Assembly: GCA_017990495.1 (NCBI GenBank)
Contig: JAGNNV010000009.1
Location: 1 to 38,239 of the forward strand
From: Vicinamibacteria bacterium
GTDB lineage: Bacteria; Acidobacteriota; Vicinamibacteria; Fen-336; JAGNNV01
Direction: 5' to 3'
Length of the DNA stretch: 38,239 bases
Part shown: positions 1 through 38,239 of the stretch, one piece after another
How the letters are laid out: every line of letters begins with the position of its first letter
How positions within the stretch are numbered: the first letter of the stretch is position 1
Notes under the pieces: model-generated
Seen by the model: only the letters and a program-made list of their open reading frames with translations
Database searches by the model: none
Told to the model about the DNA's origin: nothing
Translations under genes and position numbers: made by a program

Positions 1-846
1 CATCAGCGTGGCCCACAGGCGCCGGGCCGCCCGGAACTTGGCCACCTCCTCGATGAAGTCCGAATGGCAGGCGAAGAAGAACGACAGACGTTCGCCGAAA
101 ACGTTCGGGTCGAGTCCCTTGTCGCGGGCGGCGCGGACGTACTCGAGGGCGTGGGCGAAGGTGAAGGCGAGCTCCTGCGGCGCGGTCGATCCGGCCTCGC
201 GAATGTGATAGCCCGAGATGGAGATGGTGTTCCACTTGGGGACACGCTCGTGGCAGTAGGCGAAGAGATCGGTGACGAGGCGGAGAGAGGGCTTGGGCGG
301 GTAGATATAGGTGCCGCGGGCCACGTACTCCTTGAGGATGTCGTTCTGCACCGTGCCCGACAGCGCTTCTTCAGGGATGCCGCGCCGCCGCGCCACCGCG
401 ATGTACAGCCCGAGCAGGATCGACGCCGTCGAATTGATGGTCATCGACGTGGAGACCTGATCGAGGGGAACGGAGTCGAACAGGGTTTCCATGTCCTCGA
501 GCGAATCGATGGCAACCCCGACCCGGCCCACTTCGCCCATGGCGTGCGGGTCGTCGGAGTCGTAGCCGATTTGCGTGGGCAGGTCGAAGGCTACGGAAAG
601 CCCCATGGTGCCTTGCGCGAGCAGATATCGGTAGCGCTCGTTCGACTCGCGCGCCGTGCCGAAACCCGCGTATTGGCGCATGGTCCAGAAACGGGAACGG
701 TAGCCGCCGGGATGGACACCGCGGGTGAACGGGTACGTCCCCGGAGGGGGCAGCTCCGGTGAGCCGGTGCTGGTGAAGGCGGGGCGGGGAAGGCCGGAAG
801 GCGACAGGAACTCCGCTTTGCGGTCGGATTTTTTGGCAGGGGGCAT
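1..846 (-). CDS. Methylmalonyl-CoA mutase large subunit, N-terminal part (cut by window edge)
   Basis: The reading frame is open from ATG at 846 to the left edge (282 codons seen). It gives the TIM-barrel half of a B12-dependent acyl-CoA mutase, which interconverts methylmalonyl-CoA and succinyl-CoA in propionate metabolism. Family motifs are continuous: YPFTRGVHP (38-46), [18 protein letters not shown] (55-72), [19 protein letters not shown] (82-100), and [14 protein letters not shown] (209-222). Two residues separate this enzyme from isobutyryl-CoA mutase. Tyr59 sits in MRQYAGF and Arg177 in KEYVARGTY, 118 residues apart, like Tyr89/Arg207 of the Propionibacterium enzyme; isobutyryl-CoA mutase has Phe and Gln there. 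The B12-binding domain, if on the same chain, lies outside the window. No clear Shine-Dalgarno precedes the ATG, so the start is less certain than the identity. Confidence 0.93.
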
Positions 847-941
847 GAAGATTCTGGGGTCCGCCTTGGAAGGATACCTAGTCCGCCGGGCCTTTCCCCC
901 ACTATGATCCCACTTCGAACCCTTTCCTGGAGAACCCCCGA
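847..941. promoter_or_regulatory. Divergent intergenic region with a -10-like TATGAT
   Basis: These 95 bases separate the divergent mutase and PuuD-like genes. On the plus strand TATGAT (903-908) matches five of six bases of a sigma70 -10 box, but no good -35 lies 16-18 bases upstream. A GGAG at 928-931 serves as ribosome binding site for the plus gene. This is a weak call. Confidence 0.3.
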
Positions 942-1562
942 ATGCACAGTCCCGAAATGTCCGCCTTCATCCAGCTGGTCCTGCGCTGGTTCCACATCTT
1001 TTTCGGTGTGATCTGGATCGGTCATCTGTACTTCTTCAACTTCGTGAACGTGCCCTTCCAGGCGGGCCTCGACAAGGACTTGAAGCCCAAAGTGAACCCG
1101 GCCCTGCTCCTGCGCGCCCTCTGGTGGTTCCGCTGGGGCGCCATGTGGACGTTCGTCTTTGGCTGGCTCCTCTTCACCATCACCTACCTCATGGGCGGCA
1201 ATCTCTACGATGCCGATGATGCCTTCTCCCGCCGCGGCCTGTGGATGCTGGTGGGCGGGCTACTCGGTTCGGTGATGTGGTTCAACGTGTGGTTCGTGAT
1301 CTGGCCCGCACAGAAGCAGATCCTCGGCGGCCTCCTGGGCGCCAATCCTCCGGCTCCCGCGGAGCTGCCCAAGAAGGCGCTCCTGTTCTCACGCATCAAC
1401 CTCTGGCTGTCCGCCCCGATGTTCGTGGCCATGATCGCCGCTTCCCACGCGGACATGTGGACGACTATGCCGAGCTACCTCCACGGCGTCTTCATGCTGC
1501 TGGCCCTGGGCGCGATTCACGGGATGCTGAAGCTGGCCCCCAAGAAGGGCGCCGGCCTGTAA
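942..1562 (+). CDS. Urate-oxidase N-terminal (PuuD-like) membrane domain protein
   Basis: This 206-aa integral membrane protein has four to five hydrophobic helices, at about 12-35, 59-85, 99-123, 150-170 and 178-196. The first helix contains [17 protein letters not shown] with His17 and His27. That pattern is typical of the Urate_ox_N/PuuD family, in which such histidines are candidate haem ligands. In proteobacterial PuuD the membrane domain is fused to a C-terminal cytochrome c and oxidises urate. Here the protein ends right after the membrane part (LAPKKGAGL) with no CxxCH, so a urate oxidase role is not shown. Stand-alone versions are common in environmental bacteria and are usually left as hypothetical. 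GGAG about 10 bases upstream supports the ATG at 942. No purine catabolic genes are adjacent. Confidence 0.75.
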
Positions 1563-1563
1563 C

Positions 1564-1581
1564 GCCCCCGCGACGCGGGGC
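1564..1581. terminator. Short GC hairpin between convergent genes
   Basis: Two bases after the stop of the PuuD-like gene, CCCCG (1566-1570) pairs with CGGGG (1576-1580) around CGACG. A further G-C pair outside closes across one bulged C. There is no T tract on either strand, so it may be a Rho-dependent or bidirectional end. It sits in the 25-base gap between convergent genes. Confidence 0.35.
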
Positions 1582-1587
1582 GCCCAG

Positions 1588-2106
1588 TCAGTTCTTCGCG
1601 CCGGGAACGGGGACGAACGTCACTCCGGTCGGATCGAGGTACTCGGGCAGTTTCGTCTTCTGCTTGGCCGAGGTCGCGTTCACGATGATGGAGGATGCCT
1701 TCTTGGCATCCTTCTGCACGGCCGGGAACGGACAGTCTTCCTCGGTCTGAATCTGCAGCTGGTAGGTGCTCGTCCGCTTGCTCTCGTACTCGGTGTCGGT
1801 GGCCTGTATGTAGTACTCGATGGTCCTCAGTTTCCCGGGCTTGACGCCGGGGAGGGTGGCGCAGAAGCGGGCGCCTTCGAACACCATCTCGGTGACCAGG
1901 TATTCCTTCTCTCCCGGCTTCCGGAAGTAGGCGCGAACCTTGGCGATGTCACCGTCGTCGAGGACGGATGCGCACAGTTCGGTGGGCTTTCCGATCAGAG
2001 AGCACTGGGCGGGCTGATGCTCTACCAGGGGCGGATCGTTGGCGAGCACGCCGGTGGCGGCGGCCAGCGACAAGACGGACGTGTGGACGAGAAGAGACCG
2101 TTTCAT
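1588..2106 (-). CDS. Secreted four-cysteine protein of unknown function
   Basis: This 172-aa protein begins MKRSLLVHTSVLSLAAATG and has an Ala-rich hydrophobic stretch ending near LAND, so it is probably a Sec substrate. The mature part has four cysteines (QCSL, LCAS, FCATL, DCPF), enough for two disulfides. It also has alternating hydrophobic strands (KVRAYFRK, EYLVTEMVFEG, RTIEYYIQATD) that look like an Ig-like beta sandwich. The pattern 'V-R-A-Y-F-R ... Y-Y-I-Q-A-T-D' resembles beta-sandwich domains I recall from other Acidobacteria, but I have no family name. The start at 2106 is preferred over the longer open frame, which would run into the 38-bp repeats; the preferred start gives a proper signal peptide and has AGGA eight bases upstream. 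It lies downstream of the kinase gene on the same strand, across the repeat array. Confidence 0.7.
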   Translation of the reverse strand: MKRSLLVHTSVLSLAAATGVLANDPPLVEHQPAQCSLIGKPTELCASVLDDGDIAKVRAYFRKPGEKEYLVTEMVFEGARFCATLPGVKPGKLRTIEYYIQATDTEYESKRTSTYQLQIQTEEDCPFPAVQKDAKKASSIIVNATSAKQKTKLPEYLDPTGVTFVPVPGAKN

Positions 2107-2126
2107 GCCTGTGATCCTACCGCCAA

Positions 2127-2278
2127 CCCTTCGACGGATCCATTCCGTCGGGCTCAGGGCATCGCCCTTCGACGGATCCATTCCGTCGGACTCAGGGCGG
2201 CGCCCTTCGACGGATCCATTCCGCCGGACTCAGGGCGGCGCCCTTCGACCGATCCATCCTGCCGGACTCAGGGCAAGC
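2127..2278. repeat. Tandem array of four 38-bp units, each an imperfect hairpin
   Basis: Units start at 2127, 2165, 2203 and 2241, exactly 38 bases apart. Each has the order CCCTTCGACGGATCCATTCC, then GTCGG(A/G)CTCAGGGC, then a 4-base linker. Units 1-3 differ at only a few positions and unit 4 is the most diverged. Within a unit GACGGA pairs with TCCGTC around TCCAT, and the flanking CCCT pairs with AGGG, giving a two-step hairpin. The array fills most of the space between the stop of the kinase gene (2289) and the start of the next minus-strand gene (2106). There are no unique spacers, so it is not a CRISPR. Possible roles are a REP-like element, an mRNA-stabilising structure or an attenuator. 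Confidence 0.92.
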
Positions 2279-2288
2279 CCGTTGCGCC

Positions 2289-4649
2289 CTACTTCCAGGA
2301 GATGGTGTTGCGGTAGGTCTCGCCCTTGGAGCCGGTGACGGTGGCGGTGTAGGCCCAGTCCGTAATGGACTCGCTCCACACCTCGCCCGCGGAGTAGACG
2401 ATGGCGGTGTCGCCGGGAGCCACGCTCGAGACGGCCAGGGGCTGGGCCGCGCCCACACCTTTGCCGTTGATATTGAGGCGCACGGTGAGGCCTTTGAGGG
2501 AGATGGGCGCGCTGCCCTCGTTGGTGAACTTCACGAGGATCTTGTAGGGGTCGCCGGGCCGGGGGCTCTTTGGCTGAAGTTCGAAGCTGACGCTGCCCGG
2601 CATGTCGGCGGCCTGGGTGCCGGATTTCACACCGCCGGCGTCGCCGAACCCGGCCGCGCCAAGACCCGAAGGTCCGCCGGCCTTCTTGTCGGTGCGGCCG
2701 GCAGTGAAGCTCTTTCCTCCCGAGGCGGGTGCTCCCGCGCTGGTGGCCGCGGTCGCGGCGCGCCGGGCCGTCATGGCGCCGATCTTCCCGCTCTGCGCCG
2801 GACCATTGCCGGCGTCGAGCTTGATGACCTCGTCGTAGAGGGCGATCGCTTCATCGAACTTGTCGGAACCGAGAGCCGTGGCGGCTTTCGCGAGCAAGGC
2901 ATTGATGGCGGTCTCCGTGGCCTGCTTCTCCTGAAGGGCCTTCGCCTGTGCGGCGCTCGCGGCAAGGGTCTGCTCCGCCGCCTCCGCTTTCGATATCTCG
3001 TTCAGGACTTCAGTCACCTGCGAATCCCAGGGCGCCTTGGCGCTGGCTTCCTGAGCGATCTGACGGGCGCGGGGGAAGTCCTTGGCTGAGAGCGCGGTGC
3101 GCGCTGCAGCCAGGCGGGCCCGGGCGTCTTTGCCGTTCCGCGCCTGATCGAGGATTTTCTGGCCCGCGGTGCTCGCGGGATCCTCGCGCAGCGCCTCCTG
3201 CGCCTTCTGGATGGCGCGGTCGTAGTCGCCGCGGCCGAACGCTTCGCTGGCCGCTCGAACCGTGCCTGCGGACTTGCCTTCGGCCTCGAACTTGGGCGCA
3301 GGGGCCGCGGTGGCGACGGCTGCGGGAGTGGGAGTCGCGGCAGCGGCGGTGGTCGGGGCTGCTGCCGGCGTAGGCGTGGCGGCAACCTGGGTCTCGGCCT
3401 TGTTGCTGTCGAGTTTGTTGGCGATGAAATAGAGACCGCCCCCGACCGTGACGATGAGGAAGACGAAGCCCGCGGCGATGACGGTGGTGTTGGACTTCGG
3501 TTCCGGCGCCGGCGCGGGCTGCGGCCGCGCGGGAGCCTGCACCCGGGTTGCACCGGCTCGCGTGCCACCGGCCTGGGTTGGAGCTCCGACGCGAGTGGCG
3601 CCCACCCGCGTGGCTCCGGCGAGGGTAGCGCTGCTTCCCGTGGCCATGGTGGCCGCGGCGCCCACCCGAGTGGCGGCCTGACCGCGAGACAGATCGACGG
3701 TGCCGTCGGTGTCGTGGTCGTCGAGCAGGTCTTCGAGGGGGGCCGGAGTGCCGGTCGGGGCGTTCAGGTCGACGAGGTCGTCGATGGCGCGATTGGCGGC
3801 CGAGGCGGAAGTTCCGTAGGTGGCGAGATAGTCGCGCAGAGCGAGGGCGAACTGCGTGGCGTTCTCGTACCGCTGACCCAGATCCTTGGCCAGAGCCTTG
3901 GAAAGAATCGGGGTGAGGGCGTCGTACTCGGGCCCGGGCGGGATGGCGTTCCAGTTCGGATCGTCATGGGTGATCTTGAAGAAGATCGCCATCAGGTTTT
4001 CCGCGTGGAACGGCCGCTTGCCCACGAGCATCTCGTAGAACATGCAACCCACGCTGAACAGGTCGGAGCGACCGTCGACCCGGGCGCCCTTGACCTGCTC
4101 CGGCGACATGTAGTCGGCGGTGCCGACGATGGCCCCGGTGCCGGTGACGGAGGCGGTGGTGAGCCTCGCCACACCGAAGTCCATGATCTTCACCGCGCCG
4201 TCGTTGCCGATGAAGATGTTCGCGGGCTTGATGTCGCGGTGCACGATGCCGGCCTGGTGGGCGTGGGCGAGGCCCACCAGCACCTGGACGATGATCGAGA
4301 CCTTCCGCTCGAGCGGCATGGGGCCGAGGCGCAGGGTTTTCTGCAGGTCGTCGCCGCGCAGAAGCTCCATGGCCATGTACGGCGACCCGTCGGTGTGATA
4401 GCCGAGATCGAAGACGTTGACCACGTTCGGATGCGACAGCTTGGCCACCGCCTTGGCCTCGCGTTCGAACCGCATCTTCAGCTCCGGGTCATCGGCGATG
4501 TTCGAGACCATGACCTTGAGCGCGACCTCGCGGTCGAGCATCGAGTCCTTGGCCAGATACACGATGCCCATCGCACCCTTGCCCAGGGGCTTGATGATGT
4601 CGTACTTGCCGATACGGCCGGTTATTTCTTTGAGAGCCGGTTCACTCAC
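2289..4649 (-). CDS. Transmembrane Ser/Thr protein kinase (PknB type) with periplasmic tail
   Basis: A 786-aa protein. The N-terminal Hanks-type kinase domain (about 15-275) has all catalytic elements: glycine loop GKGAMGIV (23-30), Lys45 in VALKV, HRDIKPAN (137-144), DFGVAR (157-162) and SPEQ (182-185) in the APE position. A juxtamembrane linker (about 280-385) is acidic, then carries repeated A-T-R-V-[GQ]-A peptides (326-372). One membrane helix spans about 389-410. The outer part is Ala/Pro-rich, then has alpha-helical TPR-like repeats (about 445-620), and ends in a beta-sandwich-like domain (about 685-786; SFELQPKSPRPGDPYKILV). There are no PASTA repeats, so the sensor half differs from classical PknB. 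It is encoded 55 bases downstream of pal, so an envelope-sensing role is plausible. Substrates are unknown. Confidence 0.9.
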   Translation of the reverse strand: MSEPALKEITGRIGKYDIIKPLGKGAMGIVYLAKDSMLDREVALKVMVSNIADDPELKMRFEREAKAVAKLSHPNVVNVFDLGYHTDGSPYMAMELLRGDDLQKTLRLGPMPLERKVSIIVQVLVGLAHAHQAGIVHRDIKPANIFIGNDGAVKIMDFGVARLTTASVTGTGAIVGTADYMSPEQVKGARVDGRSDLFSVGCMFYEMLVGKRPFHAENLMAIFFKITHDDPNWNAIPPGPEYDALTPILSKALAKDLGQRYENATQFALALRDYLATYGTSASAANRAIDDLVDLNAPTGTPAPLEDLLDDHDTDGTVDLSRGQAATRVGAAATMATGSSATLAGATRVGATRVGAPTQAGGTRAGATRVQAPARPQPAPAPEPKSNTTVIAAGFVFLIVTVGGGLYFIANKLDSNKAETQVAATPTPAAAPTTAAAATPTPAAVATAAPAPKFEAEGKSAGTVRAASEAFGRGDYDRAIQKAQEALREDPASTAGQKILDQARNGKDARARLAAARTALSAKDFPRARQIAQEASAKAPWDSQVTEVLNEISKAEAAEQTLAASAAQAKALQEKQATETAINALLAKAATALGSDKFDEAIALYDEVIKLDAGNGPAQSGKIGAMTARRAATAATSAGAPASGGKSFTAGRTDKKAGGPSGLGAAGFGDAGGVKSGTQAADMPGSVSFELQPKSPRPGDPYKILVKFTNEGSAPISLKGLTVRLNINGKGVGAAQPLAVSSVAPGDTAIVYSAGEVWSESITDWAYTATVTGSKGETYRNTISWK

Positions 4650-4704
4650 TGCGCGATGGATTCCTTAGTAGTTTCGGGCCTGGGCTCTCGAGACAACCGA
4701 CAAG

Positions 4705-5274
4705 TCAGCGGGCGGTTTTTCCCGTGACCGCAAAGTGAGCGCGACGATTGCGCTGCCAGCACTCCTCGGTGGACTCGCCGCACACGGGAATCTCCTTGCC
4801 GTAGGCCACGGCCTTGATCCGCGAAGCGGGAATGCCCACCGAGATCAGGTAGTCGTGGGCCATGCGGGCGCGGCGGTCGGAGAGGGCGAGGTTGTACTCG
4901 ATGGTGCCGCGCTCGTCGGCGTGGCCCTCGATGGTCACGACGAGGAAATCGAACTTCTTCAGGACCTCGCCGTTCCGGACCAGGGTTTCCCGATCGGCTT
5001 CGCGGAGTTCGGCCTGGTCGAAGTCGAAGTAGACGTCGCCGAGCAGGCCCATGCGATCGATCTCATCGATGGGGGTCTGGCGAATGGTCTCGTATTCGTT
5101 CGGAACCGGAACCGGGGTCATCTCGGTGGGCGTGGGCGCAGGGGTGGGGTTCACCGGGACCACGAACGGAGTGGGGGAGGGAGCGGGAGCGGGAACGTAG
5201 GGCCGCTCCTTTTTGCACGCCGCACCCGCAATGACAAGAATCGCCATGACCGCCAGTTTGTGATTCAGTCGCAT
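4705..5274 (-). CDS. pal: Peptidoglycan-associated lipoprotein (Pal/OmpA C-terminal family)
   Basis: A 189-aa lipoprotein. The signal peptide [17 protein letters not shown] ends in a lipobox with Cys20 (AGAAC-KK). A Pro-rich linker follows (25-55), then an OmpA C-terminal domain (about 80-187). Peptidoglycan-binding motifs are present: VYFDFDQAELREADRETL, then IEGHADERGTIEYNLALSDRRA, whose Asp and Arg contact the diaminopimelate stem in known structures. Pal tethers the outer membrane to peptidoglycan in the Tol-Pal system; tolA/B/Q/R are not in this window. Its ATG shares one base with the tatA stop (TAATG), so translation is probably coupled. Length and motif order match the family. Confidence 0.9.
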   Translation of the reverse strand: MRLNHKLAVMAILVIAGAACKKERPYVPAPAPSPTPFVVPVNPTPAPTPTEMTPVPVPNEYETIRQTPIDEIDRMGLLGDVYFDFDQAELREADRETLVRNGEVLKKFDFLVVTIEGHADERGTIEYNLALSDRRARMAHDYLISVGIPASRIKAVAYGKEIPVCGESTEECWQRNRRAHFAVTGKTAR

Positions 5275-5453
5275 TACTTTTTCTCCTCGCTGGTTCCGGG
5301 TGAAGAAGGAGCGGAATCGTCCTTCACAGCCTTCTTGAAATTACGGATGCCTTCGCCCATGCCTTTGCCCAGGTCGGCGATCCGACTGGTGCCGAAAATG
5401 AAAACGAGAATGACGAGAATGAGAAGGAGTTCTTGGACACCGAGACCGAACAT
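5274..5453 (-). CDS. tatA: Twin-arginine translocase subunit TatA/TatE
   Basis: This small protein (59 aa from the preferred start) has one N-terminal helix ([14 protein letters not shown]), the FG-x-S/T hinge, and an amphipathic helix ([20 protein letters not shown]). A short charged tail ending in EEKK follows. This is the TatA/E plan; TatA oligomers form the pore of the Tat export system for folded proteins. Two ATGs lie back to back at 5456 and 5453. The Shine-Dalgarno AAGGAGGC ends directly before the first ATG, which leaves too little room, so the second ATG at 5453 is preferred. It is followed without a gap by pal. tatB and tatC are not nearby. Confidence 0.9.
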
Positions 5454-5551
5454 CATGCCTCCTTGGGAGATCGACGGCCCGACAAGGCAGTTGACAAGCG
5501 ACGGACTGCTTTTCGGGAATCAACGGGGATCATAACCCTGCTCCGGCAACC

Positions 5552-5731
5552 TCAGGCATCGTGGTTCTGGTCGCCGTCCTCGTCGGCCGGTTCGGCCCGG
5601 GCCAGCCGTAATGGCTCGAAGCCCAGCACCTCGAGTTCGGCGCCGCAAGAGGGACACGCGAAGATCTCGCCCCGATCCACATCGAATTCAGCGATGGTGA
5701 TGGGATGTTGGCAGTGGGGGCAGGGGGCCAA
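5552..5731 (-). CDS. LysW-like zinc-ribbon protein with TTG start
   Basis: The reading frame gives 59 aa: M(TTG)APCPHCQHP, then ITIAEFDVDRGEIFACPSCG, then AELEVLGFEPLRLARAEPAD and EDGDQNHDA. Two CPxC knuckles (Cys4/Cys7 and Cys26/Cys29) form a zinc ribbon, and 'CPSCGAELEVLGFEPLRL' is the hallmark of the LysW/ArgW amino-group carrier family. Carriers of that family end in EDWGE, whose terminal Glu is the attachment site. This protein ends in DGDQNHDA, so the carrier function is doubtful. TTG is chosen because MAPCPHC aligns with the family start and AAAGG lies 7 bases upstream. The frame stays open upstream but only to CTG. It starts 17 bases after the preceding gene, so the two are probably one operon. 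Confidence 0.75.
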   Translation of the reverse strand: MAPCPHCQHPITIAEFDVDRGEIFACPSCGAELEVLGFEPLRLARAEPADEDGDQNHDA

Positions 5732-5748
5732 GGGGAAGCCTTTCGGTC

Positions 5749-6273
5749 TCAGTTGAAGTCGATCTTCACCACCCGCGTGCCCGGCGTGGAGCCGCAGTCA
5801 ACCAGAGCAGAGAAGGACACCATGCAGAACGAACGCTCGATCCCCGACAGGGTTTTGCCGGCCACATCGAGGCTGCGCGGCTGGTAGAAGAACCCCTTGT
5901 CGAGATCGGGGGCCAGGACGTCGCGGGCGGGAATCTCGACCTTCAGCGCGCCCGTCTTCAGGTTGATGGAGGTGACCCGGAACGAGCCGTCCGTCTCTTC
6001 GTGGGTGAAGGTGACGGTGTCGCCTTTCACCGGGTAGGTCTTCTTGCCCAGGATCAGCATGGGGTGCTCGCGGGTCTGCGCCTTGGCAGAACTCACCGGC
6101 TCCTTCTGTCTCCAGGTGGCGAACTCGTAGGTGAGTTTCCACTCGACCAGCGCCACCGAGGTGCCGTCGGCGAGGTGAAGGGTGGCGACCGACGCGAGTT
6201 CCTCCTGGGCGGGAGCGGTCAAAGGAGAAATCAGCAGCAGGGCGCAAAGGCTCAGCATGGAAAAGCGCATCAT
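5749..6273 (-). CDS. Secreted protein of unknown function
   Basis: A 174-aa protein starting MMRFSMLSLCALLLISPLTA with a signal peptidase I-like end at APAQ. The mature chain is rich in beta strands (VATLHLADGTSVALVEWKL, FRVTSINLKTGALKVEI) and has two cysteines close to the C-terminus (FCMV, DCGS) that may form a disulfide. I do not recognise the family. The start at 6273 is chosen because GAGGA lies 7 bases upstream and the signal peptide is complete; a second ATG follows directly at 6270. It leads the minus-strand run toward the LysW-like, tatA, pal and kinase genes and is divergent from the APC permease gene. Confidence 0.65.
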   Translation of the reverse strand: MMRFSMLSLCALLLISPLTAPAQEELASVATLHLADGTSVALVEWKLTYEFATWRQKEPVSSAKAQTREHPMLILGKKTYPVKGDTVTFTHEETDGSFRVTSINLKTGALKVEIPARDVLAPDLDKGFFYQPRSLDVAGKTLSGIERSFCMVSFSALVDCGSTPGTRVVKIDFN

Positions 6274-6348
6274 TGGATTGTCCTCGAGGTGTGACTGGAG
6301 TTTAGACGCGACTCGCCGCCTTTCGTCGAGGCCCGGTTTGGCTTTGGC

Positions 6349-6354
6349 TATCAT
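6349..6354 (+). promoter_or_regulatory. Candidate -10 box (TATCAT) for a leaderless permease transcript
   Basis: TATCAT matches five of six -10 bases and ends 5 bases before the ATG at 6360. No Shine-Dalgarno is visible there. If used, transcription would begin at or beside the start codon. No good -35 hexamer is visible at 16-18 bases. Confidence 0.35.
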
Positions 6355-6359
6355 GCTGC

Positions 6360-7625
6360 ATGAGCGCCCCAAGACCCGTCCGCGCCATTTCGCGCGCCGA
6401 CCTCACCCTCGCCATCGTGAATGGCGTCATTGGCAGCGCGATCTTCGGCATGCCCGCCCAGATCGCGGCCTTGACCGGAGTCCAGAGCCCGCTCGCCCAT
6501 TTGATCGCCGCCCTTGGCGTGTTGACCATTGTCCTGTGCTTCGCCGAGGTGGCCAGTCGTTTCGAGGACAGCGGCGGGGCCTACCTCTATTCGCGGGAAG
6601 CCTTCGGCCGCCACGTCGGTTTCCAGGCGGGCTGGTTGACGCTGTGGACACGACTTCTCTCCGCCGCCGCGAACCTGAACATCTTTGCGAGTTATCTCGC
6701 CCAGATCCTGCCTGCGGCGGGAGGGGGCGCCGGTCGCTCGGCGGTGATCGTGGGCGTGCTTTCGGTGATCACTCTCATCAACCTCATCGGAGTGAAGCAG
6801 GCCTCGTGGGCCATTGACGTGTTCACCGTCGCCAAACTCCTTCCCCTGGGGCTGCTCGTGGTGTGGGGCCTTCCCTCCGTGTCCGCCGACGTGCTTCAGA
6901 CTCAAGCCGTGGCCGAGCCCCAGTGGACCCAGGCCATTCTGCTCCTGATCTTCGCCTTCGGTGGTTTCGAAGCCCCGCTCATGTCGGCGGGAGAAGCCAA
7001 GGACGCCCGCAAGGACAGCGCCTTCGCGCTTCTCACCGCCCTCGGCCTCATCGCCGCCGTCTACATATCGGTTCAGTACGTGACCATCGGCCTCGTGCCG
7101 AATCTCCAGGCGGAGAAGGCTCCCATCGCCGCGGCCTTCTCCGTGCTTTGGGGGCCGTGGGGCGTGGTCTTCGCCTCGTTTGCGGCCATGATCTCGGTCT
7201 GGGGCTGGGCCACCGGGAACGGACTTCAGTCGCCACGACTCCTCTATTCGATGGCCGAGCGAGGTGAGCTGCCGGGTCTGTTCGCCCGTGTCCATCCGCG
7301 CTTCCTGACTCCCCACGTGTCCATCATCGGATTCTCCGTGGTGGCCGGCATCCTCGCCATCGTCGGAACCTTCGAGGGCAACGCGGTGCTCTCCGCCATC
7401 GTCCGCCTCATCATCTACGCGATGGTCTGCGTCTCGCTCTGGGTTTTCCGCAAGACCCGCGGTCCCGCGCACTTCTCTGTCCCCTTCGCCGTGCCTATCT
7501 CCGCCCTGGCCCTGGGCTTTTGTCTGTACATGCTTTCCACCCGCAGTTTTGCCCAAGGAGGAATCATCGTGGGCGCGATGGTGGTGGGCCATGTCCTGAT
7601 GCTGGCCCAGACCCGGAAGGGGTGA
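6360..7625 (+). CDS. APC-superfamily amino acid permease
   Basis: A 421-aa inner-membrane transporter with about 12 hydrophobic helices. The first helix carries the broken-helix motif NGVIGSAIFGMPAQIA (about 21-36), typical of amino acid-polyamine-cation (APC) permeases, where it lines the substrate site. LCFAEVASRFEDSGGAYLYS (about 60-79) is the second family signature. FAFGGFEAPLMSAGEAKD (about 198-215) matches the helix 6 region. The specific substrate cannot be read from the sequence. No Shine-Dalgarno precedes the ATG; see the leaderless promoter call. It is divergent from the secreted protein gene at 5749-6273 and convergent with the ADOP permease gene. Confidence 0.85.
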   Translation: MSAPRPVRAISRADLTLAIVNGVIGSAIFGMPAQIAALTGVQSPLAHLIAALGVLTIVLCFAEVASRFEDSGGAYLYSREAFGRHVGFQAGWLTLWTRLLSAAANLNIFASYLAQILPAAGGGAGRSAVIVGVLSVITLINLIGVKQASWAIDVFTVAKLLPLGLLVVWGLPSVSADVLQTQAVAEPQWTQAILLLIFAFGGFEAPLMSAGEAKDARKDSAFALLTALGLIAAVYISVQYVTIGLVPNLQAEKAPIAAAFSVLWGPWGVVFASFAAMISVWGWATGNGLQSPRLLYSMAERGELPGLFARVHPRFLTPHVSIIGFSVVAGILAIVGTFEGNAVLSAIVRLIIYAMVCVSLWVFRKTRGPAHFSVPFAVPISALALGFCLYMLSTRSFAQGGIIVGAMVVGHVLMLAQTRKG

Positions 7626-7632
7626 CCAAAGC

Positions 7633-7657
7633 GATCAGGGCCGCCTGCCGCCCGATC
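7633..7657. terminator. Hairpin between convergent permease genes
   Basis: GATC (7633-7636) and GGGC (7638-7641) pair with GCCC (7650-7653) and GATC (7654-7657), with one bulged A and an 8-base loop. It fills most of the 31-base gap between the two convergent stops. There is no T tract, so it may act in both directions but weakly. Confidence 0.35.
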
Positions 7658-10158
7658 TACTCGGAGCGGAGGAGAACGCTTGGGTCGGCCCGGGCCGCCT
7701 CCCGCGCGGGCAGGAAGGTCGCGACGGCCGCGACCAGCAGCATCGCGCCGCTCGCCAGGCCAAGCACGAGCGGATCAGCGGGTGTGGTGGCAAACAGGAG
7801 GGAGGCGATGCCCCGGCCGGCCAGGATCGACAGCAGAAGACCCGCGACGACGCCGCCGGCCGCGATGCTGAGGGCCTCCCGGAGAACCAACGAGCGCACC
7901 GACGACGGCAGCGCCCCGATGGCGAGGCGGATCGCCATTTCACGACGTCTTTCCGCGATGGCGTGCGCGAACGCCGCGAACATCCCGATCGCGGAGACGA
8001 AAAGCGCGATCGCGCTGAAGAGGCCGAGCAGTCTTGTGCCCATGGTCCAAGGGCGCATCTGACGATCCAGCAGTTCGAGGTAGGGGCGCACCCGCAGGTA
8101 GGGCAGGTCGCCGCGAAGGGCGACGATCGCACGCCGGATGTCCCCGGGCGCACTCCCGTTGTTCGCGCGCACTTTGAGCAGCAGGCCGCGTATGTTGGTC
8201 GGATCCTGGACGAAGGCCGGCTTCGGCACCTGCGAGAAGGGGACGAGGTATTGCATCAGACGGTCCTCGCCTCCATCAGGCAGAACCGAACGTTGACGCA
8301 CGTCGCGAAAGACGCCCACCACCTCGCGGCACGCGACCTTGTCCGACGGCATCGGCGGACCCGAGGAAGGATCGAACGTTTCGGGATTGAAGTCCGGATC
8401 GAAGCCGACGCGGAAACACTTGCCGATGGCGCTTTCGCCGGGCCACACCGCACCGGCCATCGTCCGGTTCACGAGCACGACCGGAGCCGCCCGGTCATCC
8501 GCGGCGGTGAAACCCCGGCCCTCGACCACCTCGATGCCGAGGATCTTCAGGAACTCGGGTGTGGCCGCGGTGAGGAAAGGCAACTGACCGCCCACCGAAG
8601 GCGGCTCGGACCGGCCGGGGACGCTGATCGGGGGGACGTTGTGCCCGGCGAAAGGAAGGGAGTCGATGAGCGTGGCGCTCTCGATGCCGGCAAGGCCGGC
8701 CACGCGCGCGAGGGCTCCCATGAAGAACGCGTCCTGTCCTGAGAGTTCAGCCGAGGTCTGCTCGAAATCCACCACGACGACGTGGGTGAGGTCCATGCCG
8801 AAGTCCTGAGCGCGCAGGCGGTGGAGGCTGGCGCCGAACAGGCCCGCTCCGGCGAGGAGGACCACGGCGAGGGTTGTCTGGATGATCAGCAGGGGGGCCA
8901 TGTTTCGCCGCCGTGGACCGGTGCCGGGAGTTCCCGCGCGGAGGTGCGCCGGTTGGGTCGACGAGGGAATCTGAAGCAGCCCGGCGGCGAAGGCCACGGC
9001 GGCCGCCGCGAGGCCGGCGAACGTGGCCGCGCCGAACGTGACAAAAACGCGGCCTCCCTCGGCGCGAAGGTTCGGGAAGAGGACAACCCGCAACGCGTCG
9101 TCGAACCAGGCCGCGATCATGAGGGAAGCCGCTGTAGCCGCGGAGGCGAGGAGGATCGCTTCGACCAGCACCTGCAGGCGTAGTTGTGATGGCGAAGCGC
9201 CAAGAGCGGTGCGGATCGCCTGTTCGTGTCGCCCCCGGACAGCTCGAACGGTGAGAAGGATCGCGCTGTTGGCCAGGCCGATGATGAGCACCAGAACCGC
9301 GAGGGCGCTGAGCCACAGCGCCACCCGCTTCTCGGTCTCCCCGACCTCGGAACCGGAGAGCGGCTTCGTGACGACAACACGCTCGAGGACCGAGCCCGCC
9401 TGCGCCGCAACCGCGGCTTCGGTTTGGCCCGCGGCGAGACGGACGAGGACACTCGCGATGTTGCGAAAGGCCTCCCGGTCCCAACCCGGCGAGTTGCGCA
9501 TGGCCGCCGCGAATGGAACGAACACGTCGACCTTCGTCGTGGCGTGGCCGCTGAAACCCCGCGGCATCACGCCCGCGACCGTGTACTCGATCCCCGCGAT
9601 CTTCATCCTTCGGCCGATGACCCCACGGTCTTCCCGCAGCGAGGTCCGCCAGAACGCGTGGGTCAGAACAACGGCAGGCGCCGGGGCTCCGGCGTCGTCG
9701 TCGCCCGGACCCAGAGCGCGACCGAGCAGGGCCCGCGCTCCCAGCAAGGCGAAGTACTCGCCGGAGACGAGCATCGCGTTCGCGTTGCGCTGGTCGCCGT
9801 CAATGAGGATCGTCGCCGCCGATCGTTGAAAGGCGGCGGCCGACTTGATCGCGGTCACGCTTTCCCTGATGGCCCGGAACGCGACGTACGACGTCGAACT
9901 CATCGTCGCACGCGGGTCGGCCTCGCCCGGCGCCCCGAAGCCAAGCGTGACCACGTTGGCGGGATCGACAACGTGGGCCGGGGCGGCGAGCAGGGCGCGG
10001 TGGATCAGACCAAAGACCGCGACGTTGAGGCCGACCGCGAGCGCCACGGTGGCGACGGCGCCACCCACGATGAAGGGCATACGCCTCATGGACCGCACGG
10101 CGGCGACGGCGTCGGATAACAGTCGATCGAACATCGAAGGGCGGACATCAAGTCTCAT
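7657..10158 (-). CDS. ADOP-family (MacB/FtsX-type) duplicated permease, divergent member
   Basis: An 833-aa protein with two consecutive MacB-like modules: a membrane helix, a periplasmic core domain, and a three-helix FtsX domain. Module 1 starts with MPFIVGGAVATVALAVGLNV. Its FtsX helices begin near WLSALAVLVLIIGLANSAI, and the coupling motif is EQAIRTALGASPSQL. Module 2 begins with LLIIQTTLAVVLLAGAGLFG and ends with FSAIALFVSAIGMFAAFA and EMAIRLAIGALPSSV. This doubled layout without an ATPase partner defines the acidobacterial duplicated orphan permeases. Their job is unproven; relatives export macrolides or lipoproteins or transmit signals. The start at 10158 gives a basic N-terminus; ATG at 10134 is possible and neither has a strong Shine-Dalgarno. 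It is divergent from the second copy. Confidence 0.87.
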   Translation of the reverse strand: MRLDVRPSMFDRLLSDAVAAVRSMRRMPFIVGGAVATVALAVGLNVAVFGLIHRALLAAPAHVVDPANVVTLGFGAPGEADPRATMSSTSYVAFRAIRESVTAIKSAAAFQRSAATILIDGDQRNANAMLVSGEYFALLGARALLGRALGPGDDDAGAPAPAVVLTHAFWRTSLREDRGVIGRRMKIAGIEYTVAGVMPRGFSGHATTKVDVFVPFAAAMRNSPGWDREAFRNIASVLVRLAAGQTEAAVAAQAGSVLERVVVTKPLSGSEVGETEKRVALWLSALAVLVLIIGLANSAILLTVRAVRGRHEQAIRTALGASPSQLRLQVLVEAILLASAATAASLMIAAWFDDALRVVLFPNLRAEGGRVFVTFGAATFAGLAAAAVAFAAGLLQIPSSTQPAHLRAGTPGTGPRRRNMAPLLIIQTTLAVVLLAGAGLFGASLHRLRAQDFGMDLTHVVVVDFEQTSAELSGQDAFFMGALARVAGLAGIESATLIDSLPFAGHNVPPISVPGRSEPPSVGGQLPFLTAATPEFLKILGIEVVEGRGFTAADDRAAPVVLVNRTMAGAVWPGESAIGKCFRVGFDPDFNPETFDPSSGPPMPSDKVACREVVGVFRDVRQRSVLPDGGEDRLMQYLVPFSQVPKPAFVQDPTNIRGLLLKVRANNGSAPGDIRRAIVALRGDLPYLRVRPYLELLDRQMRPWTMGTRLLGLFSAIALFVSAIGMFAAFAHAIAERRREMAIRLAIGALPSSVRSLVLREALSIAAGGVVAGLLLSILAGRGIASLLFATTPADPLVLGLASGAMLLVAAVATFLPAREAARADPSVLLRSE

Positions 10159-10358
10159 GCCACGGTTTAGGACGGAACCGCAGGGGTGAAAGCGGGGCCG
10201 GCATCAGGAATCGTCCGCACCCGGGCGGCGGCTGTCCGGTTGTGGAAACCTCAAAGGGCCCCAATGGGCGCCCCAGGCCCCCTTTCGGCCCCGCGTGGTG
10301 ACTGGCATCCAGCTTGCTGCCTTGACGGCCCGCACCACTCAGAAAGCAGGAGCGAACC
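10159..10358. promoter_or_regulatory. 200-base divergent control region between the two ADOP genes
   Basis: The region holds GC-rich inverted segments around 10252-10296 (AAAGGGCC facing GGCCCCCTTT) and a possible plus-strand -35 TTGACG near 10322. GCAGGAG nine bases before 10359 is a good ribosome binding site for the plus gene. No regulator gene, for example of the PadR type often found with such permeases, is adjacent. Confidence 0.4.
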
Positions 10359-12797
10359 ATGCCCCAGACCGTCCGTCGAATTGTCGAGGCTTTCACCCGG
10401 GACGTTCGTTACGCCGCCCGCAGCCTCCGCAAGGCGAAGACCTTCACGTTCGTCGCCGTGGCGACGCTGGGTCTCGGCATCGGGGCCAACTCGGCGGTGT
10501 TCACGGTTGTCAATGCCGTCCTCTTGAAGGGCTTGCCGTACCGCGACGCCGATCGGCTGATGCACGTTTGGGAGACCGAGCCCCGACAGCAGACGCGCCA
10601 GATTTCGTATCCGGATTTTCGCGATGTGCGCGACGAGGCGCGGTCGTTCGAAGGAGTGGCGGGGTACGCCTACGACGGCTTCGCGCTCAAGACGGGCGAG
10701 GGGTCTGAGCGGCTGGCCGCCGCGCGTGTCTCGGCGAACTTCTTCGACGTGCTCGGGGTGCAGCCGATGCTGGGCCGCGCGTTTCGCGCCGAGGAGGATC
10801 AGCCGGGCCTCACCCGCACCGTCGCGGTCCTCTCGCACGGGCTCTGGCAGCGGCGATTCGGCGCGGACCCGACGATTGTCGGTCAGGTGGTGACATTGAG
10901 CGGCGCGCCGTTTACGGTGATCGGCGTTCTCCCCGCGGATTTCCACTTCGCCCGGCTCGGAGAACCCGAGGTCTTCGCGACGCTGTCCCCGAGCGCGGTG
11001 ATGTCCGAACGACGGTTCACCCACTGGATGTGGGCGATCGGGCGCGTTCGCGATGGCCTCAATGCGGAGGCAGTCAATGCCGAACTCGTTTCGATCGCCG
11101 CGGCGCGCGCGAAGCTCGACCCGCAGTGGCACCTTGAAACCGGGCTCCGGGTGGTTCCTTTGCGTGACGCCCTCGTGGGCCCGATTCAGCCGCTCGTCCT
11201 CGGTCTCTTCGCAGCGGTGGCGGCGGTGCTTCTCATCGCCTGCGCCAATGTCGCGAATATGCTGTTGGCCCGCGCGATCAGTCGGCAGCGCGAGGTCGGC
11301 ATCCGCCTGGCGATGGGCGCGGGACGTGGACGCATCGTGTCCCAGTTCCTCACCGAGAGCGTTCTGCTATCGCTTGCCGGCGGCGCGCTCGGACTTCTCT
11401 GGGCGGGGTGGGGCGTGCGAACGATGGTCTCGGCCATCCCGACGAGTCAACTCGCGACCCTTCCCTTCCTGAAGGGGCTCGAGGTCGAGCCGGGTGTGCT
11501 GGCCTTTACCTTCGGCGTTTGTCTTGCCACGGGAATTCTGTTCGGCCTTCTCCCCGCGCTTCGCACGTCGGCGGGCAAGGTGGTGGACACACTGAAAGAC
11601 GGCGCGCGGGGATCGGGGGGACGTGAGCGGCTTCGCTCGACCCTGGTGGTTTCCGAGATCGCGATCGCGCTGGCGCTCGTGGCCGCCACCGGCCTGCTCG
11701 GGCGGAGCCTCTCGCGGCTGCTCGATGTGGACCCGGGTTTCGATACCAGGAACCTCGTGACCGCGCGCCTGTCGATTCCCCGCGCGTCATACGACACGCC
11801 CGCGAAGGCCGAGCGCTTCTTCGACGAGTGGCAGTCGCGCATCGCTTCGCTGCCGGGAGTTCAGTCGGTGGCGCTCGTCGACCAGCTGCCGCTAACCGGC
11901 CAGGGGAACACCGGAACGCCCTCGATCGTGGGCGTGGCCGGCAACTCGACGTCTCCCGACGCCAATCTGCGCACGGTCAGCGAGGACTATTTCAAGGTGA
12001 TGGGCATGCCGTTGCTCGCGGGTCGCTCGTTCACCGCGTCTGATGGGCCGAACGCGCCGGCCGTCGCGGTCGTGAACCAGGCCTTCGTGGCTGACGTCCT
12101 CGGCGGGCGCGATGCGATCGGTCAGCGGGTCGGATTCGCCTTCGTCGATGGCAGCATCGAGGTGATCGGCGTGGTGGGGAACGAGCAGGCGACATCGCTC
12201 GATGCGCGGATGCGCCCGGTGTTCTATTTCCCCTGGCGGCAGGAAGCCTCAAACGGCACCGCCATCGTCGCGCGTACCACCAAGGATCCGCGGCCGGTGA
12301 TGGCGGCGTTGCGCAGCGAATCCCGCGCCATGGAAGCGGACATCCTTTTGCTCGGCGTGCAGACGATGGAGGACATCATCGCTACCACGCCGGCCACGTT
12401 CCTGCGCCGATACCCGTTGATGATCCTCGGCGTCTTCGCGGCCCTGGCCCTGGTGCTCGCCTCGATCGGGATCTACGGCGTCATGTCGCTCTCCGTTCGC
12501 GAGAGATCGAGCGAAATCGGGATCCGGATGGCGCTCGGCGCCCAGGCCAGCGCTGTTCTGGGCCTGGTGCTCAGACAAGGGCTCACACTCTCGGTCCTCG
12601 GTGTGACGCTCGGTCTCGCCATCGGCCTTGCCGGATCGCGCGTTCTCTCGAGCGCGCTGTTCGAAACGCCGCCGACGGACCCCGCGGTCTTCGGCTTGGC
12701 CGCGGTGATTCTCATCGCCGTGGCCGCGGTGGCCTCGTGGCTTCCGGCCCGTCGTGCCTCGCGCGTCGATCCGCTGGTGGCCCTGCGGCGCGACTAA
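10359..12797 (+). CDS. ADOP-family (MacB/FtsX-type) duplicated permease
   Basis: An 812-aa protein with the canonical ADOP start: DVRYAARSLRKAKTFTFVAV, then LGLGIGANSAVFTVVNAVLL. Module 1 has a periplasmic core (about 50-250), the FtsX helices (PLVLGLFAAVAAVLLIACAN) and the coupling motif REVGIRLAMGAGRGRI. Module 2 starts near LRSTLVVSEIAIALALVAAT and ends with YPLMILGVFAALALVLASIG and SSEIGIRMALGAQASAV, closing with LPARRASRVDPLVALRRD. The sequence is more typical of the family than the divergent neighbour. No ATP-binding subunit is encoded next to it. Function is unknown; export or mechanotransmission by an unlinked ATPase is the usual guess. Confidence 0.92.
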   Translation: MPQTVRRIVEAFTRDVRYAARSLRKAKTFTFVAVATLGLGIGANSAVFTVVNAVLLKGLPYRDADRLMHVWETEPRQQTRQISYPDFRDVRDEARSFEGVAGYAYDGFALKTGEGSERLAAARVSANFFDVLGVQPMLGRAFRAEEDQPGLTRTVAVLSHGLWQRRFGADPTIVGQVVTLSGAPFTVIGVLPADFHFARLGEPEVFATLSPSAVMSERRFTHWMWAIGRVRDGLNAEAVNAELVSIAAARAKLDPQWHLETGLRVVPLRDALVGPIQPLVLGLFAAVAAVLLIACANVANMLLARAISRQREVGIRLAMGAGRGRIVSQFLTESVLLSLAGGALGLLWAGWGVRTMVSAIPTSQLATLPFLKGLEVEPGVLAFTFGVCLATGILFGLLPALRTSAGKVVDTLKDGARGSGGRERLRSTLVVSEIAIALALVAATGLLGRSLSRLLDVDPGFDTRNLVTARLSIPRASYDTPAKAERFFDEWQSRIASLPGVQSVALVDQLPLTGQGNTGTPSIVGVAGNSTSPDANLRTVSEDYFKVMGMPLLAGRSFTASDGPNAPAVAVVNQAFVADVLGGRDAIGQRVGFAFVDGSIEVIGVVGNEQATSLDARMRPVFYFPWRQEASNGTAIVARTTKDPRPVMAALRSESRAMEADILLLGVQTMEDIIATTPATFLRRYPLMILGVFAALALVLASIGIYGVMSLSVRERSSEIGIRMALGAQASAVLGLVLRQGLTLSVLGVTLGLAIGLAGSRVLSSALFETPPTDPAVFGLAAVILIAVAAVASWLPARRASRVDPLVALRRD

Positions 12798-12830
12798 GGT
12801 CGAGGCGGGTTACCGCCATCGTTGGGCGAG

Positions 12831-14174
12831 CTACATTCCGGCGAAGGAAACGCTCTCAAATACCAGCGTCGGGGTGCGCAGCGGCGAATAGATGTACGGG
12901 TCGTTGCCGATGCCCACTAGACGCTTCCAGAGGTCGAGTTGATTGCCGGAGATGTTCATCTCCGCCACCGGCTCGGCCAGGGCTCCGCCGCGGATCATGA
13001 ACCCCTGAATGCCAAGCGAGTAATCGCCGGTGGTGCCGTTCGAGTTCCCGCCGAGGAAGCCGGTGACGAACACACCCTCGCCGGCCTGGGCGATCAGTTC
13101 GGCCTGCGACTTCGGGCCAAGACCCCAGTCGAGATTGGACGTTCCGCCCGTGGTGGGCGTCATCTGGAGCTTTCGCCCGTAGTAGGTGTCGACGTAGAAG
13201 TTCTTCAACACGCCGGCCTCGAAGAGCGGCATTCGCCGCGCCGAGATGCCCTCGCCGTCGAAATGGCGAGATCCGAACCCGCGGGGCATCAGAGGATCGT
13301 CGGTGATCTGGAGCAGGGGGCTGCCCACGGTTTCTCCGGCCCGTCCTTCGAGAAACGACCGGCGCTGTTGAATCGCCGAGGCGGAGAGGGGTGAGAGCAA
13401 GGCGCCCACCAGGCGTCCGCCGGCCCGGTTGTCGAGGACCATGGTCATCACGCCCGAGGGTGCTTTGGTCGCGCCCAGTCGGGCCAATGCGCGTCGGGCC
13501 GACGATTCGCCTACGGGCTGCGGATCACCGAGGTCGCGGATGAATCGGCCGCCGGAGAAATCCCCGTCTTCGGGCCGTCGCCCGTCATCGTCTTGAACCG
13601 TGACGCTGCCGGAGAGCCAGAACGAGGTGTCGATGCGTTCGCCTTCAAAGCCGTTCGAGGTGAGACGGAACATTTCGGAACGCGAATCGCTCACCGATGT
13701 CGTGACGGAGAGGATGCGGTCCCGCCCCTGCACACTGCGCGCCGCGTCTTCAATGGCTCGGGCCAGGTCGCGCCTTCGGGCCGCGGTCACCGTCGCGTAC
13801 GCCGGGTCGGCGAACTGAAGGTCGAGGGTGGGACGGTCTTCGTAAAGCGCGGGGTCGGGCAGAACCCGAAACGGGTCCTCGGACAACGTTCGGGTCATGG
13901 CCACGGCATCGGCGATGAAGGGGTCGATGGCCTCGGGTCGCAGGTCGGAGGTGCTCACCGAGGCGAACCGGCCATCGACATACAGGCTCAGGCCGAGGCC
14001 GCGCGTGGTCGATTCGGTGACCTGCTCGATCTCGCCGTCCCGCCACTGAACGCCCACTTCGCGCACTTTGGCTATGCGCGCCGTCACCCCCGAAGCGCCC
14101 TGGGCCAGGGCGGAGCGCACCGCGCCCCGCGCGATGGCGCGGAATTCTTCGCTCACCGTTTCGAGCGCGCTCAT
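12831..14174 (-). CDS. tldE: TldE/PmbA subunit of the TldD/E metalloprotease
   Basis: A 447-aa member of the TldD/PmbA family without the HExxxH metal site, as expected for the non-catalytic TldE subunit. Recognisable segments are VGVQWRDGEIEQVTESTTRG near the N-terminus, DNRAGGRLVGALLSPLSASA in the middle, and the C-terminal block GVFVTGFLGGNSNGTTGDYS followed by LGIQGFMIRGGALAEPVAEM. With TldD it forms a heterodimer that degrades unfolded peptides. In E. coli it removes the leader of microcin B17 and processes CcdA. Its ATG follows the tldD stop with no gap, so co-translation is likely. It ends 33 bases from the convergent ADOP stop, with a 5-bp hairpin (12804-12817) in between. Confidence 0.93.
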   Translation of the reverse strand: MSALETVSEEFRAIARGAVRSALAQGASGVTARIAKVREVGVQWRDGEIEQVTESTTRGLGLSLYVDGRFASVSTSDLRPEAIDPFIADAVAMTRTLSEDPFRVLPDPALYEDRPTLDLQFADPAYATVTAARRRDLARAIEDAARSVQGRDRILSVTTSVSDSRSEMFRLTSNGFEGERIDTSFWLSGSVTVQDDDGRRPEDGDFSGGRFIRDLGDPQPVGESSARRALARLGATKAPSGVMTMVLDNRAGGRLVGALLSPLSASAIQQRRSFLEGRAGETVGSPLLQITDDPLMPRGFGSRHFDGEGISARRMPLFEAGVLKNFYVDTYYGRKLQMTPTTGGTSNLDWGLGPKSQAELIAQAGEGVFVTGFLGGNSNGTTGDYSLGIQGFMIRGGALAEPVAEMNISGNQLDLWKRLVGIGNDPYIYSPLRTPTLVFESVSFAGM

Positions 14175-15647
14175 CTAGCTGTCGCTCCGGCCGCCCACGG
14201 TGATGGAGGAGACGCGCACGGTGGGGATGCCCTGCGACACCGGCACGCTCTGGCCGTCCTTGCCGCAAGTCCAGCCGCCCTGATCGATGGTGAGATCGTC
14301 GGCCACCATGTCGATACGCTCGAGCACCTTGGGGCCGTTGCCGATGATGTTGACGTCCTTGATGGGCCGGGTGAGCTTGCCGTCCTCGATGAGGTACCCG
14401 TTCTTCACATAGAAGGTGAAGTCGCCGGCGCCGATCTGGACCTGGCCGTTTGTGAAGTTGGTGCAGTACAGGCCCTTCTTCACCGAGGCGATGATCTCTT
14501 CCTTCTTGTGGGGTCCAGGCTTCATGTAAGTGGACCGCATGCGGGGCAGGGGCGCGTACTGATAGCTCTCGCGGCGGCCGTTGCCGGTGGGCTTCACCCC
14601 GTAGTGTTTGGCCGAAATGCTGTCGTGGAGATACGTCGTGAGCACACCGTCCTCGACGAGGTTGGTGCGTCCGACCGCATTGCCTTCGTCGTCGATGTTG
14701 ATCGACCCGCGCGCGCCTTCCTCGGTGCCCTCGTCCACGATGTTGACGAAGGAGTGAGCCACTTTCTTCCCGATCTTGTCGGCGTAAATGGACGTGCCCT
14801 TGCGGTTGAAGTCGGCCTCCATGCCGTGGCCGATGGCTTCGTGAAGCAGGATTCCCGAAGCGCCCGCGCCCAGCACCACCGGCATCTCGCCGGCGGGAGC
14901 GGGCACCGCGTCGAAGAGGATCATGGTGCGGTCGACGGCTTCGCGGACCATGAGATCGAGGCGGTCCTGCGAGTAGAAGGACAGGTCTTTGCGGGCGGCC
15001 ACACCGTAGGTGTTCTGCTCGCGCTGCCCGTTCTTCTCGGCCACGCAGCTCAGGTAGAGCAGGGTCATGGGCTGCAGGTCTTCGACGATGCGTCCGGTGG
15101 AATCGGCGATGAGGATGGCCGACGTCTCGTCACCGAAGGTGATGTTGACCTTGCGGATCGCGTCGTTCATCGAGAAAGTGCGATCGTTGAGGCCGGTGAG
15201 CAGCGGCAGTTTCTCCTCCGGCCGCACGTCGTCCCATCGTCTCGTGGTGGCGTAACGCGAGGGCAGGCCGGTGGTGACGTGAAAACGCGCCGGGGTTTCA
15301 CCCGGTGAACCCTCAGCAATAGTGGCGGCGGTGCGGGCGGCCTCGCGGATGCTCTCGAGGCTCAGGTCCTCGGTGAAGGCGTAACCCGTCTGGTCGCCTT
15401 TCACCACCCGAACACCCACTCCGAGCTCGGCGCCCTTGAATGCGCGGTTCACCGAACCGTCCTCGAGCACGAAGTTGTGAGCCACCCGATGCTGGAAGAA
15501 GAGGTCGGCGTATTCGCCACCCTGGGAAAGAGCGGCTGAGAGCGCTTCGCGGATCAGCCGTTCGTCCACCCCGAAAGCCGAGAAGTAGGTGGGCCCGAAC
15601 GTGAGCCCTCCCGTGTGGGGAGCCGAAATCAAGGGGGAGTCAGTCAT
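14175..15647 (-). CDS. tldD: TldD catalytic subunit of the TldD/E metalloprotease
   Basis: From ATG at 15647 the protein has 490 aa, the usual TldD length. The zinc motif HEAIGHGME puts His269, Glu270 and His274 in HExxxH spacing. The third ligand is Cys461 in GGWTCGKDGQSVPVSQG. These match the metal-binding residues known for E. coli TldD. The start overlaps the stop of the upstream lyase gene by ATGA, and AGGAAGG sits 8 bases upstream. Longer open frame upstream belongs to the lyase region and lacks homology. It belongs to the operon with symporter, lyase and tldE. A natural-product leader protease role was considered, but no precursor peptide gene was found nearby. Confidence 0.95.
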   Translation of the reverse strand: MTDSPLISAPHTGGLTFGPTYFSAFGVDERLIREALSAALSQGGEYADLFFQHRVAHNFVLEDGSVNRAFKGAELGVGVRVVKGDQTGYAFTEDLSLESIREAARTAATIAEGSPGETPARFHVTTGLPSRYATTRRWDDVRPEEKLPLLTGLNDRTFSMNDAIRKVNITFGDETSAILIADSTGRIVEDLQPMTLLYLSCVAEKNGQREQNTYGVAARKDLSFYSQDRLDLMVREAVDRTMILFDAVPAPAGEMPVVLGAGASGILLHEAIGHGMEADFNRKGTSIYADKIGKKVAHSFVNIVDEGTEEGARGSINIDDEGNAVGRTNLVEDGVLTTYLHDSISAKHYGVKPTGNGRRESYQYAPLPRMRSTYMKPGPHKKEEIIASVKKGLYCTNFTNGQVQIGAGDFTFYVKNGYLIEDGKLTRPIKDVNIIGNGPKVLERIDMVADDLTIDQGGWTCGKDGQSVPVSQGIPTVRVSSITVGGRSDS

Positions 15648-17098
15648 GGCCGGGCCTTCCTGCGCCGGTTCCGAGGCGTGCCTGGCCGCGTGGACGCCTT
15701 CGTTTGAGCGAGGATCGTATCCACGAAGAGCGTGGAGAGGCCGATGCCGCTGCGGTAGTCGAGCGCCTTGTTGAGGTCGCGGGCGGGCACGAGCGCTTTC
15801 ACCTTCGCATCCGCGCGGGCGACCTCGCAAAAGGACCGGTCCTCGGCGCGCGAGAGCCGGGAGAGACCAAGCACGTGGGCGTGGGCGGCGTCACGTCCCA
15901 TCTTCTTCGCGAGGGCCATCATCAGGGCCTCGGAAAGGACGGCCCCCCCGGTGCGATCGAGATTCCGCAGCATGTTCTCGGGTTTCACGATGAGGGTTTC
16001 GAGGATGCGCGCGAGCATCTCGAGCTGGGCCCCGAACAGGAGCGAGATCTCCGGACCGAACGACCACAAGGTTTCGCCCTGGCGGTGATCGTCTTCCCAT
16101 TCGCAGTGCACGTAGTCGAGCACTGCGGTGGCGCGGGCCTTGATCAGCCTGAAGAGCAGCACCACCGAACCAGAGGCCACCGGGTTCAGCTTGTGGGGCA
16201 TGGCCGAAGAGCCCACCTTGCCCACGCTGAACTCCGACAACTCGTCGATGTCGGTCTGCTGATGGTTGTAGATGGCGGCGGCGATCTTCGAGAAGGTTCC
16301 GGAAATCGAAGACAGGACCAGGAAGAACTCGGCGAAACGGTCGCCCGCGGTCTTGGTGGGGATGAGCGGATAACCGAGGCCCAGGCGCGCGGCGAAGCGT
16401 TCCTGGATCTTGAGGCCGATCTTCCCGGTGGCGGCCATGGTGCCCACCGCGCCGCCGAACTCGCAGACGAGAACCCGCTTCTCGCTTTCGAGAAGCCGCT
16501 CGCGTTGCCTCCTTATGTCGTCGATCCAGACCGCCACCTTGTAGCCGAGGGTCACGGGAATCGCCTGCTGCCCGTGGGTGCGCGCGGCCATGAGGGTGTC
16601 GCGGTGTTTCTTCGCGAGGACCACAAGGGCGCGCTCGATGCGGTCGAGGCCCTCATACACGACGCGATAGGTGGCCTTGATCTGGATCGCCGAACCCGTG
16701 TCCATGATGTTCTTGGACGTGGCGCCCCAGTGGACCCACTGTGCCGAAGGCCCGGGCAACCGGGTTCGCAAAGCGTTCACCAGAGGAAGAATGGGGTTCC
16801 AGGTCTGGTCGAATTCGGCGCGCATGGCGAGCAGATCCATGTTCTCGACCTTCGCGGTTTTGGCGATCGCGCGCGCGGCCGACAGCGGAACGATGCCCAC
16901 GTCGGACTCGGCCAGGGCGAGGGCGGCCTCGCAATCGAGCCAGGCCTGGACCATGGCCCGGTCTGACCAGATCTCCCGCATCGCGGCGGAGCCGTAGCGA
17001 TCCTTGAGATAGAAGGAATCGAAAGCCGAAGGCCCGCCGATCTGCGGGCCGGCCGGGCTGCCCATGCTGCGAAGAATCCTGGCGCCGGCTTTGGGCAT
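15644..17098 (-). CDS. Fumarase/aspartase-superfamily lyase (PurB/PcaB-like)
   Basis: A 484-aa enzyme of the superfamily that eliminates fumarate-like products. Its three active-site segments are intact: HWGATSKNIMDT (123-134), ARTHGQQAIPVTLG (172-185) and GSSAMPHKLNP (296-306). The N-terminal SAAMREIWSDRAMVQAWLDC and the C-terminal LDRTGGAVLSEALMMALAKK resemble 3-carboxymuconate cycloisomerase (PcaB)-like and adenylosuccinate lyase family members. PurB and PcaB often have Arg after PHK; here it is Leu. I therefore do not assign adenylosuccinate lyase firmly. ATG at 17098 is chosen for AAAGG six bases upstream, 2 bases after the symporter stop. A Lys/Arg-rich tail (TPRNRRRKARP) is unusual. 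Its position between a symporter and tldD suggests a role outside core purine synthesis. Confidence 0.8.
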   Translation of the reverse strand: MPKAGARILRSMGSPAGPQIGGPSAFDSFYLKDRYGSAAMREIWSDRAMVQAWLDCEAALALAESDVGIVPLSAARAIAKTAKVENMDLLAMRAEFDQTWNPILPLVNALRTRLPGPSAQWVHWGATSKNIMDTGSAIQIKATYRVVYEGLDRIERALVVLAKKHRDTLMAARTHGQQAIPVTLGYKVAVWIDDIRRQRERLLESEKRVLVCEFGGAVGTMAATGKIGLKIQERFAARLGLGYPLIPTKTAGDRFAEFFLVLSSISGTFSKIAAAIYNHQQTDIDELSEFSVGKVGSSAMPHKLNPVASGSVVLLFRLIKARATAVLDYVHCEWEDDHRQGETLWSFGPEISLLFGAQLEMLARILETLIVKPENMLRNLDRTGGAVLSEALMMALAKKMGRDAAHAHVLGLSRLSRAEDRSFCEVARADAKVKALVPARDLNKALDYRSGIGLSTLFVDTILAQTKASTRPGTPRNRRRKARP

Positions 17099-17100
17099 CG

Positions 17101-18795
17101 TCAACCTTTGATTGGAGAAGCGTCTTTGACCGGCGTAGGCGTGGCCAGGCTGATCAGGTAGCCCACCACGAAGACCGCCACCGCGCCAATGACGTTCCAC
17201 CAGAGGAAATGCACCTTGGTGGTGGCGGCCACCAGCGCCACCACTCCCATGCCCGCGAACAGGCCAAGGGTGGCCCCGGTTCCGTTGGCCCGTTTAGTCA
17301 GGATGGCGAGCATGAACACGCCCAGGATGGATCCGTAGAAGTAGGAGCCGAACCGGTTGACCACCTCGATGGCCGAACCGAGCCGCCCGGCCTGCAAGGC
17401 GATGATGCAGGCGAAGCCGCCCCAGAACGCGGTGAAGACGCGGGACAGGAAGAGATCCCGCGCATCGGTGCCGGGGCCGCGGAAGCGGCGCACGAAGTCG
17501 ATCATGCTCGCGGTGGCGAGGGAGTTGAATTCACCGGACAGCGTGGACATCGCGGCCGCGAAGATCACCGCGATGATGAGCCCGAGCAGGCCGTGGGGGA
17601 TCTGGGTGAGGATGTAGTGGAGGAAAACGTAGTTGGTGTCGTTGTAGTCCTTGACCCCGGTGGTCTGTTTGTAGACCGTGGTTACCTCCACCCGGGCTTC
17701 CGCGAATTCCTTCTGGGCCGCGAGGTATTTCTCGGCCCTCGCCGGGTCCTCGCCGTTCCCCCGCCACGTGAGGGCCAGGGCCGCTTCCTTCCGCTGCTCG
17801 AAGGCGGTGGCGTAGCGCGCCTCCGCTTTCACCTTCTCGGGCGACTCCACCTTCTCGAACTGCGCGCGGGCCACGGAGTTGAACAGAGCGGGCGGGGCCT
17901 GGAAGTGAAAGAAGACGAAGACCAGGATGCCGGTGAGCAGGATGATGAACTGCATCGGCACCTTGAGGAAGGCGTTGAACAGCAGCGAGAGCCGGCTTTC
18001 CGTGAGCGACGAACCGGAAAGGTATCGCTGGACCTGGCTTTGATCGGCGCCGAAGTACGACAACATCAGAAACAGGCCGCCGATGAGGCCGCTCCATAGG
18101 GTGTAGGGGGTGGAGAGAGAGGTGTCGAGGCTGATGGCGTTGAACCGACCGGCGGTCTGCGCGATGGAGAGCGCGTCTCGGAAGGACACGTTGTCCGGGA
18201 GTTTCCAGATGGCTACGAACAGACAAGAGAAGATCCCGACCCAGATGATGGTCATCTGGACCACGTCGGTCCAGATCACGGACCGATTGCCGCCCTTGAG
18301 CACGTAGATGATGGTGGAGACTCCCATCACCAGGATGGTTGCGGATTCGGAAATACCCAGGATGGTCGAAAGCACCAGCGCGGGGGCGTAGAGAGTGACG
18401 CCCACGGCGAGGCCTCGCTGCAGAAGGAAGAGGAGGCTCGTGATGGTGCGGGTCTTGAGGTCGAAGCGCTGCTCGAGGTACTCGTAGGCGGTGAAGACCT
18501 TGGCCCGGTAGAAGAAGGGCACGAGGGTCACGCACAGGATGACCATGGCGAAGGGCAGGGCGAAGTAGACAACCAGGAAGCGCATGCCGTCGCCGTAGGC
18601 CTGGCCGGTGGTGCCCACGAAGGTGATGGCCGAGATCTGGGTGGCCATGACGGAGAGGCCCACCGCCCACCACGGCATTTCGCGTCCGGCCAGGAAGAAG
18701 TCGTCCAGCTTGCGGTTGTTCCGGCCCACCCAGTAGCCGAAGACGACGATACCGAGCAGGTAGACGGCGAGGACGGACCAGTCGAGGGTGGACAT
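17101..18795 (-). CDS. Sodium:solute symporter family transporter
   Basis: A 564-aa membrane protein of the SSS family with about 13 hydrophobic helices. The signature at the second helix, DDFFLAGREMPWWAVGLSVM followed by ATQISAITFVGTTGQAY, is clear. A hydrophilic, probably helical insert of about 95 residues (AQFEKVESPEKVKAEARYAT to TTGVKDYNDTNYV) lies between membrane segments 7 and 8. Similar inserts occur in Bacteroidota/Acidobacteriota-type SSS proteins. Family members import sugars, amino acids, vitamins or sialic acid; the substrate here is unknown. It follows a 46-aa membrane peptide gene and precedes the lyase gene by 2 bases, so it is part of a five-gene operon. Confidence 0.92.
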   Translation of the reverse strand: MSTLDWSVLAVYLLGIVVFGYWVGRNNRKLDDFFLAGREMPWWAVGLSVMATQISAITFVGTTGQAYGDGMRFLVVYFALPFAMVILCVTLVPFFYRAKVFTAYEYLEQRFDLKTRTITSLLFLLQRGLAVGVTLYAPALVLSTILGISESATILVMGVSTIIYVLKGGNRSVIWTDVVQMTIIWVGIFSCLFVAIWKLPDNVSFRDALSIAQTAGRFNAISLDTSLSTPYTLWSGLIGGLFLMLSYFGADQSQVQRYLSGSSLTESRLSLLFNAFLKVPMQFIILLTGILVFVFFHFQAPPALFNSVARAQFEKVESPEKVKAEARYATAFEQRKEAALALTWRGNGEDPARAEKYLAAQKEFAEARVEVTTVYKQTTGVKDYNDTNYVFLHYILTQIPHGLLGLIIAVIFAAAMSTLSGEFNSLATASMIDFVRRFRGPGTDARDLFLSRVFTAFWGGFACIIALQAGRLGSAIEVVNRFGSYFYGSILGVFMLAILTKRANGTGATLGLFAGMGVVALVAATTKVHFLWWNVIGAVAVFVVGYLISLATPTPVKDASPIKG

Positions 18796-18813
18796 CGTTT
18801 GCCGGGCGTCCGC

Positions 18814-18954
18814 CTAGAACGGGAACTTCGAGAAGAGGTAGACGAAGGCGATGGCGAGCAGGTTCACCACGATCACCGAAATGTAGATCGCGCGCCAGGT
18901 CCCGAAGACCGGGACGTGTCCGGTATCCGAGTTCTCTCCTCCTGAAGTGGGCAT
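18814..18954 (-). CDS. Small single-span membrane protein preceding the symporter
   Basis: ATG at 18954 opens a 46-aa frame: MPTSGGENSDTGHVPVFGTW, then a hydrophobic helix IYISVIVVNLLAIAFVYLFS, ending KFPF and TAG at 18814. The soluble N-terminus followed by F-G-x-W-R and one membrane span resembles tiny ORFs I recall next to SSS transporters in other phyla. It is probably an accessory subunit or assembly factor. It ends 18 bases before the symporter ATG and is the first gene of the minus-strand operon. Its length is below usual annotation cut-offs. Confidence 0.65.
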   Translation of the reverse strand: MPTSGGENSDTGHVPVFGTWRAIYISVIVVNLLAIAFVYLFSKFPF

Positions 18955-18989
18955 GAGGCGGGGATGTTAACGCCATGAGCCGGTGATGC

Positions 18990-19032
18990 CCGCACCGCGT
19001 GGCCCCCGCGGTGCGGCGTTTTCATCTACAAT
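18990..19032 (+). promoter_or_regulatory. 10-bp hairpin with T run followed by a TACAAT box
   Basis: CCGCACCGCG (18990-18999) pairs perfectly with CGCGGTGCGG (19007-19016) around a 7-base loop and is followed by CGTTTTC. Seven bases later TACAAT (19027-19032) is a near-perfect -10 box for the plus-strand gene at 19051. The right arm covers the expected -35 position. The element lies between divergent genes. It could therefore be a terminator/insulator or an operator overlapping the promoter. Confidence 0.55.
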
Positions 19033-19050
19033 TCTCGACCGAGCAAATCC

Positions 19051-19389
19051 ATGGTCACCGGCTTCAATACCGACGTCAAGTACAAGGGCGTGACGTACCA
19101 CGTCCAGACCGAGGACAAGGGTCCGACTACCCCCATGGTTCTCACCCTCATCTACAAGGGCGGCGAGATCCTCGGGGCCAAGCGCTTCCACTACAAGGAT
19201 GTTCCCGAAGCCCAGGACGACAAGGGCCTCGCCAAGCTCATGGAAGACATTCATGCCGCCACCATGAATGAGGTGAAGCAGGGCCGGTACGCTCCGCAGG
19301 ACGACAAGACGGTCATCGAGGATCTCTCCCTCGACCAGCTCGTTCTCGCGTATCTGGCTTCGCGCGCCGCCGCGTCGCCCGCGCGCTAG
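19051..19389 (+). CDS. Conserved small protein at the head of the pilT cluster
   Basis: A 112-aa soluble protein starting MVTGFNTDVKYKGVTYHVQT. It continues EDKGPTTPMVLTLIYKGGEI and LGAKRFHYKD, then a helical C-terminal half. The 'GFNT-V-x-G-x-x-x-H-V-Q-T-E-D' opening resembles small proteins I recall from Acidobacteria and Myxobacteria near motility or pilus genes. I know no assigned function. There are no signal peptide, cysteines or membrane segments. Its stop shares one base with the GTG of the next gene (TAGTG). The Shine-Dalgarno is poor and the -10 box lies only about 18 bases upstream of the ATG, so the leader would be very short. Confidence 0.75.
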   Translation: MVTGFNTDVKYKGVTYHVQTEDKGPTTPMVLTLIYKGGEILGAKRFHYKDVPEAQDDKGLAKLMEDIHAATMNEVKQGRYAPQDDKTVIEDLSLDQLVLAYLASRAAASPAR

Positions 19390-19613
19390 TGCCCCCGGTC
19401 GTGGCGGAGGGCCTGCCGGTTACGGTGAATGGTCAGCCCGCCCGCTGTCCTTCCGGAGCGTCCGTGGAGGAGTTCCTTGCCACCCTTCAACTCCCCAAAG
19501 ACCGGGTGGCGGTGGAACGCAATCGCCAGATCGTCCGCCGCGAGCAGCGAGCTCTGGTAAGCGTCGAGGCCGGAGACGTGTTCGAGATCGTCACATTCGT
19601 GGGCGGCGGCTAG
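19389..19613 (+). CDS. ThiS/MoaD-like sulfur-carrier protein
   Basis: A 74-aa beta-grasp protein: LPVTVNGQPARCPSGASVEE, then FLATLQLPKDRVAVERNRQI, ending DVFEIVTFVGGG. The Gly-Gly-Gly end and the EIVTFVGGG strand match ThiS, whose C-terminal glycine is adenylated and thiocarboxylated for thiazole synthesis. MoaD-type or other ubiquitin-like uses remain possible. Translation starts at GTG 19389, overlapping the preceding stop by one base, so it is coupled to the 112-aa protein. No thiG, thiF or thiH is nearby, which is unusual for a thiS gene. It ends 59 bases before pilT. Confidence 0.8.
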   Translation: MPPVVAEGLPVTVNGQPARCPSGASVEEFLATLQLPKDRVAVERNRQIVRREQRALVSVEAGDVFEIVTFVGGG

Positions 19614-19625
19614 CCGCACCCGGGC

Positions 19626-19631
19626 TAAGAT
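19626..19631 (+). promoter_or_regulatory. Possible -10 box (TAAGAT) ahead of pilT
   Basis: TAAGAT followed by TCTCG sits 42 bases before the pilT ATG and resembles the TACAAT-TCTCG pattern at 19027. GGAGGAGGAC at 19655-19664 is the pilT ribosome binding site. The pilT gene may thus have its own promoter as well as read-through from thiS. Confidence 0.3.
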
Positions 19632-19672
19632 TCTCGTCGGCCCATCAGGCCCCTGGAGGAGGACGTTAAGCC

Positions 19673-20902
19673 ATGCCCTATTTCGAACTCGATCCGCTGC
19701 TCAACAAGATGCTCGACTTCGCGCCCGGCATCTCCGACTTGAACATGTCGGTCGGGCGTCCGCCCCAGGTCGAGCTCGACGGCCAGCTGAAGGGCGTCGA
19801 CTACATGGGGATCGACAAGCTCTCCCCCTACCAGACCGAACAGATCGCCATGCGCCTGATCGGCGGCAAACGCGACGTGGCCGACAAGCTGGTCAAGACC
19901 GGGTCCACGGACTGCTCCTACTCGCTCTCCGGGCGCACCCGCTTCCGCGTGAACATCTTCGCCCAGCGCGGCACCTTCTGCGTGGTCATGCGCGTCATCC
20001 CCAGCAAGATCCCCACGATCGAGCAGCTCGGCATTCCCCCCGTGCTCGGCGACATCGCTCACGAGCGTAACGGCATCGTTCTGGTGACCGGGCCCACGGG
20101 TTCAGGAAAATCGACCACCCTCGCCGCCATCATCAACAAGATGAACCTCGAGAAGTCGATGCACATCATCACCATCGAGGACCCGATCGAGTACCTGCAT
20201 CCGCATCACAAGTCCACGATCAACCAGCGCGAAGTGGGCACCGACACCCAGACCTTCGCCCTCGCTCTGCGCGCCGCCCTGCGCCAGGCCCCCAAAGTCA
20301 TCCTGGTCGGCGAAATGCGCGACGTGGAAACCATCTCCATCGCCCTTGAAGCCTCGGAAACCGGCCACCTTGTGCTCTCGACCCTGCACACCATCGACGC
20401 GGCGAAAACCATCGAACGCATCGTCGGCGTGTTCCCCCGCTCCGACGAGCGGCAGGTCCGCACCCGTTTCTCCGCGGCCTTCAGGTGGGTCGTCTCTCAG
20501 CGCCTCGTGCCCAAGATCGGCGGAGGTCGTATCGGCGTCTGCGAAATCCTGCGGTCCACCTCGCGAACGCGCGAGTACGTTCTCGAGGGCGAGCGCGACG
20601 GCAAGAGCCTCCACGACGCCATGGAAGACGGGCAGCTCGACGGGATGCAGACCTTCGACAACGAACTGTATCGCCTGATCAACGAGGGCATCGTCGACCG
20701 CGAACTTGCGCTGTCCTACGCCACCAACCGCACGAACCTCCAACTGAAGCTCGACACTCAAGGAGTGGGCGGCGACAAGGCCGAGGAAGAGGCGAAGGAG
20801 CAGAAGGGAACGAAGTCGACCATGGGCGCGAAGGCCCCGCCTCCGGGCAAGAAGGGCGCCGCGCCTTCAAAGACCGACATGGACGATCTCCTGGAAAGGT
20901 AA
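19673..20902 (+). CDS. pilT: Type IV pilus retraction ATPase PilT/PilU family
   Basis: A 409-aa secretion-type ATPase of the cytoplasmic pilus base. The N-terminal PAS-like domain (about 1-110) includes [18 protein letters not shown]. The C-terminal RecA-like domain has Walker [10 protein letters not shown] (140-148), the Asp box [11 protein letters not shown] (167-176), Walker [10 protein letters not shown] (209-217) with Glu214, and the His box HLVLSTLHT (232-240). This is the PilT/PilU order; ATP hydrolysis depolymerises the pilus. A charged, low-complexity tail of about 45 residues ([11 protein letters not shown] ... DMDDLLER) extends beyond the core. PilT and PilU cannot be separated by eye. 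The neighbouring zinc-ribbon gene starts 6 bases after the stop. Confidence 0.93.
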
Positions 20903-20908
20903 CCGAAG

Positions 20909-21580
20909 ATGCAAGCCACCTGTTCCTCCTGCGCGAATGTCGTCACCGTCGACGAAAACAATCCCAAGCTCCCCGCCGGGCCGTTCTCGGTCAAGTGCCC
21001 CAAGTGCCAGACCCCGGTGAGATTCCCGGGTCGCCCGGCCAAGGCCGCGGCCCCCGCCGCCGCTCCGGCCGCCGCTCCCGCCCCTGCTCGCGAGCCGGCC
21101 GCTTCCGCCGCGCCGCGGGCCAGCATTCCACTCAAGCCCACCGCACTTCCCGGTGAACGGGCCCTCGTGGCTCTCGACGATCAGCAGCGCGCGGGGGAAA
21201 TGGCGCGCAGCCTGGAACTGCTCGGTTACGAAGTCGACATCATGTCCGACACGGACGGGGTGCGCGCCATCGAGCAGGCGGCTCACGTCATCGTGGTCAT
21301 GGCCCGCACCGTGGCTGAGGGCGGGGCTCTCACCTGCTATCAGCGCCTGTTCCTGCTCAACTCCGACATCCGCCGAGGTTTCTTCCTCATCCTCGTGGGT
21401 GACGAGTACACCACCGGCGACGGAGTGCAGGCTTTCGTGGTCCATGGCGACATGGTGATCGCCTCTCCCGACGCCGATTCGTGCGAGGTGATCGTCCGCG
21501 AGCGACTCATCGAGAGGGGCCGCCTCTTCCGCGCCTTCATAGACTGCAAGCGCAAGAACGAGGCGTCCACCGCGGTTTGA
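20909..21580 (+). CDS. Zinc-ribbon protein with receiver-like domain
   Basis: A 223-aa protein. The N-terminal ribbon (1-45) has CSSC (Cys5/Cys8) and CPKC (Cys30/Cys33) in the MJ0042-type pattern CPxCxTPVRFP. An Ala/Pro linker follows (47-85). Residues about 93-210 fold like a response-regulator receiver: RALVALDDQQRAGEMARSLE, then LLGYEVDIMSDTDGVRAIEQ, then VIVVMART. The usual phosphorylatable Asp is not evident (VVMAR lies where a D is expected), so it is probably a pseudo-receiver. Its place directly after pilT suggests a regulator or adaptor of pilus retraction. Function is inferred from context only. Confidence 0.65.
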   Translation: MQATCSSCANVVTVDENNPKLPAGPFSVKCPKCQTPVRFPGRPAKAAAPAAAPAAAPAPAREPAASAAPRASIPLKPTALPGERALVALDDQQRAGEMARSLELLGYEVDIMSDTDGVRAIEQAAHVIVVMARTVAEGGALTCYQRLFLLNSDIRRGFFLILVGDEYTTGDGVQAFVVHGDMVIASPDADSCEVIVRERLIERGRLFRAFIDCKRKNEASTAV

Positions 21581-21586
21581 AGCCGC

Positions 21587-21601
21587 GGCGGAATGTCCGC
21601 C
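21587..21601. terminator. Hairpin between convergent genes
   Basis: GGCGGA (21587-21592) pairs with TCCGCC (21596-21601) around ATG, in the 40-base gap between the receiver-like gene and glgP. No T tract follows on either strand, so termination is uncertain. Confidence 0.35.
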
Positions 21602-21620
21602 TCGCCATGGCTGGTTGCGC

Positions 21621-23804
21621 TTAGTTGCGCGCGGCCGGGCCGTAAACGCGGAGCGCGTAGTCGCGGGCCATGCGGCGGGCCGAGAAACGCGGAGCGATCG
21701 TGGCGATCGAGGCCTTCATCATGCGCGTCCATTCCGTCGATGCGCCGGGAACCGCGGCGCCGAAGAAGTAGGGAATCACCCGTGTCTCGAGCTCGCGGTA
21801 GAGGGCTTGCGCGTCCAGAGCGTCCTGGCTCTCCTCGAGCTTGATCTGAGCCAGCGCGGCCGCGGCGAGCGGATCCTGAGGGGACTCCCCGGGGGCAAAT
21901 TCGGCGGGCGGGGCGTCGCCCCCATCGATCAGGAAGCCGTTCTCGCCGTCATACCCCTCGGCCCACCAGCCGTCGGCGATGGAGAGATTGAGGGCCCCGT
22001 TGATGGCGGCTTTCTGGCCGGACGTTCCCGACGCCTCGAGCGGTTTCCTCGGGGTGTTGAGCCAGACGTCGACGCCCTGCACCAGCATGCGCGCCATGTC
22101 GATGTCGTAGTCCTCGAGGAAGACCACCCGCCCGGAAAGCTCTCCGCGCGATAACACCGCCAGCTGCCGGATGTACTCCTGACCTTCGCGGTCGGCGGGA
22201 TGGGCCTTGCCGGCGAAGATCAACTGCACCGGCCGGTGGGGATCGAGCAGGAGCTTCTTCGCCCGCTCGAAGTCCTGCAGAAGCAGAACCGCGCGCTTGT
22301 AGGTTGCGAAGCGCCGCGCGAAGCCGATGGTGAGCGCGGCGGGGTCGAGCAGGCTTTCGAGCCGCCGCAGTTCGGACGGCCCCGAGCCTTCGCGGGCCGC
22401 CTGCTTGCGAACGCGCTCACGCACGTAACGCACCAGACGTTCCTTTTGCGACCGGCGCGCCGCCACGAGTCCCTCGTCGGAAGCCTCGCGCAACTTCTGC
22501 CAGGCTTCGGGCTCGAGAAGCCGCGAGCCCCACTCGGGGTCGAGTTCCCGGGCGAGGTAGGCCCGTATCTCCGGGCCGATCCAGGTCTCCGTGTGCACTC
22601 CGTTCGTGATGGCGAACACCGGGGACTCATGGTTTTCCGGGAAGAGATGTTTCCACATCCCCGAGGAGACCCGCCCGTGCAGTTCGCTCACCCCATTGGT
22701 GCTGGAGGAGAAGCGGATCGAGAGGGTGGTCAGATTGAACAGGCCCTCGTGGGCGCCCAGGGCGATCACTTCGTCGACGGCGACGCCGGTATCCCGCGAC
22801 CATGGTTCGAGGTGCTGCCGGACCAGGTCGAAGGCGAACACCTCATTGCCGGCCGGCACCGGGGTGTGGGTGGTGAAGACGGTGTTGCGTTTCACCGCGG
22901 CGCAGGCGTCCTTGAAGTCTTCGCCGCGCATCACCCGCTCGCGCACCCTTTCGAGGGCCAGCATGGCCACGTGGCCTTCGTTCATGTGCCACACCGCGGG
23001 TTTGATCCCGAGCGCCTGCAAGGCCCGGACGCCGCCCACCCCGAGGACGATTTCCTGGGCCAGCCGCATTTCACGCCCGCGTACATAGAGCAGGCCCGTG
23101 ATGGCGCGATCGGCCGGCTCGTTCAGGGGGATGTCGGTGTCGAGGAAGAACACGCGCACCCCGCCCACCCGAGCCACCCACACCAGAGCATGAACCACGC
23201 GACCGGGGAGATCGACAGGGACGGTGAGCGGACCACCCGAGGGCGAACGCACCGGCTGCACCGGCAGTCGCGCGAAGTCGTAGTCGGGATAGATGTGCTG
23301 CTGGAAGCCGTCGGCGTCGACGGTCTGGCGAAAGTAACCCGAGCGATAGAGCAGACCCACCCCGAAAAGGGGCAGGCCGAGGTCGGAGGCCGCCTTGCAG
23401 TGGTCGCCGGCCAGCACGCCGAGGCCACCCGAATACATGCCGAGCGACTCGTGCAGCCCGAACTCCATGGAGAAATAGGCCACCGGGCCGGGGAGGAGGC
23501 CGGGCTGCTCGTCCATGAACCTCCGTGCGCCCCGGCTCGCGTCGAGGCCGGCCATGGCCGCGTGGTAGGCGGCCATGAACTCGGGATCGCTGAGCAGGCC
23601 TGCCCATTTCTGGGGATCGACGTTGATGAGCAACTCGACCGGATTGTGGTAACGCCGCCAGTGTTCAGGATCGATCCAGGCGAAGAGCATTGACGCCTTC
23701 GGATTGAAGCTCCACCAGAGGTCGTAAGCCAGGTCCCGAAGACGCTCGACCTCCGCGGGGAGGTCGAGGTCGGCAATGGGCAGGGTTTGGATGTTCAGGG
23801 TCAC
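21621..23804 (-). CDS. glgP: Alpha-glucan (glycogen/maltodextrin) phosphorylase, DUF3417 type
   Basis: A 727-aa cytoplasmic enzyme that releases glucose-1-phosphate from alpha-1,4-glucans. The N-terminal block NPVELLINVDPQKWAGLLSD and LRDLAYDLWWSFNPKAS identify the DUF3417-containing short phosphorylase group. VAYFSMEFGLHESLGMYSGG (about 108-127) and KPAVWHMNEGHVAMLALERV are family hallmarks. The PLP-binding Lys598 sits in EASGTSGQKAAINGALN. Length is typical for this group and shorter than classical glycogen phosphorylase. The ATG overlaps the PilZ-protein stop by 4 bases (ATGA), so translation is coupled. Other glycogen genes are not in the window. Confidence 0.94.
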   Translation of the reverse strand: MTLNIQTLPIADLDLPAEVERLRDLAYDLWWSFNPKASMLFAWIDPEHWRRYHNPVELLINVDPQKWAGLLSDPEFMAAYHAAMAGLDASRGARRFMDEQPGLLPGPVAYFSMEFGLHESLGMYSGGLGVLAGDHCKAASDLGLPLFGVGLLYRSGYFRQTVDADGFQQHIYPDYDFARLPVQPVRSPSGGPLTVPVDLPGRVVHALVWVARVGGVRVFFLDTDIPLNEPADRAITGLLYVRGREMRLAQEIVLGVGGVRALQALGIKPAVWHMNEGHVAMLALERVRERVMRGEDFKDACAAVKRNTVFTTHTPVPAGNEVFAFDLVRQHLEPWSRDTGVAVDEVIALGAHEGLFNLTTLSIRFSSSTNGVSELHGRVSSGMWKHLFPENHESPVFAITNGVHTETWIGPEIRAYLARELDPEWGSRLLEPEAWQKLREASDEGLVAARRSQKERLVRYVRERVRKQAAREGSGPSELRRLESLLDPAALTIGFARRFATYKRAVLLLQDFERAKKLLLDPHRPVQLIFAGKAHPADREGQEYIRQLAVLSRGELSGRVVFLEDYDIDMARMLVQGVDVWLNTPRKPLEASGTSGQKAAINGALNLSIADGWWAEGYDGENGFLIDGGDAPPAEFAPGESPQDPLAAAALAQIKLEESQDALDAQALYRELETRVIPYFFGAAVPGASTEWTRMMKASIATIAPRFSARRMARDYALRVYGPAARN

Positions 23805-24460
23805 GCGAGGGAGTTGCTCGCGAGGAATGTCTTCAATGCCTCTTCGCCTTTGGTAATGGAAGTGAAGCGGGCCCCGTATCGATTGGGCCCTGCGGTGCGG
23901 GTGATATGCGCGTTGGCCGAGAATAGTTCACGCGACTCCTCGAAACGGAGGGTGAGGCTGACCTCGTCGCCCATGTTGAGCTGATGATTCGATTCGAGCA
24001 GGATGCCGGTGGCCGAGAGGTTCTGGGCCAGCACCGGCACGGTGGACCCGAAGCCGCTGCTCGCCACCACCTGGAGCCTTACCGGGAGCCGCACGTCCTT
24101 GCGGGAAGGGACTTCGATCAGCCGACCCACCCTCTCGTCGAAGTCGTCGGCGGTGGGCAGGCGAAGAATCGCGTTGGCGCCCGCTTCCAGCAGTTCGATT
24201 TCAGAAGGGTCGAAATCGTCCTCGGAGAGGACCACGATGGAGATGCGCTTGAGGGGCGACCGGCGGAGGGTTTTGATCAACGCCTCGATGCCCGCCACGT
24301 TGCGGTGGATACAGAGCAAGGCCACCGGACCCCCGGCGAGGCGAGCCTGCACCTCGGCCACGGAGCGGACCTGGACCCTCTCGATTCCGGACCTGAAAAG
24401 CACGGTGTCCTGAAGATCCCCGTCGAGGGAACGGCTTGAGCAAATGAGAACAACGGCCAT
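23801..24460 (-). CDS. Receiver-like plus PilZ domain protein (probable c-di-GMP receptor)
   Basis: A 219-aa protein. Residues 1-115 are receiver-like (VVLICSSRSLD, VALLCIHRNVAGIEAL, ISIVVLSEDDF) but lack the phosphorylation Asp pocket. Residues about 118-215 form a PilZ domain with both c-di-GMP motifs: RKDVR (120-124) as RxxxR and NLSATG (147-152) as [DN]xSxxG. Binding of c-di-GMP is therefore plausible. It starts 15 bases after nadE and overlaps glgP by 4 bases. The genes on the other side of glgP are pilT and another receiver-like protein. It may control GlgP, pilus function or both; the sequence cannot decide. Confidence 0.8.
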   Translation of the reverse strand: MAVVLICSSRSLDGDLQDTVLFRSGIERVQVRSVAEVQARLAGGPVALLCIHRNVAGIEALIKTLRRSPLKRISIVVLSEDDFDPSEIELLEAGANAILRLPTADDFDERVGRLIEVPSRKDVRLPVRLQVVASSGFGSTVPVLAQNLSATGILLESNHQLNMGDEVSLTLRFEESRELFSANAHITRTAGPNRYGARFTSITKGEEALKTFLASNSLA

Positions 24461-24475
24461 GGGAAGAAGCGGAGG

Positions 24476-26419
24476 CTACTCCATCTGCTCCAGCCAGGCC
24501 GTGGGCCTTGAGTCGGAGGGCATTCTGAAGTCGCCCCGCGGAGAGAGGCTCACCGAGCCGACTTTGGGACCATCGGGCGCCACCGACCGCTTGAACTGCG
24601 CGGTGAAGAAACGCTGCACGAAAACGCGCAGCCACTTGCGCAACGTGGCCTCGGAGTAGGTATCGGCGAAGGCCGCCTCCGCCAGGAACAACATCTTGGG
24701 CGGCGAGGCCCCAAGACGGAGGAAGGCGTGGAGGAAGAAGTCGTGCAGCTCGTAAGGGCCGACGATGTCTTCCGTCCTCTGGCTCATCTCGCCCCGTTTT
24801 CCAGGGGGCAGGAGTTCGGGAGAGATGGGGAGCGCCAGCACCTGCTCGAGCGCTTCCTTCTCGGTGGCGTGCAACGGGTCTTTGGCCGCCTCGGCGACGA
24901 GCAGCCGGACCAGAGTTTTGGGCACCGAGCCGTTCACGTTGTACATCGACAGGTGATCGCCGCCGAACGTGGTGAAGCCGAGGGCGAGTTCGGAGAGGTC
25001 GCCGGTGCCGACCACGAGGCCGCTCTCCTTGTTGGCGAGGTCCATGAGGACCTGAGTGCGTTCGCGGGCCTGCGCGTTCTCGAAGGCCACGCTGCGATCC
25101 TGAGAAGTGAGACCGATGTCCTTCAGGTGCTGCTCGCAAGCGGGCCTTATGTCGATCTCCTCAACCAGAACGCCCGCGGCCTCGGCCAGGCGGAGGGCCA
25201 GAGACCGGGTTCTTGTGGTGGTGCCGAAGCCGGGCATGGTGACGGCGAGGATGGACTTCCGCGATCGGCCGAGCAGGCCGCAGGTCTTGATGGCCACGAG
25301 GAGCGCCAGGGTGGAATCGAGGCCGCCCGATAGCCCGAGGATGAGTTTGCGCGAACGGGTGTGTTCCCATCGGCGAGCCAGGCCCGCGGTCTGGATATCG
25401 AAGATCTCCGAACACACGCTCGACAGGGTGCTCTCATCGCCAGGCACGAAGGGCGTCGGATTGACCGCGCGCAGCAGCCGGGCCGGACGTGGAGGGGCCA
25501 TCGGATCGAGCCACACCACACGGGTGGGTTGAGCCGTGTTCCCGGTTTCGGCGAATGTCTTCTGCCGCATCCGTTCGACGGAAAGGCGCTCGACATCGAC
25601 GTCGGTGGCGAGCAGTTCGGCCTCGCGGCGAAACCGGCGATTCTCGGCCAGCAGGATGGCGTTCTCGGCCACCATCAGATGGCCGCCGAACACCAGGTCG
25701 GTGGTGGACTCGTGGACGCCCACGTTGGCGAGGACATAGGCCGAAAGGGTGCGGCCGCTGTGCTGCTTGATCAGGTCGCGCCGATATTCGGCTTTGCCGA
25801 TGCCCTCGTTCGAGGCCGAGAGATTCCCGAGCACGGTGGCGCCGGCCTGGGCGAGGCGCACGCTTGGGGGGGTGGGCACCCAGAGGTCTTCGCAGATCTC
25901 GAAGCCCAGAGCCAGGTTCTCTTCGCCCTTGACCCGAAACACGAGGTCGGCGCCCGCGGGCACCGTGGCGCCGAGGATCTCCATTTCTCCACGCACGGCG
26001 TCGCGCGCCGGGGAGAACCAGCGGCCCTCGTAGAACTCCTTGTAGTTGGGAATGTACGACTTCAGGATCAGGCCGAGCACCCGGCCGCGCTGCAGGATGG
26101 CCGCCGCGTTCCAGAGGCGGGAGTCCCGGAAGAGGGGCAAGCCCACCGCGATCGTCATGTCGAGACGGGAGGTGCGGGTGCGCAGGGTCTCGAGAGCGGC
26201 CTCGGCCGAGCGCAGGAGGGTTGCCTGCTGAAAGAAAAGATCAGCCGCGGTGTAGCCCGAAATTCCCAGTTCCGGGGTCACCAGAAGCTGGACTCCTTTG
26301 GCCCGCGCCTCAGCGACGAGCTCAAGGATCTCCGCCACATTCCGGGCGGGATCCGCGATGTGCGCCCGCGGGCAAGAGGAGGCCACCCGAAAGAAGCCGT
26401 GCCGCGTGGTGCCTTTCAT
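24476..26419 (-). CDS. nadE: Glutamine-dependent NAD+ synthetase
   Basis: From ATG at 26419 the protein has 647 aa. The N-terminal nitrilase-type glutaminase has the triad Glu50 (TPELGISGY), Lys120 (LILKSYIPNY) and Cys176 (EICEDLWVP), and releases ammonia. The C-terminal synthetase has the pyrophosphatase loop SGGLDST (364-370). VVGTGDLSELALGFTTFGGD and NVNGSVPKTLVR also follow the family. It amidates nicotinic acid adenine dinucleotide with ATP. The start at 26419 is preferred because GAGAGG lies about 10 bases upstream and homology begins right after it; an upstream in-frame ATG at 26485 would add 22 residues. It is divergent from the TPR gene and heads the nadE-PilZ-glgP run. Confidence 0.95.
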   Translation of the reverse strand: MKGTTRHGFFRVASSCPRAHIADPARNVAEILELVAEARAKGVQLLVTPELGISGYTAADLFFQQATLLRSAEAALETLRTRTSRLDMTIAVGLPLFRDSRLWNAAAILQRGRVLGLILKSYIPNYKEFYEGRWFSPARDAVRGEMEILGATVPAGADLVFRVKGEENLALGFEICEDLWVPTPPSVRLAQAGATVLGNLSASNEGIGKAEYRRDLIKQHSGRTLSAYVLANVGVHESTTDLVFGGHLMVAENAILLAENRRFRREAELLATDVDVERLSVERMRQKTFAETGNTAQPTRVVWLDPMAPPRPARLLRAVNPTPFVPGDESTLSSVCSEIFDIQTAGLARRWEHTRSRKLILGLSGGLDSTLALLVAIKTCGLLGRSRKSILAVTMPGFGTTTRTRSLALRLAEAAGVLVEEIDIRPACEQHLKDIGLTSQDRSVAFENAQARERTQVLMDLANKESGLVVGTGDLSELALGFTTFGGDHLSMYNVNGSVPKTLVRLLVAEAAKDPLHATEKEALEQVLALPISPELLPPGKRGEMSQRTEDIVGPYELHDFFLHAFLRLGASPPKMLFLAEAAFADTYSEATLRKWLRVFVQRFFTAQFKRSVAPDGPKVGSVSLSPRGDFRMPSDSRPTAWLEQME

Positions 26420-26514
26420 CTCTTGAGTGCCTCTCCCAAGGCAAGCATAAGGGAGCGCTCCGATTCGGACCGCGAGGTTCATCACATGCGCGCCGCCCGT
26501 GCCAGAATCTCAGG

Positions 26515-27423
26515 ATGAACCGACCTCTTATCGCGCTTTCGCTCGCCGCGTTTGCGGCGCCGCTTCTCGCCCAGGACTGGAAGGGAATGGGCCGTCTCCA
26601 GGGCCGCGTCACGGACCCCGATGGTAATGGGGTGGCGGGGGCGAGCGTCAAGCTCGACTGCCCGAGCCGCGGCGGCGGTGCCACCGTCGAGACCGACAAG
26701 AAAGGCAATTGGGCCTATCTTGGTCTTGCCGGCTGCAGCTGGAACGTGGAGATCAAGGCCGCCGGGTTCCTCGACCATGTCCGGGTGGTGAACATGGTGA
26801 GCGACCAGATGCGGATGAATCCCATCGAGGTGAAGCTCGAGAAGCCCAAGGGTCCGCCTCCCGAGCTGCTGGCCGCGGTTACCGCCGGCGACGCCGCCTT
26901 CGAGGCGAAGAACTGGGCGCTGGCTCGCGAAAGCTACGAGAAGGTGCTGGCCCTGCGTCCCGACCTCGGCCCGCAGGTGTATCAGAAGCTCGCCCAGGCC
27001 TACGCGGGTGAGAAGAACACCGCGAAGTCGATCGAATATCTCGAGCTGTCGATCGCCGCCGCTCCCACCCGGATGGACCTGCGATTCGCGGCCGCCCAGA
27101 TCGCCCTCAAGGCCGATCTCACGGAAAAGGCTCTCGCCATTCTTGAAGGTATCGACGACGCTCAGGTCCAGAACGGCGACGGGTATTTCGATGTCGCGGT
27201 GGAATTTCTGAACCGGAAGGATCCGGCGAACACCGTGACCTTCTTCACCAAGGCTCTGGCCAAGGACCCGACCATCGCTGATGCCTACTACTGGCGAGGC
27301 CGGGCATACCTCCAGTTGCAGAAGCTGGCAGAGGTCAAGGCTGACCTCAAGAAGTACGTCGAGATGGCGCCCGACGGCGAAAACGTCGGCGCGGCGAAGG
27401 GCCTGCTCGAACAGTTGAAGTAG
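26515..27423 (+). CDS. Secreted protein with carboxypeptidase-regulatory-like and TPR domains
   Basis: A 302-aa protein with signal peptide MNRPLIALSLAAFAAPLLAQ (1-20). Residues about 25-110 match a CarboxypepD_reg-like beta sandwich (GRLQGRVTDPDGNGVAGASV). Residues about 120-300 are TPR repeats (GDAAFEAKNWALARESYEKV, KALAKDPTIADAYYWRGRAY). Such exported beta-sandwich/TPR proteins are frequent in Acidobacteria and probably act as periplasmic scaffolds; the partner is unknown. The ATG at 26515 directly follows AGG with no spacing, so the Shine-Dalgarno is not usable in the standard way and the transcript may be leaderless. Longer in-frame sequence upstream overlaps nadE and is not counted. Confidence 0.8.
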   Translation: MNRPLIALSLAAFAAPLLAQDWKGMGRLQGRVTDPDGNGVAGASVKLDCPSRGGGATVETDKKGNWAYLGLAGCSWNVEIKAAGFLDHVRVVNMVSDQMRMNPIEVKLEKPKGPPPELLAAVTAGDAAFEAKNWALARESYEKVLALRPDLGPQVYQKLAQAYAGEKNTAKSIEYLELSIAAAPTRMDLRFAAAQIALKADLTEKALAILEGIDDAQVQNGDGYFDVAVEFLNRKDPANTVTFFTKALAKDPTIADAYYWRGRAYLQLQKLAEVKADLKKYVEMAPDGENVGAAKGLLEQLK

Positions 27424-27458
27424 CGGTCAGCTCCGGGGCGTCCGGAGCGTCAGCCGCT
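27422..27458. terminator. Bidirectional hairpin spanning both convergent stop codons
   Basis: AGCGG (27422-27426) and GCTCCGG (27430-27436) pair with CCGGAGC (27442-27448) and CCGCT (27454-27458) around the loop GGCGT, with a TCA/GTCAG internal loop. The structure overlaps the TAG of the TPR gene and the TAG of mqnC. No T tract follows, so it probably serves both strands as a weak or Rho-assisted end. Confidence 0.55.
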
Positions 27459-28584
27459 ACACCGCGGCGAGCTGGTGGCGCGGGGCCGGCATCGCCGGAA
27501 CCTCGTGCGACCAGCAGTAGGGGTCGCCGATGATTTCGTAGTGCATGGTCCGGCGCTTGGGTATGAACCCGGCGCCCTGGATATTCCGGGCGATCTCCGC
27601 CTCGGTGAGGTGGAACCCGGCGCCCGCCGAGGACACCACGTTCTCCTCGATCATCAGGCTGCCGAAGTCGTTGGCCCCGAAACGCAGCGACATCTGGCCG
27701 ATCTTGCCGCCCTGGGTCACCCAGCTCGCCTGCACATTCGGGAAGTTGTCGAGCATCACCCGCGACACCGCGAGGGTGCGCAGATATTGGAACGAGGTGA
27801 CCTCGTCGCCCGCCAGAGCCGTGTTCTCGGGCTGGAAGGTCCAGGCGATGAAGGCGGTGAAACCCTTCGTACGGTCCTGAAGCGCGCGCAGGTGGAGAAG
27901 GTGATCGATCCTCTCCTCGAGCGTTTCCACGTGACCGAACATCATGGTGGCCGTGGTCTTGAGGCCCTGGTTCTGCGCGACCTCCATCACCTCGATCCAG
28001 TCTTCGGTGGAACCCTTGGCGATGCCGATGATGTTGCGCACGCGGTTTGAAAGCACTTCGGCGCCGCCGCCGGGAATGGAGTCGAGGCCGGCCGCGATCA
28101 GCCGGCGCACCGCCTCCTCGGTGGTGAGATTCGAAACCCGGCAGATGTGCTTCACCTCGGCGGGGGAGAGGCCGTGAACCCACAACTTCGGATAGGTGGC
28201 CTTGATCCAGCGGAAGAGTTCTTCGTAGTACTCGATGCCGAGGTCGGGATGCAGGCCGCCTTGCAGCAGGATCTGCTCGCCGCCCAGAGCGAGGGTCTCG
28301 TCGATCTTCTGGCGGAACTCGTCCTTCGAGAGCACGTAGCCGTCCTTCGCGGGCAGGTCGCGATAGAAGGCGCAGAACGCGCACTGGGCCGTGCACACGT
28401 TCGTGTAGTTGATGTTGCGGTCGATGATGTAGGTGACCAGACCCTCGGGATGGAGCCTGCGCCTCGTGGCGTCCGCGAGTTCGCCCAATGACAGCAGATC
28501 GGCGTCGCGCAAGAGGACGATCCCCTCCTCGCGCGACAGGCGTTCGCCCGCGAGAACCTTCTTACGAATGTCGTCAAACCACAT
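27457..28584 (-). CDS. mqnC: Cyclic dehypoxanthinyl futalosine synthase
   Basis: A 375-aa radical SAM enzyme of the futalosine route to menaquinone. It cyclises dehypoxanthinyl futalosine. The cluster motif CTAQCAFCAF gives Cys64, Cys68 and Cys71 in CxxxCxxC. DRNINYTNVC just before it, GGLHPDLGIEYYEELFRWIK and LDSIPGGGAEVLSNRVR are characteristic of MqnC and distinguish it from MqnE. AAGGAG lies 10 bases before ATG 28584, which supports this start over an upstream in-frame ATG inside mqnA. It overlaps the end of mqnA by 11 bases. Other mqn genes (mqnB, mqnD, mqnE) are outside the window. Confidence 0.94.
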   Translation of the reverse strand: MWFDDIRKKVLAGERLSREEGIVLLRDADLLSLGELADATRRRLHPEGLVTYIIDRNINYTNVCTAQCAFCAFYRDLPAKDGYVLSKDEFRQKIDETLALGGEQILLQGGLHPDLGIEYYEELFRWIKATYPKLWVHGLSPAEVKHICRVSNLTTEEAVRRLIAAGLDSIPGGGAEVLSNRVRNIIGIAKGSTEDWIEVMEVAQNQGLKTTATMMFGHVETLEERIDHLLHLRALQDRTKGFTAFIAWTFQPENTALAGDEVTSFQYLRTLAVSRVMLDNFPNVQASWVTQGGKIGQMSLRFGANDFGSLMIEENVVSSAGAGFHLTEAEIARNIQGAGFIPKRRTMHYEIIGDPYCWSHEVPAMPAPRHQLAAV

Positions 28585-29353
28585 GAAACTCGAGCTCCTT
28601 CTGGGCCGTGCGCAGGGCGTGGGTCTGCGCCTGTCGATAGAAGAGGGCGAGGCCTTCTTTCTCACGCGGCCCCAGGTTGTAGCGGATCACCTCGGTGATG
28701 TAGTGCTGCGCGCGGGCCGAATCGACGCCTGAATTATACGAACTCGCGATGGTTGAGGCCTCTTCCTGCCCGCAGCGGATCGCGTGGAGGAGGCGTTTCG
28801 ACAGGTCGCGGCCCATCGCCCGCTCGCCCACCGACATCAGAGCGAACACGAAGGGAAGCGCCGTTCGTTCGCGCCATTCACGGCCCAGATCGAGCACTTT
28901 GTAACCCTCCCGGCTCCAGGTGAAAGCCGGGTCTCCGATCACCAGGATCGCGTCGGCGTCCGGCGTTTCCGCGGCGAACGGTGAGAACACGCGGGCTTCC
29001 GGAAGCCGGCCCGCGGCTTCGGCGATCAGGATTTTCGCCAGGGCGGCGCTCGTGCGGCTCGCCGTGTCGAGGGCCAGCGTTTTCACCCGCGAGAGCGGAA
29101 CGCGGTGATGCAGCAACACGGTTTCCACCGCGCCCTCGCTGGCGATGCATATCGAGTCGAGCACGGGCGCGCCCAGCCCGGGAGCCTCGAAGGACGGGAC
29201 CATGGCGAGATCGAGTTCGCCTTTGTGAAAGCGATCGGCGATGCGCGAAGGGAGATCGATCACCACATCGAACCCGGTTTCGCCCCTCAGTCCGTGAATG
29301 AGGGGCTGGACGTTCAGGTAAGGAAAGAGACCGATGCGCAGCGGGAGAGCCAT
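28574..29353 (-). CDS. mqnA: Chorismate dehydratase (futalosine pathway)
   Basis: A 259-aa protein with a periplasmic-binding-protein-like fold and no signal peptide. It converts chorismate to 3-[(1-carboxyvinyl)oxy]benzoate, the first step of the futalosine pathway. Family segments are RIGLFPYLNVQPLIHGL (6-22), LPSRIADRFHKGELDLAMVP (34-53), TLALDTASRTSAALAKILIA, and the C-terminal YNSGVDSARAQHYITEVIRY. Length is typical. The overlap with mqnC makes a two-gene unit. It is transcribed away from nrdJ, and its promoter must lie in the 585-base divergent region. Confidence 0.93.
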   Translation of the reverse strand: MALPLRIGLFPYLNVQPLIHGLRGETGFDVVIDLPSRIADRFHKGELDLAMVPSFEAPGLGAPVLDSICIASEGAVETVLLHHRVPLSRVKTLALDTASRTSAALAKILIAEAAGRLPEARVFSPFAAETPDADAILVIGDPAFTWSREGYKVLDLGREWRERTALPFVFALMSVGERAMGRDLSKRLLHAIRCGQEEASTIASSYNSGVDSARAQHYITEVIRYNLGPREKEGLALFYRQAQTHALRTAQKELEFHVV

Positions 29354-29525
29354 CTTCGTAAGGGTAACGATACTTCGCCCGCATCCCGCCTGGAGGTCGC
29401 CCGCAGCCCCGGTTTCACCTCTTTCGGGCCGCGGGCCGGTGGTCCGGGAGTGGGAAAAATTTTATTCTGGCTGAAGACTTGTGACACAGAGCCTCGAATC
29501 AACCAGAGAGTTGACGTCTAAGTAG

Positions 29526-29550
29526 TTGTCAATAAGCAATAAATTGACAA
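29526..29550. promoter_or_regulatory. Perfect 8-bp inverted repeat (possible operator)
   Basis: TTGTCAAT (29526-29533) and ATTGACAA (29543-29550) are exact inverted copies separated by the 9-base AT-rich spacer AAGCAATAA. The 25-base size suits a dimeric DNA-binding protein. It lies about 175 bases upstream of mqnA and 125 bases upstream of the nrdJ -35 box. The regulator is unknown. Confidence 0.4.
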
Positions 29551-29651
29551 TCTTGAAAACGACCAAAGAGCGGCTGTCGAGGCCTGGTTAAGGCATTTTT
29601 CCTCCGAGTCTTTCCCGTAAACGATTCATGCATCTAGATTTGGCCCGATAC

Positions 29652-29696
29652 CACAAGATCTTGGGTTTATTCCTTGACAGACCCCAAGAAGTCGCA
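29652..29696. promoter_or_regulatory. Candidate NrdR box pair upstream of nrdJ
   Basis: CACAAGATCTTGGG (29652-29665) contains the palindrome CAAGATCTTG and matches about 11 of 14 positions of the NrdR box as I remember it (CACWATATATWGTG). A weaker copy, CCCAAGAAGTCGCA (29683-29696), matches about 7 of 14 and begins exactly 31 bases later. Paired NrdR boxes are typically spaced near 31-32 bases, about three helical turns. The pair brackets the -35 box, as expected for repression of a ribonucleotide reductase gene. Confidence 0.45.
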
Positions 29697-29701
29697 GTAA
29701 T
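29674..29701 (+). promoter_or_regulatory. Sigma70-like promoter for nrdJ
   Basis: A consensus -35 TTGACA (29674-29679) is followed after 16 bases by AGTAAT (29696-29701), four of six -10 matches. TAATGT at 29698-29703 with an 18-base spacer is the alternative. Transcription would begin near 29708-29710, giving a leader of about 230 bases before ATG 29939. Confidence 0.55.
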
Positions 29702-29938
29702 GTCGTTGCCAGAGCGAAGAGGTTTCGGGGCGTTTTGGGCTTTGCGTTTTGAGCCCGGCCACCCCGGAGGACGTTTGAACCGGAGCGGGGGCGCAGGCAG
29801 TTTTGGCGCGCCTCGTGATGGACTCGGGCGGTCCTCTACCTAACCCCATCGGATCTGGACCTGAGTACAGTTTTTTGAACGTCGTCGCTGGGGCAGGAAG
29901 CGCAAGTTGGCTCGCCCGAGGCAAGGAGGAAGTCGAAT

Positions 29939-32779
29939 ATGGCTACGCAGCCCCCGGTCGTCCCGGCAGAGTCGTCTGTGCGTGTTGAGAATCGCCCTGA
30001 AGCGAAGGGGCTCGAACCCAAGCCGGAAAAACGATCGAAGGGGCTCTCCTTCAAGCGCTTCTTCTCGACCGAAGGCGTTCATCCCTACGACCAGCTCGAA
30101 TGGGATACCCGGAGCGCCATCATCAAGGATGAGAGCGGTCGCCCGGTCTTCGAGCAGAAAGACATCGAGGCGCCCAAGAGCTGGAGCCAGCAGGCCACCA
30201 ATATTGTGGCCTCCAAGTACTTCCGCGGCGCCATGGGCTCGCCGGAACGCGAGTACTCGGTCAAGCAACTGGTGAGCCGCGTGGTCGAGACCATCGCCGG
30301 CTGGGCGGTGAAGCAGGGCTACTTTGAAACCGTCGAGGACCTGCAGGCGTTCAAGGACGACCTCACCTTTCTTCTGGTGCGCCAGTACGCGGCCTTCAAC
30401 TCGCCGGTCTGGTTCAACGTGGGCATCGAGCCCCATCCCCAGGCTTCCGCCTGCTTCATCAACTCCGTGTCCGACACCATGGATTCGATCCTGGGTCTTG
30501 CCCGCACCGAAGGCATGCTCTTCAAGTACGGCTCGGGCACGGGCTCGAACCTTTCGAGCATCCGTTCGTCGAAGGAGAACCTCGCGGGTGGCGGCACCGC
30601 TTCCGGCCCGGTTTCCTTCATGCGCGGTTACGACGCCTTCGCCGGGGTCATCAAGAGCGGCGGCAAGACTCGCCGCGCGGCCAAGATGGTCATCCTGAAC
30701 GCGGACCATCCCGACATCGAAGAGTTCATCAACAGCAAGTCCGAGGAAGAGCGCAAGGCCTGGGCTCTGATCGATGCCGGCTATAACGGCGGGTTCAACG
30801 TCAAGGGCGGCGCCTACGACTCCGTGTTCTTCCAGAACGCGAACCACTCCGTGCGCGCCACCGACGCCTTCATGCGCGCGGTGGTCGAGGACAAGGAGTG
30901 GTCCACCCACTACGTGCGCGACGGGGGTGTCGCCGAAACCAAGCGCGCTCGCGATCTCATGTCCCTGATGGCCGAGGCGGCCTGGCAGTGCGGCGATCCG
31001 GGCATGCAGTTCGACACCACCATCAACGACTGGCACACCTGCCCGAACTCCGCGAGGATCAACGCGAGCAATCCCTGCTCCGAGTACATGTTCCTCGACG
31101 ACACTGCGTGCAACCTGGCCTCGCTCAACCTCATGAAGTTCGTGCGCGAGGATGGCGAATTCGATCCCACCTCTTTCCGCGCGGCTTGCCGCACCCTCAT
31201 CACCGCCCAGGAGATCCTCGTCGACAACGCGAGTTATCCGACGCCGATGATCGAGAAGAACTCGCACGACTACCGTCCGCTCGGCCTCGGCTACGCGAAC
31301 CTCGGCGTCCTCCTCATGGACCGCGGTCTCGCCTACGACTCCGACGCCGGCCGCGCCTACGCCGCCGCGATCACCGCGCTGATGCATGGCGAGGCCTACG
31401 CGCAGAGCGCCCGGGTCGCCTCCTCGATGGGAGCGTTCGCGGGCTACGCGAAGAACGCCGAGCCCATGCTCCGCATCATCGAGAAGCATCGTCAGCACGC
31501 GCACATGATCGACGCCTCGATCGTGCCCCGTCCGCTGATGCGCGAAGCCCTCGACGTGTGGGATGAGGCCTACACCCTGGGCGCCCAGCACGGCTACCGC
31601 AACTCTCAGGTCACGGTTCTCGCTCCCACCGGCACCATCGGCTTCATGATGGATTGCGACACCACCGGCATCGAGCCCGACATCGCCCTCGTCAAGTACA
31701 AGAAGCTCGTGGGCGGCGGGATGATCAAGATCATCAACCAGTCCGTTCCGGCGGCGCTGCGTCGCATGGGCTACAACGCGGCCCAGGTTCAGGACATCGT
31801 CAAGTACATCGACGAGAAGGAGATGATCGAGGGCGCGCCGCACCTCAAGGACGAGCACATCGAAGTGTTCGACTGCGCCTTCCCGCCCACCAACGGCAAA
31901 CGCTCGATCGGCTACATGGGCCACATCAAGATGATGGCCGCGGTCCAGCCCTTCCTTTCGGGCGCCATCAGCAAGACCGTCAACATGCCCACCGACTCGA
32001 CCCCCGAGGAGATCGCCAAGGCCTACATCGAATCGTGGCGCCTGGGCTTGAAGGCGGTGGCGGTGTATCGCGACGGCTGCAAGCGTTCGCAGCCCCTGTC
32101 GACCTCCATGCCCACCACCAGCGACGGCACCACGGCCAACACTCAGGTGGTGGCGGTTCCCGGCATCGGCGTGGTCGAAGGCCGGCCGGTTCGCCGCAAG
32201 CTGCCCGACGAACGACAGGCCATCACCCATAAGTTCTCCATCGCGGGGCACGAGGGCTACATCACGGTCGGTATGTACGAAGACGGCAAACCCGGCGAGG
32301 TCTTCCTGGTCATGGCCAAGGAAGGCTCCACGGTTTCCGGCCTGATGGACGGCTTCGCCACCTCGCTTTCGCTGGCCCTGCAGTACGGGGTTCCGCTGGA
32401 AGCGCTGGTCGACAAGTTCTCCCACACCCGCTACGAGCCCTCGGGCTTCACCAAGAATCCCGATATCGGCTACGCGAAGTCGATCACCGATTACATCGCT
32501 CGCTGGCTGGCGGTCAAGTTCCTCGGCCGTACCCGCGAAGATGGTCGCGAGCCGGCCGGCCTGCCCATGTCCACTTCGGAGACGCCGCGACCCGCGCTGG
32601 AAGCGGCCCGGTCCGCGGCCGGGCCGTCGGCCTCGGCCGCTCCCGGCTACGGCCAGGGTCAGGTGGCGTTCAAAGTCCAGGCGGATGCCCCGCCCTGTCA
32701 CGAGTGCGGTTCGCTCATGGTTCGCAATGGCGCGTGTTATCGCTGCGCCAACTGCGGAGCCACCAGCGGCTGCTCTTAA
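29939..32779 (+). CDS. nrdJ: Adenosylcobalamin-dependent (class II) ribonucleotide reductase
   Basis: A 946-aa single-chain reductase that makes deoxyribonucleotides using B12 and needs no oxygen. Active-site residues are intact: Cys172 (SACFINSV) and Cys391 (TACNLASLNL) as the redox pair, and Asn378, Cys380, Glu382 in NPCSE for radical chemistry. A TSCPD-like domain follows at about 745-865 (RRKLPDERQAITHKFSIAGH ... SITDYIARWLA). The chain ends with a zinc-ribbon-like Cys tail (CHECGS, CYRCANCGATSGCS), which probably re-reduces the active site. No N-terminal ATP cone is visible. AAGGAGGA lies 8 bases before the ATG. No nrdAB or nrdDG is in the window. Confidence 0.96.
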   Translation: MATQPPVVPAESSVRVENRPEAKGLEPKPEKRSKGLSFKRFFSTEGVHPYDQLEWDTRSAIIKDESGRPVFEQKDIEAPKSWSQQATNIVASKYFRGAMGSPEREYSVKQLVSRVVETIAGWAVKQGYFETVEDLQAFKDDLTFLLVRQYAAFNSPVWFNVGIEPHPQASACFINSVSDTMDSILGLARTEGMLFKYGSGTGSNLSSIRSSKENLAGGGTASGPVSFMRGYDAFAGVIKSGGKTRRAAKMVILNADHPDIEEFINSKSEEERKAWALIDAGYNGGFNVKGGAYDSVFFQNANHSVRATDAFMRAVVEDKEWSTHYVRDGGVAETKRARDLMSLMAEAAWQCGDPGMQFDTTINDWHTCPNSARINASNPCSEYMFLDDTACNLASLNLMKFVREDGEFDPTSFRAACRTLITAQEILVDNASYPTPMIEKNSHDYRPLGLGYANLGVLLMDRGLAYDSDAGRAYAAAITALMHGEAYAQSARVASSMGAFAGYAKNAEPMLRIIEKHRQHAHMIDASIVPRPLMREALDVWDEAYTLGAQHGYRNSQVTVLAPTGTIGFMMDCDTTGIEPDIALVKYKKLVGGGMIKIINQSVPAALRRMGYNAAQVQDIVKYIDEKEMIEGAPHLKDEHIEVFDCAFPPTNGKRSIGYMGHIKMMAAVQPFLSGAISKTVNMPTDSTPEEIAKAYIESWRLGLKAVAVYRDGCKRSQPLSTSMPTTSDGTTANTQVVAVPGIGVVEGRPVRRKLPDERQAITHKFSIAGHEGYITVGMYEDGKPGEVFLVMAKEGSTVSGLMDGFATSLSLALQYGVPLEALVDKFSHTRYEPSGFTKNPDIGYAKSITDYIARWLAVKFLGRTREDGREPAGLPMSTSETPRPALEAARSAAGPSASAAPGYGQGQVAFKVQADAPPCHECGSLMVRNGACYRCANCGATSGCS

Positions 32780-32835
32780 GGCGCGCGGGGACGTAGGGCG
32801 GACGTAAAACACCAAGAGGGAGACTTCAAACACAG

Positions 32836-32997
32836 ATGGAAGAACTTCAAGAGCGCGTGACGCGCATGCTGGAGACGCTCACGTTCGAGCAGCTCGAAAT
32901 GGTCATCAAGTACGCGGAGAGCCTGAACCGTCAAGCGGGGCAGGCCTTCGAGAACGAACTGGTCGTGCTGCTCGAGGACGAAATCTCCGCAGCCTGA
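32836..32997 (+). CDS. Small acidic helical protein of unknown function
   Basis: A 53-aa frame, MEELQERVTRMLETLTFEQL, then EMVIKYAESLNRQAGQAFEN and ELVVLLEDEISAA, ends at TGA 32995-32997. It is predicted helical and strongly acidic, with no cysteines or membrane segment. GGGAG lies about 13 bases before the ATG, which is a long spacing. A strong terminator follows 28 bases downstream, so the ORF closes the nrdJ transcript. The clean frame, amphipathic pattern and position argue for a real gene. I do not recognise a family. Confidence 0.55.
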   Translation: MEELQERVTRMLETLTFEQLEMVIKYAESLNRQAGQAFENELVVLLEDEISAA

Positions 32998-33024
32998 ACT
33001 TGAAATCCCCAAGGCGTCGCGGAG

Positions 33025-33057
33025 GCCCCAAGGAACAACCCTTGGGGCTTTCTCGTT
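33025..33057 (+). terminator. Rho-independent terminator after nrdJ and the 53-aa ORF
   Basis: GCCCCAAGG (33025-33033) pairs perfectly with CCTTGGGGC (33040-33048) around AACAAC, followed by TTTCTCGTT. It separates the nrdJ unit from the ABC exporter cassette that starts 21 bases later. Confidence 0.85.
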
Positions 33058-33078
33058 AGGGCCAGTGGACCCCCCACC

Positions 33079-33999
33079 ATGACCGAGACCCTCGTCGAAT
33101 TCGAAGCCCTGACCGTACGGTACGGGTCCCGGGTGGCCCTCGACGCCGCCACCGGGCGATTCACCCGCGGCGCCACGGGGCTGCTGGGCCCAAACGGGGC
33201 CGGGAAAACCACGCTGCTCAAGGCCCTGCTCGGCTTCCTCCAGCCCTCTTCGGGCCGCCTTCAGGCTTTCGGCCTCTCGCCCGCGGTCGCCCCCCTCGAG
33301 GTTCGCAGGCGCATCGGGTACATGCCCGAGGTCGACGCCTATCTTCCCGACCTCACCGCGGTGCAGACCGTGGCCTTCGCCGGTGAACTCTCGGGCCTTC
33401 CGCAGAGCGAGTCCATGCGCCGCGCCCATGAGGTGCTTCAGTTCGTGGGTCTTGGCGAAGAGCGCTACCGCAAAGTGGAAACGTACTCCACGGGCATGAA
33501 GCAGAAGGCCAAACTCGCCACCGCCCTCGTGCATGATCCCGAAATCGTGTTGCTCGACGAGCCCACCAACGGTCTCGACCCGGCGGGACGCGAGGAGATG
33601 CTCCATCTGATCGGCGACATCGTCACCCTGCGCGGCCTCTCCGTGGTGCTTTGCTCCCACCTCCTCCGCGACGTCGAGAAGGTGTGCGAGAACATCCTCG
33701 TGATCTCCGGTGGAGCCATCCGCACCCAGGGACGGGTCGTAGACCTCAAGAAACTCGACCGCGACGTGTACGTGGTTCGGGTCAAGGCTGAAACCGAGAA
33801 GTTCATTGCCGCGGTGAAGGAACGGGGGGGCGACGCCCACCCCGACCTCGAGTCGTGGCGCGTCTCCCTGCCCGAGGGCGCCACCGTGAACTGGATCTTC
33901 GAAACCGCCGCCACCAGCGGAACCCAGATCCGGCACCTGCGCAAGGCCGAGGACACCCTCGAAGAGATCTTCCTTCGGGCCACGAGTCACGCGGCATGA
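33079..33999 (+). CDS. ABC transporter ATP-binding protein (first of pair)
   Basis: A 306-aa ATPase of the drug/natural-product/antibiotic exporter type. Walker A is GPNGAGKT (37-44), the signature is YSTGMKQK (136-143; a variant of LSGGQ), and Walker B is IVLLDEP (156-162) followed by TNGLDP. HLLRDVEKVC supplies the switch His region. An extra C-terminal domain of about 85 residues (VVRVKAETEKFIAAVKERGG) is usual in this group. Its stop overlaps the permease ATG (ATGA). It heads a four-gene cassette of alternating ATPase and permease genes. Confidence 0.93.
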   Translation: MTETLVEFEALTVRYGSRVALDAATGRFTRGATGLLGPNGAGKTTLLKALLGFLQPSSGRLQAFGLSPAVAPLEVRRRIGYMPEVDAYLPDLTAVQTVAFAGELSGLPQSESMRRAHEVLQFVGLGEERYRKVETYSTGMKQKAKLATALVHDPEIVLLDEPTNGLDPAGREEMLHLIGDIVTLRGLSVVLCSHLLRDVEKVCENILVISGGAIRTQGRVVDLKKLDRDVYVVRVKAETEKFIAAVKERGGDAHPDLESWRVSLPEGATVNWIFETAATSGTQIRHLRKAEDTLEEIFLRATSHAA

Positions 34000-34856
34000 G
34001 TTCCACCCAGATCTACGAGCAGCACTACCGCAGGCTCGACGCCTCGATTCCCCTGCGTAGCCATCGCTGGGTCCCGATCGCCCGCGAGGGTTTGAAGGCG
34101 CTGGTGAGCTTCCGGGCCTACCTGGCGCTCATCGCCATTGCCTGGCTGCCCGTCTTCTTCCGACTGGCTCAGGTGTATTTCACCACTCGTTTCCCCGAGG
34201 CGCGGCGCGTCGTGCCGGTGGACGACAAACTCTTCTTCGATTTCCTCAGCCAGCAGACCCCGTGGATGCTGCTCATGTCCGCCTACGCGGGCGCCGGTCT
34301 CATAGCGAACGACATGCGGACGGGCGGACTCTTGCTCTACCTGTCGCGCCCTCTCACCCTCGTTGACTACATCTTCGGCAAGGTCTCGATCGTTTTCGCC
34401 TCACTTTCCATGGTCACTCTGGTCCCGGGTCTGGCCCTCTTCTTCGGAGCCCGATCCCTGGCACCCGAGGTGCTCGGCGATCTGTCGCACCTCCTGCTTG
34501 TCCCCAAGATCGTGGTCTATTCGCTGGTGATGATCCTGCCCGCCACCGGTCTGGTCCTCGTGATGTCGGCTCTCGCTCGCAATCCCCGATTCGCGGGACT
34601 CGGCTTCTTCTTCATTTTTGTCGGCAGCTCGGTGGCCCACGCCATTGCGTGGCGCGCCACCCGCAGTTCGTACGCCGGGTTGATCTCCGTCCAGGCCACT
34701 CTGCGCCGGGCGGGCGAGGCCATTTTCGGGGTCAAGCCCTCGCGCATGACCGCCGAGCTGCCTCCCGAAGCCGCCTTCGTGGTCCTGGCCGTCCTCGTCA
34801 TCGGCTGTCTCTGGGTCCTCAAGACGCGCGTGCGCGCGGTGGAGATCGTGAAGTGA
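33996..34856 (+). CDS. ABC-2 type permease (first of pair)
   Basis: A 286-aa membrane protein starting MSSTQIYEQHYRRLDASIPL, with about six hydrophobic helices, beginning with AYLALIAIAWLPVFFRLAQV. The NDMRTGGLLLYLSRPLTLVDY segment after the second helix is the usual ABC-2/NosY-type coupling motif. ATG 33996 overlaps the ATPase stop by 4 bases and the last codons overlap the next GTG by 4 bases. It is a likely partner of the first ATPase. The exported substrate is unknown. Confidence 0.88.
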   Translation: MSSTQIYEQHYRRLDASIPLRSHRWVPIAREGLKALVSFRAYLALIAIAWLPVFFRLAQVYFTTRFPEARRVVPVDDKLFFDFLSQQTPWMLLMSAYAGAGLIANDMRTGGLLLYLSRPLTLVDYIFGKVSIVFASLSMVTLVPGLALFFGARSLAPEVLGDLSHLLLVPKIVVYSLVMILPATGLVLVMSALARNPRFAGLGFFFIFVGSSVAHAIAWRATRSSYAGLISVQATLRRAGEAIFGVKPSRMTAELPPEAAFVVLAVLVIGCLWVLKTRVRAVEIVK

Positions 34857-35773
34857 CGCCGCGGGTTGTCTTCAAGAAGGCCTCGCGCTGGTACGGCCCG
34901 GTGATGGCCTTGAACGACGTGAGCTTCGAGCTGGGTCCCGGTGTTTATGGCCTGCTCGGACCGAACGGCGCGGGGAAGAGTTCGCTCCTGAAGATGGCCA
35001 GCGGTCAGCTGCGCCCAAGCCAGGGCACGGTCGAACTCCTCGGCCGCCCCGCCTTCGGTTCGCCCGAAGTGTTCCACGCGGTCGGGCTGTGCTCCGACAC
35101 CGATGCGATGTTCGAGGACTTCACCGGACTTCAGTTCGTGAGTTCCCTGCTCTCGCTCAACGGTTTCGACCGCGCCCAGGCCCACAAACTCGCGACCGAG
35201 GCCATCGAGATCGTCGATCTCAAGGACGCCATGCATCGGCGGGTGGGCGGCTACAGCAAGGGCATGCGCCAGAGGATCAAGCTGGCCCAGGCCCTCGCGC
35301 ATCAGCCCGAGGTGCTTTTCCTCGATGAGCCGCTCACCGGCATGGATCCCCAGAACCGCAAGCGGATCTCCGATCTCATGAAGCGGCTCGGCGACGAGGG
35401 TCGCACCGTCCTCGTCTCCACCCACATCCTTCACGAGCTGGAACAGGTCACGCGTCGGGTGCTCCTCATCCACAACGGCCGCGTCCTCGCCGAGGGCGAT
35501 CTGGGCGAAATCCGCGATCTGCTCGACCGCCATCCCCGATCGGTGCGCATCAAGGCGAAGGACACCCGCGGCCTTGCCCGCGAACTGGTCACCCTGCCCG
35601 ATCTTGTCTCCCTGAACCTCGAAGACGCCACCCAGAACCTGCTCGCCGAAATCCGGAAACCCGACGCCTTCTTCACCAAGGTCCAGGAAGTGTCCGCGAC
35701 CTATGGTGTCGAAGAGATGTGGGTCACCGATGAGAACCTCGAATCCGTCTTCTCCTATCTGGTGAGCAAGTGA
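34853..35773 (+). CDS. ABC transporter ATP-binding protein (second of pair)
   Basis: A 306-aa ATPase read from GTG 34853, which overlaps the previous stop (GTGA). Walker A is GPNGAGKS (36-43), then YSKGMRQRIKLAQALAHQP as signature region, VLFLDEPLTGMDP as Walker B, and STHILHELEQ as His switch. It has the same length as the first ATPase but clearly different sequence, so the pair arose by old duplication rather than recent copying. It probably serves the following permease, or pairs with the first ATPase as a heterodimer. Confidence 0.93.
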   Translation: MTPRVVFKKASRWYGPVMALNDVSFELGPGVYGLLGPNGAGKSSLLKMASGQLRPSQGTVELLGRPAFGSPEVFHAVGLCSDTDAMFEDFTGLQFVSSLLSLNGFDRAQAHKLATEAIEIVDLKDAMHRRVGGYSKGMRQRIKLAQALAHQPEVLFLDEPLTGMDPQNRKRISDLMKRLGDEGRTVLVSTHILHELEQVTRRVLLIHNGRVLAEGDLGEIRDLLDRHPRSVRIKAKDTRGLARELVTLPDLVSLNLEDATQNLLAEIRKPDAFFTKVQEVSATYGVEEMWVTDENLESVFSYLVSK

Positions 35774-36579
35774 GCAACGAAAGCACCCCCCTCGCCATCC
35801 GCCCGACCTGGCCGGGCGCTCGCGACGTTTTCGCCATCTCCATCGAGCGCATGTTGCCGAGGCCCCGCAGCTTCTGGGTCTTCCTGCTCCTCGCTCTTCC
35901 CGTCCTTTTGGCTGTCCTCCTGAGGATCTACCCGCCCAAGGGGCTGCCGCTCACGGGCTTCGAGCTGTACGGGGTCGTGGTGGCGCTCTTCTTCGTCCGC
36001 AACCTGCTGCCCCTGGTGGCCCTGCTGTTCGGCTCGGCGCTCATCTCCGACGCGGTGGACTCCAAGACACTCACCTACTTCCTGACCCGGCCGGTGTCTC
36101 GGCTCTCGATCTTCCTGGGCGAGTTCATGGCCTATCTCGTCACCGTCCTCACCCTCACCGTGCCCTGCGTGGTCCTCACCTACCTGGTCCTGTGCGTGGG
36201 GACGCCCCAGGGCGCGGGCTTCGGGGCTGCCGACCTCGTGCGCGACCTCGGAGCCTGCGCGCTCACCTTGTTCACCTACGGGGCGGTCTTCGCCCTCCTT
36301 GGGGTCAGTCTGAAGCGGCCTCTCATCCCCGGTCTGCTCTTCCTGTTCGTCTGGGAGGGCTTTGTGGCGAACTTCCCCGGTGACGCCCCCAACTACACCC
36401 TGAGCGCCTATGCGCGGTCGCTGATCCGACACCGCCCGTCCGAAGAGGGCCTGGCCGAACTCTTCTCCAAGTTCTTCGGCGTGGGGGAGTCCGTATTAAC
36501 CCTTGGAATCGTTGGGGTTATCGCGCTGGCGCTGGCAATATGGATCTTTTCCCGACGAGAGTACGTTATCTCCTCATGA
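35770..36579 (+). CDS. ABC-2 type permease (second of pair)
   Basis: A 269-aa membrane protein read from GTG 35770, overlapping the second ATPase stop by 4 bases. It has about six helices, starting with SFWVFLLLALPVLLAVLLRI. SALISDAVDSKTLTYFLTRP is the ABC-2 coupling region, similar in plan to the first permease. It closes the cassette with IFSRREYVISS. The substrate is unknown; a secreted 345-aa protein is encoded 69 bases downstream. Confidence 0.87.
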   Translation: MSNESTPLAIRPTWPGARDVFAISIERMLPRPRSFWVFLLLALPVLLAVLLRIYPPKGLPLTGFELYGVVVALFFVRNLLPLVALLFGSALISDAVDSKTLTYFLTRPVSRLSIFLGEFMAYLVTVLTLTVPCVVLTYLVLCVGTPQGAGFGAADLVRDLGACALTLFTYGAVFALLGVSLKRPLIPGLLFLFVWEGFVANFPGDAPNYTLSAYARSLIRHRPSEEGLAELFSKFFGVGESVLTLGIVGVIALALAIWIFSRREYVISS

Positions 36580-36648
36580 GCGCATAGGTTGGCCCGTCCG
36601 GGTCGCCCGTGCCAGAGTAGACGCCTTCATCAAAGGGAGTAGCACCAC

Positions 36649-37686
36649 ATGAATCGTTCTCGCCGCCTGATCTTCTCCGCCGCCGCCATCTCCGTCCTCG
36701 GTATCGGTTTCGCGTTCTCCACTCAACTCACCGGCACGGCTCGCGCCGCGGTCGGACCGGTTCCCCCCGAGGCCCTCGCCCTTCCCGCCGACAGTTCGGT
36801 GGTGATGGGTTTTGACGTGCGCGCCCTGACCAACTCGCAGTTCTACGCGCGCTTCGGCCAGGAAGGCCAGCCCGGCCGGGTCGAAGCTCTCGAAGAGATC
36901 GAGCGCAAGACCGGCCTCAATCCCGAACGCGACATCGACACCGTGGTGGTGGCGATCCGCGCCAAGGCCGCTGGGCCCAAGGCCGAAGGCGACCACAAAC
37001 ATGGCAGCGATAACGCGCTTGTGTTCGTGACCGGTCGCTTCGACGCGGCCCGCCTCGAAGCCTCCATCCCGGCCTCGGGCAAGGCCACCCAGGAGCGCCG
37101 TGACGGCGTCACCATCTATCGCGAGGCCACCGGCAAGTCGACGGGCGTGGTCGCGCTGCTCGACGCTGGCATCCTTGTCGCCGGCGACTCGGCTTCGGTC
37201 GAGAGCTTCCTCACCAACCGTCAGACCGGCCATGGTCTGCGCGACAGCAAGGAACTTGTGGCCCTGCTCGAGCGCGTCGAGCCCGGCTCAACTTTCTGGG
37301 CGGTGGGCGGACCCTCGGTGCTCTCCCGCATGACCTCGGAGGTGGGCGGCGCGGCCGCGAACCTTCCCGCGATCAAGCAGGTTGTGGCCTACGGTCACCT
37401 CGATCCCGAAGTGGGCATGACCGCCACCGCGGAAGCGGCCGACGCGAAGTCCGCCGCGAAGATCGCCGACGTCCTCCGCGGGTTCTCCGCCATGCTCTCC
37501 CTCCAGGCCGGACAGAAGGCGGAGCTCGCCCAGATCGCCGACTCGATCTCGGTCGCCACCGAGGACGACAAGGTTCACGTGAAGGCCACCATCACCCACG
37601 ACCTTATCGACTCCCTCAAGAAATCCGTCGGCCCGGGCGCCCAGCACAAGGGCCGCAAGGTCGCCGAAGAGATCGAGATCAACTAA
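36649..37686 (+). CDS. Secreted protein of unknown function
   Basis: A 345-aa protein with a twin-basic N-terminus and hydrophobic core (MNRSRRLIFSAAAISVLGIG), probably cleaved near ARA-AVG. The mature chain begins LPADSSVVMGFDVRALTNSQ and alternates alpha/beta elements (DTVVVAIRAK, ALVFVTGRFD, GVVALLDAGILVAGDSASVE). The theme 'protein value as obstacle, not inhibitor' does not apply; no catalytic motif is visible and I do not recognise the family. AAGGGAG lies 9 bases before the ATG. It has its own strong terminator and lies 69 bases after the ABC cassette, so it may be a separate unit. Confidence 0.75.
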   Translation: MNRSRRLIFSAAAISVLGIGFAFSTQLTGTARAAVGPVPPEALALPADSSVVMGFDVRALTNSQFYARFGQEGQPGRVEALEEIERKTGLNPERDIDTVVVAIRAKAAGPKAEGDHKHGSDNALVFVTGRFDAARLEASIPASGKATQERRDGVTIYREATGKSTGVVALLDAGILVAGDSASVESFLTNRQTGHGLRDSKELVALLERVEPGSTFWAVGGPSVLSRMTSEVGGAAANLPAIKQVVAYGHLDPEVGMTATAEAADAKSAAKIADVLRGFSAMLSLQAGQKAELAQIADSISVATEDDKVHVKATITHDLIDSLKKSVGPGAQHKGRKVAEEIEIN

Positions 37687-37694
37687 GCGCGCTC

Positions 37695-37745
37695 ACGTCC
37701 CTCGGGACGTCGTGCGAAGGCCCCGCTTCGGCGGGGCCTTTCCTT
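37695..37745 (+). terminator. Strong Rho-independent terminator with upstream hairpin
   Basis: AAGGCCCCGC (37717-37726) pairs perfectly with GCGGGGCCTT (37731-37740) around the stable TTCG tetraloop and is followed by TCCTTTG. A smaller hairpin, ACGTCC-CTCG-GGACGT (37695-37710), precedes it. It ends the secreted protein transcript. Confidence 0.85.
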
Positions 37746-37764
37746 TGTCCCGTATTCTTGGCTG

Positions 37765-38239
37765 GTGAACGCTCCCCCGGAACGGCTCGATGTGCGCGTA
37801 GCCCGGGAGTTCGGCCTCTCGAGGCGCAAGGCCCAGGACGTCATCGCCGCGGGCCAGGTGGATGCCGACGGCCGGAGAGTGCGGGATGGGGGCTTCCGGG
37901 TCAGCACCGGGCAGGCCGTGGCGTATCACCCGAACCGCCGCCGCGAGGAGGCCATCCGCCTGTCCCTCCCCGTCGCCCATCAGGACGAACAACTTGTGGT
38001 GGTGGACAAACCTGCCGGACTGCTCACCGTCCCGACCGATGGCGGATCCAGCGACGACAGCGTCCTGAGCCGGCTTCGCGCCGACCTCACGAGGGTGCGG
38101 GGTCCGCGGGCGTACGTGGGCGCACTGCATCGCCTTGATCGGGGCACCTCGGGCCTCGTCGCCCTCGCCTTATCGAAGGAATGCCACGCCGCGGGTCGCG
38201 CGGCCTTCCGGGATCACGCTTTTCTACGTCGCTATCACG
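37765..38239 (+). CDS. RluA-family pseudouridine synthase, N-terminal part (cut by window edge)
   Basis: The frame opens at GTG 37765 and runs off the right edge after 158 codons. The N-terminus is an S4 RNA-binding domain (ERLDVRVAREFGLSRRKAQD, then VIAAGQVDADGRRV). The catalytic domain begins at VAHQDEQLVVVDKPAGLLTV. The motif ALHRLDRGTSGLV contains the catalytic Asp of the RluA family in HRLDxxTSG. These enzymes isomerise uridines in rRNA or tRNA; the specific target cannot be read from the part seen. The strong terminator just upstream makes it the first gene of a new unit. Confidence 0.9.
   Translation, partial: MNAPPERLDVRVAREFGLSRRKAQDVIAAGQVDADGRRVRDGGFRVSTGQAVAYHPNRRREEAIRLSLPVAHQDEQLVVVDKPAGLLTVPTDGGSSDDSVLSRLRADLTRVRGPRAYVGALHRLDRGTSGLVALALSKECHAAGRAAFRDHAFLRRYH

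Follow-up and report, generated by a model that had tools for sequence, protein, structure and literature searches.

A receiver-PilZ gene paired with glgP in 15 of 17 genomes of one order of Vicinamibacteria suggests c-di-GMP control of stored-sugar use

In a metagenome-assembled genome of a Vicinamibacteria bacterium (472 contigs totalling 4.2 Mb, completeness 76%), the gene for a PilZ protein lies immediately upstream of, and overlaps, the gene for an alpha-glucan phosphorylase, an arrangement that raises the question of whether the PilZ protein might serve as a c-di-GMP-responsive adaptor that acts on the phosphorylase and thereby on glycogen breakdown. The locus is contained in a stretch of 38,239 nucleotides, the whole of which is referred to here as the window; by GlgP, its nearest named records are from Vicinamibacteria, in the Acidobacteriota. 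The features with which the argument is concerned are as follows.

19673..20902, plus strand: PilT-family ATPase, convergent neighbour (assigned by TIGR01420 and synteny)
20909..21580, plus strand: zinc-ribbon protein with a conserved C-terminal region, convergent neighbour (synteny, Cys pattern)
21621-23804, minus strand: glgP, alpha-glucan phosphorylase with a DUF3417 N-terminus, 727 aa
23801..23804, minus strand: GTGA overlap, formed by the glgP start GTG and the pilZ stop TGA (sequence)
23801-24460, minus strand: pilZ, encoding a degenerate receiver-like plus PilZ protein of 219 aa, a putative c-di-GMP-responsive adaptor
24005..24022, minus strand: NLSATG, second c-di-GMP motif, residues 147-152 of the PilZ protein (sequence)
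24089..24103, minus strand: RKDVR, first c-di-GMP motif, residues 120-124 of the PilZ protein (sequence)
24476-26485, minus strand: nadE, NAD+ synthase with an amidase-like domain (NCBIfam, Pfam)

The phosphorylase scores 763.5 bits with the TIGR02094 model (curated cut-off 191.7), which assigns it to that type, and is matched by the DUF3417 and Phosphorylase families of Pfam; K598, within its EASGTSGQK sequence, is the probable PLP lysine, judging from the fit to EASGTSxxK, the PLP-lysine motif of alpha-glucan phosphorylases. The product of nadE matches NCBIfam PRK02628 (829 bits) and the NAD_synthase and CN_hydrolase domains of Pfam; the PRK02628 match begins at residue 22, and the true start of the gene is probably the ATG at 26419. 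The convergent PilT-family ATPase exceeds the TIGR01420 cut-off (399.8 against 319.1 bits), and the adjoining zinc-ribbon protein displays four cysteines that are invariant in 9 of 9 aligned sequences, with a match to Pfam Zn_ribbon_4 that falls under the cut-off of that family. This convergent pair and the receiver-like N-terminal domain of the PilZ protein are both additions to an earlier interpretation of the same DNA (the sequence-only reading).

The coordinates bear out the spacing described in that reading, with 15 bases between the end of nadE (24476) and pilZ on the same minus strand. The four-base overlap of pilZ with glgP is likewise present, but its letters had been read wrongly as ATGA, since the minus strand reads GTGA (a GTG start and a TGA stop), and GTG is the sole candidate glgP start in frame in the window. 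It is presumed that nadE is the first gene of a nadE-pilZ-glgP operon. A search of positions 20800-26700 for transcription signals, with shuffled sequence as the reference, found no promoter-like sites (0 against 0.3 expected) and no excess of terminator-like sites (4 against 3.7 expected).

The product of pilZ carries a Pfam PilZ domain over residues 120-213 (E 2.4e-11; 44.3 bits, cut-off 22.5); Pfam names no receiver in the protein, its only other match being a sub-threshold one to RCK, and NCBIfam yields just TIGR02266, also below threshold. An AlphaFold2 model built on a 21-row alignment (mean pLDDT 85) predicts an alternating beta-alpha domain (residues 2-116) that is followed by a beta barrel and a C-terminal helix, with the relative placement of the domains uncertain because the pTM is 0.59. 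Foldseek comparisons of the two halves of this model returned mostly receiver domains for the N-terminal half, and the PilZ domains of Alg44 (4rt0), CeSA (4i86) and MotI for the C-terminal half. A profile of the family, searched against the sequences of solved structures, matched the PleD receiver (E 5e-9) and, over profile positions 117-214, MotI/DgrA (YpfA; 5vx6; E 0.0034), which was the sole PilZ protein among 32 such matches.

Both c-di-GMP motifs are intact, as the sequence-only reading had maintained: RKDVR and NLSATG stand at residues 120-124 and 147-152, R120, R124, S149 and G152 are invariant in all 21 aligned relatives, and position 147 is N in 20 of the 21 and D in the other, in agreement with the patterns RxxxR and [D/N]xSxxG. 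The same residues are kept by four aligned paralogues that are not adjacent to glgP, and the motif is therefore not specific to the glgP-linked copy. A canonical receiver displays an acidic pair after strand 1, an acceptor Asp after strand 3, a Ser or Thr after strand 4 and a Lys after strand 5. In this family an acidic residue at positions 6-8 is found in 0 of 21 rows (some Glu occur at positions 9-10), and among the 15 glgP-linked copies position 52 is Asp in nine and His or Trp in six, position 79 is Ser in three, and position 100, the place of the strand-5 Lys, is Arg in 13, Pro in two and Lys in none. Since the canonical phosphorylation residues are missing and the PilZ motif is invariant, the putative c-di-GMP site has been kept and the phosphorylation site has not. 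A response regulator controlled by phosphorylation was considered and ruled out, as the receiver half is without the canonical residues. Substitution rates within the genus indicate that pilZ is a gene under constraint, with dN of 0.15-0.18 and dS of 1.1-1.8 (saturated); the corresponding dN values are 0.09-0.13 for GlgP and 0.15 (one pair) for NadE.

A relative of the PilZ protein is encoded in all 17 genomes of the order that were analysed, and in 15 of them pilZ immediately precedes glgP on its 5' side, in the same orientation; a close GlgP (64-87% identical to that of the window over the best piece) is found in precisely these 15 of the order genomes. The survey of adjacency that the sequence-only reading had proposed thus rules out an absence of conserved adjacency in the order (15/15 of the genomes with a close GlgP), and pilZ-glgP is a real, tight pair, beyond a chance arrangement, conserved through the order genomes examined. 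The two remaining genomes have just distant PilZ relatives and no close GlgP. One of them (G009, 63% complete) yielded no match to GlgP at E 1e-60; the other (G010, 98% complete) has just a 45% GlgP match, on a different contig from its weak PilZ relative, and is the one exception among the 17 to the presence of a GT5 glycogen synthase match. The joint absence of a close GlgP and of that synthase from so complete a genome speaks for an adaptor acting on GlgP. Three observations speak against it: glycogen synthase is strongly matched in G009, where a GlgP match is missing, the GT5 matches in the window's own incomplete assembly are weak and partial, and glgP of G008, which is broken into two frames with a TGA, is either a pseudogene or the product of an assembly error.

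Translational coupling of pilZ to glgP, as proposed in the sequence-only reading, can fairly be read from the GTGA overlap where it occurs, in 5 of the 15 pair genomes (G000, G001, G002, G004 and G005, the window's included), but not for the order as a whole. An additional, later GTG candidate start for glgP is present in G004, and in G003 both candidate starts, with no others, lie inside pilZ. In the remaining nine genomes a candidate glgP start lies approximately 30-71 bases past the pilZ stop, and in three of these (G011, G012 and G013) earlier candidate starts are found too. Because start positions differ between genomes, coupling is plausible in some genera only; a shared transcript may plausibly be formed in all pair genomes.

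The distribution of the pair beyond the order was addressed with a class sample of 149 genomes, itself taken from a larger set, 17 of which were the order's members and 117 of which contain GlgP at E 1e-60. The receiver-PilZ profile, applied at E 1e-20 to the best 20 candidates per genome, matched in 0 of the 132 class genomes outside the order. Among the best 80 glgP loci in named genomes, nine have a PilZ gene directly upstream, and all nine (loci L034-L040, L049 and L054) are Acidobacteria/Vicinamibacteria records on contigs equal in length to those of order genomes already counted, for which reason they were not added a second time; four other loci in that set display weak PilZ matches 4-6 kb from glgP. 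Upstream open reading frames were obtained for 83 of 86 non-order glgP loci (201 in total), and none of the 149 that were scanned (up to two longest per locus) matched the receiver-PilZ profile, while a loose motif pattern applied to all 201 gave six matches, none of them PilZ-like by eye. For the 77 longest of these reading frames the best match to the PilZ half was at E 0.11, and in a Pfam scan of these frames, for which 25 of 58 families are listed, PilZ is not in the list; the commonest neighbours were PALP enzymes (10), glucosamine isomerase/6-phosphogluconolactonase (4), G6PD (3) and GH57 (3). As a working control, the whole-length family profile recovered the order's own copies. A general bacterial pairing of PilZ with glgP is not supported, none having been found outside the order in the receiver-PilZ searches; the conserved adjacency stands inside the order and has no counterpart among the outside genomes searched. 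The pairing is clade-specific within the surveyed genomes, and the missing independent recurrence is the weakest point of a functional reading.

The constancy of the pair relative to its surroundings was evaluated by mapping 20 reading frames of the window onto 16 stretches, up to 20 kb each, from other genomes of the order, 14 of which carry the pair (the other two come from G010, whose glgP and PilZ gene are on separate contigs). Within the genus most of the compared neighbourhood is preserved; of the 20, just nadE, pilZ, glgP, the zinc-ribbon gene and pilT stay in place in the second family, and four other reading frames have displaced matches of only 29-37%. The pilZ-glgP link is retained in 14 of 14 relatives, nadE adjoins the PilZ gene or tandem pair in 11 of 13 (G011/L181 being uncounted, as its contig ends too early), and the zinc-ribbon gene and pilT lie downstream of glgP in 11 of 13 (G015/L185 being uncounted for the same reason). 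The link is thus the most constant one among the compared stretches, with no significance claimed for its excess over the neighbours because the difference is small. In G007 and G008 two receiver-PilZ genes stand in tandem between nadE and glgP, and in a tree the second G007 copy groups with the glgP-adjacent copies of G012 and G013, which have one each (support 92/88, where the tool's mark is 95/80), which hints that either tandem copy may be lost while one stays.

We regard it as evenly balanced whether the PilZ protein is a c-di-GMP-responsive adaptor that acts on GlgP and sets glycogen breakdown by the level of c-di-GMP. In the mechanism envisaged, c-di-GMP would be held in the PilZ barrel by R120, R124, N147, S149 and G152, and GlgP would dock on the face of the degenerate receiver-like domain. 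Binding would alter either how active GlgP is, presumably by allostery, or how well it reaches glycogen, and the rate of breakdown would thereby be set by the cellular level of c-di-GMP. The adaptor and GlgP would presumably be made from one mRNA, and their close linkage, with a four-base overlap in some genera, would keep both co-produced. As to the direction of the effect, we lean slightly toward activation, by analogy with Streptomyces GlgX. The proposal is built on the gene order and its order-wide conservation, on the fold prediction, on a PilZ motif that is intact and a receiver half that lacks phosphorylation residues, and on the many GGDEF domains, matches to which are found in 17 of 17 order genomes, with 31 (putative cyclases) in the window's own assembly. 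The fuller form of the idea, in which the order's glycogen phosphorylase is controlled by a PilZ protein of its own, a stand-alone adaptor that combines a phosphorylation-dead receiver as docking module with a c-di-GMP switch, is put forward more tentatively, at somewhat below an even chance.

It is possible, though in our judgment unlikely, that the pairing reflects shared expression only, with pilZ belonging to a nadE-pilZ-glgP unit and its product acting elsewhere in the cell, where surface polysaccharide, motility or a kinase might be the target. A passage in one review describes many targets for PilZ proteins (PMC10519070); a plain operon fits the 15-base gap and the GTGA overlap; and the three PilZ matches in the window's own assembly, set against its 31 GGDEF matches, make a general role possible. 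In the tree of 21 copies, those linked to glgP do not form one group (three changes, with weak deep branches), and only three alignment columns separate them from the others; the scattered grouping counts against an adaptor for GlgP. Linkage could also reflect joint expression alone. This explanation sits less well with the genus g3 (G004 and G005), where nadE has been split away and pilZ-glgP stays: the place upstream of pilZ is taken by a gene of the opposite strand whose product has a DNA-binding domain, nadE is 4.6 kb off in G004 and absent from the 7.6 kb compared in G005, and the GTGA overlap is kept. The rearrangement in these two genomes is probably one event. The adjacency also persists in the second family, whose glgP-linked PilZ proteins share no more than 30-40% identity with that of the window, and the receiver-PilZ paralogue in the same genomes lacks a fixed neighbour, no adjacent gene being common to both families (queries from G000 and G006). 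A closer partnership of pilZ with nadE was also considered, and was ruled out by the positions of nadE in G004 and G005.

An improbable alternative is that the PilZ protein, together with the convergent pilT and zinc-ribbon genes, serves type IV pilus retraction, with glgP as a bystander or an energy supply. The link to pilus activity that the sequence-only reading had raised draws weak support from the inclusion of these two genes in the common conserved island (11 of 13 loci). They are, however, encoded on the opposite strand, were not found within approximately 8 kb in either G008 or G011, both of which retain pilZ-glgP, and are split from glgP by inserts of approximately 1.1-3.1 kb in G003, G005 and G006. 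A receiver-PilZ layout is also unlike that of the small pilus PilZ protein, which counts against such a role.

About equally improbable, finally, is a quiet syntenic island in which the order's chromosomes rarely break and the adjacency has no functional meaning: one ancestral arrangement may underlie all of it, and the convergent pair, which cannot be part of the operon, shows almost the same constancy, leaving room for background synteny, but genes beyond the island are displaced in the second family, some genera have nadE set apart and some the pilT side, pilZ-glgP has been separated in 0 of 15, and the tandem copies of G007 hint that one copy beside glgP stays.

A c-di-GMP-responsive adaptor for GlgP can be compared with several known systems. 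In Streptomyces venezuelae, c-di-GMP binds the glycogen debranching enzyme GlgX itself and activates it allosterically, as has been reported (PMC9530166), which agrees with the precedent cited in the sequence-only reading, and two reviews count GlgX among c-di-GMP-controlled enzymes of glycogen metabolism (PMC10519070, PMC12564702). The likeness lies in the tie between c-di-GMP and glycogen breakdown; in GlgX the sensor is the enzyme itself, whereas here the candidate target is a phosphorylase and the candidate sensor a separate PilZ protein, and PilZ is unmentioned in the main text of the GlgX paper (PMC9530166; 0 occurrences). A literature search for PilZ or c-di-GMP with glycogen phosphorylase, covering mostly sources other than subscription journals, found no title or abstract opening on a PilZ-GlgP pair.

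MapZ and HapZ are adaptors on partner proteins, and they resemble the candidate described here, likewise a stand-alone PilZ protein of small size through which c-di-GMP would influence a partner; the candidate differs from them in its glycogen-enzyme partner, its degenerate receiver domain and the position of its gene beside the presumed target. Both are from Pseudomonas aeruginosa and are listed as PilZ effectors in a review passage (PMC10519070). The PilZ domains of CeSA (4i86) and Alg44 (4rt0) share the fold with a c-di-GMP site and the connection to polysaccharide metabolism. Those domains function in the synthesis of secreted polysaccharides, within membrane proteins or complexes, whereas here an intracellular storage polymer would be degraded. 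MotI/DgrA of Bacillus subtilis (YpfA; 5vx6), matched through its PilZ domain, is a flagellar inhibitor of motility, the N-terminal domain of which differs from that of the protein described here and the target of which differs from GlgP.

The hosts of the pair are known here mainly from metagenome assemblies, and for these bacteria the conserved locus suggests c-di-GMP control of stored-sugar use. If the adaptor reading is true, control of reserve breakdown by c-di-GMP would have arisen at least twice, through different enzymes and different sensors, and PilZ adaptors would gain a carbon-storage target.

The receiver-PilZ gene (a degenerate receiver-like domain joined to a PilZ domain) is present as two tandem copies between nadE and glgP in two genomes of the order, G007 (locus L179) and G008 (locus L180), and the tree weakly hints that this tandem might represent an ancestral pair, of which one copy was lost in other lineages. 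Convergent with nadE-pilZ-glgP in 11 of 13 order loci, as seen when the window's reading frames were mapped onto the order stretches, is a second conserved unit:

19673-21580, + strand, pilT and a zinc-ribbon protein gene.

The family match of the window's nadE begins at residue 22 of its longest reading frame; that frame probably begins too early (extra part 26420-26485, - strand), and the ATG at 26419 is the likely start.

The glgP gene of G008 (L180 7852-9838) is split over two frames, with an internal TGA, and is either a pseudogene or an assembly error; that genome also encodes a more distant GlgP. No GlgP match was found at E 1e-60 in G009, a genome of the order (63% complete), which nonetheless harbors a strong glycogen synthase match; genome incompleteness may account for the missing GlgP match. 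Outside the order, the matches listed for 77 reading frames upstream of glgP include PALP enzymes (10), GH57 (3) and branching-enzyme C-terminal domains (3).

Across the window's own metagenome-assembled genome, GGDEF matches number 31, versus 3 for PilZ, a repertoire that points to many likely makers of c-di-GMP and few PilZ receptors.
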